Shown: positions 1 to 64,000 of the stretch, in pieces | Layout of the letters: each line of letters begins with the position of its first letter | Position numbering within the stretch: position 1 is the stretch's first letter | Origin: Terrimicrobiaceae bacterium | Lineage (GTDB): Bacteria > Verrucomicrobiota > Verrucomicrobiia > Chthoniobacterales > Terrimicrobiaceae | Assembly (NCBI GenBank): GCA_018402345.1 | Contig: JAGYIV010000011.1 | Coordinates: forward strand, 1-64,000 | DNA length: 64,000 nucleotides | Direction of reading: 5' to 3' | Notes under the pieces: generated by a model | What the model was told of the DNA's origin: nothing | The model's input: the letters and a program-made list of their open reading frames with translations, nothing else | Database searches by the model: none | Program-made: the position numbers and the translations under genes

Positions 1-10
1 GGGGTCCCGC

Positions 11-187
11 TCATTTTTCTTTCCTCGGGCGTGGGGCTCGGGCGGACTCGGGCAGGAACTCAACGACTTTGCCGTCTTTCCAGACAACCATCGGAACGCC
101 CATGAGCCGGTGTTTCTCGGCGGCTTTCTCCACCGCCCTCTTCATGACTTTGGAGATTTCCTGAATGCGTTGATGGGCGGTTTTCAT
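11..187 (-). CDS. Small 58-aa protein coupled to the Abi gene
   Basis: The start ATG (185-187) overlaps the TGA of the Abi-family gene upstream as ATGA, which implies translational coupling and decides the start. The protein has an N-terminal basic, helix-prone stretch (MKTAHQRIQEISKVMKRA) and a short C-terminal half (GVPMVVWKDGKVVEF) ending in a Pro/Arg/Lys tail. I do not recognise the family. The 'VVWKDGKV' turn resembles the C-terminus of short antitoxin-like proteins found next to toxins, but that is only a resemblance. Its position directly behind a HEPN-type toxin candidate makes a partner or antitoxin role plausible. Length and coupling support a real gene. Confidence 0.6.
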   Translation of the reverse strand: MKTAHQRIQEISKVMKRAVEKAAEKHRLMGVPMVVWKDGKVVEFLPESARAPRPRKEK

Positions 188-1071
188 GGCAGGTGTTTTC
201 TCCAAAGGTCGCGTTCCCGCCAATCCTCCGGAAAACCCATGTGCGGTGTGATGTCCCATGAATGGGCGCCCAGGAGCTTGATCAGGCGATTTGTCCAATG
301 CTGGCCGGGCTCAATGATATCGAGGAGGTAGGTGAGGACCACGAGTGTGTTGTAGATCGCACGGGACTCGGAATGGAATTGTGCGAGCAGCGTGGCGGGC
401 TTTTTGCGGGGCAGGGTGAAGGTCACGGCGAAGCGGCGGTTCCAGAGCCGGGCGTGGTGGGCGCAGGAGTTGCGAACAACGGTCAGGTGGTGCAAAAAGG
501 AGCGGAGGACTTTTTCGTCGAACCCGTAGGCATCCGCGATGGCTTGCCTGTCCGCTGGCGCGGCCAGGTTGTCATAGAAGGCCGAGAGTTGGCCAAGGCT
601 CATCACTTCGCAAACCATCCAAACGGGTGGGCGCGCGGTGCCGGTGCCGCGGTGCGACCTCAAAAAATCCTCGGTGCTGCGGCGAATCTCTGTGTCGATG
701 TTGGAAAGCGTCTTTTGATGTGTGGCAGCCTCACGGTGGATGGCGGGATTTTCGTAGGATTGTGGTCCATGCGCGTGGGCGAGAACATAGGCCCATCGTG
801 TCCGGAACGAGATTTCACAGCGCTCGATGGCGTCGAGCATGAGAATCCGGAAGAGGTGGTCGAATCGGTAGATTTCCCAGAGGCTATCGAAGTGGCTGCC
901 GGGGGAGAAAGTATCTGTGCCGGGGATTTGGAAGGGGTGGCGGTAGCAGTTCAAGCGAAAGTAATTCGCGTGGGCAAGCCGATGAAGGGCGAGTGCGCGG
1001 TTGCTGACAACAAGGCCTCTGGATTCCAGGAGAACAAGCTGCTGCTCGAAAGTGGCAGGCTGCTTCGACAT
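184..1071 (-). CDS. Abi family (Abi_2/AbiD-AbiF) HEPN-type abortive infection protein
   Basis: This 295-aa protein matches the Abi_2 pattern: an N-terminal 'FEQQLVLLESRGLVVSN' with a following 'LHRLAHANYFRL', a central 'FDHLFRILMLDAIERCEISFRT' helix, and a C-terminal 'VVRNSCAHHARLWNR'. The last segment contains R200-x4-H205, the R-x4-6-H signature of HEPN ribonucleases. Proteins of this family abort phage infection, probably by cleaving RNA. The stop overlaps the ATG of a 58-aa gene, so the two form a two-gene unit. It lies at the edge of an island of phage-type domain proteins. The family call is firm; its target and activity here are inferred. Confidence 0.88.
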   Translation of the reverse strand: MSKQPATFEQQLVLLESRGLVVSNRALALHRLAHANYFRLNCYRHPFQIPGTDTFSPGSHFDSLWEIYRFDHLFRILMLDAIERCEISFRTRWAYVLAHAHGPQSYENPAIHREAATHQKTLSNIDTEIRRSTEDFLRSHRGTGTARPPVWMVCEVMSLGQLSAFYDNLAAPADRQAIADAYGFDEKVLRSFLHHLTVVRNSCAHHARLWNRRFAVTFTLPRKKPATLLAQFHSESRAIYNTLVVLTYLLDIIEPGQHWTNRLIKLLGAHSWDITPHMGFPEDWRERDLWRKHLP

Positions 1072-1260
1072 TTAGTGGACCGCCGGCGGGCAAAAAAAGT
1101 AACCCGCCTGGTGCGCATCGTGGAGAGGCGTGGCGGGTGTTGTTAAGTAGAAAGTGACCAGGCGTGTTTGCGGTGTCAAATGGAAAGTCTTGGATGCAGC
1201 GGCGAAAGTGGCTGCCGAGGCATGACCAATACAATGCCCAGCGGGGCGCTCAGATGAAGC

Positions 1261-1331
1261 CGTGCGGAGTGTGCGTTTCCAAGAAAGGTTCATGGTTTGG
1301 GTTAATTCGAAATGCGAAATGGGGAATGCGG
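1261..1331. repeat. Dispersed repeat A, copy 1
   Basis: About 71 bp that recurs at 5046-5115 with a few substitutions and a 1-2 base indel. The shared core includes 'gaaaggttcatggt' followed by 'ttaattcgaaatgcgaaatg'. A fragment of the same text ('caggaaaggttcatggttt') is at about 3708-3724. All copies sit between accessory genes. Confidence 0.85.
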
Positions 1332-1353
1332 CGAGGCCGCTGTGGCGGAGGAA

Positions 1354-1425
1354 TGATAGCGGAGGACGGAGGTGGTTGCGCCGCCGTGGCGCGTGGCTTG
1401 TAACGAGTGGCGGGTGAAGAAAAGG
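1354..1425. repeat. Dispersed repeat B, copy 1
   Basis: Starts 'tgatagcggagga', contains the GC-rich palindromic core 'gcgccgccgtggcgc' and ends 'gtaacgagtggcgggtgaag'. The second copy is 3821-3931, which carries about 35 extra bases in its middle. It lies just behind the ORF6N gene. Confidence 0.85.
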
Positions 1426-1456
1426 AGGAAAAAGGCATGGGTGGAAGTTTTAAGAA

Positions 1457-2377
1457 TTAAGTTTTAAGGAGTGGTGTTGCAGGGAGGCGAGAGAGGATTT
1501 CCGGTGCCAGGGAGTCGAGTTTGGAGAATGCGAAGCATTGTTTTCCGAGGTCTTTCATGGAGGCTCCGAGGTGGTAGAGGTCCTGCTTGTCTGTGATGAG
1601 GAACCGGTCGTGGAAGCCCTCGAGGGTATGGATCGCGATGGGTGGGTATTTGGCGTTGTGTGCTTTTCGAGATCCAAGGCGAGTTGGCGGCTGATTTTGC
1701 GTGTGAAAATGGTGGCGCTGGTGGAAGCGTGGCGTTTGGCGAGCAGCAGCAGGACGGACTCGTTCACATAGTTGTCCACAAGGAGGATCGAGCTTTTCGC
1801 CTTGCGGATGAGGGAGGCGACGAAGGCGTAGGCGTCGAATATCTGGCCGTTGAAAAAGATGCCTTGCGCGGGGGGTATGGTTGCCATGGTTTTCGAGCAA
1901 CGAGAAAATTTTCTCGATTTTTTGATCGGAGAAGACTTGGCGGCGTTCGACTTGGTCGAGACGCTCGAAAATCTTGGCATGGTGGAGGATGAATTTGCGC
2001 ATGGCCACGAAGGCCCTCATGATTTGGATGCCCACATCGACGGCGCGTTCGCTGCGCAACACGGCGGTGAGCGCGGCCACGCCCTCCTCGGTGAAGGCAT
2101 ATGGCAGATAGCCTCCCAAGTGGCGGGAGGAAGGTATCGCATTTTGCGATACCAACTCGTCGACCTCGCTTCGGGTGAGCTGAAACATGAAGTCCGGAGG
2201 AAAGCGATTGGCGTTCCTTTTTACCTGCTCGCGCAGGCGGATGGGTTTGACTTCAAAAAACACAGCCAAATCGCGATCAAGCAGGACTTGCGCCCCACGG
2301 AGAGTGAGAATCCGCTCCGCAACTTGATGGGGAGTCGGTGCTTCGATGAGAGTCACAGACTGGCTTTCAGCCGGCAT
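1457..2377 (-). CDS. ORF6N domain protein with PLD-like C-terminus, internally out of frame
   Basis: The N-terminal domain ('ILTLRGAQVLLDRDLA', then 'NANRFPPDFMFQLT' and 'YAFTEEGVAALTAVL') is the ORF6N DNA-binding-associated domain of phage regulators. The C-terminus 'FHDRFLITDKQDLYHLGAS' resembles the half-active-site segment of PLD-like proteins. Between them about 75 residues are low-complexity Arg/His/Pro, whereas another frame of the same strand reads a natural sequence there ('GIFFNGQIFDAYAFVASL'). One extra base in the C6 tract at 1870-1875 shifts the frame. An extra CA dinucleotide at 1656-1661 restores it. The start chosen is MPAESQ at 2377; a GTG at 2413 is possible but lies inside a palindrome. 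Confidence 0.8.
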   Translation of the reverse strand: MPAESQSVTLIEAPTPHQVAERILTLRGAQVLLDRDLAVFFEVKPIRLREQVKRNANRFPPDFMFQLTRSEVDELVSQNAIPSSRHLGGYLPYAFTEEGVAALTAVLRSERAVDVGIQIMRAFVAMRKFILHHAKIFERLDQVERRQVFSDQKIEKIFSLLENHGNHTPRARHLFQRPDIRRLRLRRLPHPQGEKLDPPCGQLCERVRPAAARQTPRFHQRHHFHTQNQPPTRLGSRKAHNAKYPPIAIHTLEGFHDRFLITDKQDLYHLGASMKDLGKQCFAFSKLDSLAPEILSRLPATPLLKT

Positions 2378-2408
2378 GGTGTTTTTAAAAATTGAGATTC
2401 GTAGGGTA

Positions 2409-2423
2409 GTCACAAATTGTGAC
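2409..2423. promoter_or_regulatory. 15-bp perfect palindrome upstream of ORF6N gene
   Basis: GTCACAA-A-TTGTGAC is a perfect inverted repeat centred about 40 bases before the chosen ORF6N start. Its position and symmetry fit an operator for a dimeric DNA-binding protein, possibly autoregulation. This is inferred from symmetry only. Confidence 0.4.
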
Positions 2424-2650
2424 CACCTGCTCTTTTTCGGTTAATTTTGGAAAAGTTTGAGCCCCAGAGGAAGAAAAGGATGAAGTATGGTGGCGGGTAA
2501 AGAGCGGAACTGATTTTGGATTGGAGCTAACGGCGCGTTGCGCCTGAATCTTGGGTCCGCTCGGCGATCCGCCCCTACCTTGTAAACGAATGCTCGACTC
2601 GGATGCCACGGCGCTGACGACGCATCGCCCTCCAGTTTTTGCGCTTGGGA

Positions 2651-3694
2651 TCACTTCTTTTTCCTCCGGGGTTTGGGAGCGGGAGATTGGGGGAGTTGCT
2701 GAATGGCTTGCTCAAAGTCGGCGTCCACGGGGCGGGGTTGCGAGTCGAGAAACAACCGATACCGCTGGAATTCCAGCTCCGCTTTTGCTTTTGCCTGCTC
2801 GGCGGAGATTTTTCCGGCGTGGTTCAGCAACTCATGCTCGGAGAGTTTCAGGAACTCGTCGAGCTTGGCAATCCAATCGCGCATCGTCATGACCTTGCGC
2901 TGCAAGGCGCGGAGTTCGGCAAATTCGATGTAGGCTGTGACGATCCGGTTGAGCGTTTCGAGTTCCGGTGCGTCGAGGTAGTTCTTGGCGATGGAGACAT
3001 CCTCCTTGCGGATGATGCCGCCGGGGCGCGTGGTTTGCAGGCCCATGAAGGGCTTCTCGGCATCCGCCCGCGCATGGATCACCTCGGCCGCCGTCCGCCC
3101 GTGGGCCGCCCAATGCATTTTGTTTTGCACCGTGGCGAAGAACTGCTGCGACATCTCGGCGTTTGGCGTGTAGTCGACACTCGTCGCGTAAATATCCAGA
3201 ACCTTCTGGTGGAAGAGCCGTTCTGAGGAGCGGATGTCGCGGATGCGCTCGAGTTGCTCGTCGAAGTAATCCTTCTGGCCCTCACCGGGGGGATTCTTGA
3301 GCCGCTCGTCGTCCATGGTGAAGCCTTTGACGAGGTATTCGTTCAATCGGCCGATGGCCCATTGGCGGAACTGCGTGCCCCGGTGGCTGCGCACGCGAAA
3401 GCCGACGGCGAGGATGGCGTCCAAGTTGTAATGCTCGATCTCTCGAGCAACCTCCCGGTTGCCCTCGGTTCGAACTATTCGGAATTTCCGAATAGTTGCC
3501 CCCGGCGCCAGCTCCCCCGCGGCGTAAATGCCTTTTAGGTGCTCGTTCACTGTCGGCACGGTGACTTGGAATAGCTCGGAAATGAGCGCCTGCGTCAGCC
3601 ACAAGGTCTCGTTCTCAAACCGGCATTGGATGCGGGTGCGGCCATCCTCAGTCTGGTAGAGGATGATTTCGGAATCCGGCAAGGGGTCGGACAT
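2651..3694 (-). CDS. RhuM family (virulence RhuM) protein
   Basis: 347 aa. The N-terminus 'EIILYQTEDGRTRIQCRFE' followed by 'ETLWLTQALISELFQV' and 'VNEHLKGIY' is the conserved opening of RhuM proteins. The middle holds 'REIEHYNLDAILAVGFRV' and 'GTQFRQWAIGRLNEYL', also diagnostic. The family is named after a Salmonella pathogenicity-island gene and is common in genomic islands. The biochemical role is unknown; a DNA-binding/regulatory activity linked to phage-type repressors is the usual inference. The C-terminus is a Lys/Arg tail (KPRRKKK). The gene is intact and alone between repeat-bearing spacers. Confidence 0.9.
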   Translation of the reverse strand: MSDPLPDSEIILYQTEDGRTRIQCRFENETLWLTQALISELFQVTVPTVNEHLKGIYAAGELAPGATIRKFRIVRTEGNREVAREIEHYNLDAILAVGFRVRSHRGTQFRQWAIGRLNEYLVKGFTMDDERLKNPPGEGQKDYFDEQLERIRDIRSSERLFHQKVLDIYATSVDYTPNAEMSQQFFATVQNKMHWAAHGRTAAEVIHARADAEKPFMGLQTTRPGGIIRKEDVSIAKNYLDAPELETLNRIVTAYIEFAELRALQRKVMTMRDWIAKLDEFLKLSEHELLNHAGKISAEQAKAKAELEFQRYRLFLDSQPRPVDADFEQAIQQLPQSPAPKPRRKKK

Positions 3695-4059
3695 CAGAGA
3701 GTTTTCAGGAAAGGTTCATGGTTTCAAAGCGGCCTCGTTTTGTCTGCGGTCATTTCCATGCAGCCTCGGTTGGGTGATGTCGCAAAAGCTGCAACAGGCC
3801 TTCGACCAATGGCGGAGGACTGATAGCGGAGGATGGAGGTGGTTGCGCCGCCGTGGCGCGCCCCAGTGGAATAAAAAAACAGGATTCCACGGGGCAAGGT
3901 GGCGTGTAACGAGTGGCGGGTGAAGAAAAGGGAGGCAGGGTGAATTTTGGATGTTGAATTCCGGCTCGACCCTCGACTGCTGGCTCTCTCGACGGCTGCT
4001 CGCCCTCGCCTCTCGACGATTGTGGATTTTGAGTGATGGATTTGAGATGGAGGGGGGCA
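3695..4059. other. Intergenic spacer with repeat B copy 2
   Basis: No gene seen. It contains a fragment of repeat A near 3708-3724, repeat B copy 2 (3821-3931), and AT-richer text with 'gatgttgaattc' and 'gatggatttgag' that echoes the spacer near 4975-5035. Confidence 0.6.
3821..3931. repeat. Dispersed repeat B, copy 2
   Basis: Matches 1354-1425 at both ends. Relative to that copy it has about 35 additional bases between the 'gccgccgtggcgcg' core and the 'gtaacgagtggcgggtgaag' end. Either copy 1 has lost the segment or copy 2 has gained it. Confidence 0.85.
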
Positions 4060-4877
4060 TTATTTCAGGCGTTTGGGATTGTTTGCTGCGAGCAGGGTGC
4101 GCATCTGGGTGATTGCGATCTCATTCAGCTCAAGGAGTCGCTCGGACTGGCCCAGACCTTGGCGGATGAGGACGGAATTGAGGCTCTCGAGATTTGTGAG
4201 GACGACAAGTTGCTCAAGCGGCGCATGGTCGCGGATGTTGCCTTCGGCATCGGGATGGGCATCGCGCCATTGCTTCGCGGTCTCGCCGAACAGAGCAACA
4301 TTGAGCAGGTCGGCTTCGTTGGCATAAACGAGCGATGCTTGGGCCTTGGTGAGTGTCGGCGGCAAGAGTGTTTCTTTGATGGCGTCGGTGTGGATGCGGT
4401 AGTTGATCTTAGCGAGGGTGCGTGGAGGCTCCAATCGAGCTTCAGACGGCTGTTTTCGTCCTCTTTAAGCCGCTGAAATTCGGTGATGAGTTTGAACTCG
4501 GGGCTGAGCCAAGATCCAAACTCGAACGCGATGTCTTTGTGGGCGTAAGTGCCGCCGTATCGGCCGGCACTGGCAATGAGCCCTTTGGCCCCTGTCAGGT
4601 GGATCCACTTTTTGGCCGAAAGGAAGAAGCTATTTCGACCGGCCTCATTTCCAATTCCCTCGAATTCGGGGGAATTAAAATGAGGGTTGTTGATGCGCTC
4701 CCAGACTCCAAGGAATAGAATGGTGTCTTTGTTTTTGAGCCACTGTTCGATGAGCGCGCCGGCACCGTCGAAATTGCGCACCATGTCAGTGAGGGAGATG
4801 TAGTCGCCCTCGGGCCGGGGCATTATGCCGATCGTTGTTCCCTGGACAGTGATGGTGATTTGTTTGGATTTACTCAT
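4060..4877 (-). pseudogene. KilA-N domain protein, frameshifted
   Basis: The first ~150 residues are a KilA-N domain: 'GDYISLTDMVRNFDG', 'GVWERINNPHFNSPEF', 'GLIASAGRYGGTYAHKDIA' and 'FGSWLSPEFKLITEFQRLK'. KilA-N domains bind DNA in phage and viral regulators. After 'RLKLDW' (about 4430) the frame runs into meaningless Ser/Thr/Pro text. The other frame continues the family sequence 'RTLAKINYRIHTDAIKETL' through to the stop at 4060. Adding one base at about 4422-4424 restores a ~272-aa product of the usual length. The start MSKSKQIT overlaps the stop of a short upstream frame as ATGA. It is either a recent pseudogene or a sequencing error. Confidence 0.85.
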
Positions 4878-4975
4878 TTTTTCTCTGCTTCGAAGTTTCC
4901 GAGGACTTCGCCGATTACCACGGTGTAGTTGAGATTTCCGTGGTCGAGGTCCACATCGGGCAGGAAGACGGTCAA
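4874..4975 (-). CDS. Possible 33-aa remnant overlapping the KilA-N start
   Basis: A frame starting at TTG (4973-4975) encodes a 33-aa peptide ('LTVFLPDVDLDHGNLNY' then 'VVIGEVLGNFEAEKK') that ends in a TGA overlapping the KilA-N ATG. The composition is protein-like, and the overlap matches the coupling seen elsewhere in the island. It could be the C-terminal stub of a gene whose 5' part was replaced by repeat text. Family not recognised. Confidence 0.35.
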   Translation of the reverse strand: MTVFLPDVDLDHGNLNYTVVIGEVLGNFEAEKK

Positions 4976-5045
4976 TGATGGATGTTGAATGTTGGATGGT
5001 GGATTCATTCAGAATTCAAAATTGCTCATTCAAAATTTCGCAGCC

Positions 5046-5115
5046 CGTGCGGAGGGTGCGTTTCCAGGAAAGGTTCATGGTCGGGTTAATTCGAAATGCG
5101 AAATGGGGAATGCGG
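5046..5115. repeat. Dispersed repeat A, copy 2
   Basis: Near-identical to 1261-1331, including the 'cgtgcggag', 'gaaaggttcatggt' and 'attcgaaatgcgaaatgggg' parts. It lies directly behind the NYN nuclease gene, preceded by AT-rich filler ('attcaaaattgctcattcaa'). Confidence 0.85.
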
Positions 5116-5139
5116 AATTTTTATGGAGCGTGAGAAAAG

Positions 5140-5760
5140 TCACCATGCCGGTGGTTTGTGGAACTGCCCCTGTGAACCGCTAAGCGGGTTCGAAAAAAGT
5201 GAGGCCTCAAGGACACCTCGGCGGATTTGCTTGTAGAAATCGACTTGCGGTTCGAGCGCGTAGCTGACGCGTTTTTGGGGGTTGATCAAGCCTACTATCT
5301 TTTGAAAGCGGCGGCGGACAATCTTGATCGACTCAAGCAGGTCGGAGTCATTCGAAACAACCACCGCGCAATCCATGGTATTCTCGAAAGCATCCATCAT
5401 CAAAGCAACGGCAAGGTTCACATCGGACCCCTTTTCCTCGGTCTTCAGCACATCAACCATCACCGGCGGTTGCTCCAACGGAAACAGGGGCATCTTTTTT
5501 ACGCTCTGCAAAAACACACCGAGGTGAATGTCGATCAGGGGCAATGTCCGTAATGCCCTCAAATAAGTGTGCTCACGCGTGGTTTTATCGGGATCAGCCG
5601 GGTCCGGCTTGATCAAGGCGGAAAAATATCGCACGCGGTGAATCTCATGCCCGGGCAGCAGCAAGTTGCACACCGCATATGGATTGACCCAGCGAATGCC
5701 AAACTTCCGGCAAGCACCGTAGTAAAAGTTGAAGCCATCGATGTAGACAATGGTCTTCAT
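5140..5760 (-). CDS. NYN/PIN-like ribonuclease domain protein (LabA/DUF88 type)
   Basis: 206 aa, starting at MKTIVYIDGFNFYYG. D8 in 'YIDGFNFYYGA' and the later 'KGSDVNLAVALMMDAF' and 'VVVSNDSDLLESI' supply the conserved acidic residues of the NYN (PIN-like) metal-dependent RNase fold. The start is fixed by an ATGA overlap with the upstream DUF1016-like gene, although the frame stays open to 5925. Standalone NYN proteins act on RNA, and some belong to defence or toxin-antitoxin loci. Here it is the last gene of a three-gene overlapping cluster. The fold call is strong; the target is unknown. Confidence 0.85.
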   Translation of the reverse strand: MKTIVYIDGFNFYYGACRKFGIRWVNPYAVCNLLLPGHEIHRVRYFSALIKPDPADPDKTTREHTYLRALRTLPLIDIHLGVFLQSVKKMPLFPLEQPPVMVDVLKTEEKGSDVNLAVALMMDAFENTMDCAVVVSNDSDLLESIKIVRRRFQKIVGLINPQKRVSYALEPQVDFYKQIRRGVLEASLFSNPLSGSQGQFHKPPAW

Positions 5761-6359
5761 GGAAAAAAGCAGGGGCCGCGCCTTTCGGAAACGGCCCCGC
5801 GTCCTTTCGCCGAAGCTACTCGGAGGGATGAATGGGATAAGTTGGCTTGGAGAGTTGCGCTCGTCAAGGGATGAAAACTTTTTGCAAAACTCCGATTTGG
5901 CAATTGGGGCACGGATCGTGACCAAATTGAAAAGGGGTGGTGAGACGGCGCCTGCGTCGATGCGGTGGTGGGGGCCTGAATCAATTGTGCCGCAGGCTGC
6001 GGCACAATTCCATCCGACTGGTTTTGATCGCCCTGCAAAAGTGACGCAGGTTGCGGCACTTTCTCGGCCATGGCGGGATACTCCCGGAAAAATCGTAACA
6101 TCCGCTTGAGATTCCGCTCGGAGAATCCCTTTTCCTCGGGGAGTTCGTTTTTCAAATCTACGGCGAGCTTTGGAATGACTCCAGCGCCCCAGCCCTCGCG
6201 TTCCTGTCTCGCAGCGATCATGCGGCCGATATCCCAGTAAAGGAGAATCATCTCGGCATTGGCAGAGAGTGCCGCACGCTTCTGGGCGGCCCGAATGCGG
6301 CTTTTGATCTCAGCAAGAAGATCGCGATAGATCGCGAGTTGTGGGGTGATTTCCGACAT
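5757..6359 (-). CDS. DUF1016 (YhcG-type) N-terminal domain protein, truncated
   Basis: Residues 1-105 match the N-terminal domain of YhcG/DUF1016 proteins: 'IYRDLLAEIKSRIRAAQ', 'LYWDIGRMIAARQEREGWG' and 'FSERNLKRMLRFFREYP'. In full-length members a PDDEXK nuclease domain follows. Here the family sequence fades after about residue 110 and the last ~90 residues are Ser/Ala/Pro-rich without the nuclease motifs, so the catalytic half is missing. The start overlaps the stop of the DUF4236 gene (TGATG) and the stop overlaps the NYN start (ATGA). Either a broken gene or an adaptor retaining only the N-terminal domain. Confidence 0.8.
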   Translation of the reverse strand: MSEITPQLAIYRDLLAEIKSRIRAAQKRAALSANAEMILLYWDIGRMIAARQEREGWGAGVIPKLAVDLKNELPEEKGFSERNLKRMLRFFREYPAMAEKVPQPASLLQGDQNQSDGIVPQPAAQLIQAPTTASTQAPSHHPFSIWSRSVPQLPNRSFAKSFHPLTSATLQANLSHSSLRVASAKGRGAVSERRGPCFFP

Positions 6360-6502
6360 CAGTTCTTGGCTTTGTTTTTGCGGCCTCGGGAGGTGGTGCC
6401 AACACGGAAGCCACGGCCACCCCCGGAATAGCCAACGCCAGACTTACTCAGATTCACTCGGAACGGGCCGAGGTTCACAGATTTTCGGTAGTAGAAGCCC
6501 AT
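6359..6502 (-). CDS. DUF4236 domain small protein
   Basis: 47 aa. The sequence opens MGFYYRKSVNLGPFRVNLSK and continues SGVGYSGGGRGFRVGTTSRG, the DUF4236 signature, then ends in a basic tail (RKNKAKN). It is at the short end for the family, whose members often carry extra domains after this motif. The TGA shares one base with the ATG of the DUF1016-like gene (TGATG), so it is the first gene of an overlapping trio. Function unknown. Confidence 0.8.
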   Translation of the reverse strand: MGFYYRKSVNLGPFRVNLSKSGVGYSGGGRGFRVGTTSRGRKNKAKN

Positions 6503-6621
6503 CAGATCCGAGGAACAGTGGCTTGGAAGGAAGCAGCGGGCATGAGGGTTAGTTCAGCTTTTTCGATGGCTACGGGCAATTGGAAACCTGAAGAATTTCA
6601 CTCGTCATCTGCGCACAAAAT

Positions 6622-6871
6622 CGGAGAGCCGCTCCCCCATCCGAACCGTGCGTGCGGATTTCCCGCACACGGCTCTCCAGTTGTGAGTTTGCCGGCTCCT
6701 CTGTTGCCAGAATTTCGTCGGACGCCAGACCAGAGGCTCCGAGGACTTGCAGGATTTCCCTCCCCGGCTCTGGCTTCTTCGACGCACCACAATAATGCTT
6801 TGGCTTCCCCAAGGCTCGTCTCGGAAGGACTCAGACTTTCACTGGTTGTTTTCATCTATGTGCGTTCGCAC
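6622..6871 (-). ncRNA. Group II intron remnant (domain V intact, no ORF)
   Basis: Read on the minus strand, 6675-6643 form a textbook domain V: GAGCCGTGTGCGG, GAAA tetraloop, TCCGCACGCACGGTTC. It carries the AGC triad and the two-base bulge. Upstream on the same strand a GTGCG 5'-end motif lies at 6871-6867, followed by 'CCAGTGAAAGTCTG' and 'CGAGCCTTGGGGAAGCC', which resemble domain I text of bacterial introns. Only ~190 bases separate the two ends, far too few for domains I-IV or a reverse transcriptase, so most of the intron is gone. GGAGAGCC before and GGCTCTCC after domain V can pair. The 3' end is not resolved. Confidence 0.72.
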
Positions 6872-7096
6872 TGGCGCGGGCCTCTCGCCTGCGGATGGAA
6901 TCCGTTCGATGCCAGGCGGGACGCAATGACCTACGCTTCGACGCCGCCACGCTACAAATAGGGGGGCATGGCCGTCTCGGCCGTCTCGGCCGTGTTGACA
7001 CCGACCCACGCTGACACCTCAGCACTCGCACAACAAAACCACCCCGTCCCGCATAAGGTGTGACCTCCGACAGCGAACCCCCCGACACTACACCCG
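6872..7096. other. Spacer at the island/core boundary
   Basis: No gene seen. It contains a short tandem repeat of GCCGTCTCG (about 2.5 units, near 6970-6994) and GC-rich filler. It marks the switch from accessory genes to the coaB-purH unit. Confidence 0.5.
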
Positions 7097-7741
7097 CTAT
7101 TGCAAAAACATCCCGACAAGCGCCGCAGCCAACTGCTCTTTGTCGGCACACTCCACCAGTGGCGCATCAGAGCGCACCATGCCGAAACCTTGTCCGTAAG
7201 CGGCTCCATTGACCACACACGCATCGCTGCGTGCCTCGACGAGTTGGGATGAGGCTTTCTGCAGCGCGTCGTCGCGTGTGCCGTCGAGTTCATATTTCCA
7301 GCCGATGATCGCAGCGGCTGGAAACCAATCGCGCAAGCACGGCAGCAGTTTTGCCGCAGGGCGCAGCCTGACAACCAACTCGCCGTTTCTGCTGGAGAGC
7401 TTCTGATCGCCTGACGCCCCATCGATTCCCACCACCTCGAAATCGCACAGGGCCGCAGCGTGGAAAATCAATGAGGGTTCCTTCGGCAGTGATTGCAACC
7501 CCTCCGCCAGAGAGGTGTTCGTGGAGAACGAGCGCACAACCACACCCGACGGAGGCTCAGCCGTAGCCCCCTCGCCTCGAAAGCAAACCACCTCGCATCC
7601 GGCCTCAAGCAACGCCTTGGAGAGAATGGCTCCAATCTCCCCAGTTGCGAAATTTGTGATCCGCCGCACACCGTCCAGCGGTTCATACGCCGGACCGCAG
7701 GTGACCACAGCAAGCGGGCGATCTGTGGCGGCGGTGGCCAC
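7097..7741 (-). CDS. coaB: Phosphopantothenate-cysteine ligase (CoaB), standalone
   Basis: 214 aa with a GTG start. '[19 protein letters not shown]' is the CoaB nucleotide/phosphopantothenate loop, '[11 protein letters not shown]' the conserved Ala-Ala-Asp segment, and '[13 protein letters not shown]' the late strand motif. The enzyme joins cysteine to 4'-phosphopantothenate in coenzyme A synthesis. Bacteria usually fuse it behind the CoaC flavoprotein as a ~400-aa CoaBC. Here there is only the ligase half, so CoaC must be elsewhere or supplied by a different enzyme. The start lies 3 bases after the purH stop, so the two are co-transcribed. Confidence 0.85.
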
Positions 7742-7744
7742 GTC

Positions 7745-9268
7745 TCAGTGGCGGAAATGCCGGGTGCCGGTGAAGACCATCGCCACACCTTTCGCGTCGG
7801 CTGCCTGGATGACCTCGTTGTCCCGCACCGAGCCGCCGGGTTGGATGGCTGCCGTGGCTCCAGCCTCGGCGGCGGCGATGAGGCCGTCGGGAAAAGGGAA
7901 AAATGCATCACTGCAAACCACGCTGCCCTTGAGCGAGAGACCCGCCTCCTGGGCTTTCCACACGGCGATGCGCGAGGCATCGACGCGGGACATCTGCCCG
8001 GCGCCGATTCCCAGTGTGCGGTCTGCGCCAGCGTAAACAATGGCGTTTGACTTCACGTGCTTCACGACTTTCCAGCCGAATTCCATGGCTTCGATCTCTG
8101 CCTTTGTGGGCGGGCGGGCCGTGACGACCTTGTGCTCGAGTTCCGGGATGTCGGCGGAGTCGGAATCCTGCACGAGCAACCCGCCGAGCACGCCGCGCAT
8201 GTCGCGTCCACTTTGAGTCAGCGGCTTGAGAATGCGCATGAGGCGGAGGTTTTTCTTCTTCGCCAGCAACGACCGGGCCTCGGTCTCGAATTCGGGAGCG
8301 ATAATCACCTCACTGAAAATCTCGGAGATCGCCTTGGCGAGGGCCACGGTGACCGGTTGATTGCAGATGATGATGCCGCCGAACGGTGCCTGCTTGTCGG
8401 TGGCGAAGGCTTTTTCCCATGCCTCGCGCAGGTCGGGATCGGTGCCAACGCCGCAGGGGTTGGTGTGCTTGAGGATCGCGACGGTGGGCTTGGTAAACTC
8501 GGAGATGAGATTTGCGGCTGCACTGATATCCAGTATGTTATTGTAAGAAAGCTCTTTGCCTTGGAGCTTGTCGAAATAAGACCCGAAATCTCCGTAGAGT
8601 TCCGCCTGCTGGTGCGGGTTCTCGCCGTAGCGCAATCGCATCTCGAGGGGCAATTCCAACCGGAAGCGGCTGCAGGTCTGCTGCTCGCGGTTCAAGTAGC
8701 CGAAAATCGCCGAGTCGTAGCTTGATGTCGTGGCAAACGCCTTGATCGCCAATCGCTCACGGAGGACGAGTGTCGTGCCGCCGGATTCCTCACGCATGTC
8801 CTCAAGGACCGCAGAGTAATCGGCGTGATCGGTGACCACGCAGACGGATTGGTAGTTTTTCGCCGCGCTGCGGATCATCGAAGGCCCGCCGATGTCGATT
8901 TGCTCGATCGCCTCGGCAAGCGTCACGTCCTCACGGGCGATCGTGGCTTCGAAGGGATAGAGATTCACCACCACAAGGTCGATCGGGCGGATGCCATTGG
9001 CTTTGGCTTGGTCCTCGTGCGTGGCGTTTCCACGGACATAAAGCAGGCCGCCATGGATCTTCGGGTGCAGGGTTTTGACCCGACCTTCGAGAATTTCCGG
9101 AGACCCGGTGAAATTCGAAACCTCGACGGTGTTGATGCCTGCGTCGTGCAGGGCCTTGGCGGTGCCTCCTGTCGAAAGGATTTCGACGCCGTGCTCGGCG
9201 AGGCCACGGGCGAAATCAACAATTCCGGTCTTGTCGGAGACGGAAATCAAAGCGCGTTGTATTTTCAT
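7745..9268 (-). CDS. purH: Bifunctional AICAR transformylase / IMP cyclohydrolase
   Basis: 507 aa, usual PurH length. The N-terminal cyclohydrolase half shows '[19 protein letters not shown]', 'STGGTAKAL' and '[13 protein letters not shown]'. The transformylase half shows '[15 protein letters not shown]', '[11 protein letters not shown]' and the end '[14 protein letters not shown]'. It catalyses the last two steps of purine synthesis to IMP. It is followed by coaB after 3 bases. A GC hairpin sits in its upstream region at 9301-9321. Confidence 0.97.
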
Positions 9269-9300
9269 GAATTGAGAAGCGTGGAAGGCTATGCACCACC

Positions 9301-9321
9301 TTGGGGGACTTCAACCCCCAA
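9301..9321. promoter_or_regulatory. GC-rich hairpin between fabV and purH
   Basis: TTGGGGG-ACTTCAA-CCCCCAA is a perfect 7-bp stem with a 7-base loop, in the 97-base gap after fabV and before purH (both minus strand). There is no T tract, so it is more likely a processing/attenuation hairpin or a REP-like element than a simple terminator. Confidence 0.4.
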
Positions 9322-9365
9322 TCGGCGCGGCAAAAATGCTGGATCGAACCAATCTCGACGAACGG

Positions 9366-10556
9366 TCAAGCGATGGATGGAATCGGCACCGCTGGATCCA
9401 CATCCGCCCCGTAATCGACCCCATCGAGGCCGAAGCCGAACAAGCGCTGAAACGAGGCCTGGTAGCCCGCAAAATCGGCGAGTTCATTGAGGTTGTCGGT
9501 GGTCACCGCCTCCCAGCGCTCACTGATCAACGCTTGGACATCGTCGGCCATCTCCCAGTCGTCCACACGAATGCGCCCCGCGTCATCCACAGGCGGCGCG
9601 GTCTGGGTCAACCGGTCGCGGAACAGGCGATCCATCTGCTCGATGCACTCCTCATGCGTGCCGCCGGCCTTCATGATTTTGTAGAGAAGCGAAATATAGA
9701 GCGGCACGACGGGGATCGCCGAACTCGCCTGCGTGACAAGCGCCTTATTCACCGACACCCATGCCTTCCCACCGAGCGGGGCGAGCTTGGCGTTGATCGC
9801 GGCGGCGGCCCGCTCGAGGTCTTCCTTGGCCTTGCCGATGGTGCCGTTTTTGTAGATCGGCCATGTGAGGACGGGGCCGATGTAGGAATACGCCAGCGTC
9901 TTCACGCCGGGCGCGAGCACTCCTGCTTCAGCGAGGGCATCCATCCACATCTCCCAATCCTCGCCGCCCATCACAGCGATTGTGTGAGCGATTTCCTCGT
10001 CGTTCGCAGGCTCGATTGTGACACTGTTCACTTCCCCCGTGCCGGTATTGAGGTTTTTATTAGTGTAGGTCTCGCCGATCGGCTTGAGGGTGGATTTGAA
10101 CACCTCGCCGGTTTTTGGATGCGTGCGGCGCGGGGACGCAAGGCTGTAAACCACACAATCGACCTGCCCAAGATCAGCCTTGATTGCCGCGACGACCTCC
10201 TGCTTCAGGGCATCGGAAAACGCGTCCCCGTTGAAGGATTTCGCATAGAGCCCGGCAGCTGCCGCCTCGCGCTCGAAGGCGGCGGAATTATACCATCCCG
10301 CCGTCGCCGTTTTCACCCCCTCGCTCCCGCGCTCGAAAAACACACCGATCGTCGCTGCTCCCGACCCGAATGCCGTGGCGATCCGCGAGGCCAGGCCGTA
10401 GCCGGTCGATGCCCCGATCACGAGAACCTTCTTCGGCCCGCCGGGAATCTCCCCCCGCCCCTTCACATGGGCGATCTGGTTGGCAACGTGTTTCGCGCAG
10501 CCTGCTGGATGCGCCGTGGTGCAAATGAATCCGCGGATTTTGGGAGTGACGATCAT
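9366..10556 (-). CDS. fabV: Enoyl-[acyl-carrier-protein] reductase, FabV type
   Basis: 396 aa from [17 protein letters not shown], the standard FabV/TER N-terminus and length. '[19 protein letters not shown]' binds NAD(P)H. '[13 protein letters not shown]' followed by 'KNGTIGKAK' gives the Y-x8-K catalytic pair. '[18 protein letters not shown]' and '[11 protein letters not shown]' are also family hallmarks. It reduces trans-2-enoyl-ACP (or -CoA) in fatty-acid synthesis and is typically triclosan-insensitive. The frame stays open upstream to 10706 but the family start is at 10556. Confidence 0.95.
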
Positions 10557-10678
10557 AGGAAAGGGGCGAACTCTGAAGGGATGCGGCGCGGGGCTCAACG
10601 TTTTTTCACGCCATCCATGGCAGTCCCCCCGGCACTCAAGCATCTCGCGGAAACAACAACCCCTGATAGACTGCCTGC

Positions 10679-11664
10679 ATGAACACGACCCCAACACGCC
10701 GCACAAACTGCCTTCTCGGAGCCTTCCTCGGTGATGCCCTCGCCATGCCGGTGCACTGGTATTACGACCGCGAGGCCATGGCGCGGGACTATGGCCATGT
10801 CACCGGATTGCTCGCCCCGAAGAATCCCCACTCCGACAGCATCCTCTGGCGCTCGAGCTATTCCCCCGCAAACGCCAAAGGCGACATTCTGCACGAGCAG
10901 GCACAATTCTGGGGGCGCCGAGGCGTGCACTACCACCAGTTTCTCGAGGCCGGCGGGAACACGCTGAACATGCAACTCGCGCTGGAGTTGATCGCCTCGC
11001 TCAGCGCCTGCGGGACCTACGACCAAGCGGACTACCTCGAGCGCTACGTGGCCTTCATGACCACCCCACACCGGCACCGCGATACCTACATCGAAGAGTG
11101 CCACAGGAATTTCTTCACCAATTTCGCCAAGGGCAAATCCCCGCGGGATTGCGGCACGGAGGACATCCATATCGGAGGCCTGGCCCATGTGCCTGTCCTC
11201 GCGGCATGGGCTGCGAATGACGAGGCCGCAGTGTTGAAGGCGGTCAAGGAGCATGTGCGAACAACCCACCGGGGACCACTTGTCGAGACCGCTGCCCGCG
11301 ATCTCACCAAAGTGCTCTTGGCAATTCTGCAAGGCACCGGAGTCCGCGAGGCCATCGAGCAACATTGCAACGGCTGGGTCGGGCGCAAAAACTCGAATCA
11401 TGGGCTGCACGCGCTGACGAGGACGTGATCGGGCGCACCCTCAGCCCGGCATGCTACCTCCAGGACGCCTTCCCCGCCGCCCTGTTCCTGGCTTGGAAAT
11501 ACGACACCGACTTGAAGACCGCCCTCATCGCAAACACCAATCTTGGCGGAGACAACTGCCACCGAGGCATCGTGGTCGGCGCCATTCTCGGAGCAGCAGG
11601 AAACAAAGTTCCCGGCGACTGGATCGATGGTCTCCGCTGCGCGCAGGAACTCAAAGTTCCCTGA
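10679..11664 (+). pseudogene. ADP-ribosylglycohydrolase family protein, frameshifted
   Basis: Begins '[20 protein letters not shown]', the family's first metal/substrate motif. It continues normally ('IHIGGLAHVPVLAAWAAND') to 'GWVGRK', then hits a stop at 11428. The next frame carries on with 'ESWAARADEDVIGRTLSPAC' and 'NLGGDNCHRGIVVGAILGAA', the C-terminal metal-binding motif, to 11664. The break is at the A5 run 11387-11391; a sixth A would restore a ~328-aa protein. Such enzymes remove ADP-ribose from proteins or small molecules. Divergent from fabV. Confidence 0.85.
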
Positions 11665-11962
11665 CCCGGTGAAATAACCCGCCTGACTGCAAGTCATTTC
11701 AGCAGGATTATGTCAGCGCATGAAAAAACCGCCACCCTTGCCATGACCGCCCTCGCCACGATCTCCACCAACCTCTCAGCCCGAACCATTACCAGCGTTG
11801 ACTTCCACCCCTGCGAACGCATCCCCTCGCCCTTCACTGCCGAGGGGCATTAGCAAGGCATTCATTGCGACCTTCCGACACGTTTCACGCCGCAAGTTTT
11901 TTGGCCGATCGGCCATTTTTTTGACGGCCCCGGTCACCACCGGGTTGTGGCATCGATTCGGA
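11665..11962. other. Intergenic region, no clear gene
   Basis: 298 bases between convergent genes. A 47-codon plus-strand frame (11710-11853) has no recognisable product. The right part holds the terminator-like hairpin described separately. Confidence 0.5.
11899..11922 (+). terminator. Putative intrinsic terminator
   Basis: TGGCC-GATC-GGCCA (11902-11915) is followed by a run of seven T on the plus strand. The stem is short (5 bp) but GC-rich. It would end plus-strand transcripts coming from the ADP-ribosylglycohydrolase gene. Confidence 0.5.
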
Positions 11963-13465
11963 TCAATGCCTTCGTGAAGGACGGCGTTGATTGACCGGAA
12001 GGAGGCGCTGCTCGGTGTAGCGCGCGAGGCGCACGAAGGGCAGTCCGATCAAAAGGTAAAACGTGGCGACAAGCAGGCCGGCGCCGAAGTAGTCGAAGGT
12101 TTGTGTCGCGATTTGTTTGTAGGCGCCCGTGAGGTCGATGAGCGTGACCATAGACACAAGCGAGGAGTCCTTCAGCAGGGAGATGAAGTCGTTTGTGACA
12201 GGCGGGAGCACGAGGCGGAAGGATTGGGGCATGACGACGTGGAGCAACCCCTGCCGCTGTGTCATGCCGAGAGCGCGGGCGGCCTCCATTTGGCCTTTCG
12301 GAATCGCCAGCAGGCCGGCGCGGTAGTTTTCCGCCTCGTAGGCCGCATAGTTCAGCGCGAGGCCGAGCACGCCGGCGACGAAGGGGTCGAGCTTGATACC
12401 GATATTCGGCAGACCGTAAAAAATGATGAGAAGCTGGATGAGCAAGGGCGTGCCACGGATGATTTCGATGTAGAGGGTCGCCAGCCAGCGGAGCGGAAAC
12501 GGGCCGTAGACGCGCATGAGCGCGAGCGTGAATCCCAAGGCCACGGCGAAGACCATGGCGAGGAGGCTGACCTCGATCGTGACCAGCGAGGCCTTGAGAA
12601 GAAGGGGCCAGAACCGTGTGTAGCCAAGGAGGCGGTTCCACAGCGTCGGTTGGTCGGTGGTCTCGGCAACGAAGGCGCGGTATTCCGTATCGGGCAGCGA
12701 GGGATCCTCGGGCTGGCCGAAGGTGTCGGCGACCATGGGAGTCCAGAGCCCCCACCGCGAAAGAATGTCCCGCATTTTGCCGGAGGCGATGACACGCCCC
12801 AGAGCGTCGTTCAACTCACCTGCGAGGGCGCTGTTCGATCGGGCGACAGCGATGCCATAGGAAATCTGCCCGAAGGGAGGGCCGGTGAAACGGAGGTTTG
12901 GATTTGCGAACGCGTAGTATTTGGCGATCGGGTAGTCGAGGAGAACACCAAAGACGCGGCCGTTCACGATGTCGGCGTAGGCATTGATCTCCTCGTCGTA
13001 GATTTTCACGGTGACTCCAGGTGTTTTGTGAAGCATGCCGACGGCGGCGGTCTGCCCGAGTGTGCCGATGGCTTTCCCGGCAAGTTGCTCGAGCGAGGTC
13101 ACCGGCGGCGCGGTTTTCGAGACCACCAACTGCTCGTAGGTGACGTAGTAGGGTCGAGTGAAGAGGACCTCGGCGGACTTTTCCACGGTGATCTCGATGC
13201 CGCAGATGACGCAGTCATATAGCCCGCGGGAGAGCCCAGGGATGAGACCGTCCCAGTCATTCGGCACGAAAACGGGCTCGCGGCCCATTTCCTCTGCGAC
13301 CGCCTGGATGATCTCGTATTCGAAGCCGGTCAGATTGATTTCCGGAGCCATAGAAAGCGTAGGGTGCGTTGCTGTCGGTGGCGGCGGCCCAGCGCAGCAC
13401 AGGATCGGCGGCGCGGAGCGGCGCGGCGGCGAGTAGCAAAAGAAAAATGCAGAAAACACGGAACA

Positions 13466-13466
<1 letters not shown>
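11963..13466 (-). pseudogene. Amino-acid ABC transporter, fused binding protein-permease, frameshifted
   Basis: A signal peptide (MFRVFCIFLLLLAAAPLRA) is followed by the mature start 'LRWAAATDSNAPYAFY'. The frame is then lost and resumes as 'PEINLTGFEYEIIQAVAEEM', a type 3 solute-binding domain. The fused C-terminal permease begins about 'FWPLLLKASLVTIEVSLLAM' and has the EAA loop 'GQMEAARALGMTQRQGL'. Removing one G at 13348-13349 gives an uninterrupted ~500-aa protein. Such fusions import polar amino acids together with a partner ATPase, which is the next gene upstream (overlap TGATG). Confidence 0.85.
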
Positions 13467-14236
<770 letters not shown>

Positions 14237-14458
14237 AGCGTGTCGGAAAGAGACGGGAGGACTTCGCAAATGGTGGACGGCATTGGCTCGAACATGGTGG
14301 GAATCCGCTTAGCGGGAACGCAAGGAGCGGGCCAGATGTTTATTGTGCCGAATCGATCAATGTGACAATTCCGCAAAGATTCCGGAATTGCCATCCGGCG
14401 CAGCGAGTGCGAGGAAATGCGACTTGGACACAGCCGCGGACCCGCCACCGGATTTCCC

Positions 14459-15526
14459 ATGATTCGATTCAACTACAAACCGCCCGGAACCCCGCCGGCC
14501 ACCCTCACAGCGCCCGAAGGGGCGAGCGGCACGACGGTCCTGCGACTGGTGAAGTTCGATGCGGAGACTTTTTTCGACGAGACATTCGAGACCTTCGACG
14601 AGCTCCTGAGGGAATACGACCCGGCGAAAGTCAACTGGATTGATATCGACGGCCTCGGCGATGTGGACCTGCTGCAGCGTGTGGCGGACCATTTCAGCCT
14701 CCACCCCCTCGCGATCGAGGATGTCCTCAACACCACCCAGCGACCCAAGGTCGAGGCCTTCGAGGGTCATTACTTTATCGCAAGCGCGATGGTCTATCCC
14801 GGTGACAGCGACGACCTGCTGTTCGAACAAATCAGTATTTTTCTCGGCTCGAGGTTTCTCGTTACAGTGCAGGAGGACGGGGCGCGCGATGTGTTCGAAA
14901 AAATCCGCACTCGCCTCCGAACAGGTCGTGGAATGGCGCGGCGCAGCGGTCCCGATTATCTCGCCTACGCCCTTCTCGACGCCTCGGTGGACAGCATCTT
15001 CCCGGTGCTCGAGGGACTCGGCGATAGCATCGAAGATGTCGAGGAGGATTTACTCGAAAAACCCCGCCGGGAATGCCTGAAGCGCCTCTACGAAACGAAA
15101 CGCCTTCTGCTGGCGCTCCGCCGCGTCGCATGGCCCCACCGCGAGATTTTCAACACCCTCATGCGCGACGAGACGGGACTCGTGGCCCGTGGCACCCAAC
15201 TGTTCCTGCGCGACTGCTACGACCACACCACCCAGATCATCGACATCATCGAGAGCTACCGCGACCTCGGTGCCGGCCTCATGGATCTCTACCTCTCGAG
15301 CGTGGGATTCCGGACCAATGAAATCATCCGCGTGCTAACAATTGTCTCGGTCATGTTCATGCCGCTCACATTTCTAGCCGGCATCTATGGCATGAACTTC
15401 AACACGGAGGACCCGTGGAACATGCCCGAACTGAAGTGGCCCTACGGCTACCTCTATTTCTGGGGCGTCTCGCTCCTGATCGTCGGCAGCATGGTCGCCT
15501 TTTTCAAAAAGCGGGGCTGGCTCTAG
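14459..15526 (+). CDS. corA: CorA magnesium/cobalt transporter
   Basis: 355 aa from MIRFNYKPPG. An acidic cytoplasmic domain (residues ~1-290) contains 'LHPLAIEDVLNTTQRPKVE'. The C-terminus has two membrane helices with the pore signature YGMNF ('LAGIYGMNFNTEDPW') and ends in a Lys/Arg cap (KKRGWL). It forms pentameric Mg2+ channels in the inner membrane. An in-frame ATG at 14417 would add 14 residues unlike the family. Convergent with the porin gene 11 bases on. Confidence 0.95.
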   Translation: MIRFNYKPPGTPPATLTAPEGASGTTVLRLVKFDAETFFDETFETFDELLREYDPAKVNWIDIDGLGDVDLLQRVADHFSLHPLAIEDVLNTTQRPKVEAFEGHYFIASAMVYPGDSDDLLFEQISIFLGSRFLVTVQEDGARDVFEKIRTRLRTGRGMARRSGPDYLAYALLDASVDSIFPVLEGLGDSIEDVEEDLLEKPRRECLKRLYETKRLLLALRRVAWPHREIFNTLMRDETGLVARGTQLFLRDCYDHTTQIIDIIESYRDLGAGLMDLYLSSVGFRTNEIIRVLTIVSVMFMPLTFLAGIYGMNFNTEDPWNMPELKWPYGYLYFWGVSLLIVGSMVAFFKKRGWL

Positions 15527-15537
15527 CCCCCCCCGGC

Positions 15538-17057
15538 TCAAAATACCAGACCGGTCAGAAATCCGAGCACCGAGGCGTTTGCCACCTCCGGCGTGCCATT
15601 CGGGCGTGCGAAATATTGGAAAAATGGCTGCACGTAGGCCCACCCGTTGATCTGGTAGCGATAGCCCAATTCGACGACCGCCGTGTAGGACTTCGAGGGT
15701 GACACCACCCCTCCTTGGTAGGCGCCGTATCCGATCGAGGCCATGGTCAGATCCTCACCGCGCCCAGGAACGAGCCCCGTGTAAACAAGCCCGCTCTGGA
15801 AGTAGAACGGAAAGTTGTTCGCCTTCGCGTATCCTGGCGCCATCGTGACAAGGTTGAACGCGCTCAAGCCCTGCTTGGAGAGCTTCGGCTTGTCCATAGA
15901 CACGGGCTCGGAAAGGCTCTTCCCGTCCACAACCGCCTTCCCCCCGCTCGAGACTGGTTCTGGGGCTGGCGAAGGTTCCCGGTAAAGCATCTGGTCCCCT
16001 TGGAAATAAAAGCCGTATTGGCCGGGTTCACCACTGCCGTTCCATGTGGTGGTGAGGTTGGCGGGTGTTCCAAAGAAATAACCGCCGAACGCGTATTTTC
16101 CCGGCAACTCCGATTCGGTGAACTTCGGTGTCCAGCCGGTCTCACCGATGTAAAAAAGCCCGTTGCGCGCCGTCTCGGGCCCGAAGCCCTGGTAGGCAAG
16201 CCCATGGTTCGTGCTCGATGTAGCCTGCGGAAACGACATGTAGAGGCCGTTTTTCACATAGACCGACCTTGTGCAATGACAGTTTGAGCACGCCACCCCA
16301 TGTCGAGAAACTGGAACTGAAGGGGATGTTCCCGCCCACGCCCTTCGCGCTGTTGACAGCGTTGTTCAGGAAAAGTTTCGAGAGCGGTTGGTCGATGAAG
16401 TCCTTTTGCGGCTGCAGCCATCCCGCCCGCAACACGATCTGATCCTTGATCGGGAGGTTCGACGCCGTGCCCGCCTCCACACCAAACGCCAACACCCGGA
16501 ACTGCGTTCCAGATTGCCAGTTGCTCGGGTTGAACATCGACTGCGCCTCCACGAAATTGTTCGGGTTAGACGACTGCGCACTGTCGCGGTAGCGGAAAAG
16601 ACCGAATGCGAGAACTCCGTCGAGCATCTTGTTGTCGAGCAACTTTCCAAGACGGATTTCGGGCCCGAAGGCCAATTGCTGGTCCCAGAATCCACGCGAT
16701 CCCTTCTCGCTATCCAATACGCCGAAAAAGGCTCCCTGGTAAAACCCCTGCATGACAAATCCCTTCTCAGCCAATTGGCGGCGCGCGTCGAAACCGAAAT
16801 TTCCATATCCCCCAAGCATTGTTTTACCGTTCCACCAATCTTGGAAAGGTGTTGAGACATCAGCCCCCTTCAGCACGGCACGTTGGCCGCTCAACATTCC
16901 CGCCGTGCCCGAAAGAACCGCCCCGTCGAGTTGACTGAACGGCCCGAAGTGCCGCATAGAATAACCAATTTCAGCCTCCGCCATCGCGGGGAAGCCGACA
17001 ACTGCGGCAACCAGCGCCGCCGACACACACGTCACGATTCGTTTAGGGGTTTTCATA
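15538..17057 (-). pseudogene. OprB-like carbohydrate porin, frameshifted
   Basis: A signal peptide (MKTPKRIVTCVSAALVAAVV ending near AMAEA) precedes an outer-membrane barrel rich in aromatic/Gly strands ('MLGGYGNFGFDARRQLAEKG', 'FGPEIRLGKLLDNKMLDGV'). The frame breaks after 'GGVLKLSLHK'. The next frame continues 'SVYVKNGLYMSFPQATSS' and ends '...VLGFLTGLVF', with the C-terminal Phe expected of a barrel protein. Removing one G in 16263-16268 restores a ~505-aa OprB-type protein. Such porins pass sugars or small solutes. The PiT gene lies immediately upstream. Confidence 0.8.
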
Positions 17058-17067
17058 GGATTTTTTC

Positions 17068-18568
17068 TTAACGGACTCCAAGCAGGGCGATCGCGTTGAG
17101 CGCACCGGCAAAAAGCAATGCCCCGAGGAAAATGCAGACGGGAAGCGTCAGCACCCACGAGAGAAGGATGTTCCTCACAGTATCCATCTGGACCCCCGAC
17201 CCATTGGCCGCCATCGTGCCCGCAACACCGGAAGAGAGGACGTGTGTGGTGCTGATTGGGAGACCGAAGTGGTCGCCGATCATGATCGTCCCCATCGCGA
17301 CAGCCTCGGCGGAGGCGCCTTGGGCATAGGTGAGATGGCTCTTGCCGATTTTTTCTCCTACGGTGCGAACAATGCGCTTGTAGCCGATCATCGTGCCAAG
17401 TCCCAGCGCGAGGGCCACCGCGATTTTCACCCACAGAGGGATATGGTCGATGGCATCCTCGGCGTGCTTGGCAAGGGAGCGCTCCATTTCCAGGATTTCA
17501 GGGGAGGCATCGAGGGCCCCCGCCTTATCGAGTTTGGCGATCGTTTTCGAAACAAGGTAGAGATCGGTGCGAACGTCGCTTCGCTCGGCGGAGCTGAGCG
17601 TTTCAAAACTCGTCACATTTCCGAGGCGGGTCGCGATGTCCGCACACATGCCGGCAAGCGAGGCGGTGACCTCCTGCGAGGGTTTTCCCTCGGGCTTGAT
17701 GAATTTCGAGAGGGAGTTATTGGCCTCCTGACCCGTGATCGGTTCTCCGTTCTGCTGCTCCAACACAGCAGAAATCCTGGAAGCCTCGGTGGCAAGCATG
17801 GCCACGGTCTTTTGATCCGTGGCGAGGTTCAATGCATACGTCCCAGGCAGGATGCCGACAAGAATCAGCACAATCAGCCCCATGCCCTTCTGGCCGTCAT
17901 TCGACCCGTGCGCGAAACTCACGCCCGTGCATGTCAGCATGAGAATGCCCCTGATCCAAAGCGGCGGAGCTTTACCCTTCTCGGGAGCAGTGAAGAGCGA
18001 GGGGTTTTTGATTGCGATCTTCAGCACAATCATGAGCAGGGCGGCGACGGCAAAGCCAACAAGCGGGGACAAAAGCAATGCGATGCCCACCTCCTGCGCC
18101 TTCGCCCAGTTCACCCCGTCAGTCACCGAATGCGCGGGGCCGAGAAGCGAATTCGCCAGTCCGACCCCGATGATCGAGCCGATCAACGTGTGCGAACTCG
18201 ACGCGGGCAAGCCCAGCCACCAGGTGCCGAGATTCCACACGATCGCCGAGATGAGTAGCGAAAATACCATCGCAAACCCCGCAGCCGATCCCACGTTCAA
18301 GACCAACTCGACCGGCAACAACGACACGATCCCGAAAGCGACCGCACCCGTCGATGTCATGACGCCGGCAAAATTCCAAAAGCCCCGACCACACCACTGC
18401 GGGAGTCGGCTTGAGTGTGTTCGTGTAGATGACCGTCGCCACCGCATTCGCCGTGTCGTGGAAACCGTTCACAAACTCGAACCCCAAGGCCATCCCGACA
18501 GCCAACGCCAAAAACACAAACGTCCAAACCCCGGGATCGCTGATTGCAGTGGATAAGAAAATGCTCAT
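17068..18568 (-). pseudogene. pit: PiT inorganic phosphate transporter, frameshifted
   Basis: Starts MSIFLSTAISDPGVWTFVFL; 'FEFVNGFHDTANAVATVIYT' is the first PiT signature (GFHDTANA). After 'VVWSGL' the frame is lost at the T4 run (18378-18381) and resumes as 'NFAGVMTSTGAVAFGIVSL'. The second half holds 'SFAHGSNDGQKGMGLIVL' and 'GLPISTTHVLSSGVAG', the paired repeat signature. Deleting one T gives a continuous ~499-aa protein. It imports phosphate with a cation and complements the high-affinity Pst system at 55-61 kb. The porin gene follows on the same strand. Confidence 0.87.
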
Positions 18569-18634
18569 GGCCCGTCTGATAAATTTACCCGCGTCCTCCA
18601 AGCAACAGGGAGAATGTTACAAGGTTGTCGGCTG

Positions 18635-18654
18635 GGTGGGGGCTTGAGCCCACC
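18635..18654. promoter_or_regulatory. GC hairpin upstream of PiT / divergent hypothetical gene
   Basis: GGTGGG..C-TTGA-GCCCACC forms a stem with two bulged G in the 167-base divergent region. It is similar in shape and loop text to the hairpin at 9301-9321. Role unknown. Confidence 0.3.
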
Positions 18655-18735
18655 GGGGTCACAAGCCTCGGAATCCGCCAATTTTTTTTGGTCCCCCAGC
18701 AAATGTCCTACCGGCCTCGTTACTGTTTCCTCAAC

Positions 18736-19464
18736 ATGAACACCCGATTCAACCGCATCATCCAATCCATCGCTGGCAAGCTCCGCCCTCCCGCTCCGGC
18801 ACAAACACTCCAAGCCGAATTCGATTTCGGCCAGTCCCCTCACCCTTCGGCCACAGTCCGCCTGAACCTCGCCACTAAAAACATTTCACATCTGCTGGAC
18901 ACGATCACAGCAGCCTTTGCAAGCGGGGCACGGGAGTTGCGTCTGGAACTTCTCGGACCGGGCTTCCTGCTCCATGACCACGCGCTCATGCTCTTCGACG
19001 AATTGTTGAACCGACCCGAGGGAATGAAACTCCACGTCCACTCCCGCACCAGTCTTTCGGATGGCGCCATCCTGCTCTGGCTTGTCGGAGACACGCGCTC
19101 GATCCGCTGGGATGCATGGATCCAACTGTCCTCCACGCCTCCCCTTCCCGACTTGGTTGATGATGGCGGTTGTTCCGATGCGGTGCAGGTCGCCGGCGAG
19201 GAACCCTCCCACACAGACCTCAGAACGATCATGAACTACATGGAGGAATGGCTTCCCGTTAGTGAAGTGGCGGGTCTCAGGCTATTCAATCAAGACCTCG
19301 AGGAACTGGGCCTGCTTGAGGACGACGCATCCTGCCGCCAACTTGACGCCCTGTTCGAAGGATCAACCGAACCACCGAAAACCCCGCTCACCGCACCAAC
19401 GCCGGATAGTCCGTGTAGCCCACAGGCCCCGGCGTGTAAAACGTCGCGGGATCGGGCGCGTTGA
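18736..19464 (+). CDS. Hypothetical protein; 3' end lies in a duplicated segment
   Basis: 242 aa from MNTRFNRIIQSIAGKLRPP. Not recognised. The body is acidic and probably soluble ('LLDTITAAFASGARELRLEL', 'MKLHVHSRTSLSDGAILLWL', 'NQDLEELGLLEDDA'); no signal peptide or membrane helix. The last ~30 residues (EPPKTPLTAPTPDSPCSPQA and on) are Pro/Thr-rich because they read antisense through a copy of the old-yellow-enzyme 3' end (repeat 19367-19469). The same reading would have existed before the insertion, when the two genes were convergent and overlapping. Confidence 0.6.
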   Translation: MNTRFNRIIQSIAGKLRPPAPAQTLQAEFDFGQSPHPSATVRLNLATKNISHLLDTITAAFASGARELRLELLGPGFLLHDHALMLFDELLNRPEGMKLHVHSRTSLSDGAILLWLVGDTRSIRWDAWIQLSSTPPLPDLVDDGGCSDAVQVAGEEPSHTDLRTIMNYMEEWLPVSEVAGLRLFNQDLEELGLLEDDASCRQLDALFEGSTEPPKTPLTAPTPDSPCSPQAPACKTSRDRAR

Positions 19465-19469
19465 GCGGA
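19367..19469. repeat. 103-bp perfect direct repeat, left copy
   Basis: Identical over 103 bases to 20462-20564. It contains the last codons and stop of the OYE gene (minus strand, '...VGYTDYPALVR' end) but is detached from that gene. Together the copies bound a 992-bp insert. Confidence 0.97.
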
Positions 19470-19481
19470 AAGGTTATAAAA

Positions 19482-20186
19482 TTAACTTCGCTCCGCATTG
19501 TCGATGGATCGATGCACCGCATCGCCTTCGAAGCCCGTAAGGGGCAGAGGATAGTCACCAGACAAGAGAACGGAACGAAGCCGGGCCGCATCCACCTTTA
19601 GGCTCACGCCCCTCAAGCGACATAACTCCTCTGCTTCCGGCAGCAGCGTGGAGAGAATTCTCAAATGCTCCAAATCATGGCCTCGTTCACTTTCCGGGCG
19701 TGTATGAAAAGCGTGGAGTTTGCACACCAATAGAGAAAACGGATCCAAAACATGCACGCCTGCCAATTGCAAGACAGTGCCGTTTGGAGGAGCATCGATC
19801 CCGGAATCGAGCAACGGAAGCCTCTCAAGAATTTCCACGGTGGCTGCCGCGTTAATGGGAGACGAACCACTCAATGGACGGAACGGCATGTTGTAGATCT
19901 TGCCCATCGACTCCGCGCCCTTTCTGATAGCGATGCTGATTTGCCCCATTTGGATGTCGTTTGCGCTCATCCAGGCCTTAATACCGTCAGCCAAAAACCG
20001 GTATCCCCTGAAGTCGACATCCTCGCTGTAAACCGGAAATCCCAGAGCTTCCCTTTGATGTTGGGAAAGCAAACTCTCCCCCCAAAGACCGACAGCCAAT
20101 CCGCCGGCCAAGGCATAGTGCGCATTGGCGGACGTGAGGTATTCCAGCAAATCGCGCAGATCCTGAACAGCCAACTCGCGTCTCAT
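19482..20186 (-). CDS. Nucleotidyltransferase-fold protein (AbiEii/MNT-like), in direct-repeat-bounded insert
   Basis: 234 aa. 'HYALAGGLAVGLWGE' (G28-G29) and 'YSEDVDFRG' (D56-x-D58) form the GG...D-x-D active site of the DNA polymerase beta-type nucleotidyltransferase fold. A ~25-residue spacer separates them, as in uncharacterised NTases of toxin-antitoxin loci. 'LDPFSLLVCKLHAFHTRP' with 'ERGHDLEHLRILSTLL' resembles the C-terminal helical part of AbiEii-like proteins. The start overlaps the preceding small gene (ATGA). The stop lies 12 bases from the left direct repeat. A toxin role is inferred from fold and arrangement. Confidence 0.72.
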   Translation of the reverse strand: MRRELAVQDLRDLLEYLTSANAHYALAGGLAVGLWGESLLSQHQREALGFPVYSEDVDFRGYRFLADGIKAWMSANDIQMGQISIAIRKGAESMGKIYNMPFRPLSGSSPINAAATVEILERLPLLDSGIDAPPNGTVLQLAGVHVLDPFSLLVCKLHAFHTRPESERGHDLEHLRILSTLLPEAEELCRLRGVSLKVDAARLRSVLLSGDYPLPLTGFEGDAVHRSIDNAERS

Positions 20187-20401
20187 AAAATCACGCGGGG
20201 CATCGACTGTTCCGCAGGGACCAAAGCAACGGACAAATCGCCCATCTTTGGAAAGAGGGCTTTGAGATGAAGCTGACGACGCTTGCGGTTTTCACTCCGA
20301 CAAAACTCTTCACGAGCTAATGACTCACCAAGCCGAAGAAGGTTGTAATCCTCACCCTCTAACGTCACGAAGTCGTTGGAATCGATGCGGCGGGGTTTCA
20401 C
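20183..20401 (-). CDS. Small partner of the NTase gene (antitoxin candidate)
   Basis: 72 aa from a GTG at 20399-20401 ('KPRRIDSNDFVTLEGEDYNL'). The frame remains open to the edge of the right direct repeat (95 aa from a GTG at 20470), so the natural 5' end may have been cut by the insertion. It is Arg/Lys-rich around 'CRSENRKRRQLHLKALFPKM'. Its stop overlaps the NTase ATG, the usual antitoxin-then-toxin order. Family not recognised. Confidence 0.55.
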   Translation of the reverse strand: MKPRRIDSNDFVTLEGEDYNLLRLGESLAREEFCRSENRKRRQLHLKALFPKMGDLSVALVPAEQSMPRVIL

Positions 20402-20461
20402 GATTCCCAACTTAGTGCTGAATGCTTGGCTTTTACAACGTTGACTTGTTCGTGAACACAC

Positions 20462-20564
20462 CCGAACCACCGAAAACCCCGCTCACCGCACCAACGCCGG
20501 ATAGTCCGTGTAGCCCACAGGCCCCGGCGTGTAAAACGTCGCGGGATCGGGCGCGTTGAGCGGA
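20462..20564. repeat. 103-bp perfect direct repeat, right copy
   Basis: Identical to 19367-19469. This copy is the genuine 3' end of the OYE gene (stop at 20483) plus ~20 bases beyond it. Confidence 0.97.
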
Positions 20565-21565
20565 GCATTTCTCGAGAAGCGATCAGGCAGGTCGGGATTC
20601 GCAATAAACGCCGTGCCGAACGCCACGGCATCCACAGCGCCGGTGGAGATCGCCTCGTCTGCTTCTTCCCCGGTGTAGCCCATATTTGCCACCAATTTGC
20701 CGCAGTAGTTCGCACGCACGGCGGCAAGAACATCCCCATGGTTCGCATCCATAAAATCGGCGCGCATGACATGGAGGTAGGAGAGCGAAAACGGGTCGAG
20801 GGCTTTTGCAAGCGAAGCCGAGAGACTGACGGGATCGCTGTCGGACATACTGTTGAAGCCGTTCAACGGGGAGATGCGCACCGCGGTCCGCCCGCCCCCA
20901 AACACGCCAACCACAGCCTCCACGACCTCGAGCAACAGCCGAGCGCGATGCTCGACAGGCCCTCCGTAGGCTCCACTCCGCTTGTTCGCTCCATCGCGGA
21001 GAAATTCGTCAAGAAGATAGCCGTTGGCTGCATGAATCTCGACACCGTCAAACCCCGCTGCCTTGGCGTTCACTGCCGCGATGCGGAACCCCTCGACAAT
21101 CCCAGGCAACTCGTCATCGCGGAGCTCCCTCGGCACAACATAGGGCTTCTTGCCCTCGGGGGTCGTGACCTGGTCGTTTGTGATCGCGATCGCGCTCGGC
21201 GCCACAGGCTGCGCCCCATTGTTGAAGAGCGGATGGCAGGCCCGCCCGCCGTGCCAGAGTTGCAAATAAATGCGCCCTCCCTTCGCATGCACCGCATCGG
21301 TCACGCCGCGCCATCCAGCGACTTGCTCTGCGGAATAAATTCCCGGCTCGGCGTAAAAAGCGGAGTTGCCCTCGAGAACCATGGTGGCCTCCGCGATGAT
21401 GAGACCTGCCGAAGCACGCTGTGCGTAGTATTCGGCCATCAGCAGTCCGGGCACATGCCCCGGCTCGGCGCGGCAGCGCGTGAGCGGCGCCATGAGAACG
21501 CGATTTGGCAACTCAAGGCTTCCAAGGGTGACGGGCGACAACAGGGAGTTCATGGATTCGGACAT
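20483..21565 (-). CDS. Old yellow enzyme family NADH:flavin oxidoreductase
   Basis: 360 aa from MSESMNSLLSPVTLGSLELP. FMN-binding and catalytic motifs: 'NRVLMAPLTRCRAEPG', 'IYLQLWHGGRACHP' (His-containing loop), 'DGVEIHAANGYLLDEFLRDG', and the phosphate site 'DAVAFGTAFIANPDLPDR'. It reduces activated alkenes or nitro compounds (NemA/XenB-like); the physiological substrate is unknown. Its 3' end is the source of the 103-bp duplication. The gene is intact. Confidence 0.93.
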   Translation of the reverse strand: MSESMNSLLSPVTLGSLELPNRVLMAPLTRCRAEPGHVPGLLMAEYYAQRASAGLIIAEATMVLEGNSAFYAEPGIYSAEQVAGWRGVTDAVHAKGGRIYLQLWHGGRACHPLFNNGAQPVAPSAIAITNDQVTTPEGKKPYVVPRELRDDELPGIVEGFRIAAVNAKAAGFDGVEIHAANGYLLDEFLRDGANKRSGAYGGPVEHRARLLLEVVEAVVGVFGGGRTAVRISPLNGFNSMSDSDPVSLSASLAKALDPFSLSYLHVMRADFMDANHGDVLAAVRANYCGKLVANMGYTGEEADEAISTGAVDAVAFGTAFIANPDLPDRFSRNAPLNAPDPATFYTPGPVGYTDYPALVR

Positions 21566-21655
21566 CGGCTCCGAGGGAATTCCAGAAACGGGTTCCCCGC
21601 AACGCAAAAACTTGGTGGGTGAAACGCCGCGAGGGATCGGTTATCATCCACACCC

Positions 21656-22774
21656 ATGTCACCCGCAGCCCACTCACACGTGTTGAATCTTGTCGCCTAC
21701 GAACCCGGCAAACCAGTGGAGGAACTCGCCCGCGAGATGGGCCTCGACCCAAGCGAGATCGTAAAACTCGCGTCCAATGAAAACCCGCTCGGCCCCTCCC
21801 CGAAGGCGCTTGAGGCCATGCGGCAGACCCTCGAGCGCTCGCATTTCTATCCCGATGGCGGAGCATGGGCCCTGCGTAATGCTATCGCCGAAAAGCTGGG
21901 CCTCGCCCGCGACAATGTGATTCTCGGCAACGGCTCAAACGAAATCATCGAATTCCTCGGCCATGCCTTCCTCTCCCCAGGTGACGAGGTTGTCACCGCA
22001 GGTCACGCCTTCGCCGTGTATAGCCTCATGGCCCAACTCTTCGGTGCCACAACGGTGGAAGTTCCCGACCCCGCCTTCACCCACGACCTCGACGCCATGC
22101 TGGAGGCCATCACTCCGCGCACCCGACAGGTCTTCATCGCCAACCCCAACAACCCCACCGGCACCATGGTTGGACAGGAAGCAATCGACCGCTTCATGGC
22201 CCGCGTGCCGGACCACGTGGTCGTGGTGTTCGACGAGGCGTATTTCGAGTTTCTTGACAATGCTCCGGATGTCATCCGCTACATCCGCGAGGACAGGAAC
22301 GTCGTGGTCATGCGGACATTCTCGAAAATCCAAGGCCTCGCCAACCTGCGCATTGGCTATGGCCTCGCCCCGGCACGGCTCGCCTCGGTTCTTCAAAAAA
22401 CCCGCCAACCGTTCAACGCAAATGGCATCGCCCAGGCCGGCGCGCTTGCAGGGCTCCTCGACGAGGACCACATGCGCCGCACGAAGGAATTGACCGACGA
22501 GGGCCGCGCGCTCCTCGAGTCTGAATTCACCGCCATGGGACTCGAGTTCGTGCCGAGCGTCGCGAATTTTGTCCTTCTCCGCGTGGGGAATGGCGATGCC
22601 GTCTTCCAGGCCCTCCTGAAGCGGGGCGTGATCGTTCGCGCCATGCGAAGCTACAAGCTTCCCGAGTGGATTCGCGTGTCCGTGGGCACCATGGAGCAAA
22701 ACCACCGCTTCCTTGAGGAACTCAAATCCCTCCAAGCCCAAGGCATGATCGCGGAAGCCACCCGTCCTGAATGA
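21656..22774 (+). CDS. hisC: Histidinol-phosphate aminotransferase
   Basis: 372 aa, fold-type I PLP enzyme. 'KLASNENPLGPSPKALEAM' is the HisC substrate/PLP N-terminal motif. 'NPNNPTGTM', 'VVVFDEAYFEF' and 'MRTFSKIQGLANLRIGYGLA' give the PLP Asn, Asp/Tyr and Schiff-base Lys. It transfers the amino group from glutamate to imidazole-acetol phosphate in histidine synthesis; close relatives also act on aromatic amino acids. It overlaps mnmE by ATGA. Confidence 0.93.
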   Translation: MSPAAHSHVLNLVAYEPGKPVEELAREMGLDPSEIVKLASNENPLGPSPKALEAMRQTLERSHFYPDGGAWALRNAIAEKLGLARDNVILGNGSNEIIEFLGHAFLSPGDEVVTAGHAFAVYSLMAQLFGATTVEVPDPAFTHDLDAMLEAITPRTRQVFIANPNNPTGTMVGQEAIDRFMARVPDHVVVVFDEAYFEFLDNAPDVIRYIREDRNVVVMRTFSKIQGLANLRIGYGLAPARLASVLQKTRQPFNANGIAQAGALAGLLDEDHMRRTKELTDEGRALLESEFTAMGLEFVPSVANFVLLRVGNGDAVFQALLKRGVIVRAMRSYKLPEWIRVSVGTMEQNHRFLEELKSLQAQGMIAEATRPE

Positions 22775-24096
22775 ACGCTGGCGATACCATCGCCGCCATC
22801 GCCACCCCGCCGGGAGAGGGAGCGATCGCACTGATCCGCCTCTCGGGCCCAGACACCCCGGCGATCATTCAGAAAATCTTCAAGCCCGCCGGCAAACCTC
22901 CCGCACCGCGCATCGCCACCCTGGGCACCATCCACGACTCCGGCGAACCCCTCGACGAGGTGCTGACAACCACATTCCGCGCCCCTTCCAGCTTCACAGG
23001 CGAGGATGTCGCCGAGATCGCCTGCCATGGCGGCATGCTCCTCGCCGCACAGATTCTCAAACTCGTCCTACGCCATGGAGCGCGCGCCGCCGAGCCCGGC
23101 GAGTTCTCCCAACGCGCGTTCATCAACGGGAAAATGGACCTCACCCGCGCGGAGGCGGTCATGGATATCATTCGCGCCAGAACACCCCTCGCCCTGCGCG
23201 CCGCCGCACTGCAACTCGAAGGCCGCCTCGGTGATGGCATCCTCGCCCTTCGCGACCAGGTTCTGTCCACCGTCGCCCATCTCGAAGCCTGGATCGATTT
23301 TCCCGAGGAGGACATCGACCCAGCCAGCGGCATGGCCCTCCTAGACCAAATCCAATCGATGCTCGACGGCATCGATTCCCTTCTCGCCACCGCCGACGAG
23401 GGCCGTGTGCTTCGCGAAGGCGTGCGTGTAGCGATCGTTGGCCTTCCAAACGCCGGAAAATCCAGCCTCCTCAACCGTCTTCTCGGCATGGAACGCGCCA
23501 TCGTCAGCGACATCCCCGGCACCACTCGCGACACCATCGAAGAAACAGCCTGCCTCCATGGCATCCTCTTCCGCCTCACAGACACCGCCGGCCTTCGGGA
23601 AACCTCCGACCCCGTTGAGAAAGAAGGAGTCGCCCGCACCACCCGCGCGCTGCAACAAGCCGATCTGGTCCTCCATGTCATCGACGCCACCCTCCCCGCC
23701 GAGCCCCCCAGCCACGCCGAGCGTGAAATCCTCGTGGCGAACAAAGCCGACTTGCTCACCCTCGAATCGAGCATTCCCGTCCGCGCCATTCGTGTCTCCT
23801 CCCGCACCGGCGAGGGCTTTGAGCACCTCGTCAATGCCATGCTTGAAACCGCCGGCCTGTCACACCTGACCGCCTCACCCACCCTCGCCGCCATCAACTC
23901 AAGACACCAGGCACTCCTGGAAAAGGCGGCATCCGCCCTCCGCCACGCCACCACCCTCCTCGAATCCAACAGCCCCGCCGAACTCGCCGCCGTGGAACTC
24001 CGCGCAGCGCTCGACGCCCTCGGTCAAATCGTCGGATCCACCGACACCGAAGACATCCTAGGCGAAATCTTCAGCCGCTTCTGCATCGGGAAATAA
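22771..24096 (+). CDS. mnmE: tRNA modification GTPase MnmE
   Basis: 441 aa. The N-terminal tetrahydrofolate-binding domain starts 'DTIAAIATPPGEGAIALIRL'. The G domain has 'GLPNAGKSSLLNRLLG', 'DIPGTTRDTIEE', 'DTAGLRE' and 'ANKADLL'. The C-terminal 'FCIGK' carries the catalytic Cys. With MnmG it modifies U34 of tRNAs (cmnm5U). It overlaps hisC; the pairing looks like translational coupling rather than a pathway link. Confidence 0.97.
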   Translation: MNAGDTIAAIATPPGEGAIALIRLSGPDTPAIIQKIFKPAGKPPAPRIATLGTIHDSGEPLDEVLTTTFRAPSSFTGEDVAEIACHGGMLLAAQILKLVLRHGARAAEPGEFSQRAFINGKMDLTRAEAVMDIIRARTPLALRAAALQLEGRLGDGILALRDQVLSTVAHLEAWIDFPEEDIDPASGMALLDQIQSMLDGIDSLLATADEGRVLREGVRVAIVGLPNAGKSSLLNRLLGMERAIVSDIPGTTRDTIEETACLHGILFRLTDTAGLRETSDPVEKEGVARTTRALQQADLVLHVIDATLPAEPPSHAEREILVANKADLLTLESSIPVRAIRVSSRTGEGFEHLVNAMLETAGLSHLTASPTLAAINSRHQALLEKAASALRHATTLLESNSPAELAAVELRAALDALGQIVGSTDTEDILGEIFSRFCIGK

Positions 24097-24106
24097 CCCA
24101 CCAACC

Positions 24107-25609
24107 TTACTGGCCTTGCCGGCCGACAGGGTCATCGCTTGGGACATCCATTTTTTCGAGATTCGCCCCCATCGTCTCAATACGGAATTTCCAAGTCACA
24201 ATCGCACCGAGCAGGCAGGTGCCGACGAGCGCATACAGCAAGGGGGCTGTGCCGATGTTACTCAGAAGAACAGGAAAGAAAAACGCCGTGGCAACGGCTC
24301 CGATTTTTGCGAAAGACGCCGCAAACCCCGCTCCAACCCCCCGGATTTTCGTCGGAAAAACCTCGCCAGCGATCAGATAGGTCATCGCATTCGGACCAAG
24401 ATTCGTCATGAAATTGAAGAGCATGAATCCGGCGAAAATGAGCACCGTCTGCGACGTGCCAGGGGCAAGGTGCGTCGAGAAGGCCGCAAGCAACAGCCCA
24501 GCAGCGCATCCGAAAAACCCAAGAATCTGAAGACGCATGCGGCCAAACCGGTCGGCCAAAAACACCGCGACCACAATGCCCGCCAGCAGCAACAAATCCA
24601 AAAACGCCGCCCCCTTGGCAGCGATCATGTCGTTGTGGATCACTCCCGCCAGGTTTTGCTCGTGCGGATTCGAATGCCCGAGAATGGTCACGAGAATCGT
24701 GGGCGTGAAAATCCCGATCCCGTAAGTGGACAAGTCCTGCAGGAACCATGGCACCGATGCCAGAATCGTGGCGCGCCGATGCTTCTTTTTAAATAATTTC
24801 ACGAATCCCGATTTGCGCCGCTCGTGCTCGGGCTCCGTCTCCCTCACTGGCTCAAGCTGCACTCTCGTGGGATATTGCGGCGCACGGCTCAACAATCGGA
24901 GCGTTTCCTTTTCCGCCTCCTTGATTTTCCCCTTCGAGATCAACCACTGCGGGCTTTGGGTGATGAAAAACCTCGCGACAACCACGATGATCGTGGGAAC
25001 GATCGCCGTCGCATACATGAGTCTCCAATCCGTGATCGACTCGTTGGATTTAAGAATCATGTATCCCACCGCCGTGCCAACCAGCGCCCCCACTGCCTGG
25101 AACGCAAACGCGCTCAACACGAGCTTGCCCCGACAGTTGCTCGGGATGCTTTCGGAGATCACCAAGTGCGCAGTGGGATAATCGCAGCCGAGCGCCAATC
25201 CCATCCCAAAAAGACAAATCAATAAGACCGGAAACGATGGGCTGAACGTCATGACCGTTAGAAACCCGAAAAACAGAATCATCTCCGCGATAAAGAGCTG
25301 CTTCCGCCCGAAATGGTCCGCCAAGCCCCCCAGAGCCGTCGCGCCGATCAGAATTCCGAACAACGTGGCTGAGCCAACCAACCCCTTTTCCGTGGCCCCC
25401 AACTGGAATTCCATCGCAATCAAGGGCAGCGCCACCCCGGTCATGAAAACCACCAACCCCTCGAAAAACTTCCCGGCTGTGGCCAGACTCCAGATCTGCC
25501 ACTGCATCGCCGTCATCGGCACCGTGGGAATGCTCGTGCCATCAGACCATATGGGTGTCTCGTCGATGTATTGCTGGACGGTTTTGGAAGAAGGCTTGCC
25601 CATGATCAT
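24107..25609 (-). CDS. MFS transporter (metabolite:H+ symporter type)
   Basis: About 500 aa, 12 predicted helices. 'GALGGLADHFGRKQLFIAE'-type loop 2-3 text is present as 'ATALGGLADHFGRKQLF', and its repeat 'VFLADRFGRMRLQILGFFG' lies in the second half. A long charged central loop ('RRKSGFVKLFKKKHRRATIL') separates the halves. It resembles the sugar/aromatic-acid:H+ symporters; the substrate cannot be read from the sequence. Convergent with mnmE, 10 bases apart. Confidence 0.88.
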   Translation of the reverse strand: MIMGKPSSKTVQQYIDETPIWSDGTSIPTVPMTAMQWQIWSLATAGKFFEGLVVFMTGVALPLIAMEFQLGATEKGLVGSATLFGILIGATALGGLADHFGRKQLFIAEMILFFGFLTVMTFSPSFPVLLICLFGMGLALGCDYPTAHLVISESIPSNCRGKLVLSAFAFQAVGALVGTAVGYMILKSNESITDWRLMYATAIVPTIIVVVARFFITQSPQWLISKGKIKEAEKETLRLLSRAPQYPTRVQLEPVRETEPEHERRKSGFVKLFKKKHRRATILASVPWFLQDLSTYGIGIFTPTILVTILGHSNPHEQNLAGVIHNDMIAAKGAAFLDLLLLAGIVVAVFLADRFGRMRLQILGFFGCAAGLLLAAFSTHLAPGTSQTVLIFAGFMLFNFMTNLGPNAMTYLIAGEVFPTKIRGVGAGFAASFAKIGAVATAFFFPVLLSNIGTAPLLYALVGTCLLGAIVTWKFRIETMGANLEKMDVPSDDPVGRQGQ

Positions 25610-25836
25610 CCGTGCAGGTTGAGCAGTCCAGAGGCACCTGCAAACACTGCCGTGAAAAGATTTCGACATGAGGACCGGCGCTTCCCCCCTTGGTCGAGCA
25701 TCCCGAAAATACCGGCCCGAGAAACAGCCGCCAATTCACGGCAAATCATTTAAGGCCTCACCAACGACGTGAGCAATGGAACTAAGTCTGGCGCTGCAAC
25801 CACACCTCCTCCGCAGCCGCACAAAGATATCAGACC

Positions 25837-26955
25837 TTACATTTCCGACTCATCCAAGGCAGCCTGGGATTGAATCTCGATGGCGTCATGAATCGCCGGA
25901 TGCTTTGGGTTTTTTTTGATCCAATCGTTCAAAGCCTCAGGGGATTCGAACGCAAGATTGAGAAAAGCCGATTCCAGCATGGACCGCCTCAGATCCTCGT
26001 CCTTCAAAGCGGATGCCCAATCAATCGCACCTCCTGCCTCGTTAAGAACCCACGTCGAAACCACTGTCTCCACCAAATCGGTGCGAAGTTCGGGACTGCT
26101 CACTTTGCCAGCCCAGTTTGCCGCATCGTTGGGCGCAACGAGCGTCCAACTATCGACAAGGGCGGTGGAGGCCTCTTCGAAATCAACCGCCGATTTTTGC
26201 TGATCAAGCCACTGTGCGGCCTCCCCGGGCGAAAGGCGTCCCCATCCCGCCAGCAATTCTGACACCACAGCGGACTTGTCGTCGTCCTTTAACACCGACT
26301 CCACCCACCCAGCGCATGCTTTGGGATCTTGACGGGACCAAACCTCGGTGAGTGCCAGCAACCCCGCTTGACGCTCGGTGACTGAATCAAGCGATAACAC
26401 CCATGCACCCACGTGCTCCGCACCCTGAGGAAATGCTGAAATCACGGCCGCACGAACCACCACCCCGCGTGGAATCACATCGGAAACAAGGGAGACCGCC
26501 GCCGGGACAGACCGGAACGATTGCACGGCCAAAACGTCAGCGATTGATGCGGCGGCCACCGTGCGGTCCATCCCGTGAAGGCCCGAACGCACAAACTCCA
26601 TGGCCGCCGAATCGTTGATCGATGCCCATTTTCCAAAGACCAACTCCAGACAGAGATCCCTGTTGGAACCGGGAGGCAGTGAAATAGCCCACTCTGCGGC
26701 ACCCCGGGGGTTCGACTCGGTGACACCCTCCAATCGCTCAAGCATGCTGAGAGGAAGCTCCCCGTGTAAAATCAACGAGGAAATTTGCTCGAGCGAATAC
26801 TGCCCGCCTTGGTCCCCGTCGCCAGAGATCGACGCAGTGCTTTCATCGAGGGTAGAGCCTGACGCTTGGGGCATCTCGTCCTGATGATCACAGGCTGGAA
26901 TACCAAGGATCGAGAGAGGAAGGATTACGGAAATGATCAAGCGAGAGACGTGCAT
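25837..26955 (-). CDS. Lipoprotein with Trp-Ala/Asp-Pro helical repeats
   Basis: 372 aa. The N-terminal signal ends in a lipobox-like LGIPAC, so it is probably a lipoprotein. After a Ser/Asp/Gly-rich linker it consists of ~34-residue helical repeats with the pattern W-(x)-DP-x2-A-x2-W ('WSRQDPKACAGWVESVL', 'WGRLSPGEAAQWLDQQ', 'WTLVAPNDAANWAGKV'). The same repeat builds the 552-aa protein at 27702-29360. TPR/SEL1-like scaffolds of this kind usually mediate protein contacts; no catalytic motif seen. Confidence 0.75.
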   Translation of the reverse strand: MHVSRLIISVILPLSILGIPACDHQDEMPQASGSTLDESTASISGDGDQGGQYSLEQISSLILHGELPLSMLERLEGVTESNPRGAAEWAISLPPGSNRDLCLELVFGKWASINDSAAMEFVRSGLHGMDRTVAAASIADVLAVQSFRSVPAAVSLVSDVIPRGVVVRAAVISAFPQGAEHVGAWVLSLDSVTERQAGLLALTEVWSRQDPKACAGWVESVLKDDDKSAVVSELLAGWGRLSPGEAAQWLDQQKSAVDFEEASTALVDSWTLVAPNDAANWAGKVSSPELRTDLVETVVSTWVLNEAGGAIDWASALKDEDLRRSMLESAFLNLAFESPEALNDWIKKNPKHPAIHDAIEIQSQAALDESEM

Positions 26956-27127
26956 AGATTTTTCAAATGGATCGATGGAAAATGGCCTTTTTTATGATCT
27001 GCATCGTGACAATCGGTCTAACAAGAAATGAGTGGAATGAAATCGATCGGATTCTCGAACCAAATGAATCCCCCTAATCATCGTTGCAAGGAACAGCCTC
27101 TCTCAGCAGCCAAGACCACAAAATTTG
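26956..27127. other. Intergenic, no gene seen
   Basis: Upstream region of the lipoprotein gene. No open frame with a plausible product. AT-richer than its surroundings, consistent with a promoter region. Confidence 0.4.
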
Positions 27128-27178
27128 GAAAAAAAAACCGGGAAGCAACTCGACTATGGTATCGAGCGCTTCCCGGTT
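27128..27178 (-). terminator. Strong intrinsic terminator
   Basis: On the minus strand ACCGGGAAGC and GCTTCCCGGT (27177-27168 and 27146-27137) form a perfect 10-bp stem. An inner CTCGA/TCGAG stem sits inside, and nine T follow at once. It ends the transcript of the small secreted protein gene. Confidence 0.92.
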
Positions 27179-27196
27179 GGGATTATCTACCGAGGA

Positions 27197-27532
27197 TCAG
27201 TTGGCAAGATCCGTGGTCTGCCCGCTCACAGGGTTCGTTTGAACGACTGGATTGGAACGTGCTTCGGAGATCGAGAGAGTTGGGAAGCTGATCTTGGTGC
27301 CGCCGACACCGGAATTTCCGGACTTGGATGTTCCAGCTGTGATCTTGACTTTTTTAAGACCCTTGATCGAGAAGGACTTTGTTGAGCCGGGAGAGATTTT
27401 TTTGACCTTCTTTCCGACTTTGTAGAAGTAGGATTGCCCGGATTCGTTGGTGACGCTGAGTTTCTTCGCGTAGGTGGCCGTGGTGGCAGCCAACATGAGC
27501 GCTGTAGCCAATAGGATTGTTTTTTTGATCAT
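27197..27532 (-). CDS. Small secreted protein
   Basis: 111 aa. A clear signal peptide (MIKKTILLATALMLAATTA, cleavage near TYA-KK) is followed by a Lys/Ser/Gly-rich ~85-residue mature part with beta-strand-like text ('VTNESGQSYFYKVGKKVKKI', 'FSIKGLKKVKITAG'). No Cys. Family not recognised. It has its own terminator 20 bases downstream and a candidate promoter upstream, so it is probably an independent and well-expressed unit. Confidence 0.75.
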   Translation of the reverse strand: MIKKTILLATALMLAATTATYAKKLSVTNESGQSYFYKVGKKVKKISPGSTKSFSIKGLKKVKITAGTSKSGNSGVGGTKISFPTLSISEARSNPVVQTNPVSGQTTDLAN

Positions 27533-27598
27533 ATGATTTTTTGTTTGTGTTTAGAATACCCCTACCAACCCTCGAGAGTATGATTGGGACTTGCGGGA

Positions 27599-27626
27599 GT
27601 TTTACGGACTGACCCTGCCCAGTCAA
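27599..27626 (-). promoter_or_regulatory. Candidate sigma-70 promoter of the small secreted protein
   Basis: On the minus strand TTGACT (27626-27621), a 16-base spacer, then TAAAAC (27604-27599), about 65 bases before the ATG. The -35 match is good, the -10 weak. Confidence 0.35.
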
Positions 27627-27701
27627 TGTTTTTTTAAAAAAATTTCGACGTCGGCAACTACGTTCGTTAGGCCTGCAATTTTCTGGAGAGATCCGTGCGA
27701 C

Positions 27702-29360
27702 TCACTCAGCAAACATGCCCGCAATCGACGGGTCATTCGACGTATCAAAAAACGACCGAGCGGACACCGGATCGCGCTCCCTCCACTGGCGAGCCACCTC
27801 ACGGGCGGTTTGTTGGCGGGATTCAGGCGCACTGATTGCCAACGCCCACTCCATGGCCATCTCGGGGTCCTCTTTGGCAAGAGAAAGTGCCAATCGACCG
27901 GCGGCTCCGTCGATCAGCGGTCCCCGAGGTTTAGCTGAGAGCCAATCTGCGGCGGCCTCGGCATCCACTTCGCTCCAGACTTCGACAAGCGCACTGGTGG
28001 CCGATGCCTGCAAGGCGGATGGAACAGCATTGATCCGGCGCGAGGCATCAGCGGGATCAACCCTTGCGATCCCTCGAATCCCGGATTGAATCGCAGCATC
28101 CTTGGCTTCGTCGAAACCATTTGCACCGCCGAGCGCCCATTCAAGAACACCAACGGGATCCTTGCCAGCCCAGGCATTGACAAGACTGTTCATCGCGGCA
28201 CCACGGTCTCCGCCGGTCAACCGGGAAACTTCAACCAAAGCCCCGCTCGGGTCGTTGCGTCCCCAGGCCGAATAAAACCCATCCAATGCCTCCAACCTGG
28301 CACTCCCGGCAGGCAGGCCACCGATCCATGCCGCGGTTTCGCTTTTGGGTGCGTCCGAGTTGGCCAGAGCCGCAGCGACCTCAGCGGTGGCTGAGTCCAA
28401 AGCTGGCCCGGGAGGAATTTGTTCCAAAGCGACAGCGGCAGCGGAAGGGTCTTTCTCAACCCAGTTTTCAAACAGGTCCGAGATCGCCGCCTGGTAGGCC
28501 ATGCCTGAGGGCATCTGCTGTAACACAGCTTCGAAAACCTGTGCACTATCGGCTTCGGAAGAGGCACTGAGAGCCAGCAAAAGATCCGACCGGACCGCTG
28601 GATCCGAGCTTTTTTTGGCATGGGCCAGAGCACCCTCAGGATCGGATGTCGCCCAGGATTCGGCAGTGGCTGCCAGCGCATTGGCGCGAATCCCGATATC
28701 CTCAATCAACTGGAGCGCGTTCATCGCGGATACCGGGTTGGTTTCCGCCTCCTTGGCGATCACCTTAGCAACGATGAGTTCCCTCAAATCCGAATCGCCG
28801 ACACTGTCAACCAACGCCAGCGTGCGCTCGATATTCCCCGAGGGCAACCCCGTGGCAATCCAGCGCAGCGCTTGATCGCGCTCATCGCCTTCAGGAAGGG
28901 ACTCGGCAAATTGCAACGCCTGCGCCGGGTTTTTCTCGGCCAATTCCCCGAGGGAAAGCATCAGCGCCATATCACGCTCGGCCCCCTCGGGCAGTTGCAT
29001 GGCACTGGCAGCCATCTCCTGCAAATTTCCGCCACGCAGGCGGGGGAGCAGATTTTCCAATGCCGCGACAACTTCCCTGTGGCTTCGGGCCTCGCCGAGA
29101 AGGGCAAGCGCCGCACTGGTTTCCGAGATCACAACCGGAGGTGCGACTTGAGGCACCGCGGGTGGCACGGTTTGCTGGATGGATTGGGGAGAATGTTGGA
29201 CAGTCGCGGTGGAAGGACTTGTGGAACCCGGCGTGCCGCTTGGCAACGAGGTGGGAACCGCAGTGACCGCCACCTGCGATGCCACATTATTCTTCAGGAG
29301 GAAACCGCCACCAAAACCGAGGGCGATTCCAAGAGCAACAAGCGAGATGTTTTTAATCAT
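27702..29360 (-). CDS. Membrane-anchored Trp-Ala/Asp-Pro repeat protein
   Basis: 552 aa. One N-terminal membrane helix (ISLVALGIALGFGGGFLL), then a Ser/Thr/Pro/Gln linker (~residues 30-80), then about a dozen ~34-residue helical repeats ('WATSDPEGALAHAKKS', 'WVEKDPSAAAVALEQI', 'WGRNDPSGALVEVSRL', 'WAGKDPVGVLEWALGG'). It is a paralogue of the lipoprotein at 25837-26955. Probably envelope-located scaffold. No enzymatic motif. Confidence 0.78.
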   Translation of the reverse strand: MIKNISLVALGIALGFGGGFLLKNNVASQVAVTAVPTSLPSGTPGSTSPSTATVQHSPQSIQQTVPPAVPQVAPPVVISETSAALALLGEARSHREVVAALENLLPRLRGGNLQEMAASAMQLPEGAERDMALMLSLGELAEKNPAQALQFAESLPEGDERDQALRWIATGLPSGNIERTLALVDSVGDSDLRELIVAKVIAKEAETNPVSAMNALQLIEDIGIRANALAATAESWATSDPEGALAHAKKSSDPAVRSDLLLALSASSEADSAQVFEAVLQQMPSGMAYQAAISDLFENWVEKDPSAAAVALEQIPPGPALDSATAEVAAALANSDAPKSETAAWIGGLPAGSARLEALDGFYSAWGRNDPSGALVEVSRLTGGDRGAAMNSLVNAWAGKDPVGVLEWALGGANGFDEAKDAAIQSGIRGIARVDPADASRRINAVPSALQASATSALVEVWSEVDAEAAADWLSAKPRGPLIDGAAGRLALSLAKEDPEMAMEWALAISAPESRQQTAREVARQWRERDPVSARSFFDTSNDPSIAGMFAE

Positions 29361-29440
29361 GGTTTAACAAGACACTCGGCGATGGTCTTAAAACTTTCCG
29401 CCGATGAAGTTCGCTAACTATCCCTTCACTGATTACGAAA

Positions 29441-31366
29441 TCAAGTCAGGCCGACGCCGAACTCCGCGGCTGGAAGATTTTCGGTGGAAGCCAATGCCCC
29501 AACCCGTAGCGTGCGCTCGATCCAAGCCAGCGTCTCCTTTGGACTCATGTAGTGGAGTCGCCAACGCATCGCCTCCAACTCCTCGATGACCGGATGATTC
29601 CGCGACTGGAGAATGCGATGGATTTTGGGATGCGACACCGGGACGACCCGCTCTGCGGGATGAATAGGAATTTCACGGAGTTTTTCCCCAGGGCGCAATC
29701 CTGTGTAGACAATCTCGATATCCTTGCCGGGCTCGAATCCCTGCAACTGGATCATTTGCCTCGCCAACTGTTCGATTCGGACCGGTTGTCCCATGTTCAA
29801 AACAAACGTGTCCGCCGATTGGGCGAATGTCGCGGATTGTAAAATCAGGCCCACCGCCTCGGGGATACTCATGAAATAACGCTCCACATCGGGATGGGTA
29901 ACCGTCACGGGCCCGCCGGCGGCAATCTGTCGGCGAAACACAGGAACCACGCTACCGGAGGAGTCGAGGACATTGCCGAAGCGAACGGAACAAAACACCG
30001 TTGAATCGTCATCCAACTGCTGCAACTCGGACAGCACAAGCTCGGCCAACCGCTTGCTCGCTCCCATCGCGTTTCTGGGGTCCACCGCCTTGTCAGTGGA
30101 CACAAGCACAAAGCGGCGGCATCCGTGCTTTTGTGCCGCCCTGCCGCAGAACAAGGTGCCGAGAGTATTGTTCCAAACTGCCTCTCCGGGCTGACGCTCC
30201 ATCATCGGCACGTGCTTGTGCGCTGCTGCATGGAAAACGATCGTCGGTGAAAATGTGGAAAAGACAGACTCCAGCTGCTGCTCGTTGCAGACACTCCCCG
30301 CCACAGCCTCCAATGAAAGCAACGGAAAATCTCTGAGAATTTCCTGCTCCACATCGAACAATGCTGGCTCAGCCCGCTCGAGTAAAACGAGCATCTCCGG
30401 ATTCCGTGCCGCAATTTGCCTGCACAACTCGCGTCCGATACTGCCTCCGGCACCCGTGACCAACACTCTTGCGCCAGCCACGAGCAAACCGATCGAATCC
30501 TCGTCGAGCACAACCGGGAGCCGCCCAAGAAGATCCTCCGGCGCCACATGGCGCAGACGCTCGACGGAGAACTTCCGGCTGAGGATGCAATTCACGGAGG
30601 GCAAAATGTCATGCTCGATCCCGGCCGCATTCAAATCCGCCACGATTCCGGCAAGCACTGCCGGAGATGCCCCGGGCATCGCAAGAATCGCCTTTGCAAT
30701 CCCCAATCTCGACATCGCTGGCAGCATGTCCCCGAAGTTGCCAACCACTGGAACACTGTGAAGTGTGCGGCCCGACTTTGCCGCATCGTCATCGAAAAAA
30801 CACACCACATCCAATCCAAGTCCGGGCTTGTTCTGAATCTCCCGGGCCAGCGCAGCCCCTGCCTCCCCGGCACCGAGGATCGCCACTCTTTTGGCCTGTG
30901 TAGCCGCTCGGCGAGGGGCAAAAAACCGATCCCTCAGCAACTTCATGAGGATGCGCAATCCGCACACCCCAAGAAACGAGAGAGTGAAATCCACCACAAT
31001 CGTTCCGCGGGGAATCATCCCCTCACCCTTCACAACAAACCACACCGCCAACTGAACCACAGCGGCGCCGCCCAACCCGGCGAAAACCATTTTTGCATCG
31101 GGAAAACTGAAAAACGTCAGTAGGCTTCGGAATTGGCCGCAAACAGCAAGAATCACAAGTTTCAGTGCCAATACCCACGGGATCGATACAATCCACCTCT
31201 CCAAAAACTCTGGAGGGATGCGCAAATCGAATCGAATGGAAAGCGCCACTAACGAAGAAACCGTAAAAATCAACGCGTAGGAAATCGCTAGCAAGGGCGT
31301 TCTCAAAGGGCCTGTGACCCATTGACGGATCCGGCGCCTCGTGTCGTTGACCCGCGTTCGCTCCAT
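29441..31366 (-). CDS. FlaA1/CapD-type nucleoside-diphosphate sugar 4,6-dehydratase
   Basis: 641 aa from MERTRVNDTRR (TGATG overlap with the sugar transferase stop). Four N-terminal membrane helices precede a cytoplasmic Rossmann region ('RVAILGAGEAGAALAREIQN') and a second NAD site 'RVLVTGAGGSIGRELCRQIA'. Catalytic text 'VSTDKAVDPRNAMGASKRLA' has the family's M-x3-K in place of Y-x3-K. Enzymes of this class make UDP-4-keto-6-deoxy sugars for O-antigen or capsule. It probably supplies the sugar used by the neighbouring transferase. Confidence 0.9.
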   Translation of the reverse strand: MERTRVNDTRRRIRQWVTGPLRTPLLAISYALIFTVSSLVALSIRFDLRIPPEFLERWIVSIPWVLALKLVILAVCGQFRSLLTFFSFPDAKMVFAGLGGAAVVQLAVWFVVKGEGMIPRGTIVVDFTLSFLGVCGLRILMKLLRDRFFAPRRAATQAKRVAILGAGEAGAALAREIQNKPGLGLDVVCFFDDDAAKSGRTLHSVPVVGNFGDMLPAMSRLGIAKAILAMPGASPAVLAGIVADLNAAGIEHDILPSVNCILSRKFSVERLRHVAPEDLLGRLPVVLDEDSIGLLVAGARVLVTGAGGSIGRELCRQIAARNPEMLVLLERAEPALFDVEQEILRDFPLLSLEAVAGSVCNEQQLESVFSTFSPTIVFHAAAHKHVPMMERQPGEAVWNNTLGTLFCGRAAQKHGCRRFVLVSTDKAVDPRNAMGASKRLAELVLSELQQLDDDSTVFCSVRFGNVLDSSGSVVPVFRRQIAAGGPVTVTHPDVERYFMSIPEAVGLILQSATFAQSADTFVLNMGQPVRIEQLARQMIQLQGFEPGKDIEIVYTGLRPGEKLREIPIHPAERVVPVSHPKIHRILQSRNHPVIEELEAMRWRLHYMSPKETLAWIERTLRVGALASTENLPAAEFGVGLT

Positions 31367-31929
31367 CAGTGCTTCACCCCTTCCGACAAGGAAGTTTTCC
31401 ATAAGGTTGAAAGAAGGATTTTCAGATCAAAAAAGAAAGACGAATGTTTCAGATAGTAGTGGTCCAACTCGATCTTTCTCTCAAGAGGGATCTCGTCCCT
31501 TCCGTTGATTTGAGCCCACCCGGTGATCCCAGGGCGCAAGCGGTGAATGCCCAACCTCGTGCGCTCGGCAATCAGATCGTGCTGATTGAAAAGCGCCGGA
31601 CGGGGACCAACAAGAGACATGTCGCCGGTCAAAACGCTCCACAACTGCGGCAATTCATCAAGGCTCGTGCGGCGCAGAAAACGACCTGCGGGCGTGAGCA
31701 GGCTTTCCGGATCCCTGACCAGATGTGTCGCCACCTGTGGAGCACCCACGTGCATGGAACGGAATTTCGGCATCGGAAAAATCTCATTATTCAGTCCCAC
31801 CCTTCTCGAAAGATGAAGAACCGGACCCGGCGACCCCCGGCGCACGAGAAGCGTGCAAACCACAAAGACAGGACTCGCCATTACCAGAAGCAAGGCCGCA
31901 ACCACGATATCAAATCCGCGTTTCAGCAT
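31366..31929 (-). CDS. Undecaprenyl-phosphate sugar-1-phosphate transferase (PglC/WcaJ C-domain type)
   Basis: 187 aa. One N-terminal reentrant hydrophobic helix (GFDIVVAALLLVMASPVFVV), then 'FPMPKFRSMHVGAP', 'RTSLDELPQLWSVLTGDMSL', 'GPRP' and 'RLRPGITGWAQINGRDE', the small monotopic phosphoglycosyltransferase core with the Asp-Glu catalytic dyad. It starts glycan assembly on the lipid carrier. It is co-transcribed with the dehydratase gene. Confidence 0.93.
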   Translation of the reverse strand: MLKRGFDIVVAALLLVMASPVFVVCTLLVRRGSPGPVLHLSRRVGLNNEIFPMPKFRSMHVGAPQVATHLVRDPESLLTPAGRFLRRTSLDELPQLWSVLTGDMSLVGPRPALFNQHDLIAERTRLGIHRLRPGITGWAQINGRDEIPLERKIELDHYYLKHSSFFFDLKILLSTLWKTSLSEGVKH

Positions 31930-31932
31930 GGA

Positions 31933-33867
31933 TCAGTCGGCATTCTCTGGGAGATCCAGTGGGGTTGCAAACCTTGTGCGCCCATTGCCCGAAGCCGCTC
32001 CGGGTTCCGGCGAACGGGAAAACTTTTCCAGAACGGCTTCGGGAATTTTCTCCTTTGGAACAGTAGCCAACAACCGCCTTGCCTCCGCCTCACTTCCATC
32101 ATCAAGGAGAAACACCGCAAAATTAATAACCGGCTCATGCTGCTCAGGAAAATGACGGGTGAGCTTTATAAAAAGATTCCGCGACTTTTCCAACTCTCCC
32201 CGCTCGGCATACAAAATGGCGAGGTTGTTGAGAATATAATACCGGTTCGGATTTTCCGCATCGGCCAATTCAAAGAGCTCGATCGCATCATCACGCCTTC
32301 CCTTCTTCATCAAGGCGAACCCCTCCAAAAACGACACGGGAACAGCGTAGGCATCCAGTGTTCGCAGGGGCGTGCGCGCCAATTTTGCATGCTTCTGCAT
32401 GGTGTTCCAGTGCCCCCGCTCCATCGCCTCCCTCGCCAGTCGGACATGTTGCTCCTGATCCAAGGAAATCCATGCGACGGGAATGCCGACCGCAAGAATC
32501 CCTAAAGCGACGATCGCAAAGAGACGACGCGGCAAAACGCCACTCCGCGGGGATCGCGGCGAGGCACCATTTTTTGAAACCACCAGGATCGCGAGAATCA
32601 CAGCGAGAGCGACCTGATGATTCACCCGGTCCAATGGAAAACTGAACAGCGAGTCGGACATGTAAGCCGCCAACCCGGCAAGTGCCGCCGCACCCATCCA
32701 GGCATCCTCTTTCCTCTGGGATCGAAACACACCTTGCACACCGGCAGAAACACCCAGCAGCAGCAGACCCATGAAAGTGATCATTCCCAAAACTCCCTTC
32801 TCGGCGAAAATCCACAGGTAATCGTTGTGCGGTTGATTCCAGTTCGAGTTGATCTGGCTGAAGTCCAATCCTCCTCCTTCGCGATACCCCTGCAAGTGGA
32901 CTGTGAAATTTCCGGCTCCCACTCCGAAAGGAAAGTGATCCGCGATCATTCTCAACGTTTCCCGCCACACCATCAGGCGCCCCCCGTCCGAAAAACGAAT
33001 GTCCTCTGAAAACACAGCGCGCATCCGGAAGGCAAAGGGATTGTCGTCAGGCGCGAACACAAAAAACAAAACCGCTGCAAGCAACCCCGCGCCGGCACCC
33101 GCCGCGAAGAACCCCCTGCAACGCACAGGCAACCCGAAGGCGGCAGGGCGCATGCCGACGAATACAAAAAACACAACAACTACTGCCACTGTGGCGATCC
33201 ATGCGGAGCGGCACTGCAACACGACAATCAAAAACAAGACGTTGCCACCTGCCACCGCAGCCACCGGGCTCCACACCCCGCGAAGCACAGGAATCGCAGC
33301 CATGCACAAGGGCATGATCAGCGCAAGATACCCGGTGAAAAGATTCACATTTCCCATGGCTCCTGTGATCGCCTCCATCGCCGAGCGCGTCGGGGACATC
33401 CACACCCGATTCCCAATACATTGAAACAACCCGATCCCCCCGCAAACCAACGCGGCCAATACCACCGCTTTTGCCACCCACACGCGCCATTCCAAAAACG
33501 ATGAAAAAAACACCACACAAAGGCACAAGACAACCAGCGCGGCTCCACTCCGACAGGCATCCAGCAATCCGGCCGAGGGATTCGATGCAAACAAAAGGGA
33601 AATCCACACCGCCCCCGCATACCCCGCATACGCATACACAACGCCGCTCCGAAGAAACCCCCAGTTCAACTGCCCGCGGATCGAGGGAGTGAGTGCGAGC
33701 AACACCGCAAGCACCAAGCCGGCATTCAAGACGAGAAGACGCGGGACATGCCCGCTGTCAAGAGCTCCGGGATCGCGGACCACCGCCAGAACACACAATA
33801 AAAACGCCGGAAAAAGACCGGCTAGCCAACGCGCCAGAGCGCTCCGGGGTGCTGCGACATCACTCAT
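31933..33867 (-). CDS. O-antigen polymerase/ligase-like membrane protein with TPR tail
   Basis: 644 aa from MSDVAAPRSALARW. About 10-12 hydrophobic helices with a large periplasmic loop containing 'FPFGVGAGNFTVHLQGYREG' and 'WNQPHNDYLWIFAEKGVLGM', the Wzy_C/WaaL signature. After the last helix (~residue 480) there is a ~150-residue TPR-like tail ('DAIELFELADAENPNRYYIL', 'ERGELEKSRNLFIKLTRHFP'). It overlaps the epimerase gene by 8 bases. Polymerase or ligase cannot be told apart by sequence. Confidence 0.85.
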   Translation of the reverse strand: MSDVAAPRSALARWLAGLFPAFLLCVLAVVRDPGALDSGHVPRLLVLNAGLVLAVLLALTPSIRGQLNWGFLRSGVVYAYAGYAGAVWISLLFASNPSAGLLDACRSGAALVVLCLCVVFFSSFLEWRVWVAKAVVLAALVCGGIGLFQCIGNRVWMSPTRSAMEAITGAMGNVNLFTGYLALIMPLCMAAIPVLRGVWSPVAAVAGGNVLFLIVVLQCRSAWIATVAVVVVFFVFVGMRPAAFGLPVRCRGFFAAGAGAGLLAAVLFFVFAPDDNPFAFRMRAVFSEDIRFSDGGRLMVWRETLRMIADHFPFGVGAGNFTVHLQGYREGGGLDFSQINSNWNQPHNDYLWIFAEKGVLGMITFMGLLLLGVSAGVQGVFRSQRKEDAWMGAAALAGLAAYMSDSLFSFPLDRVNHQVALAVILAILVVSKNGASPRSPRSGVLPRRLFAIVALGILAVGIPVAWISLDQEQHVRLAREAMERGHWNTMQKHAKLARTPLRTLDAYAVPVSFLEGFALMKKGRRDDAIELFELADAENPNRYYILNNLAILYAERGELEKSRNLFIKLTRHFPEQHEPVINFAVFLLDDGSEAEARRLLATVPKEKIPEAVLEKFSRSPEPGAASGNGRTRFATPLDLPENAD

Positions 33868-34756
33868 TGGGCTGCGGGGATTCCAATCTGAAATCCACAT
33901 TAGGACGGAATCCCCTTGGACGGAACCCCAAATCCCCCACCGCCGATTCATGATCGAACACAAGATCGGCATTCATTCGCTCGAACATTGCCACTGGGAA
34001 TGTCAGCGTCCGCGGCAGGATTCCCCCGACCGCTCCAGCACACCTTAAAACAATCGGCGGCACGTGTAGAAACCGTCGCGGCAGGCCCAGGGCATCGAAC
34101 ACACGCCCGGCCATCTCCAAATATGTCAGGGTTTCTCCACCGGACAGATGATAGCTGCCCTGCGGAGCGCCTGATTGAACTGCCGACACGCAAATTCGGG
34201 CAAGGTCACCGGCATGCAAGGGCTGGCGAAGCCCTATGGAAGGTGGCATGACAGGCAACACCCTCCACCGCCGGATAAAACGAGCCATCGCGGCGATGTT
34301 CCTGTCCCTCACCCCGTCGTAAGTCAGAGTGGTCCGCAGCAGCACCACCTCGACACCTGTCCTCGATGCCCAGTGGCGAATGCGCTCCTCGGATCGCTGA
34401 AGAGATTCCGCCAGCGCACGCTCACGGAAATCGGTGGAGTTCTTCTTGGTCACCACACTTGTCGAGGAAACTGCCACCAACCGGCGAACCCCAGCCAACT
34501 CGAGCATTGGAAGCAACCCCGCAAGCGCATTCACCGGACAAAGGGAGATCCAACGCTCAATCCCCGGCGAGCGAAACAGTTCACCCGCCGAGATGCCTCT
34601 CCATTCCGGCCCGTGCTTCAATGGCGTCCTCGACAAGGGAATCACCCGCAGCCCCTCTGTGGTGGCCAATTCAAACACCCGCTCGCCCACGAAACTCGAG
34701 GCTCCGAGCACGCCAATCGGCTCGTTGCAAAAACGACCGTCCGCTCCCGATATCAT
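33860..34756 (-). CDS. NAD-dependent epimerase/dehydratase (SDR)
   Basis: 298 aa from MISGADGRFC, with an ATGA overlap with the GT2 stop (34753), which fixes the start. 'IGVLGASSFVGERVFELA' is a variant NAD-binding G-x-x-G-x-x-G. 'LVAVSSTSVVTKK' and 'VVLLRTTLTYDG' match the extended SDR core. The usual Y-x3-K is not evident, so the activity (epimerase, reductase, or regulatory) is uncertain. The context makes a nucleotide-sugar or lipid-linked-sugar role likely. Confidence 0.75.
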   Translation of the reverse strand: MISGADGRFCNEPIGVLGASSFVGERVFELATTEGLRVIPLSRTPLKHGPEWRGISAGELFRSPGIERWISLCPVNALAGLLPMLELAGVRRLVAVSSTSVVTKKNSTDFRERALAESLQRSEERIRHWASRTGVEVVLLRTTLTYDGVRDRNIAAMARFIRRWRVLPVMPPSIGLRQPLHAGDLARICVSAVQSGAPQGSYHLSGGETLTYLEMAGRVFDALGLPRRFLHVPPIVLRCAGAVGGILPRTLTFPVAMFERMNADLVFDHESAVGDLGFRPRGFRPNVDFRLESPQPNE

Positions 34757-35604
34757 GCCTGAGAAACCCATTTTCTTAGACAAACAACCGCAAACCGGCA
34801 CCACACCGCCACATGAACCAGAGGCTCCAACAACGCGGAATACCGTTTCCGCAAATGCTTCCCGAAATACCGGATCATCCCCCTGTGCTTGTGCCATTCC
34901 ACAAAGAATGGGCGCCCCTTGCCGCAGACTCCCTTGGAGTGAAATACAACCGCATCCGAACAGGAAAGGACGGCGAAACCCTCCCGCCGCACCTCGGCGC
35001 AAAGATCCAAATCCTCGCAATGAAGAAAGTATCCCTCGTCAAATCCACCCACCGCCTCGAAGACCTCGCGGCGGATCATCAGGCAGGCACCCGAGACCGC
35101 ATCGGTTTCCAAAAGCTCATCATCCACAATCGCTGCCTCGGAGTGAAAATCCCACCTGCGAAAAACCCGCCACAACCCCGACGCCCTCACCATTGCCCTC
35201 CAGGGATCGGGCTCCTTCCGACGCCATCCCCCTTGCATCCCGCCGTCATCCCCAAGCAACCTGCCACCGGCAATGGCGGCAGCCGGATGCTTCGCCAAGG
35301 CCTCTTTCAACCGCTCCACCAATGTAGGCGTTGCGATGCAATCGGGATTCAAAAAAAGCAACAACTCTCCATTCGAAGACTTGGCTCCAATATTGCAACC
35401 CGCCGAAAATCCGACGTTCCGCGACAGCCTGATCACTTGGAATCCAGAACACTCCGAGAACATTTCAACAACCGGAGTCAATCCCACCGGCTCCGACGCA
35501 TTGTCCACCAGCACCACTTCCGCGGCCTGACTCGCCACCGAGGCAATGCAATCGGACAACGAGTCCCCTGCATTGTGATTCACGATGATGATCGATGTTT
35601 CCAA
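34753..35604 (-). CDS. Glycosyltransferase family 2 (rhamnosyltransferase-like)
   Basis: 283 aa. 'METSIIIVNHNAGDSLSDCI' opens the GT-A fold. 'EVVLVDNASEPVGL', 'NVGFSAGCNIGAKSSNGELL' and 'LLFLNPDCIA' (D-x-D-like) follow, then 'DAVSGACLMIRREVFEAVGG' and 'GYFLHCEDLDLCAEVRREG'. This is the WbbL/rhamnosyl type of GT2. It probably adds one sugar to the lipid-linked repeat of this locus. It overlaps the epimerase gene downstream. Confidence 0.9.
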   Translation of the reverse strand: METSIIIVNHNAGDSLSDCIASVASQAAEVVLVDNASEPVGLTPVVEMFSECSGFQVIRLSRNVGFSAGCNIGAKSSNGELLLFLNPDCIATPTLVERLKEALAKHPAAAIAGGRLLGDDGGMQGGWRRKEPDPWRAMVRASGLWRVFRRWDFHSEAAIVDDELLETDAVSGACLMIRREVFEAVGGFDEGYFLHCEDLDLCAEVRREGFAVLSCSDAVVFHSKGVCGKGRPFFVEWHKHRGMIRYFGKHLRKRYSALLEPLVHVAVWCRFAVVCLRKWVSQA

Positions 35605-35667
35605 AAATTGAAAAAATAGGCCTGAAAACTGCGTCTTATCTTCCAGTTGGTCAATCCCTCGGGCAAT

Positions 35668-38100
35668 TCACGGCAAATCCTGCTTTTTCTCGACCCGGAG
35701 ATATGCATCCAGTGCTTTCCAGGCGGATTGCCAGTCGTTTCCCGCCGCGGCGAGCGCGCATTGCAGGCGAAGGCCCTCGGCCTCTTTGGCCATGGCGGAC
35801 TCGGAGACCATACGGCGCGCGCTTACGGGATTCCCCTTGGCCAAGTAATACGCGACGCGGGCAGCCAATTCCGCGGGCTCGGGGCCGCTCGCATCGACCT
35901 GCGGAAGCGACAAGCTGATCCCATAGCGCTTGACGACGGCATCCACGGCGCCCTTGAAATCCTTCCGCGCCACCATCTGCCTCACCCTCACCGGCCAGGC
36001 ATCGGGCTCCCACGAGGGGTTCTCCTGCAAAAAAACCTCAAGTGTCTCGCGGTCGTCTTTCATCCACCATGCCGCTAAAAACCGTCTCCGCCCCTTTGCA
36101 TCGAGACTTTCAAGGAATGCCTTGTCCTCCACCGCCCCGCTCACCGAGCCTTTTGGTCCCCGGGAAATCCAGACCAGCCGAAACTCCGGAGAAAGCGACG
36201 CGTAGCTCCCGAGCGTCTCGGTGAGGCCGGGGAAGGACTGCGACTGGCTCAGGAGCGATTCATAAAGTTCCACCGGACGCGCGTAACCGCCGCCACGCTG
36301 GATCGCCAGGTTCTTCTCGAGCGCCTCGCCCCACAGCTTCCCCGTGCGCGTGGGATCATCGCGCAACCACAACCGGCCTTGATCCAGCGGAATCTGCGCA
36401 CTCACAGGATTCAACGCCCGCTCGGCCGAAAAGACCGCATCTGCGACGATCGGGTTGCCGCCATTGCGAATCTCACGATAGCCAAGCTCGCGGTAGAGGC
36501 CGCGGGACATCGGCGACAACGGAATCTCCGAGCGCGCCAGATTTGTCGCCTCGTCGGAATACCCGGCCTCCACCAGTTGGCGCATCTGATCGACCGCCAC
36601 AGCATCCCTGTAGGGTGGAAATTGCGGCCCGCCGAACCACTGCGAGCGGATCAGCATGATTCCAAGGGCAAGGACCGCCGCTCCTGCGACACCGAAAAAT
36701 GCCTGCTGCACCATTCGTGATGGTCCGCGTGCGTCGCTGGAGGACAACGGCACCCCAAAGGCAATCCCAGAGACCACCAGAATCCACCAACCCAACTCGA
36801 TCCGGTGCGCAGGCACATCGACCATGCCATGAAGGATCGCCACGAGAGCCACGGACACCATCCCCCACCTCAGCGGCCAGGAACCGCTATCCCTCAACCC
36901 CAGCGTGTCGCGCAGCAACACCCCGAGGAGCAAAAACGCGCATCCCAAAAACAGCACCCCCGACTCGGCAGCTGCCATCGCCCAATCGCTCTCGGGGTGC
37001 AACGCCGTCGCCTCGCCGATGCTTTCCCTCGCGTAAAATGGATACACATACGCATAGGTCCCAAGCCCCGTTCCGGTCAGCGGGTAGTCGCGAACCATCC
37101 GCAGCGTGTCACGAATGATCTTCGCGCGGAAATCCGACAATGCCGTCGAGAACCTCCCAGTGGACTCTCCCCCTGTGACCGACTCGGCAACCGCCGCATC
37201 GGCCTTGAACCCGAGCGTGTCAAGCAACCTGTCCCGCGCCCCTCCGCCGGAGGAAAGAAAAAGATACACCACAAGCCCCCCCACGATCAGAGCACTCACG
37301 ATCAAAGGCAGCGTCAAGTGGCTCCGACCCATTGCCGCCAACCAAATCACCGCTCCGACGAACAGAAAGACGACTCCACCCCTCGAGCTGGATTCGAAAA
37401 GCAACGCATACGAACAAACCATCAACGACCCACTCCCGAGGAGAAACACCAGCGGTTGCCTCCGTGACCACGCCGCCCGCACGATGCCAAACCCCAGCAC
37501 CGCTCCGCTCACCAGCAGCGCGGCCGTGTGGTTCCGATTGGGAAAAAATCCAAAATCCGGAGGGGACCATCCGCCAGCGTCGAAAAATGGATACTGCCAC
37601 CCCGTCCACTTGGCATAAATCGCCACCACCGCATACGCGGAACACAACAGCGACCCGAGCAGTGCCAAAAGAATCTTCGCACCAGACCGCACCGGATGCC
37701 CCAGCGCATACAACCCGATCACCATCGCCGCCCCCAGCACCATAAGCCAATACACCGTCTCCCTCGGCACCAGCGTCAGGCTCGGCAGCGGCGGCAAGCC
37801 TTGATACACCTGCAACCCCGCACGCCACTCAGGCATCGGCCACACCCCATGCGGCAGCAGACTCAGCGAGGCGAACCCCAGCATCGCACCGCAAAGAAGC
37901 CAGTATTTCCAAGGCACCACCCGGTTCGGCGGCAGGAGAATCATCGCCGCGCCGGCCACCGTCAGAAAAATGCCTGTGGACCCCTGACGAATCGTGCCGG
38001 CCAAAAAAACACCCGCAAGAGCAGCCAGGATCAACAAGGCATGAACCACTCCAGAGCGAAACGGTGGATAGGGTTGTTTGACGGTCTGATTCCTCGGCAT
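35668..38100 (-). CDS. Second O-antigen polymerase/ligase-like protein with repeat tail
   Basis: 810 aa from MPRNQTVKQPYPPFRSG. Twelve or so helices; the periplasmic loop has 'YPLTGTGLGTYAYVYPFYAR' and 'HPESDWAMAAAESGVLFLG', the Wzy_C/WaaL-type signature. A ~330-residue soluble C-terminus ('MRQLVEAGYSDEATNLARSE', 'LAARVAYYLAKGNPVSARRM') looks like degenerate TPRs. It is unlike the first such protein at 31933 in sequence but has the same plan, suggesting one polymerase and one ligase. Confidence 0.82.
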   Translation of the reverse strand: MPRNQTVKQPYPPFRSGVVHALLILAALAGVFLAGTIRQGSTGIFLTVAGAAMILLPPNRVVPWKYWLLCGAMLGFASLSLLPHGVWPMPEWRAGLQVYQGLPPLPSLTLVPRETVYWLMVLGAAMVIGLYALGHPVRSGAKILLALLGSLLCSAYAVVAIYAKWTGWQYPFFDAGGWSPPDFGFFPNRNHTAALLVSGAVLGFGIVRAAWSRRQPLVFLLGSGSLMVCSYALLFESSSRGGVVFLFVGAVIWLAAMGRSHLTLPLIVSALIVGGLVVYLFLSSGGGARDRLLDTLGFKADAAVAESVTGGESTGRFSTALSDFRAKIIRDTLRMVRDYPLTGTGLGTYAYVYPFYARESIGEATALHPESDWAMAAAESGVLFLGCAFLLLGVLLRDTLGLRDSGSWPLRWGMVSVALVAILHGMVDVPAHRIELGWWILVVSGIAFGVPLSSSDARGPSRMVQQAFFGVAGAAVLALGIMLIRSQWFGGPQFPPYRDAVAVDQMRQLVEAGYSDEATNLARSEIPLSPMSRGLYRELGYREIRNGGNPIVADAVFSAERALNPVSAQIPLDQGRLWLRDDPTRTGKLWGEALEKNLAIQRGGGYARPVELYESLLSQSQSFPGLTETLGSYASLSPEFRLVWISRGPKGSVSGAVEDKAFLESLDAKGRRRFLAAWWMKDDRETLEVFLQENPSWEPDAWPVRVRQMVARKDFKGAVDAVVKRYGISLSLPQVDASGPEPAELAARVAYYLAKGNPVSARRMVSESAMAKEAEGLRLQCALAAAGNDWQSAWKALDAYLRVEKKQDLP

Positions 38101-38234
38101 GGCGGCACACTCCCCCGAGATGAGGGAACAGTGCACCATTCCATCCACCCCACGCGCCCTCAAGCAGGAAAGCTGTGAATAACTTGTGGAAAAACCGCCA
38201 TGTTCCCCGCGTGTTGTTCACATCCCCTTTGTGA

Positions 38235-39590
38235 ATGACTGCGAAAAACGCTACGACTCTCTCGATGACATTGAGCGAGACAAAGCGCGCCCTCGAGGAA
38301 CTCGGAACCGAACCCACAAAAAGCCTCGGCCAGAACTTCCTGCACGACCAGAATCTCGCCCGCTCGATCGTTTCGCTTCTGGACATCCAACCCGGCGATC
38401 ACATCGTGGAAATCGGATCGGGTCTTGGTGCCCTCACCGAGCTTCTCGCCCCCGCCGCATCGCGCCTCACCCTCATCGAAAAAGACGCCCGCCTGGTGCC
38501 GCGCCTCCGCCGCGTGTTCAGCTCGGACCACATCACCATCCACCACACCGACGCACTGGAGTTCGACCTCCGCGCCCTCTGGGGGCACGGCCCGGTCAAG
38601 ATCATCGGCAACCTCCCCTACTACATCTCAAGCCCCCTCATCGCGAAATACGCATCCGCCCTCTCACCCGCATCAATCCTCGTTCTCACGCTCCAACTCG
38701 AACTCGCCCAGCGTCTCGGAGCCGCCTGCGGATCGAAGGATTACGGCGCAATGACGATCTGTGTCGGGCGCCGCTGGGACATCCGCCTCGCCCGCAAACT
38801 CCCGGCCGCCGTCTTCCACCCAAGGCCAAAAGTCGACTCGGCGGTCATCACCATGCGGCGCAAGTCCCGCGATGAAATCCAACCCCTCGACGAGGTAGCG
38901 TTCGAGTCCCTCGTCAGGCGCGGATTTTCCGCCCGTCGCAAACAACTCCACAACCTCCTGCCGGACCTCCGCCCACAGTGGGACTCCCTTTCCAGCCAGA
39001 TCGGCATTCGCACCGATGCACGCGCCGAGGATCTCTCCCTCTTCCAATGGGAATCCCTCACCCGCCTCGCCTCCCCCGCAGCCGCCCAACACGGCACCGA
39101 ACTCTTCGATGTGGTTGATGAAAACGACCACGTCCTCCGCGCAGAGACACGCGAGACCGTTCATGTGAATAACTTCCTCCACCGCGCCGTTCACATGCTT
39201 GTTTTCAACGATCACGGCGAACTCTTCCTCCAAAAACGCTCGCTCTGGAAGGATCGCAATCCTGGCCTCTGGGATTCCTCCGCTGCCGGACACGTGGATT
39301 CAGGTGAGGACTACACCACCGCAGCCTCGCGCGAACTCACCGAGGAACTCGGCATCCCCTCGCCCCCGCTCACCCGCATCGGACGCCTCACTCCCTGCGA
39401 GACGACAGGCTGGGAATTCATCGAAGTCTACCGCACCACCCACAACGGCCCGTTCCACCCCGCTCCCATGGAACTCGAAACAGGCGCCTTTTTTCCCCTC
39501 TCCCACATCCGCCAGTGGGCTACACGCTCGCCGGCGGACTTCAGCCCCGTCTTCCTCCAATGCCTGCCCCTCATCGGCACCGGGGCCTGA
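38235..39590 (+). CDS. rsmA: KsgA (RsmA) 16S rRNA dimethyltransferase fused to a NUDIX hydrolase
   Basis: 451 aa. Residues ~12-280 are KsgA: 'KSLGQNFLHDQNLARSIV', SAM site 'VEIGSGLGALTELLA', and catalytic 'IIGNLPYYISSPLIAKYA' (NLPY). KsgA dimethylates two adjacent adenines near the 16S 3' end. Residues ~287-451 are a NUDIX domain of the YfcD/IDI-like type ('LFDVVDENDHVLRAETR'), with a complete Nudix box at residues 352-374 (G352, E358, R366-E367, E370-E371, G373). Both active sites look intact. Normal KsgA is ~270 aa, so this is a true fusion. Confidence 0.93.
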   Translation: MTAKNATTLSMTLSETKRALEELGTEPTKSLGQNFLHDQNLARSIVSLLDIQPGDHIVEIGSGLGALTELLAPAASRLTLIEKDARLVPRLRRVFSSDHITIHHTDALEFDLRALWGHGPVKIIGNLPYYISSPLIAKYASALSPASILVLTLQLELAQRLGAACGSKDYGAMTICVGRRWDIRLARKLPAAVFHPRPKVDSAVITMRRKSRDEIQPLDEVAFESLVRRGFSARRKQLHNLLPDLRPQWDSLSSQIGIRTDARAEDLSLFQWESLTRLASPAAAQHGTELFDVVDENDHVLRAETRETVHVNNFLHRAVHMLVFNDHGELFLQKRSLWKDRNPGLWDSSAAGHVDSGEDYTTAASRELTEELGIPSPPLTRIGRLTPCETTGWEFIEVYRTTHNGPFHPAPMELETGAFFPLSHIRQWATRSPADFSPVFLQCLPLIGTGA

Positions 39591-40276
39591 GTCCCTCCGG
39601 CAACCGCCCCCTGTTGTCGCATGGCTTTGATCGCCTGGCTCCATTCTATGGTCTGCTGGAGCGATGTGTCGCATGCGGTTTGCTGCAGAGGGTGCGTCTT
39701 GAGTGGATCGATTCGGTCCAGGCCGCCAATGTTCTTCTCGTCGGCGAGGGCCACGGCCGGTTTTTAGCGCCCCTGTCGAATGTGCTGCCACAGGCGCAGA
39801 TCACGTGCGTGGATGCGAGTCGAGGCATGCTTGCGGTCGCCCGAAGGCGTTTGGAAAAGCTCAACCCTTCAGCCATCGATCGGGTCGAGTGGATTCACGC
39901 CTCGCTTCCCGACTGGCAACCGCCTCCAAGCACCTTCGACCTCGTCGTGACCAACTTTTTCCTCGATTGTTTCGACGGGGAACTTCTTGAGCGTGTCGTG
40001 GGACGCATCGCCGTGGGATCAACAGCGACCGGCCAATGGATTCTCACAGACTTCGCCATGCCATCCCTTGCACTTCCACGCCTGGCGGCACGCGCCTCAC
40101 TTTGGACCATGTATCGGTTTTTCCGGGCAACCACACAACTTCCCGCACGTTCACTCGATTACCCCGCCCCGCACCTTCAAGCGCATGGCTTTCGCAACAC
40201 ACAGACGCGCGTTCGCCTGTGGGGATTCCTGACAAGCCAACTCTGGCGTCGCGTGCCGTCTCCCTACAGGGGATAG
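39560..40276 (+). CDS. Class I SAM-dependent methyltransferase
   Basis: 238 aa if started at the ATG at 39560, which overlaps the end of the KsgA-NUDIX gene by 31 bases; a TTG at 39619 just before 'SHGFDRLAPFYGLLERC' is a good alternative. 'ANVLLVGEGHGRFLAPLSN' is motif I, 'ITCVDASRGMLAVARRRLE' motif II with the ribose-binding Asp, and 'FDLVVTNFFLDCF' motif IV. The substrate is unknown. The C-terminus overlaps the convergent serine-hydrolase gene by 13 bases. Confidence 0.82.
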   Translation: MPAPHRHRGLSPSGNRPLLSHGFDRLAPFYGLLERCVACGLLQRVRLEWIDSVQAANVLLVGEGHGRFLAPLSNVLPQAQITCVDASRGMLAVARRRLEKLNPSAIDRVEWIHASLPDWQPPPSTFDLVVTNFFLDCFDGELLERVVGRIAVGSTATGQWILTDFAMPSLALPRLAARASLWTMYRFFRATTQLPARSLDYPAPHLQAHGFRNTQTRVRLWGFLTSQLWRRVPSPYRG

Positions 40277-41124
40277 CGGCGCTTCATTTCACCGTAGGCC
40301 AGATTCGAGACACCTCGAATGACATCCCCGCGTTTGGAAATCCAGCTGCCATAGGATTTGTTGCGCACCGAACTCTCGATGATTCCGATCAACACATAGG
40401 GATACGACCTGCCATTCCTCCCCTTGGCCACCAGGATTCCCATGTCGCCACAGCACATCGCCGTGCTGCCGGTCTTGTTGTAGACGCGGGTGCCTGCGGG
40501 GACAGACTTCGCGCCAGTGTAGACCCGATCCTGCCCGGGCAGGTTCATGAGACGCAACATCTCGCTCGAGTAGGGCAGCTTCTTGTTCCAGAGCGCGGAA
40601 AGGAAACGGGCATAGTCCGCGGCGGAACCTCTGTTGCGATAAGTCGTGCCTCCGGAGGGAATGTATTCCACCAGACTCAACTGGCGGCACAGATCTGGAT
40701 AATGCCGCTTCAGAAGCGCTTGGGTGGCCGCCGGACCGCCCGTCTGCCTCATGATCCAGTTCGTGGAGGGATTGTTGCTCTTTTGGATCATCAACTCCAT
40801 ATGGCGACGGCTCTGCGGGCCATAGGACAGGCTGCCCTCGGCGACTTTGTGGAAAAATGCCAGCGCCACATACGGCTTGATCATGCTGGCCGCCTGGAGA
40901 GGAGTATTTGCGTTGATCGATGCCAGTTTCGCGCCACTGGTCAAATCCGAGACCACCCATGCCGTCCGCTCGTGGGCACGCAGCGCTCCCCGACTCCGGA
41001 GCGAACCGATATAGCGTTCGATGCTGTGTTCCAACCGCGACGCCCCCTCAGCCCAAGCAGTGGAGGCGAATGCCACTCCAAGAAAAACACAAAAAAACAA
41101 CTGCCGAACCGCGCTCATAACCAC
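40264..41124 (-). CDS. Class A beta-lactamase-like serine hydrolase, secreted
   Basis: 286 aa with a signal peptide (MVMSAVRQLFFCVFLGVAFA, cleavage near AWA-EG). Motifs: S80-M-I-K83 (S-x-x-K), S116-N-N and K217-T-G. The fold resembles class A beta-lactamases, but the omega-loop Glu motif (E-x-x-L-N) is not evident. A carboxypeptidase or esterase activity on peptidoglycan is therefore as likely as drug resistance. It stands alone, convergent with the methyltransferase gene. Confidence 0.82.
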   Translation of the reverse strand: MVMSAVRQLFFCVFLGVAFASTAWAEGASRLEHSIERYIGSLRSRGALRAHERTAWVVSDLTSGAKLASINANTPLQAASMIKPYVALAFFHKVAEGSLSYGPQSRRHMELMIQKSNNPSTNWIMRQTGGPAATQALLKRHYPDLCRQLSLVEYIPSGGTTYRNRGSAADYARFLSALWNKKLPYSSEMLRLMNLPGQDRVYTGAKSVPAGTRVYNKTGSTAMCCGDMGILVAKGRNGRSYPYVLIGIIESSVRNKSYGSWISKRGDVIRGVSNLAYGEMKRRYPL

Positions 41125-41164
41125 ACCTGAATCGTATCAAAGGCGTCAACCCGCTCGATCCCGA

Positions 41165-41518
41165 TCAATCGAAATACGTGTCCTCGTGCGTGTAGCGAGG
41201 AGAGCAACAGCACAGAAACCGCAGATCGGTGTGCGCGGTGATCGTGTGCCGTGCCCCAGGCGGAATCAAAATCGCATCGCCCTCCGCGACTTCCCTCGCG
41301 ACTCCATCCACCTCGACAAGAGCGCTCCCGGCGAGAATGAAATAAATCTCCTCGCTGAGTTTGTGATGATGCCGCTCCGTCGAGGCACCCGCGCCCATGC
41401 AGGCTTCGGCGAGGCTCTGGTTGCGGATCGGCGCGTTGCCGACGTTCATGATTTCCCGAATGGTCGACCCGTCCTTCGTGGTGAAGGCGGGCTGCTCCTC
41501 GATCTGGCGCACAATCAT
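41165..41518 (-). CDS. Cupin domain protein
   Basis: 117 aa from MIVRQIEEQPAFTTKDG (12 more residues are possible from an ATG at 41554). 'STERHHHKLSEEIYFILAG' is cupin motif 1 with the His/Glu metal ligands. 'GDAILIPPGARHTITAH' is motif 2. A small metal-binding beta-barrel, often a sugar isomerase-like or dioxygenase-like protein. It follows the glycosidase-like lipoprotein gene closely on the same strand and may share its transcript. Confidence 0.88.
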   Translation of the reverse strand: MIVRQIEEQPAFTTKDGSTIREIMNVGNAPIRNQSLAEACMGAGASTERHHHKLSEEIYFILAGSALVEVDGVAREVAEGDAILIPPGARHTITAHTDLRFLCCCSPRYTHEDTYFD

Positions 41519-41563
41519 GCCCCCACTCCTCTCAACACCTGCCATTCCATGCACGGCAAAAAA

Positions 41564-43381
41564 CTACTCGGCCCCCGTGGCCTTGAGCGGCTTGTTGGTC
41601 GGCAAAAACTCGACGATTGTGAACTTGTTGAAATTTTCGATCGTTACCACCAGCGTGCCATTTTCCACCAGAAACGGGCCGTATTCCTTCTGGAACACAC
41701 CGAGGTCCCTGCCGGTCCTGCGGCAGATGTCCTTGGTCTCCACCCGCACGATGTATTTCGAACCGTTCCGCAACCCCTCGCCGCGGAAGTTTTTTTGCGA
41801 CGCCTCGTTGTTGAAGTAGCGCCCCTTCCGAACAGTCGAGGGAATCGACACTTTCGCCCACGTCTTGCCGTTGGCGCCGTCGGAATACAGCAACACGACA
41901 AACGTGCGGCGAGTCCGGTTCCATGAGGACATCTTGTAGTTCTCCTTGCCGCTGAACCCTGGGCTCCAAACCATGATGTCGTTTCCAGCTTCCTTGGCGA
42001 CCGCATGCCGGATCACCTCATCCGTTCCTCCCGCGATCCGAGAATACCAGCGCCACACATAGTAGTGAAGGTGGTTGGGGTCTCGGGGGTTGATGTAGTC
42101 GCGAGCCGTAAATGGCTCGGGCGCCTCTTGAATGGTGAATGTCTCGTCGTCACCGCGAAGCGACAGCTTGGTCTTCAAAATGTCGGGACCGCCATCATTG
42201 GCACGCATGACTTTCAAGGGGGCCAACGCTCGCACCCGCCCGTTGTAATCCCGCCGCTTCGTCAACCCCATGGACCAAGCGCTCTCGTTGTCGGACCACG
42301 GCAAGTTCACTGTGTTCATGCCTCGCTCGAGGCACTTGCCGAGGATCGTGAGCGTCTTGTCATAGGCATCGAGTTCGTTTGTGCGCCCGTCGCCGTTGAC
42401 ATCCGCCGCATGGCCGGACTTGTCCCAGACAATCCACGACTCGGCGGCGAGGATTTTTTTGGAGATGTAACCGCTCGCGTCGAGCTTCTGGCGCACCATG
42501 TCGTGCTGGTCCCACACCGAGCTGATCAGCTTGCCGTCCATCATTCCATAACCGTTGAAATGATCCGAGACATTGATGTTCAACGCATCCACCAACCCCA
42601 TGAGTTCACTGTTGGCGATCAATCGGTCGTAAAAATCGGACATCGCCACAGCTCCACTTCCCTTCAGTCCCGCAAGGGTTTCACAAGCCTCGCACGGGGA
42701 CGTGCCGCCGGGCGAGATCAACACCGGCTTGGCGGGAGTTGTGTTGTGGACCCTCCGAATCGCCCGCGCGCCCTTGATGAAGATTTCCGAGATCAGAAAA
42801 TCAATATCCCCGTCCACTAGCATGGCCTTGAGGTTCGCCTCGTGGTAGAGCTGGTAGGAATCCACGCGCCCCTTGAAGTGCCTCGCCATGCGTGCCGCAA
42901 ACTTTTCATACTCGCCAACCCGCGGCTTGTAGGGGCCTGACTTCCCGCTGGCGGACGCCCAGGCGGGGCAATGCCAGAAGACCAATTCCACTTTCTGCCC
43001 CTGCCGCACACATTGATCCACCGCATCGTCGATCGCCTTGAGGTAATCGGACCTGTGGGATTTGTAATCGACGTTCTCGGGTCTCCCCTCTGCCCCGGCC
43101 CAACTCACCCAGAACTGAACGTAACTGCTGTCCTCCATGATCACCGGACGCGCCCCGTCATACGCATTCCCCTTCTTCAACCCATAAGGCTGCCAGCGCA
43201 CCCCGACGTGCATGTGGTCGGTCGTCCACTGGTATTTCGGCGCCCGTTGCCGGTCCGCCCCGCCACCAACCTCCCGAGGCATAGCACACCCGGTCAGCAA
43301 GACCGTCAGGGCAACCCAGGAAAGATAAAAATGCGAAATTCTAAATGTTAATACTCTCAGGGCAGGCATCAGTTGCTTCAT
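41564..43381 (-). CDS. Glycoside-hydrolase-like lipoprotein with calcium loop
   Basis: 605 aa from MKQLMPALRVLTFRISHFYL. The lipobox LLTGC gives a lipoprotein. The body reads as a TIM-barrel of the GH-A clan type: 'YVQFWVSWAGAEGRPENVDY', 'VELVFWHCPAWASASGKSG', 'SYQLYHEANLKAM' (candidate acid/base Glu, cf. the N-E of GH-A) and 'KKILAAESWIVWDKSG' (candidate nucleophile Glu). 'DVNGDGRTNELDAYDK' is an EF-hand/dockerin-like calcium loop. A beta-rich C-terminal domain follows. GH39/GH5-like is the nearest guess; substrate unknown. Confidence 0.7.
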   Translation of the reverse strand: MKQLMPALRVLTFRISHFYLSWVALTVLLTGCAMPREVGGGADRQRAPKYQWTTDHMHVGVRWQPYGLKKGNAYDGARPVIMEDSSYVQFWVSWAGAEGRPENVDYKSHRSDYLKAIDDAVDQCVRQGQKVELVFWHCPAWASASGKSGPYKPRVGEYEKFAARMARHFKGRVDSYQLYHEANLKAMLVDGDIDFLISEIFIKGARAIRRVHNTTPAKPVLISPGGTSPCEACETLAGLKGSGAVAMSDFYDRLIANSELMGLVDALNINVSDHFNGYGMMDGKLISSVWDQHDMVRQKLDASGYISKKILAAESWIVWDKSGHAADVNGDGRTNELDAYDKTLTILGKCLERGMNTVNLPWSDNESAWSMGLTKRRDYNGRVRALAPLKVMRANDGGPDILKTKLSLRGDDETFTIQEAPEPFTARDYINPRDPNHLHYYVWRWYSRIAGGTDEVIRHAVAKEAGNDIMVWSPGFSGKENYKMSSWNRTRRTFVVLLYSDGANGKTWAKVSIPSTVRKGRYFNNEASQKNFRGEGLRNGSKYIVRVETKDICRRTGRDLGVFQKEYGPFLVENGTLVVTIENFNKFTIVEFLPTNKPLKATGAE

Positions 43382-43440
43382 GGATAGGTCTTTTTTCAGA
43401 AATGACGGGGGACTTTCAAAAGAGAAGCACCGGATGAGTC

Positions 43441-44745
43441 TCAAGTCGATTCTTGTCGTCCGCCAGTAGACAAGAATTGAGCGATCGCGGTGAGCGCCGG
43501 GTAATCAATCTTTGCGGCATCCGCCACGATCTCATCCGGCCATGGGAAAAACCGGTCGGGAATCGCGAAGCGCTCCAACCGCCCTCCAAGATGGTCGCGG
43601 AGCACCCCCTCCTCCACAGCACCATCGATGAACGCCACAGGCCGCTGACCGAACTCACTGTGATCGATCGCGACAACCGCCGCGCGCCGCACGCCGGGGA
43701 CTTCCGCAAGAAGGCACTCGATCGCCTCGGGGTGAATGTTTTCACCTCCGGAAACAAGCATGCGGTCCATGCGCCCAGTGATGCAGAGGCCGCCACTTGA
43801 AGCAAACGCACCAATGTCCCCCGTTCCAAACCACCCGTCGGCATCAATCGGACTGTGCCACTCCGTCGTCTCCAAGATCATTTGCGCCATTCCAGGCGAT
43901 TTCACAAAAATCTCACCGCGATCCGAGAGCCTGACGTCCGTTCCGGAAAGCGGATGCCCCGCATGAACTCGCTCCGGCATTGACTCCAAGCGCTCCGTGG
44001 TGGCGATCTGCGAGGCCGTTTCTGTCATACCGTAAGTCAGGTGGAGCGGCACCCCCGCGCCAAGCGCCCTGTCGACAAGCGCGCTGGAAAACGGCCCGCC
44101 GCCTCCCAGAACCGCTTGGAGCTGTGGAAACCTCCCGCCACCCTCCAGCAGACGTTGCAACTGCACCGCAACGACAGAGACATGCGTCACCGCCGGATGC
44201 CCCAACGCCTCGGCCAATGGACGCGACCTGTCGGGAAATACGACCGTCGCACCCGACAAAAGACACCGCACCAGCACGGCAAGGCCGCTCACATGGTGCA
44301 TTGGCAAATTAAGCAACCATCCACACCCAACACCCAGTGGAATCCGCTCCGCCGCCGCACGGGCATTGGCCTCATGGGCGCAAAGATTGTGAAACACCGC
44401 TTTGGGCCGACCACTCGAGCCGGACGTGAACAAAATCGTCCCCGCCTGCATTGGCAACGCCGCGCCGGGCCCCGCGATTTGAGCGCCTCGTCGCCGCACC
44501 TCGGCGGCGGGAAGCTTGAGACTCGTCGGCACAACAAGCCGCCCCGAGGCAAGCACCGCAAGCAACCGCAATGCCGCGCCAACCTCCGGCGCGCCGCTCA
44601 GGATCACTGGCTTCCCGGAATCGGCGGGCTCATGGACGCGGAGCTCATCGCGCAGGCGGGCATGGGAAATCGACTCGCCGCTCCCCAAGTCAACCAGCGC
44701 CGGAGCGTTTCCATACGACCCGAGATTCTCAAATAGCGACGTCAT
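43441..44745 (-). CDS. menE: o-Succinylbenzoate-CoA ligase
   Basis: 434 aa from MTSLFENLGSYGN. AMP-forming ligase motifs: 'TILFTSGSSGRPKAVFHN' (P-loop A3), 'LTYGMTETASQIAT' (A5), 'GWFGTGDIGAF' (A7), 'GRMDRMLVSGGENIHPEAIE' (A8), and 'AAKIDYPAL' with the C-terminal Lys region. It activates o-succinylbenzoate with CoA in menaquinone synthesis. The start overlaps menC by 17 bases. Confidence 0.92.
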   Translation of the reverse strand: MTSLFENLGSYGNAPALVDLGSGESISHARLRDELRVHEPADSGKPVILSGAPEVGAALRLLAVLASGRLVVPTSLKLPAAEVRRRGAQIAGPGAALPMQAGTILFTSGSSGRPKAVFHNLCAHEANARAAAERIPLGVGCGWLLNLPMHHVSGLAVLVRCLLSGATVVFPDRSRPLAEALGHPAVTHVSVVAVQLQRLLEGGGRFPQLQAVLGGGGPFSSALVDRALGAGVPLHLTYGMTETASQIATTERLESMPERVHAGHPLSGTDVRLSDRGEIFVKSPGMAQMILETTEWHSPIDADGWFGTGDIGAFASSGGLCITGRMDRMLVSGGENIHPEAIECLLAEVPGVRRAAVVAIDHSEFGQRPVAFIDGAVEEGVLRDHLGGRLERFAIPDRFFPWPDEIVADAAKIDYPALTAIAQFLSTGGRQEST

Positions 44746-45658
44746 CTCGATCAATCGGCGGCATGGAAACCATGGGGTCAAACACAAATCCATCGAACCT
44801 CAAACGGCTCGCAAGCACATCCGCACCAAGGCGCGAATAAGTATCCAATCCTGCGGCGGATGTCTTCGCGAGGGATGCCGCAAATCGCCCCAAGGCATAA
44901 ATCCCCACGCCAGACTCGAAGCACGCGCTCACCACAGACACCATCCCATGCTTCTCCCCTGCCCTTGCAAACTCCCGCACGCGCTGAAATCCCCCCATCA
45001 ACGTGGGCTTCAACACCAAAGCGGCAGCTCCCCGGAAGCCTGCCAACCCCTCGGGCTCGATCTCGCGCAGTGTTTCATCCAGGGCCACCGGCAAGGGCGA
45101 CTCCTGAATAAACCGCGGCAACCAATCCGCCTCCGCGAGTGGCTCCTCGATGTATTCGAGCGGATATCCCCTCAACGCCTCGGCGATTTCGAGCGCCTCG
45201 TCGAATGCCCACGATCGGTTCGGATCCAAACGAATCCTCGCCCCTCCACCCGCCGCCTTGCAAACCCCATCCAGAAGCCGCAGCAGCTGATCAGCGCCCA
45301 TTCCCGCGACCTTCACCTTGAAACACACACAACCCGCATCCGCCGCTTCCCGTGCCCGCTCCGACATCGCGGCAGCATCACCATCCAGCAACGCATTGAT
45401 CGGAACGCTCGGCATCAACACCGGCCAATCCACAAAGCCCGCCAGCGCCACATCGGCAGCCTCCCTGGCGCAACGCAACGAGGGCACATCCTTCAACGCC
45501 AGAACATCATCAAGCGTCTCCCTGCTCCACCCCTCCAGTGGCGCCGCATCCCCCCACCCCACAGACCCGTCGCTCCCGACGAGACGCACCAACGCACCGG
45601 CGCGCAGTGTTCCGCCGACGAGTGGCAACGTGTAGGGATGGAGGCTCTCCCGGTTCAC
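44729..45658 (-). CDS. menC: o-Succinylbenzoate synthase
   Basis: 309 aa from a GTG that overlaps the menA stop (GTGA). Enolase-superfamily features: 'GWGDAAPLEGWSRETLDDV', catalytic K-x-K in 'CVCFKVKVAG', metal ligands in 'RLDPNRSWAFDEA', 'YIEEPLAE' and 'VALDETL', and the second catalytic Lys in 'ALVLKPTLMGG'. It dehydrates SHCHC to o-succinylbenzoate. The frame is open further upstream inside menA, but that part is unlike the family. Confidence 0.92.
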   Translation of the reverse strand: MNRESLHPYTLPLVGGTLRAGALVRLVGSDGSVGWGDAAPLEGWSRETLDDVLALKDVPSLRCAREAADVALAGFVDWPVLMPSVPINALLDGDAAAMSERAREAADAGCVCFKVKVAGMGADQLLRLLDGVCKAAGGGARIRLDPNRSWAFDEALEIAEALRGYPLEYIEEPLAEADWLPRFIQESPLPVALDETLREIEPEGLAGFRGAAALVLKPTLMGGFQRVREFARAGEKHGMVSVVSACFESGVGIYALGRFAASLAKTSAAGLDTYSRLGADVLASRLRFDGFVFDPMVSMPPIDRDDVAI

Positions 45659-46554
45659 ACAAAAAACGCCACCGCCATCGCGATGGAAAGCAACAGGCAA
45701 GCCTTGCCGACTTTTGGAAAGAGGGCGTTGATCTCGCGCATGTCGGTGATGCGACGGACCGCCCGAACCACAGGAATTCCGAGCGCAAGCCCAAGAAGCA
45801 CGCACAATGCCGTTCCCAACACCGAGAACAGCCCGGCATCGAGAAACACAAGCGGCACCACCGCCGGAGCCAGCATGCTAAACACAATTTCCTTTCGGGC
45901 GAATTCCTTGCCGAAACGCACCGCAGTCGTCCGCTTGCCCACCAACCTGTCCTCGTCGGCATCGCGCAGGTTGTTCAACGCAATCAACGCCACCGAGTAG
46001 AAGCCCGGCACAACCCCCAGCACCACCGCATGCCAAACAAGAACCAGCGTTTGCACGTAGAACGTCCCCGCCGTGGCTACCACCCCGAAAAAAACAAAAG
46101 TGAACACATCACCCAGACCAAGATACGCCAACGGAAACGGACCCGCCGTATACGCAAGCGCCAACAACAGGGACAGCACGCCAAGCAGTAAGATCGGCCA
46201 TCCCGCCCTGTAAACAAGCCCCGCTCCGGCGAGGCAAGAGATCGCGATACTCACCGCCAAACCCAATAAAACCGCCCTCGGCGACAACAAGCCGGCAGAT
46301 GTCACCCGCGGCGGCCCAAGCCTTCCGGGACCATCGGCGCCGCGCTTCGCATCCCAGTAGTCGTTCGCCAGATTCGCCGAGATTTGGATTCCCAACGCGC
46401 CGATCAACGCAAGCACCGCGACCGTCGGATTTGCCAACCCAAATGCCATCGCCAGCGCAGTCCCAAGAATCACCGGACTGGCGGCGGCAAAGAGCGTGCG
46501 TGGACGAATCGCGAGCATCCACACCCCCAGAACATGGCGCGGGGCGGCTGTCAC
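45655..46554 (-). CDS. menA: 1,4-dihydroxy-2-naphthoate polyprenyltransferase
   Basis: 299 aa from a GTG that overlaps the menB stop. UbiA-type membrane protein with about nine helices. '[16 protein letters not shown]' is the first Asp-rich prenyl-PP/Mg site (N-D-x-x-D). '[20 protein letters not shown]' is the second. It attaches the isoprenoid tail to DHNA, giving demethylmenaquinone in the inner membrane. Confidence 0.95.
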
Positions 46555-47378
46555 GGACGCTTGGGGAATTTCCCGAAGTCGGGCTTGCGCTTCTCAACAA
46601 ACGCATCCCGCCCCTCCTGGCCCTCCTCGGTCATGTAATACAAAAGCGTGGCGTTGCCCGCGAGTTCCTGCAGACCAGCCTGCCCGTCGCAATCGGCATT
46701 CAACGCGGCCTTCAGACACCGGATCGCCAACGGCGACTTGTCGAGTATCTCGCGGCACCATTTCACCGTCTCGATCTCAAGCTCCTCATAAGGCACGACC
46801 GTGTTGACCAACCCCATCTCCAAGGCCTGGCGCGCGTCATACGTCCGGCAGAGAAACCAAATCTCGCGCGCCTTTTTCTGGCCGACAATCCGCGCCAGAT
46901 AGCTCGCACCGAACCCGCCGTCGAAAGACCCCACACGCGGCCCAGTCTGGCCGAACTTCGCATTCTCCGCCGCGATCGTCAGATCGCACATCACATGCAA
47001 CACATGCCCGCCGCCCACCGCCCACCCCGCAACCATCGCGATCACCGGCTTGGGACAACTCCGAATCTCGCGCTGGAAATCCAACACATTCAACCGCTCG
47101 ACCCCGCCCTGGTCCGAATACCCGGCGTCCCCGCGAATCTTTTGATCCCCCCCACTGCAAAACGCCAACTCCCCCTCGCCGGTCAATATCACCACGCCGA
47201 TCGACGCGTCGTCGCGCGCATCCTGCAGGGCCTTGCGCATCTCGTCCACCGTGAGCGGACGAAACGCATTCCGACGCTCGGGACGATTGATTGTGATCTT
47301 GGCGATGCCTTCCGCCTTCTCGTAGCGGATATCTTGAAATTGTCCTGCGGGGTTCCAATCAAGGGCGGGTTTCATCAT
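46551..47378 (-). CDS. menB: 1,4-dihydroxy-2-naphthoyl-CoA synthase
   Basis: 275 aa crotonase-fold enzyme. '[20 protein letters not shown]', '[15 protein letters not shown]' (oxyanion hole), '[20 protein letters not shown]', '[20 protein letters not shown]' and the end '[12 protein letters not shown]' are diagnostic of MenB. It closes the naphthoate ring. First gene of the overlapping menBACE run; menD, menF and menH are not in the window. Confidence 0.97.
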
Positions 47379-47478
47379 TTTTGGATATTACGTTTAGCGG
47401 CACAACTCGGGCGCGGCGGATTACCATCCACCATCCACGCCATCCCCCACAATCGGATTTTCCGTGGGTTCGAAAAGA

Positions 47479-48564
47479 CTACACCAACTCCACAGCAATC
47501 TCATCGACCAGCAACCGGCCTCGCCGCGTGAGGCGAACCCTGTCATTGGCCGGTTCCAGCAACCCTTCGGCAAGCAACGCCTGGCCACGACGCGAATCCA
47601 CCGTATCGGGCAAAATCCCCTCGCGTGTGCGCAACCCTAGGGCGATCTGCTCAGCTCGCAGCATCCCGGCATCAAGCCGCTCGAGGCTCTCGAAGCGATC
47701 CTCCCCGAGCATGACACGGCGCGTGTATTCGGCGGTGTCCGCCAGATTCCGCCGCCTCCACCCAGCGCGCGTTGAGACGGCGCTCGGCCCCAACCCTGCG
47801 TAATCAGCCGCCCGCCAGTAGCCGAGATTGTGCAAACACTCGCGCCCGGCCTTTGCGTAGTTCGAGATTTCGTATTGCCCGTATCCTGCTGCCTCAAGCT
47901 CCTCCATCGCCAATTCAAAAAAACCGGCATCGCGCTCGCTTTCGGGGGCCATCTCACCGCGCTGGAACCGCTCGAAGAATTCGGTGTCCTCTTCGTAGGT
48001 CAGGCAATACGCGGAGATGTGATCGGGCCCGAGATCGATCGTGCGGCGAAGGGACTCGAGCCATTGCTGGCGCGACTGGCCGGGAATCCCGAAGATCAAA
48101 TCCAGATTCACATTCCCCACCCCTGCCTCGCGCAGGATGCGGTAGCTCCGCTCGGCCTGCGCCCCGGAATGGACCCGCCCGAGCACCTTCAACAATTCCT
48201 CGTCCCAAGACTGCACCCCCATGCTCACCCGGTTCACCCCCAACTCGAGCATCGCCCCGGCTTTTTCCAACGACACCGTCGCAGGGTTCATCTCGAGCGT
48301 GAATTCCCGAACCCCGGAAAAATCGATCCTCTCGCGCAGACCGCCGATCAAATACCGCAGCTGCGGCGTGGACAGCGCCGTAGGCGTGCCCCCGCCGAAA
48401 AACACCGTCTCAGGGCGCAATCCATCAGCTTCCATCTCGGCTTCGCTCAAGACCGCGTCCAGAAACGCCTGCGTCTTGTTCCGGTCGCTGGCCTCCTTGT
48501 AGAAGCTGCAATAGGGACACACCTTCGGACAAAACGGGATATGGACGTAAAGATGCCGCACCAT
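47479..48564 (-). CDS. hemW: Radical SAM heme chaperone HemW
   Basis: 361 aa. '[20 protein letters not shown]' has the C-x3-C-x2-C cluster motif plus the extra aromatic-Cys context of HemW/HemN. '[20 protein letters not shown]', '[18 protein letters not shown]', '[20 protein letters not shown]' and '[20 protein letters not shown]' follow. The length and absence of the HemN C-terminal trip-wire favour the heme-binding HemW over a true coproporphyrinogen dehydrogenase. About 100 bases before menB on the same strand. Confidence 0.92.
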
Positions 48565-48653
48565 GGCTGCGCACCCTACCTGCGACTGTCATTGCGGGCA
48601 AATCTTCCCGAATTTCTCCTTGCCTCGCCACCCCCCCTTCAAGAATCTCGGCC

Positions 48654-50231
48654 ATGGAAACTCCACCTTCGCAACCTCGGACTCCCGCTGACTGGGATTC
48701 CCTTTTCTACCAACCGGCGGATTCCTTTTTTCCGTCAAACGCCCACGCGGCGCTCACTTACGACGATGTCTCGCTGGCCACACTCTACAGCAACATCATC
48801 CCCCGCGAGGCGAATATCGAAACCTCACTCGCTCCGGGCCTGAACCTCCACCTGCCGGTCGTCTCGGCGGACATGGATACCGTCACCGAATCCCGCATGG
48901 CGACAGCCCTCGCGCTCAACGGCGGCCTCGGCCTCATCCACTACAACATGCCGCAACGGCAGCAACTCTCGGAGGTCGGGCGTGTCAAAAACCACATCCA
49001 CGGACTCATCCGCGAACCGATCAAAGTCCACCCTCAACAGCACATCGGCGACGTCATCGCCCTCATCGAGGGGAAAAAATACTCCTTCAGCACCTTCCCT
49101 GTCGTTGATGAATCGGACCGCCTTCTGGGCCTTCTGCCGGGCCACTGCGTCCGCCCGCGCTTCGCCTCCCGCTCGGTGGCGGAAGCCATGGTGGCGCGCT
49201 CGTCGGTTCTCACGATCCGCGAATCCGAACTCGGCGACAACCCCATCTCACGCGCAGACCGCTTTTTCACGGACAATATCGGTATCCACAAACTCCTCGT
49301 GGTGGATGACGAGGACCACCTCAAGGGCCTCTTCACCCTCAGCGACATCGAGCGCATCACCCAAGAGCGCTCGCTCCAGACCAAGCCCGCGCGTGACGGC
49401 AAATTCCGCCTCCTCTGCGGCGCGGCAATCAGCGCGCCTCGCGCGGCGGATGGATCGCTGGACCGCGCCAACCTCATCGACCACGTCGCGGCACTCGTGG
49501 AACGCGGCCTCGATGTCGTTGCCGTTTCCACCGCCCACGGACACACCCTCGGCGTCGGTTCGGCGGTGCGCGCGATTCGCGAGGCATTTCCAGAACTTCC
49601 CATCATCGCGGGAAATGTCACCAGTGCCTCGGGCGTTGAATTTCTCGCCGATTGCGGCGCGACCACCATCAAGGTCGGTCAGGGCCCCGGCTCGATCTGC
49701 ACGACCCGCGTGGTGGCGGGAGTTGGCATTCCCCAACTCACCGCGCTCTACGTCTGCTCAAAAGCCGCCGCGCACTGCGGCGTCACCCTTCTGGCGGATG
49801 GCGGCATCACAAAATCCGGCGATGTCGTCAAAGCCCTCACGCTCGCCCAAGGCGTTATTTGCGGCAGCCTCCTCGCGGGCTGCCCCGAGGCTCCGGGGCA
49901 GATCATGGAAATCAACGGCAAGTTCTACAAACAATACCGCGGCATGGGCAGCCATGCGGCGATGAAGGCGGGAAGCGCGGCACGCTATGGCCACGCGAAG
50001 GACACCGCCCAGAAGTCCGCCGCTGAGGGCGTCGAGGCGCTCAAGGAGGTCTCGGCTCCCGTCGATACCGTTCTCGCCCAGCTTGCAGGGGGACTCCAGA
50101 GCGGCATGGGATACCTCGGCGCGAAGGACCTTGCCACCCTCCGCGAAAACGCCCGCTACGCCCGCATCACCAGCGCGGGACTCCGCGAAAGCGCCCCGCA
50201 TGACATCATCGAAGTCAAAACCGGCGGCTGA
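48654..50231 (+). CDS. guaB: IMP dehydrogenase
   Basis: 525 aa. '[20 protein letters not shown]' and '[20 protein letters not shown]'-type text opens the barrel. Two CBS domains lie at about residues 115-245 ('[20 protein letters not shown]', '[20 protein letters not shown]'). The catalytic loop '[20 protein letters not shown]' places the active Cys near residue 349, and '[19 protein letters not shown]' is the second IMP contact. It oxidises IMP to XMP for GMP synthesis. Somewhat longer than typical (~485 aa), the excess being N-terminal. Confidence 0.96.
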
Positions 50232-50454
50232 GGATTTCTCCCGCAGCCACGACTCCCCCTGGCTCGTCAGGCGCTGGAGGCCCATCGCACGCTCCGTCGG
50301 GCTTCGCATGCGGTGCTGCGGCACGAGCGGCGGCCTGCATGTGTTCCATCTGCACACCAAGTCTCCCGGCGCCGGCATCGATGCCACCTTGGCCGAATGC
50401 AAACGCCACTTGTGCAATCGCCCGCGGCGGGCATAGTGATCGCGCTCTTCCGCC

Positions 50455-52557
50455 ATGCGTATCGCCCGTTGGTTCATCTATGGATTCCCCGTTCTCCTTC
50501 TGCTCTTGATCGGGATTTCCTTTTGGAACTCCACCCGCCTCGCTTCGGACAAAAAAAACGAAATGTCCCTCGGCGTGCTGGGCGAACCCTCTACGCTCAA
50601 CCCAATCCAACAAGCCGACAGCGCGTCCTCGCAGGTCACCGCCTCGATCTTCAACGGCCTCCTCAAATACAATCCCGACCTCGAAATCATCGGCGACCTT
50701 GCGACCTCATGGTCGCTCAGCCAGACGACCACGTTCATCTTCCGCGACCCCGCCGCCGCGCAGGCCGCCGCCGCACTTCTCGACACCCGCAAAGCCGATT
50801 GGGCCGCTTGGACGCTTTCCCGCATCGAATCGGATGAAAACCGCCTCCTCCTTTTTCTCAACGAACCGGGCCTCGACACCTCGCGCCACATCGCCTCGCT
50901 CCTGCCGGCGGATTCCTTCGCGCCGCTTGCCACCCTGCGTGTGGAGCCCAAGGAAAACGCCCGCGACATCCTGCCGAAGTTGAAAGCAGCGCTCCCGCAG
51001 GGTGCGATCCTCCGCGAGTGGATCGAATCCGGCGCCGCGCTGGAACTCACCACCGACCCCGCCCTCAAGCCATCCATCGAGGCCGTGCTGGAGCCTCTCG
51101 GCGGCGGCTCTGTGCAGGTTGGCGAATCCATTCCCTTCCTTGCCGAACCCGAGGTTGTCTTCTCCCTGCGCAAGAACGTCCGCTGGCACGATGGCGCGCC
51201 GTTCACCTCGCGCGACCCGGCGTTCACCTACGCGGCGATCATGGATGACGCCACCGCCTCGCCGCGCAAGCCGGACTTCGATCTCATCCTCCGCGTCGAG
51301 ACGCCAGACCTCCACACCTTCCGCGTCGTCTACCGCAAACCCTACTCGCCGGCGCTGGAGAGTTGGATGATGTCCATCCTCCCCTCCCACCTCCTCGAGG
51401 GAAAACCCCAAAGCTGGTGGGTAGCCCACTTCAACCGCCACCCCGTCGGCACCGGCGCGTTCAAATTCGACGCGTGGAAAACCAACGAATTCATCCGCGT
51501 GGTCCGGAATCCCGATTCCTTCGATGCCCCAGGACCATGGCTGGATGCCATCGTCTACCGCTTCATGCCGGACCAACTCACCCTGCGCCTGGCCTTCGAG
51601 ACCCGCCAAGTCGATTTCTGGAGTGCCGAACCTTGGACTGTCACCACGTTTTCAAAAGACGACCGCTTTGATGTCTTCACCAGCCCGGGCAACAGCTACT
51701 CCTACATCGGCTGGAATCTGAAGCGCCCCCTCTTCCAGGATCCGAAAGTCCGCCGCGCCCTCGCCCACGCCGTCGATGTGCCATCCATGGTCCGCTACAT
51801 CCTCTACGGACACGGCCTCCAAAGCACCGGCATCTTCACCCCGCGCATGTGGTTTTTCGATCCCTCGATCAAGCCCTTTGCCTACGATCCCGAAAAAGCC
51901 CGCGCACTCCTCGCCGAGGCGGGCTGGTCCCCCGGCCCCGATGGCATCCTTCAAAAAGACGGCGAGCGGTTTTCCTTCACCCTCATCACGAACAACGGAA
52001 ACGAAATCCGCCGCGACATCGCCACCCTCGCCCAGGACGGCCTCAAGCAACTCGGCATCGAAGTGAAGGTCGAACTCTACGAGTGGGCCGTGTTTCTCAA
52101 AAACCACATCAACAAAGGCGATTTCGATGCCATGGTGCTGGGTTGGTCGCTGGGCAACAGCTACGACCAGTTCCAAATCTGGCACTCCTCACAAACCAAC
52201 CCGGAGCAACTCAATGTCGTGGGCTACAAAAACGCAAACGCCGACCGACTCCTCGACGAGATCCGACAGGAATACAACCGCGAGAAAATCATCTCCATGG
52301 CCGGCGACCTCCAGCGCACCATTTTCGAGGACCAACCCTACCTCTTCCTCTACGTGCCGGAGGGAACCAGCGTCATGTGGAAGGACGCCTACCGCATCCG
52401 CCGCCCCGATGGACGCGGTGGCTGGATCGACTCGCCCGTGGAAATGACCAAGGCCGGCTGGGCGTATTGGTCGGATTGGTTCTACCGCCCCGAATTCGCC
52501 GACCGCATCCCCTCCACACCGCAACCATTGTCCTCAGATCGAGCCTCTGCGCCTTGA
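50455..52557 (+). CDS. Oligopeptide-type ABC substrate-binding protein (SBP family 5) with internal insertion
   Basis: 700 aa. One N-terminal hydrophobic anchor (FIYGFPVLLLLLIGISF). Family 5 text starts 'GVLGEPSTLNPIQQADSASS', 'FNGLLKYNPDLEIIGDLATS'. The continuation 'VVFSLRKNVRWHDGAPFTSR' comes only at residue ~234, so ~135 residues are inserted where other members have a short loop. The C-terminal lobe is normal ('RALAHAVDVPSMVRYILYG', 'DFDAMVLGWSLGNSYDQFQI'). It probably binds peptides or similar solutes for an importer whose permeases are not in the window. Confidence 0.87.
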   Translation: MRIARWFIYGFPVLLLLLIGISFWNSTRLASDKKNEMSLGVLGEPSTLNPIQQADSASSQVTASIFNGLLKYNPDLEIIGDLATSWSLSQTTTFIFRDPAAAQAAAALLDTRKADWAAWTLSRIESDENRLLLFLNEPGLDTSRHIASLLPADSFAPLATLRVEPKENARDILPKLKAALPQGAILREWIESGAALELTTDPALKPSIEAVLEPLGGGSVQVGESIPFLAEPEVVFSLRKNVRWHDGAPFTSRDPAFTYAAIMDDATASPRKPDFDLILRVETPDLHTFRVVYRKPYSPALESWMMSILPSHLLEGKPQSWWVAHFNRHPVGTGAFKFDAWKTNEFIRVVRNPDSFDAPGPWLDAIVYRFMPDQLTLRLAFETRQVDFWSAEPWTVTTFSKDDRFDVFTSPGNSYSYIGWNLKRPLFQDPKVRRALAHAVDVPSMVRYILYGHGLQSTGIFTPRMWFFDPSIKPFAYDPEKARALLAEAGWSPGPDGILQKDGERFSFTLITNNGNEIRRDIATLAQDGLKQLGIEVKVELYEWAVFLKNHINKGDFDAMVLGWSLGNSYDQFQIWHSSQTNPEQLNVVGYKNANADRLLDEIRQEYNREKIISMAGDLQRTIFEDQPYLFLYVPEGTSVMWKDAYRIRRPDGRGGWIDSPVEMTKAGWAYWSDWFYRPEFADRIPSTPQPLSSDRASAP

Positions 52558-52627
52558 AGCCCCTCACAGCCACACCCCAACACAGTTCCACGCTTGGCAA
52601 AGCACCCTCCACTGCTACCCTGCGCGC

Positions 52628-53269
52628 ATGAAAAACAAGGCTCTGTCCGAGGCGACATGGATTCTGGGAGCGCTTGCCGCGGGTTGGCTTATGACCCTCG
52701 CGCTGTTCCCAGTGCTTTCGATTCTTTTCGCGGCGGCGATCCTCTTCACCCTCTACTTCTTCCGCGACCCGGAGCGCGTGCCGCCGGTCGGCGACCATCT
52801 CGCCGTCTCCCCGGCGGATGGCGTGGTAACCACCATCGACGAGATTGAAGAGGACGAATTCCTCAATCAACGCGTCCGCCGCATCGGCATTTTTCTCTCG
52901 GTCCTCGATGTCCACGTGAACCGCTCGCCCATCGCGGGCGAGGTCACCCACTCGGAGCCCAAGCCTGGCCTGTTCCTCGACGCCCGCGATCCGCGCTGCT
53001 CGATCCTTAACCAAAGCCGCACCTGGGTCATCAAGGGCGCGGTTGGCACCGTCATGGTCAAACAAATCACCGGCGCCATCGCTCGCCGCATCTGCCCATG
53101 GGCTGTTGTCGGCGACCCACTCGAGCGCGGAGCGCGCTTTGGCATGATCCGCTTCGGTTCCCGCACCGAACTCTATGTCCCGCTGGACGCCAAGATCCTC
53201 GTCAAAAAGGGGGACCGTGTGCGCGGCGGTGAGACCGTTCTCGCGGAACTTCCGCAACTCCCCACATGA
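52628..53269 (+). CDS. psd: Phosphatidylserine decarboxylase proenzyme (short, archaeal/Sinorhizobium type)
   Basis: 213 aa. Two N-terminal membrane helices, then 'LAVSPADGVVTTIDEIEEDE', 'RRIGIFLSVLDVHVNRSPIA' and 'FGMIRFGSRTELYVP', in which G177-S178 is the self-cleavage site that makes the pyruvoyl group. It converts phosphatidylserine to phosphatidylethanolamine in the inner membrane. Its TGA overlaps the pssA ATG. Confidence 0.95.
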   Translation: MKNKALSEATWILGALAAGWLMTLALFPVLSILFAAAILFTLYFFRDPERVPPVGDHLAVSPADGVVTTIDEIEEDEFLNQRVRRIGIFLSVLDVHVNRSPIAGEVTHSEPKPGLFLDARDPRCSILNQSRTWVIKGAVGTVMVKQITGAIARRICPWAVVGDPLERGARFGMIRFGSRTELYVPLDAKILVKKGDRVRGGETVLAELPQLPT

Positions 53270-54075
53270 TGTCTCCCCGCGAACCCAGAATCTACCTCCT
53301 ACCGAATCTCATGACGGCGGGAAACCTCTTCTGCGGATTCGCCGCCACCCTCCGCATCATCGAAGCCTCGATCCTCATGGCCACCGGTGACTCCGTGGGT
53401 TCGCTCTACCACGAGGCGATCGCCTTCATCCTCGGCGCCTGTGTTTTTGATTTGCTGGACGGCCGCTTGGCCCGCCTTGGCGGACACGAGAGCCCGTTCG
53501 GTCGCGAATTCGACTCTCTTGCGGACACCGTCTCCTTCGGTATCGCCCCGGCGCTCCTCGTCTACCAGATCGTCCTCCGCGACTTCCAACGCACCGGGTG
53601 GCTCATTGCGTTTTTCTTCCTCCTCTGCGGCACCCTCCGCCTCGCCCGCTTCAATTGCATCGCGGCATCGAATGGCGACAAGCCGGAGAAGGACTTCCAA
53701 GGCTTCCCGATCCCCGCCGCCGCGGGCCTCATCGCCTCGCTCACTCTCCTCATGCTCTGGATCCAAGAAGACCAGCGTGTCATCGGGTCATGGAAATACG
53801 CGCTCCCGGTGCTTTTGATTTTCTCTTCCTTCATGATGTTCAGCCACGTGAAATACCCGAGCTTCAAGAGCGTCAATTGGCGCACCCAGCGTTCGATTCC
53901 CGCATTTCTCGGGCTCATCCTCCTCCTGGCGTTCACCGCTATGAATTACCACTGGATGCCCGCCTTGCTGTTCGTCAGTTTTCTCCTCTACGGATTTGTC
54001 CGCCCCTTCATCTCGAAGGCCCTTCGCCGCGAGATCGAGGAGGATGTCGAGGAACACGAGGCCCCGCAGGGCTGA
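53266..54075 (+). CDS. pssA: CDP-diacylglycerol-serine O-phosphatidyltransferase
   Basis: 269 aa. The CDP-alcohol phosphotransferase motif is complete: D62-x2-D65-G66-x2-A69-R70-x8-G79-x3-D83-x3-D87, within 'CVFDLLDGRLARLGG' and 'FGREFDSLADTVSFG'. About six or seven helices. It makes phosphatidylserine, the substrate of the psd product encoded just before it, so the two genes form the phosphatidylethanolamine branch. Confidence 0.95.
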   Translation: MMSPREPRIYLLPNLMTAGNLFCGFAATLRIIEASILMATGDSVGSLYHEAIAFILGACVFDLLDGRLARLGGHESPFGREFDSLADTVSFGIAPALLVYQIVLRDFQRTGWLIAFFFLLCGTLRLARFNCIAASNGDKPEKDFQGFPIPAAAGLIASLTLLMLWIQEDQRVIGSWKYALPVLLIFSSFMMFSHVKYPSFKSVNWRTQRSIPAFLGLILLLAFTAMNYHWMPALLFVSFLLYGFVRPFISKALRREIEEDVEEHEAPQG

Positions 54076-54615
54076 TCAACCGAGAATCCGAGCCAACTCG
54101 TCGCGACGGGCGGCGTGCTCGTCATCGCTCAGCACAGACACCAGCGTGGCGTCGTCGAGTGGCGGCAACTCGACCCACGAACGACACCCACCAAAGGCTG
54201 GGCGCATCTCGAGGCGGCGGGGCGGGTTCAACTTGAAGACCCGCACAAAGCCCACATGCAACCCTTTCGGTTCGTCGTAGTGGAAACGCTCCTCGAGCAC
54301 ACTGTCGGCAAGGATGTGAAACGGCCGCAGGGCCGCCAGCACCGCGACATCTGAAACCAGACGACTCCACTCCAACACCGCCGCGTAGCGAATCTCGATC
54401 TCGCCCTCGAGTTGGACAGGAAGCTCAGTCTCGCCAGGCAGCACGGTTTTTCCGACCTGCTCGTGAAACCATGTGGGAAAAAGAAAAAACTCGCCGTGCT
54501 TGAAGGCAAACCCGTCGCGCCCCTCGGCGATCCCGCCCTTGCGCAGGATCACGCTCTGACGACCGCTTCCCAGCGCCTCGCAAACCAGCGCCCATTCCTT
54601 GAATGCCACATTCAT
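54076..54615 (-). CDS. DUF1802 family protein
   Basis: 179 aa from MNVAFKEWALVCEALGSGRQ. The following 'VILRKGGIAEGRDGFAF' and 'HGEFFLFPTWFHEQ' are the DUF1802 signature. Function unknown; the family is scattered in bacteria. The stop abuts the convergent pssA gene with no gap. Confidence 0.85.
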   Translation of the reverse strand: MNVAFKEWALVCEALGSGRQSVILRKGGIAEGRDGFAFKHGEFFLFPTWFHEQVGKTVLPGETELPVQLEGEIEIRYAAVLEWSRLVSDVAVLAALRPFHILADSVLEERFHYDEPKGLHVGFVRVFKLNPPRRLEMRPAFGGCRSWVELPPLDDATLVSVLSDDEHAARRDELARILG

Positions 54616-54659
54616 GGTTCCCAATCTAAAGCGGTTTCGCCTACAAAGGAAACACCGCA

Positions 54660-55367
54660 ATGACCCGCCGCTTCGACCTTCACGTCCATTCCTACCACTC
54701 GAAGGACGCCTGCAACCCGCCTGAGGAACTCGTCGCCGCGGCAGTGAAACAGGGCCTCTCGGGCATCGCCATCACCGACCACGACAGTTGCGAAGCCCAC
54801 CGGCATCCCATTCAGGCTCCAGAGGGATTCCTCGTCGTGCCGGGCGTCGAGGTCAGCACCGCCGAAGGCCACCTCCTCTGCATCGGCGCCACCCTCCCCC
54901 GCATGAAAGGCCAGCCAGCCAAAGTCGTCGTTCAAGCCATCCACGCCGCCGGCGGCATCGCGATTCCCGCACACCCCTTCGACACCTGGCGCGCGGGCAT
55001 CCGCCCCGCTGTGCTCGATACTCTGGACATCGCCGCCCTCGAGGTCTTCAACGCCGCTGTCACCTCCCCGAAACACAACGACCTCGCCCTCGACTACGCG
55101 ACACGTCGCGGCCTCTCGATGACGGCGTCAAGCGATGCCCACCACGCTTCCGCCGTTGGCACCGCCACCACCTCGTTCGACCTCGAGGAACTCTCCCTCC
55201 CAGCACTCCTCGCCGCGATCCGCGCTGGTGGCACACCCGAAGGCCGCTACCTCACCTTCCGCGAAAGCATCAAAAAACATTTCGGCAACTGGTTCCGCAT
55301 CTTCAACAAACGCCCGAAACCTCCCCTCGCCGATTCCTCGAATGCCACAATAGTGACAAAATCGTAA
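54660..55367 (+). CDS. PHP domain phosphoesterase
   Basis: 235 aa. '[20 protein letters not shown]' supplies the first H-x-H metal pair. '[15 protein letters not shown]' (D-H), '[20 protein letters not shown]' (E/H), '[14 protein letters not shown]' (H) and '[14 protein letters not shown]' (D-x-H) complete the trinuclear metal site. PHP proteins hydrolyse phosphomonoesters, nucleotides or phospho-RNA. A Pho-box-like array overlaps its stop codon, so it ends where pst regulation starts. Confidence 0.9.
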
Positions 55368-55371
55368 CATT
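55343..55371. promoter_or_regulatory. Pho-box-like array (three half-sites) upstream of pstS
   Basis: ATGCCAC (55343-55349), GTGACAA (55354-55360) and GTAACAT (55365-55371) are spaced exactly 11 bases apart. On the minus strand they read ATGTTAC, TTGTCAC, GTGGCAT, close to the PhoB half-site CTGTCAT/C with 4-base AT-rich linkers. It ends ~50 bases before the pstS ATG, as expected for PhoB activation. It overlaps the stop of the PHP gene. Confidence 0.65.
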
Positions 55372-55420
55372 TCCGTTGCTTCACGGAATCCAAACCTTCC
55401 GTTTCCTTCACCGCTCTCTC

Positions 55421-56380
55421 ATGAAACCACTCGTCACACTTCTCGCCTCCATTGCAGTCAGCGGATCTGCTTTCGCGGCCACCATGACCGTCGATCCTGC
55501 GATTCAATCCTACAAACCGGTCAGCGGCGTTTCCGGAAACGTGAACTCCATCGGATCCGACACGCTCAACAACCTCATGACCCTTTGGGCCGAGGGTTTC
55601 AAAAAAGCCTACCCGAACGTCAACATTCAAATCGAAGGCAAGGGCTCTTCCACCGCCCCGCCCGCTCTCATCGAAGGCACCGCCCAACTCGGACCAATGA
55701 GCCGCCCCATGAAAAGCTCGGAAATCGACGCCTTTGAGAAAAAATTCGGCTACAAGCCCACTGAAGTCCCCGTGGCAGTGGACGCCTTGGCGGTGTTCGT
55801 GAACAAGGATAACCCGATCAAAGGCCTCACAATGAAACAAGTGGACGGCATTTTCTCGAGCAGCCGCAAGTCCGGCGGCGAGGATATCACCACCTGGGGA
55901 CAAGTCGGCCTCACCGGCGATTGGGCCTCGAAGCCCTTCTCGCTTTTCGGCCGCAACAGCGCCTCGGGCACCTACGGATTCTTCAAGGACGAGGCCCTCG
56001 CCAAGGGCGACTTCAAATCCTCTGTCAAAGAACAACCCGGTTCCTCGGCCGTCGTTCAAGGCATCGCCACCGACCTCGGCGCGATCGGTTACTCGGGCAT
56101 CGGCTACAAAACCTCCGACGTCCGCACCGTGCCCCTCGGCGAGACCGAGTCGAACTTCGTCGATGCCACCTACGAGGACTGCGTGAGCGGCGACTACCCG
56201 CTGGCCCGCTTCCTCTACGTCTACGTGAACAAAAAACCGGGCACTCCCATGGACAAGCTCACCCTCGAGTTCCTGAAATACATCCTCTCCAAAGAGGGGC
56301 AGGAGGTCGTGATCAAGGACGGCTATTTCCCGCTCCCAAAGGAAACCGAGCAGGAAGTGCTCTCCCAACTCGCCAACTGA
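55421..56380 (+). CDS. pstS: Phosphate ABC transporter substrate-binding protein
   Basis: 319 aa from [20 protein letters not shown], a clear signal peptide. Phosphate-site text: '[16 protein letters not shown]', '[20 protein letters not shown]', '[13 protein letters not shown]', '[18 protein letters not shown]' and '[16 protein letters not shown]'. It captures orthophosphate in the periplasm for PstCAB. First gene of the pst operon. Confidence 0.96.
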
Positions 56381-56408
56381 TTCACCGGCCGCTTAGTCTC
56401 GACATCGT

Positions 56409-56440
56409 AACAACCTCGCTGTTCACCCGGCGGGGTTGTT
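56409..56440 (+). promoter_or_regulatory. Intercistronic hairpin between pstS and pstC
   Basis: AACAACC (56409-56415) pairs with GGTTGTT (56434-56440). No T run follows, so it more likely stabilises the pstS transcript or attenuates read-through than terminates it outright. This would fit the excess of binding protein over permease common in ABC operons. Confidence 0.55.
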
Positions 56441-56474
56441 CCTCTTAGTTTAGCCAATTCCGAACGACATCCAC

Positions 56475-58772
56475 ATGCCCACGCACGAGAATTTGCCAGA
56501 GCACGCCACAGGACAGAACCGCTTCCGGACCGCCCCCGCGACCTTGTTCATGGACCGCTTCATGACCGTGGCGATCAAAGCCGGCGGCGCACTGGTCATC
56601 ACCTCGGTTCTCGGTATTTTCGTCTTCATCCTCTTGCAAATCTGGCCGCTCTTCGCCCCCGCCAGCGTCGTCGAGGCAAGAAACATCCAACTCCCGGACA
56701 ATAACTACTCGATCATCGGAATCGACGAGTGGGGCGCACTCCCCTTCCTTATGGAGCCGGACGGAAAAATGCTCACCGCCGACTTCGAGACCGGCGAAAT
56801 CCGCAAAATCCCCATCGACTTCGGCGAAAATCCACCGCCCAAGTTCACCGCCACCACCCTGAACAAACGCGAGCAGGACATCATCCTCGGCACCAACGAC
56901 GGCCGCTTCTTTATGGTCTCCCCAAAATACAGCTCGAGCGAGTCCGACGGACGCCAACTCATCACGATCAACCCCAAGGCTTCCCCCGCAGAACCCATCG
57001 GCATCCCCGGGCAACCAGTCCAGACAATCGCCTACGGCGAGTCGGGCTCGCAAAAACTCGTCGTGGCGATCCAACCCGACGGCGACACCAACCGTATTTC
57101 AGCCTCTCTCTACAAACGCAAACGCTCTCTCATGGGAGCGGGCAAAACAGCGCTCGCGGCCTCCTTCGACCTCACCCCGTTGATTCCTGGCACCCCGTCG
57201 AGAATCATCGTTCCCGGCACCGCGGATTCCGTGATCGCCACCACGGCGGATGGCAAGGTCCACTATCTTGTCCAGAATGGCGACAGCGGCTTCTCACTGG
57301 CCCAAACCTTCTCGCCGTTTTCCGATCTGGAAAATCCGGAGATCGCCACCGCAGCGTTTCTTTTCGGCGATGTCTCGATCGTCTTTGGCAGCGAATCAGG
57401 CGCGAACCGCATATTCAGCCTTTACTACCCAGAAGGCGGCGACAAACGCCTCTTCGGTCTCACCCACGAATTTCCGAGCCTCGGAGCACGACCGAATTTC
57501 ATCGCCTCGACCCTCCGCAACAAGGCGTTCCTCCTCGGCGGCGGCAATGCCCTCTCGCTCCGCTACTCCACCACCGACTCGATCCGCTGGGAACAAGGCG
57601 TCCCCTACGATCCGGTGAACGCCGTGATCAGCGGCAAATACCAGCGCATGGCTGTCCTCGACTCGGAGAACAAGCTCCACTTTTTTGAAATCCACGACCC
57701 CCACGCCGACTCGGGCTGGAAGGCCCTCTTCGGCAAGGTGTGGTATGAAGGCTCCTCCGCCCCAAAGTGGGAATGGCAAAGCACCGGTGGCAGCGATGAC
57801 TTCGAGCCGAAATACTCCCTCATTCCCCTCATCTTCGGCACCCTCAAAGGCACGCTCTACGCCATGGTCTTCGCCGTGCCGATCGCCCTCCTCGCCGCCC
57901 TCTACACCTCGCAGTTCCTCGATCCCGGCTCCCGCGCCATGATCAAGCCGGTCATGGAAATCATGGCCTCCCTCCCCTCGGTCGTTCTAGGCTTCCTCGC
58001 GGCGATCTACATCGCCCCCCTCATCGAGGACGAAGTGCCCTCCCTTCTTCTCGTTGCCGCCGGACTCCCGATCATCGCGGCATCCATCGGATTCGTCTGG
58101 AGCCGCCTCCCGATCGAATTTCGCAAATTCATCCCCGCCGGCCGCGAGTGGATCGTCTTCCTCCCCGTTCTTTTGGGAAGCGGCGCCTTCCTCTGGAGCC
58201 TTGGCCCGGCCTTCGAGGCCATCGCCTTCGCCGTCACCGATCCCGCCACCGGGCAGCGCGTCGGCGATTTCCGCGCCTGGTGGCCCGCCGCCACAGGCAG
58301 CACATTCGACCAGCGAAACTCGCTTGTCGTGGGATTCATGATGGGATTCGCCGTCATCCCGATCATTTTCACCATCACCGAGGATGCCCTCTCAAATGTC
58401 CCGAAATCCCTCCTCACCGCCTCCATGGCCTGCGGGGCCAGCCGCTGGCAGACCGCCCTGCGCATCGTCCTCCCCACCGCCTCGGCGGGAATCTTCTCGG
58501 CCCTCATGATCGGCCTTGGGCGCGCCGTCGGTGAAACGATGATCGTCGTCATGGCCACCGGAAACACCCCAATCATGGAGTGGAACATCTTCTCGGGCAT
58601 GCGCACGCTTTCGGCGAACATCGCCGTGGAACTTCCCGAAGCCCCCCACCACAGCACCCTCTACCGCACCCTCTTCCTCGGTGCCATGGTGCTCTTCCTG
58701 CTCACGTTTGCCGTCAACACCGTCGCTGAAATCCTCCGCCAGCGCCTCCGCGAGAAATTCAAGACCGTCTAG
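56475..58772 (+). CDS. pstC: Phosphate ABC transporter permease PstC, long form
   Basis: 765 aa, more than twice the classic ~320. After the first helix (VITSVLGIFVFILLQIWPLF) a ~380-residue beta-rich region with repeats such as 'DSVIATTADGKVHYLVQNGD' and 'KYQRMAVLDSENKLHFFEIH' suggests a beta-propeller. The permease core starts about residue 450 ('GTLYAMVFAVPIALLAALYT') and has the EAA-type loop 'LTASMACGASRWQTALRIVL'. Long PstC forms are known in several Gram-negatives. It pairs with the equally extended PstA. Confidence 0.92.
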   Translation: MPTHENLPEHATGQNRFRTAPATLFMDRFMTVAIKAGGALVITSVLGIFVFILLQIWPLFAPASVVEARNIQLPDNNYSIIGIDEWGALPFLMEPDGKMLTADFETGEIRKIPIDFGENPPPKFTATTLNKREQDIILGTNDGRFFMVSPKYSSSESDGRQLITINPKASPAEPIGIPGQPVQTIAYGESGSQKLVVAIQPDGDTNRISASLYKRKRSLMGAGKTALAASFDLTPLIPGTPSRIIVPGTADSVIATTADGKVHYLVQNGDSGFSLAQTFSPFSDLENPEIATAAFLFGDVSIVFGSESGANRIFSLYYPEGGDKRLFGLTHEFPSLGARPNFIASTLRNKAFLLGGGNALSLRYSTTDSIRWEQGVPYDPVNAVISGKYQRMAVLDSENKLHFFEIHDPHADSGWKALFGKVWYEGSSAPKWEWQSTGGSDDFEPKYSLIPLIFGTLKGTLYAMVFAVPIALLAALYTSQFLDPGSRAMIKPVMEIMASLPSVVLGFLAAIYIAPLIEDEVPSLLLVAAGLPIIAASIGFVWSRLPIEFRKFIPAGREWIVFLPVLLGSGAFLWSLGPAFEAIAFAVTDPATGQRVGDFRAWWPAATGSTFDQRNSLVVGFMMGFAVIPIIFTITEDALSNVPKSLLTASMACGASRWQTALRIVLPTASAGIFSALMIGLGRAVGETMIVVMATGNTPIMEWNIFSGMRTLSANIAVELPEAPHHSTLYRTLFLGAMVLFLLTFAVNTVAEILRQRLREKFKTV

Positions 58773-58775
58773 CCC

Positions 58776-60426
58776 ATGGCCTCCGATTCACCCAACGACC
58801 TCACACGCACCTCCGCGGCTCCCGGCGAACCTTTCGTCTGGATCACCGCCATGGGCCTCTCGATCGGCCTCCTCATGGTTGTCGGTCTCCTCGGCATCAT
58901 TGTGGCCAACGGCCTGCCAGTCTTCTGGCCGAACCGCGTCGTCGAGGTGACCCTCAAGCCGGGCGTCGCCAATCCCGTGCCAAACGCCGGCGACACCATC
59001 ACCGGCGAACTCGTCCAGACCCGCACCAAGCGCATCCCGATCCTCGGGCCCGACGGAACAAGCATCGAGGATCAAAAGGAGGTCCAATTCTACATCGGCA
59101 ACAAAGATGCCTACGGCATCAACTTCGTCTTCGCCAACCGGGCGGACATCGCCTCCATGCAGGAACCGAAGGACATCTACCGCATCGAACGCCTCGAATA
59201 CGGCATCGCCTTCGGCTACCCCCGCGAACTCGTCCTCGCCAATGGCTCGACCATCGCCGCGCAATCCCCGGAGTTCTCAAAATCCCTTGCCGCGCTTGTC
59301 GCCGAGACCACCGCCAGACGACACGACATCGAACAAATCGAAAAACGTGACATCGGAGCCATCAACACCCGCCTCACCGACCTGCGCGTCAGCTCCGATA
59401 AGAATGCGGATGCCGAGATCGCCTCACTGAACGCACGCTACGACACCCTCGCGGCCGAGGCCCGCGCCCTGCGCGCGGAACAATCCGCCAACACCCTCGT
59501 CTACGCCACCCCGACCGGCGTGGAGCGCCGCCTCCCAATCGGCGACATCGTTTCCTACTCCCTCCCAAACCAACTTGGACTCCTCCAACAGGCGGGCTTG
59601 TTCGTTCACAACATCTGGAATTTCCTCAGCGAGGATCCGCGGGAGGCGAATACCGAGGGCGGCATTTTCCCGGCGATTTTCGGCACGTTTGTCATGACCC
59701 TTCTCATGAGCGTCGCCGTGGTTCCCTTCGGCGTCATCGCGGCCATCTACCTCCGCGAATACGCCAAGCAGGGCCTCTTTGTCCGCTCGGTCCGCATCGC
59801 GGTGAACAACCTCGCAGGCGTTCCCTCCATCGTCTTCGGCGTCTTCGGACTCGGCTTCTTCGTTTACTTTGTCGGCGGCACGATCGACAGCCTCCTCTTC
59901 TCGGACTACCTCCCCACGCCCACCTTCGGCACCGGCAGGCATCCTCTGGGCGGCATTCACCCTCGCCCTCATGACCGTTCCAGTCGTCATTGTGGCCACC
60001 GAGGAGGCCATGGCCGCCGTGCCGCGCGGCATGCGCGAGGGCTCGCTCTCCTGCGGCGCCTCAAAATGGCAAACCATCCGCCATATCGTCCTCCCCGCAT
60101 CGCTTCCGGGCATCCTCACCGGTCTCATCCTCGCCATGGCTCGCGGCGCCGGCGAGGTCGCTCCCCTCATGCTCGTCGGAGTGGTCAAACTCGCCCCGAG
60201 CCTCCCGGTGGACTCCGAGTTTCCGTTTTTCCACTTCGAGCGCAAATTCATGCACCTCGGCTTCCATATCTACGACCTCGGCTTCCAATCGCCGGACTCC
60301 GAAGCCGCAAAACCAATGGTCTTTGCAACCACTCTTCTGCTTATTCTTCTCGTTGTCGTCCTGAATCTTGCCGCTATCCTCATTCGTGAAAAACTTCGCA
60401 AGAAATTCTCCACTGGAGCGTTCTAA
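58776..60426 (+). pseudogene. pstA: Phosphate ABC transporter permease PstA, long form, frameshifted
   Basis: The first helix and a ~230-residue extracytoplasmic insert ('NKDAYGINFVFANRADIASM', a coiled-coil-like 'AETTARRHDIEQIEKRD') recall the DUF3333-type N-terminus of long PstA. The permease core runs normally through 'VPSIVFGVFGLGFFVYFVGG' to 'PTPTFGTG'. The frame is then lost and resumes as 'GILWAAFTLALMTVPVVIVA', with the EAA loop 'EGSLSCGASKWQTIRHIVLP', to 60426. Removing the A at 59937 restores a ~549-aa protein. In an otherwise intact operon this looks like a sequence error. Confidence 0.88.
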
Positions 60427-60459
60427 CCAATCCGCACATCCCAACCCTTCCACCCAACC

Positions 60460-61242
60460 GTGACCACCAACACCTTGAAACAGCCCCGACCGGACTTCAT
60501 TAACATCCGGGACTTCAGCTTCTTCTACGGAAAAAAACAGGCCCTTTTCAATATCTCCATGGAAATCCCGGAGCGGCAAGTCACGGCGTTCATCGGCCCT
60601 TCAGGCTGCGGAAAATCTACCCTCCTGCGCAATCTCAACCGCATGAACGACCTCATCGATGACATCCACCACGAGGGAGACATCGTCATTCATGACAAAA
60701 GCATCTACGACCCCCACATCGAAGTCATCTCCCTCCGCAAACGCGTGGGCATGGTCTTCCAAAAATCCAACCCCTTCCCGAAATCAATCTACGAAAACGT
60801 GGTCTACCCTCTCCGCGTCGCCGGTCAGAACAAAAAACACATCCTCGACGAAACCGTGGAACGCAGCCTCCGCGGAGCCGCCCTTTGGGACGAGGTCAAG
60901 GACCGCCTCCACGAAAGCGCCCTCAGCCTCTCGGGCGGCCAGATGCAACGCCTCTGCATCGCCCGCGCCATCGCCAACCGCCCCGAAATCCTTCTCATGG
61001 ACGAACCCTGCTCCGCACTTGACCCCATTGCCACCGTCAAGGTCGAGGAGTTGATTCGCAAACTCAAAGAGGAATTCACCATCGTCATCGTCACCCACAA
61101 CATGCAACAGGCCACCCGCTGCTCGGACCGAACCGCCTTTTTCTATCTCGGCAAACTCATCGAGTTCGACATCACCCAGAAAATCTTCTCAAATCCGTCC
61201 TCGAAACAAACCGAAGACTACATCACCGGCAGGTTCGGTTGA
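60460..61242 (+). CDS. pstB: Phosphate ABC transporter ATP-binding protein
   Basis: 260 aa with a GTG start. Walker A '[20 protein letters not shown]' is the PstB-specific form. Q-loop '[20 protein letters not shown]', signature '[14 protein letters not shown]', Walker B '[14 protein letters not shown]', H-switch '[10 protein letters not shown]'. 'YITGRFG' is the usual PstB ending. It powers phosphate import through PstCA. Confidence 0.97.
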
Positions 61243-61288
61243 TCTGTCCCTCAAACGCCCCCACTGACTTCCCGTTATTTTTCACCAA

Positions 61289-61975
61289 ATGGAGTCCGCC
61301 CGCCACATCCTCACCAACTTCGAATCCGCCCTCGAAAACCTCCGCAAGGATGTTCTCATGATGTCCAGCTTCTTCCAGCGAAGCCTCGAAAACGCCCGCA
61401 AGGGCCTCTTCGAACGCGACGAGGACTGGTGCAACACCGTGATCGTGGATGACGAGGAAATCGACACCCTCGAAATCCAAGTCGACACCGAGGGCATGGA
61501 CATCATGCTCCGCTACCACCCCTTCGCCTCCGATCTGCGCAATGTGATCCTGGCCATGAAAACCAGCGTCAATATCGAGCGCGCCGCCGACCAATCCGTA
61601 GGCATCGCCCGCCGCGCCCGCAAACTCTGCGCCCTCCAGGCCATTCCCGACACTGCCCGCATCCAGCCCATGTATCAACACGCCATGGCCATGTTCGCGG
61701 ATGCCATGAAAGCCTACACCGACGGCGACCCGACCCTCTCGGAAACCCTCAAGCCCCGCGACAAGGAACTCGACGAGATGAACCGCGAGTTTGCCGAGTC
61801 GATCACCACCCTCATGCCCACACATCCCGACTCCATCCGCGGCATGCTCGAACTCATCTTCATCGCACGCTGCCTGGAGCGCATCGGCGATCTCGCGAAA
61901 AATATCGCCGAGGACACCATCTACGCGGTCAGCGTCAAGGACATCCGCCACACGAATCCGGCGGTTCCCCGTTAG
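61289..61975 (+). CDS. phoU: Phosphate transport system regulator PhoU
   Basis: 228 aa, all-helical double repeat. 'NTVIVDDEEIDTLEIQVDTE' and 'HPFASDLRNVILAMKTSVNI' followed by 'ERAADQSVGIARRA' are the first metal-binding E/D-x3-D motif region. 'LEMNREFAESI'-like text and 'FIARCLERIGDLAKNIAEDT' form the second. It links Pst activity to the PhoR/PhoB two-component system and prevents toxic phosphate uptake. Last gene of the operon. Confidence 0.95.
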   Translation: MESARHILTNFESALENLRKDVLMMSSFFQRSLENARKGLFERDEDWCNTVIVDDEEIDTLEIQVDTEGMDIMLRYHPFASDLRNVILAMKTSVNIERAADQSVGIARRARKLCALQAIPDTARIQPMYQHAMAMFADAMKAYTDGDPTLSETLKPRDKELDEMNREFAESITTLMPTHPDSIRGMLELIFIARCLERIGDLAKNIAEDTIYAVSVKDIRHTNPAVPR

Positions 61976-61999
61976 CCGAGCCGTCCCAAAAGGTTTCTC

Positions 62000-62557
62000 C
62001 TACTTGCGCCCGTAATCCTTCTGGCGCAGGAATGCCGTCGCCAGATCCGCGGCACTTCGGAGATTCGATTCATCAAACTCAGCTTCCTTGGCGGCGGTCT
62101 TGAGAGGACGCTCGGACTGCTCGGCCAACTTCTGGGTGATCCCGCGGATACGGCGTCCGAGCGTCGAGGCAAGACCGATCATGAGCACGATCCCCGCCGC
62201 ATGGTGCGTGTTCAAAAACTCCTCCAACCGCTCGCGGGTGATCTCCCAGTAGTGCGAGGGCTCCGAAGCGACCACCGAACACATGGCACTCGAGGGATCG
62301 AAAATATCGACCTCGCCGATCCACTCCCCGCAGTTGATTGTTCCCAGCAACACCTCGTCGCTGTCGTTTCGACGCCGCGCCTCGAACGTGCCGCTGATCA
62401 CACAGAAGAGCCTGCCGTGTGGCTTCCCTTGCGTGATCAAGACCGTGCCGGCGGGCGCGACATGAAAGGTCCCGTGGGAACCCAATACCTCCCGGGAGTC
62501 GTTGTCCAAATTAGCGGTGATTCCTGCGCTGGGCAGACTTGTGGCAAGTGGCGGCAT
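62000..62557 (-). CDS. Cyclic nucleotide-binding domain protein without DNA-binding domain
   Basis: 185 aa from MPPLATSLPSAG. 'HVAPAGTVLITQGKPHGRLF', 'VISGTFEARRRNDSDEVLLG' and 'INCGEWIGEVDIFDPSSAMC' are the cNMP_binding beta-roll with a phosphate-binding-cassette-like turn, but the canonical R-x-A/S is replaced by S-S-A. The C-terminal helix ('LMIGLASTLGRRIRGITQKL') follows, yet no helix-turn-helix. It may be a dimeric sensor rather than a Crp-type regulator. Convergent with phoU. Confidence 0.82.
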   Translation of the reverse strand: MPPLATSLPSAGITANLDNDSREVLGSHGTFHVAPAGTVLITQGKPHGRLFCVISGTFEARRRNDSDEVLLGTINCGEWIGEVDIFDPSSAMCSVVASEPSHYWEITRERLEEFLNTHHAAGIVLMIGLASTLGRRIRGITQKLAEQSERPLKTAAKEAEFDESNLRSAADLATAFLRQKDYGRK

Positions 62558-62646
62558 AGACACCCGATCATCCAAGTGGCACCGCATCGGTCAAGACGGC
62601 AAACCCTCCGACCCTGAAAAAATGCGACAAAGCAACAGCCCCGGAC

Positions 62647-63687
62647 TCACCTCGGAGGGGAGACAAGAAGCGAGTTGATAAGTTGCATGTAACTATGCCT
62701 CGCATTGATCGATCGCAACACCCCACGCTGGTCGATCAAAAATACCGTCGGCAGCGCATTGATCCCGCATGCCCTGGCGAGTGGTGAGTCCCAGCCTTTT
62801 CCATCGAACCCCATCGGCCAATTGGGCACCCCAAGCTGCCGCAACGCCCCGTCAACCACCCCTCGATCGGTATCAAGCGCGATGCCGACCACCGCGATCT
62901 TGCCGGCGGGCAACGTGGCAAGCGCACGGCGAAAATCCCTCATCCACAAAATCGACGGTATCGATTCGGCCGACCAGAACACCAGCACACCCACCCGCCC
63001 GCGCATGGATGCCGTCCGGAAGACTCCCCCGTCGAGCAACTGGAATTTGCGGTCGAACGGCTTCCCAAGCAGGTCCAGACGCCTCAAATCATCCGCGATG
63101 CGGGCCTTCAGCGCGGCATCGACAGGATACCCGGCAGCGCGTTCGAGCAACTCCCTTTTCAACCGCGGATCCTCATCGCAGATCGTGGCCACCTCGACCA
63201 AAAGTCTCGGCACGCGCGGATCACGCGGATACCTCCCCTCGAAATTCCTGGCGGCATTCACGAAATCCCCGCGTCTCCCAGCCTCCATGCCGTCGAGGCT
63301 TTGCATCAACAGACACACCCGCCGGAACCCAGCCTCGGCGCGCTGTTCACGGGAAATCGATTCATCGCTCTCGATCGCGGAAAACCGCCGCATCGCGTCG
63401 TCGATCCGCGATTGCTTCCCGTCGATCTTGCCGGAAGTGGCCTGCAGCGACGCGAGGCGAATCCGCGCATCCACCACCCGCACATCACCCGGGTGCCTCT
63501 CCACGAACTCCTCGAGCGCACGACGTTGCCTGGACAGATGCGACACAGCCTGGGCTTTCGCCTCCTCCATGCTCGTCGGGTTTGCGGCGGGCCCCTTGTC
63601 GAGCGCCACCACAGCCTCCCAATCAGAATCAGGTGACGCCATGGCGACGGATACCGCCGCCAAAATCACCGCCAGCGCAACCCTCAT
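62647..63687 (-). CDS. Secreted thioredoxin-fold (TlpA/redoxin-like) protein lacking active-site cysteines
   Basis: 346 aa with a signal peptide (MRVALAVILAAVSVAMASP). Residues ~45-200 are helical, TPR-like ('RQRRALEEFVERHPGDVRVV', 'EGRYPRDPRVPRLLVEVATI'). The C-terminal part is a TlpA/AhpC-TSA fold ('LDLLGKPFDRKFQLLDGGVF', 'ALPTVFLIDQRGVLRSINAR' with the cis-Pro loop). Where a W-C-x-x-C should stand there is 'LVFWSAESIPSILWMRDF', so neither Cys is present and no dithiol activity is expected. It overlaps the upstream nuclease-like gene (ATGA). Confidence 0.82.
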   Translation of the reverse strand: MRVALAVILAAVSVAMASPDSDWEAVVALDKGPAANPTSMEEAKAQAVSHLSRQRRALEEFVERHPGDVRVVDARIRLASLQATSGKIDGKQSRIDDAMRRFSAIESDESISREQRAEAGFRRVCLLMQSLDGMEAGRRGDFVNAARNFEGRYPRDPRVPRLLVEVATICDEDPRLKRELLERAAGYPVDAALKARIADDLRRLDLLGKPFDRKFQLLDGGVFRTASMRGRVGVLVFWSAESIPSILWMRDFRRALATLPAGKIAVVGIALDTDRGVVDGALRQLGVPNWPMGFDGKGWDSPLARACGINALPTVFLIDQRGVLRSINARHSYMQLINSLLVSPPR

Positions 63688-64000
63688 TTCCCGAGCTTGA
63701 GCGTGGTGAAAAGCGGGCGATGGTCACTGGCCAACTCCCAATCCTTGCCATCCCCGATTCCGCTCGTGGAGGGAACCACCGCGGGCCAGAGCGCCTCCGA
63801 GACCATAAAAAAATCAATCCGGGAATAAATGTCGGCAAAGGCCCAGTAGTGCGTCCATGTCTCGCCTCGGTCATCCGCCAGCGGAATCTCCCGCAGACTC
63901 GCGCGCCCTCCCTTCGGCCCTGCGATGTGCCTCACCGGAAACTCGTTCTTGGTGTCGTTCAGATCGCCGAAAAGCAGGACCTTCTCTGCGGGATTCTCCT
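63684..64000 (-). CDS. Endonuclease/exonuclease/phosphatase family protein, C-terminal part
   Basis: Partial: the gene runs off the right end of the window. Visible are 'VLLFGDLNDTKNEFPVR' (G-D-x-N-D, metal/phosphate site), 'IYSRIDFFMVSEAL' (R-I-D-x-x-x) and the C-terminal 'ELASDHRPLFTTLKLG' with the catalytic S-D-H. These define the EEP superfamily, which includes DNases, sphingomyelinases and phosphatases. The substrate class cannot be told from this part. Its TGA overlaps the start of the thioredoxin-fold gene. Confidence 0.9.
   Translation of the reverse strand, partial: ENPAEKVLLFGDLNDTKNEFPVRHIAGPKGGRASLREIPLADDRGETWTHYWAFADIYSRIDFFMVSEALWPAVVPSTSGIGDGKDWELASDHRPLFTTLKLGK

Follow-up and report, generated by a model that had tools for sequence, protein, structure and literature searches.

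Overlapping frames and a rearranged gene

Three reading frames lie on the minus strand between positions 5140 and 6502 of the window, which here means the whole 64,000-nucleotide stretch that was analysed. The first (6502-6359, 47 aa) belongs to DUF4236 (Pfam PF14020, E 9e-14). It is followed by a frame of 200 aa (6359-5757) with a DUF1016_N match (Pfam PF17761, E 9e-25) and by a frame of 206 aa (5760-5140) with an RNase fold of the NYN family (Pfam NYN, E 1.6e-9). The original prediction described the frames as overlapping, and they do overlap, DUF4236 and DUF1016 by TGATG, DUF1016 and NYN by ATGA. It was also right about the missing nuclease half of the middle protein, as the Pfam match spans only the first 90 of 137 profile positions.

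On the evidence of DNA matches, the middle frame is a DUF1016 gene cut within its linker, with the nuclease half missing. A genome of the same genus (G008) carries a DUF1016 gene of 390 aa with 94% DNA identity to window positions 5957-6374, and the two proteins agree up to about residue 134. An end of the DUF1016 sequence at 5957 was considered and rejected, since 48 further bases (5946-5899, 83%, E 5e-7) match the DUF1016 linker of another genome (G002) in frame. The N-domain and part of the variable linker thus occupy 5899-6359 on the minus strand, as delimited by PF17761 and the DNA identity to G008 and G002, and within the middle frame, DUF1016 sequence extends to about residue 154. On the NYN side, window positions 5183-5877 are matched by G011 (74%) and 5140-5831 by G041 (76%), and in both genomes NYN sits behind genes other than DUF1016. 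Because the DUF1016 match reaches 5899 and the NYN match begins at 5877, the junction falls within 5878-5898 (minus strand), 21 bases which match neither side according to the ends of the DNA matches. The middle frame is the N-domain of the DUF1016 nuclease family (PADLOC PDC-S02), but the window copy is broken and lacks the nuclease half.

The Ser/Ala/Pro tail of the middle protein, whose conservation had been raised as a question, has a mixed origin. Part of it is DUF1016 linker, and its end (5757-5877, minus strand) is DNA from upstream of NYN, including an RNA element, that happens to be read in frame. A conserved protein domain was rejected for the tail: its likeness to G041 and G011 stems from the upstream DNA of NYN. 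Moreover, G011 has one base fewer between the T-run of the RNA and the ATG, which shifts the tail frame.

Judged from sequence comparison, the trio is a chance junction inside a decaying defence island. A DNA search with the trio found both sides of the junction together in none of 96 other genomes. Furthermore, a profile based on 22 DUF1016 relatives, applied to 131 NYN stretches with limited flank, detected a single DUF1016 gene (L098), and DUF4236 was present in none of the 131. NYN is therefore not a replacement nuclease, as had been proposed. Nor do the overlaps prove that the three proteins are made together, a claim left unsupported because NYN is preceded by an RNA of its own. The overlap of DUF1016 and NYN is that of a truncated frame which by chance ends where NYN begins. 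The pair of DUF4236 and DUF1016 with the identical TGATG overlap also occurs in G002, where the DUF1016 gene runs open to the contig end. A working three-gene operon, with DUF1016_N targeting an NYN nuclease that took over from the PDDEXK half, is very improbable. The overlap of the frames on one strand speaks for such an operon, but G008 has an intact DUF1016 homologue, and the absence of the junction from 96 genomes and the DUF1016 neighbourhood in 1 of 131 stretches rule out a conserved system. The overlapping frames are thus real and the conserved operon is not; the decayed locus, also offered in the original prediction, fits the middle gene, with decay by rearrangement and an intact homologue in G008.

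Other parts of the island were also inspected. The KilA-N (4060-4877) and ORF6N (1457-2413) genes, both on the minus strand, look frameshifted by eye, and the island seems to decay. A RhuM gene beside them (2651-3694, minus strand) has a full-length match. The stretches 4878-5079, before KilA-N, and 6373-6626, the DUF4236 piece, recur in several genomes of the genus, often close together, which suggests a dispersed cassette.

The NYN protein and the RNA preceding it

The NYN protein matches the PADLOC profile HEC-09 (PDLC04163, E 4e-36) over residues 2-206, i.e., its whole length, and it also matches phrog_7929. A search of NCBIfam with this protein gave no match. Its AlphaFold2 model has a pLDDT of 96.3, and the PDB folds closest to the predicted structure are 2qip and the NYN domains of MARF1. 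ToxN is absent among the 50 PDB structure matches listed for the model. The best hit of a sequence search of solved structures was 2qip at only E 0.1. An alignment of 60 NYN sequences shows no variation at D8, N11, D113, D138 and D140; from the NYN/PIN fold, we assume a catalytic role for invariant residues such as these.

The acronym HEC denotes an Hma-embedded candidate. Antiviral activity of several such candidates is described in the available part of one report (PMC12988326). In one Pseudomonas study, by contrast with what a defence role would predict, strains with HEC-09 tended to be susceptible to phages rather than resistant (PMC12447246, available part), which counts against the module proposed below. 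The likeness to HEC-09 extends over the full length of the protein, but the PADLOC model is a protein profile, and the window copy lies outside any Hma system. Indeed, window positions 1-14000 contain no open frame above 507 aa, and the HmaA-like and HmaB-like proteins found in this analysis exceed 1100 aa.

The source genome harbors a second NYN gene (G000:C3:38852-39601; L062, L225), which is 43% identical and has its own copy of the RNA. In G041, the RNA and NYN pair adjoins a methyltransferase gene of type III (PADLOC MTase_III). On the other side of NYN lies a long gene without a PADLOC match, presumably the res partner of the methyltransferase gene. The gene ahead of NYN in G011 is taken to be xseA. 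Some relative of NYN is contained in 441 plasmid records.

The RNA was overlooked in the original prediction. It is a structured element of about 65 nt at 5832-5763 on the minus strand, directly before NYN, and is delimited by covariation, a covariance model (R1) and the predicted fold. It consists of hairpin P1 (5826-5803), hairpin P2 (5800-5769) and, directly after P2, a T-run (5768-5763). The DNA just before NYN is 95-97% identical between the window and G041 and G011, whereas the longer matches across the NYN gene reach 74-76% only. Similar hairpins of different sequence are found in G118, in G076 and at the second NYN of the source genome.

The model R1 was obtained by aligning 31 leaders, from which a structure of 19 pairs was derived. 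Compensatory changes occur at 15 of the 19 pairs in this unfitted alignment. R1 matches the window once, at 5826-5763 (57.6 bits, E 1e-14). Among 103 distinct R1 matches, all 19 pairs changed on both sides and 94.8% of the cells are paired, values reached by none of 500 shuffles, in an alignment that is fitted to R1 and includes two doubtful rows (L146 and L147). Two differences between the window and G011 in P2 were considered as a compensatory pair and discarded, as the positions are unpaired in the predicted fold of the window. The two hairpins are conserved and covary, and the element adjoins NYN genes of several phyla. A scan of the window and 10 other loci with Rfam 15 gave no match to this RNA family. 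Within the open-licence literature, a scope outside which the preprint defining HEC-09 lies (bioRxiv 10.1101/2024.01.29.577857), a description of the pair was not found in the available parts of PMC10853773, PMC3710099, PMC7180214, PMC12804078, PMC12447246, PMC12988326, PMC12373285, PMC8860590 and PMC11346440.

Distribution and arrangement of the RNA

The association was assessed in 80 genome loci, which are the best 80 of at least 499 NYN relatives, and in 46 viral loci. In this best-80 genome set, R1 adjoins NYN in 78 loci: the RNA is upstream on the same strand in 64, at a median of 13 nt ahead of the NYN match, downstream and convergent in 13, and upstream and divergent in one. As these are the closest homologues and 29 of their leaders trained R1, the rate is valid for that set only. 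The two misses are L146 and L147, where a hairpin pair is seen by eye in the convergent place. In viruses, 25 of 46 loci have an adjoining R1 match (21 upstream on the same strand, three convergent, one divergent). Two of the 21 viral misses have no upstream sequence, and 15 of the other 19 fold two hairpins before a T-run, with z of -2.3 or lower. L204 folds weakly, L186 has one clear hairpin, and folding L194 and L206 gave no hairpin signal. A DNA-pattern scan of viruses yielded one locus that was already in the set, the pattern being too strict. A protein search of 240 Verrucomicrobiota genomes returned 12 NYN matches, nine of which have an R1 match (E <1) at the start side; three of these nine are weak (E 0.006 to 0.05).

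Promoter-like sites were counted in 79 of the 103 loci with adjacent R1, after excluding 24 that were mostly weak or near-duplicate. A site was counted if, no more than 60 nt ahead of the RNA, the sequence agreed with TTGACA/TATAAT at 9 or more of the 12 positions. Such a sigma-70-like site precedes 51 of the 79 RNAs. In 50 shuffles the number was 7.0 on average and 10 at most, and the stretch 300 nt further up had a site in 3 of 77 cases. Nearly all of them (48/51) end 8-16 nt ahead of the RNA, and half of the opposite-strand RNAs (7/14) have one. In the window, the presumed -35 box TTGACG (5862-5867, minus strand) is shared with G011 and G041. The -10 box of the window copy is weak, with a best promoter match of 7/12 in all, which counts against the module proposed below. 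A consensus scan of the window called neither a promoter nor a terminator at the RNA, P2 included, and in the plasmid L229, it did not call the stem before NYN as a terminator; this, too, counts against the module.

Sixteen loci have the RNA just past the NYN stop on the opposite strand, namely 13 genome loci, mostly actinobacterial, and three similar viral contigs. The same arrangement occurs in the mycobacterial prophage prophiGD43A-1 and in a Paenarthrobacter plasmid. The RNA is therefore not merely a leader of NYN, and its convergent downstream position argues for action in trans. Two adjacent copies precede NYN in L131 and L174, and L108 has a second copy about 680 nt further upstream.

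A tandem form is found in small plasmids of Klebsiella (L229, 4479 bases) and E. coli (L228, 4599 bases). Four copies of a P1-shaped hairpin, spaced by 33, 33 and 29 nt, are followed by a stem with a T-run and then by NYN. L229 has a promoter-like site ahead of the hairpins and is ColE1-like, given its Rfam RNAI match. The tandem stretch is present in 17 plasmid records, and the NYN gene of these plasmids in 10 of 5426 E. coli genomes. An R1 search did not match the tandem hairpins in L228 and L229, so that the tandem form is tied to the RNA by position and hairpin shape. This and the single copy in the window, without a tandem array, count against the module. Another E. coli plasmid of 3.5 kb (L227, NZ_CP091696.1) has an NYN gene with two hairpin pairs ahead of it by eye; it also carries an antitoxin gene of the VbhA family for which no toxin is annotated.

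The RNA also occurs apart from HEC-09-like NYN genes. Whole-genome R1 searches with strict filters in 147 relatives (E <1e-9) and 288 genomes of the phylum (E <1e-6) gave 19 distinct strong matches, including the two of the source genome and leaving out eight weaker ones from the 147 relatives. Nine adjoin a HEC-09-like NYN, one of them frameshifted (G076), and one adjoins an NYN remnant recognised by eye (G041:C93). Single matches precede another NYN type with ResIII-like and MTase_III genes alongside (G315), DUF3800 (G357) and an AAA ATPase (G287), and six have no recognised effector in the stretches examined. The gene after the RNA is HmaB-like in G367, and the gene before it is HmaA-like in G226, the two loci being alike by eye. 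In Verrucomicrobiota genomes, the RNA is thus not tied to NYN alone, which counts against the module. Copies without a HEC-09-like NYN fit either leftover antidotes or a shared element. L258, L259, L257, L260 and L261 are RNA loci with DUF3800, the other NYN type, AAA ATPase, HmaB-like and HmaA-like genes.

A candidate RNA-restrained ribonuclease and its alternatives

The layout resembles that of type III toxin-antitoxin systems and of AbiF with its abiF RNA, from which we infer an RNA-restrained NYN RNase. With somewhat better than even confidence, the NYN RNase and the RNA of about 65 nt, acting as its antidote, are proposed to form a type III-like toxin-antitoxin or abortive-infection module. 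The proposal builds on the RNA structure, its association with NYN and the promoter position in many copies, and on the predicted protein fold. The convergent RNAs, the tandem hairpins in plasmids, the invariant NYN residues, the HEC-09 match, the methyltransferase gene in G041 and the Abi_2 gene with abiF RNA in the same island also speak for it. Expression, toxicity, binding and trigger would be as follows. Most transcripts would stop at P2, so that the RNA is made in excess. It would bind the NYN protein and hold the RNase activity off, like in type III toxin-antitoxin and AbiF systems. Upon a transcription block or loss of the RNA, e.g., by phage infection, free NYN would cleave RNA and growth would stop. 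Such an RNase probably serves abortive infection or maintenance. DUF4236 and the broken DUF1016 gene ahead of NYN would be bystanders of the decaying island.

The known type III systems (ToxIN, CptIN, TenpIN) appear to share with this locus type the order of promoter, RNA gene, terminator-like hairpin and small RNase-type gene. Here, the RNA is adjacent, 51 of 79 copies have a promoter-like site, and a hairpin with a T-run is present, with a weak promoter in the window and terminators uncalled by the consensus scan. The plasmid forms carry tandem hairpin repeats. Available text on ToxIN loci in E. coli describes their recognition by a -10 box followed by repeats, by a short hairpin acting as terminator and by the toxin start, and L228 and L229 share features used there (PMC8860590). 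The differences are the NYN fold, another RNA, mostly in single copy, and an RNA that may sit on the other strand, past the gene. We do not assign the module to type III, since the toxin family differs and neutralisation is putative. AbiF and abiF RNA (RF03085) are similar in that a small structured RNA with a T-run lies directly ahead of a gene of an RNase-like family, but they comprise an Abi_2 protein and another RNA, and the NYN RNA has no Rfam match. Abi_2 proteins are of the HEPN type. According to the available part of PMC12373285, abiF RNA neutralises the toxic AbiF protein in cis and in trans. An NYN ribonuclease associated with CRISPR likewise ties this fold to defence (PMC11346440, available part); the NYN of the window differs from it by the dedicated small RNA alongside.

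Other functions of the RNA have to be weighed. It could be a cis-acting leader only, which would keep NYN expression low as an attenuator or a riboswitch-like terminator and is possibly cleaved by NYN for autoregulation. This would agree with the same-strand upstream position, at a median of 13 nt, in 64 of the best 80 of at least 499 genome loci and with the promoter-like sites ahead of 51 of 79 RNAs. It is nevertheless doubtful, considering the 16 downstream convergent loci, the tandem repeats in plasmids and the RNA copies that exist without NYN. That the RNA activates NYN upon infection, as its cofactor, guide or sensor, appears rather improbable. A variable guide segment is not apparent, the whole hairpin pair being conserved, and the layout resembles that of RNA antidote systems, although pairs of RNA and NYN adjoin restriction genes and occur in viral contigs, and a CRISPR-associated NYN is described as processing RNA (PMC11346440, available part).

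The RNA might also be a general promoter-terminator cassette of defence islands, with NYN as just one customer. Its presence before DUF3800, a second NYN type, an AAA ATPase and, in G367, an HmaB-like gene, as well as behind the HmaA-like gene of G226, speaks for such a cassette. Distant NYN relatives retain the two-hairpin architecture, however, and the convergent RNA points toward the end of the NYN gene. The cassette appears about as improbable as an activator. A broader version of the antidote proposal is speculative and, in our view, unlikely: one RNA family could act interchangeably, as antidote or governor, on several unrelated effectors of the RNase type (HEC-09 NYN, the second NYN type, DUF3800) embedded in larger defence operons (such as Hma and type III restriction). 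If so, the exchangeable RNA would be a modular, RNA-controlled suicide switch that guards other defences.

Toxins of known type III systems belong to the ToxN family, and AbiF is a recent, second RNA-neutralised kind (PMC12373285 and PMC8860590, available parts). Should the antidote proposal hold, the toxin folds would be extended by a widespread NYN RNase that comes with an RNA and is found even on small plasmids of E. coli. The candidate HEC-09 would gain an RNA partner, and the way in which RNases restrained by RNA defend bacteria could easily be tested in the laboratory with this pair.

The same island holds a second module of RNA and RNase, composed of an Abi_2/AbiD gene (184-1071, minus strand) and, directly upstream, an abiF RNA (Rfam RF03085, 1102-1137, 47.4 bits), together spanning 184-1137. 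At 6615-6677 on the minus strand, a match to group II intron domain V (RF00029, 47.9 bits) is perhaps a remnant, no reverse transcriptase being apparent among the listed frames, and similar pieces recur in relatives.
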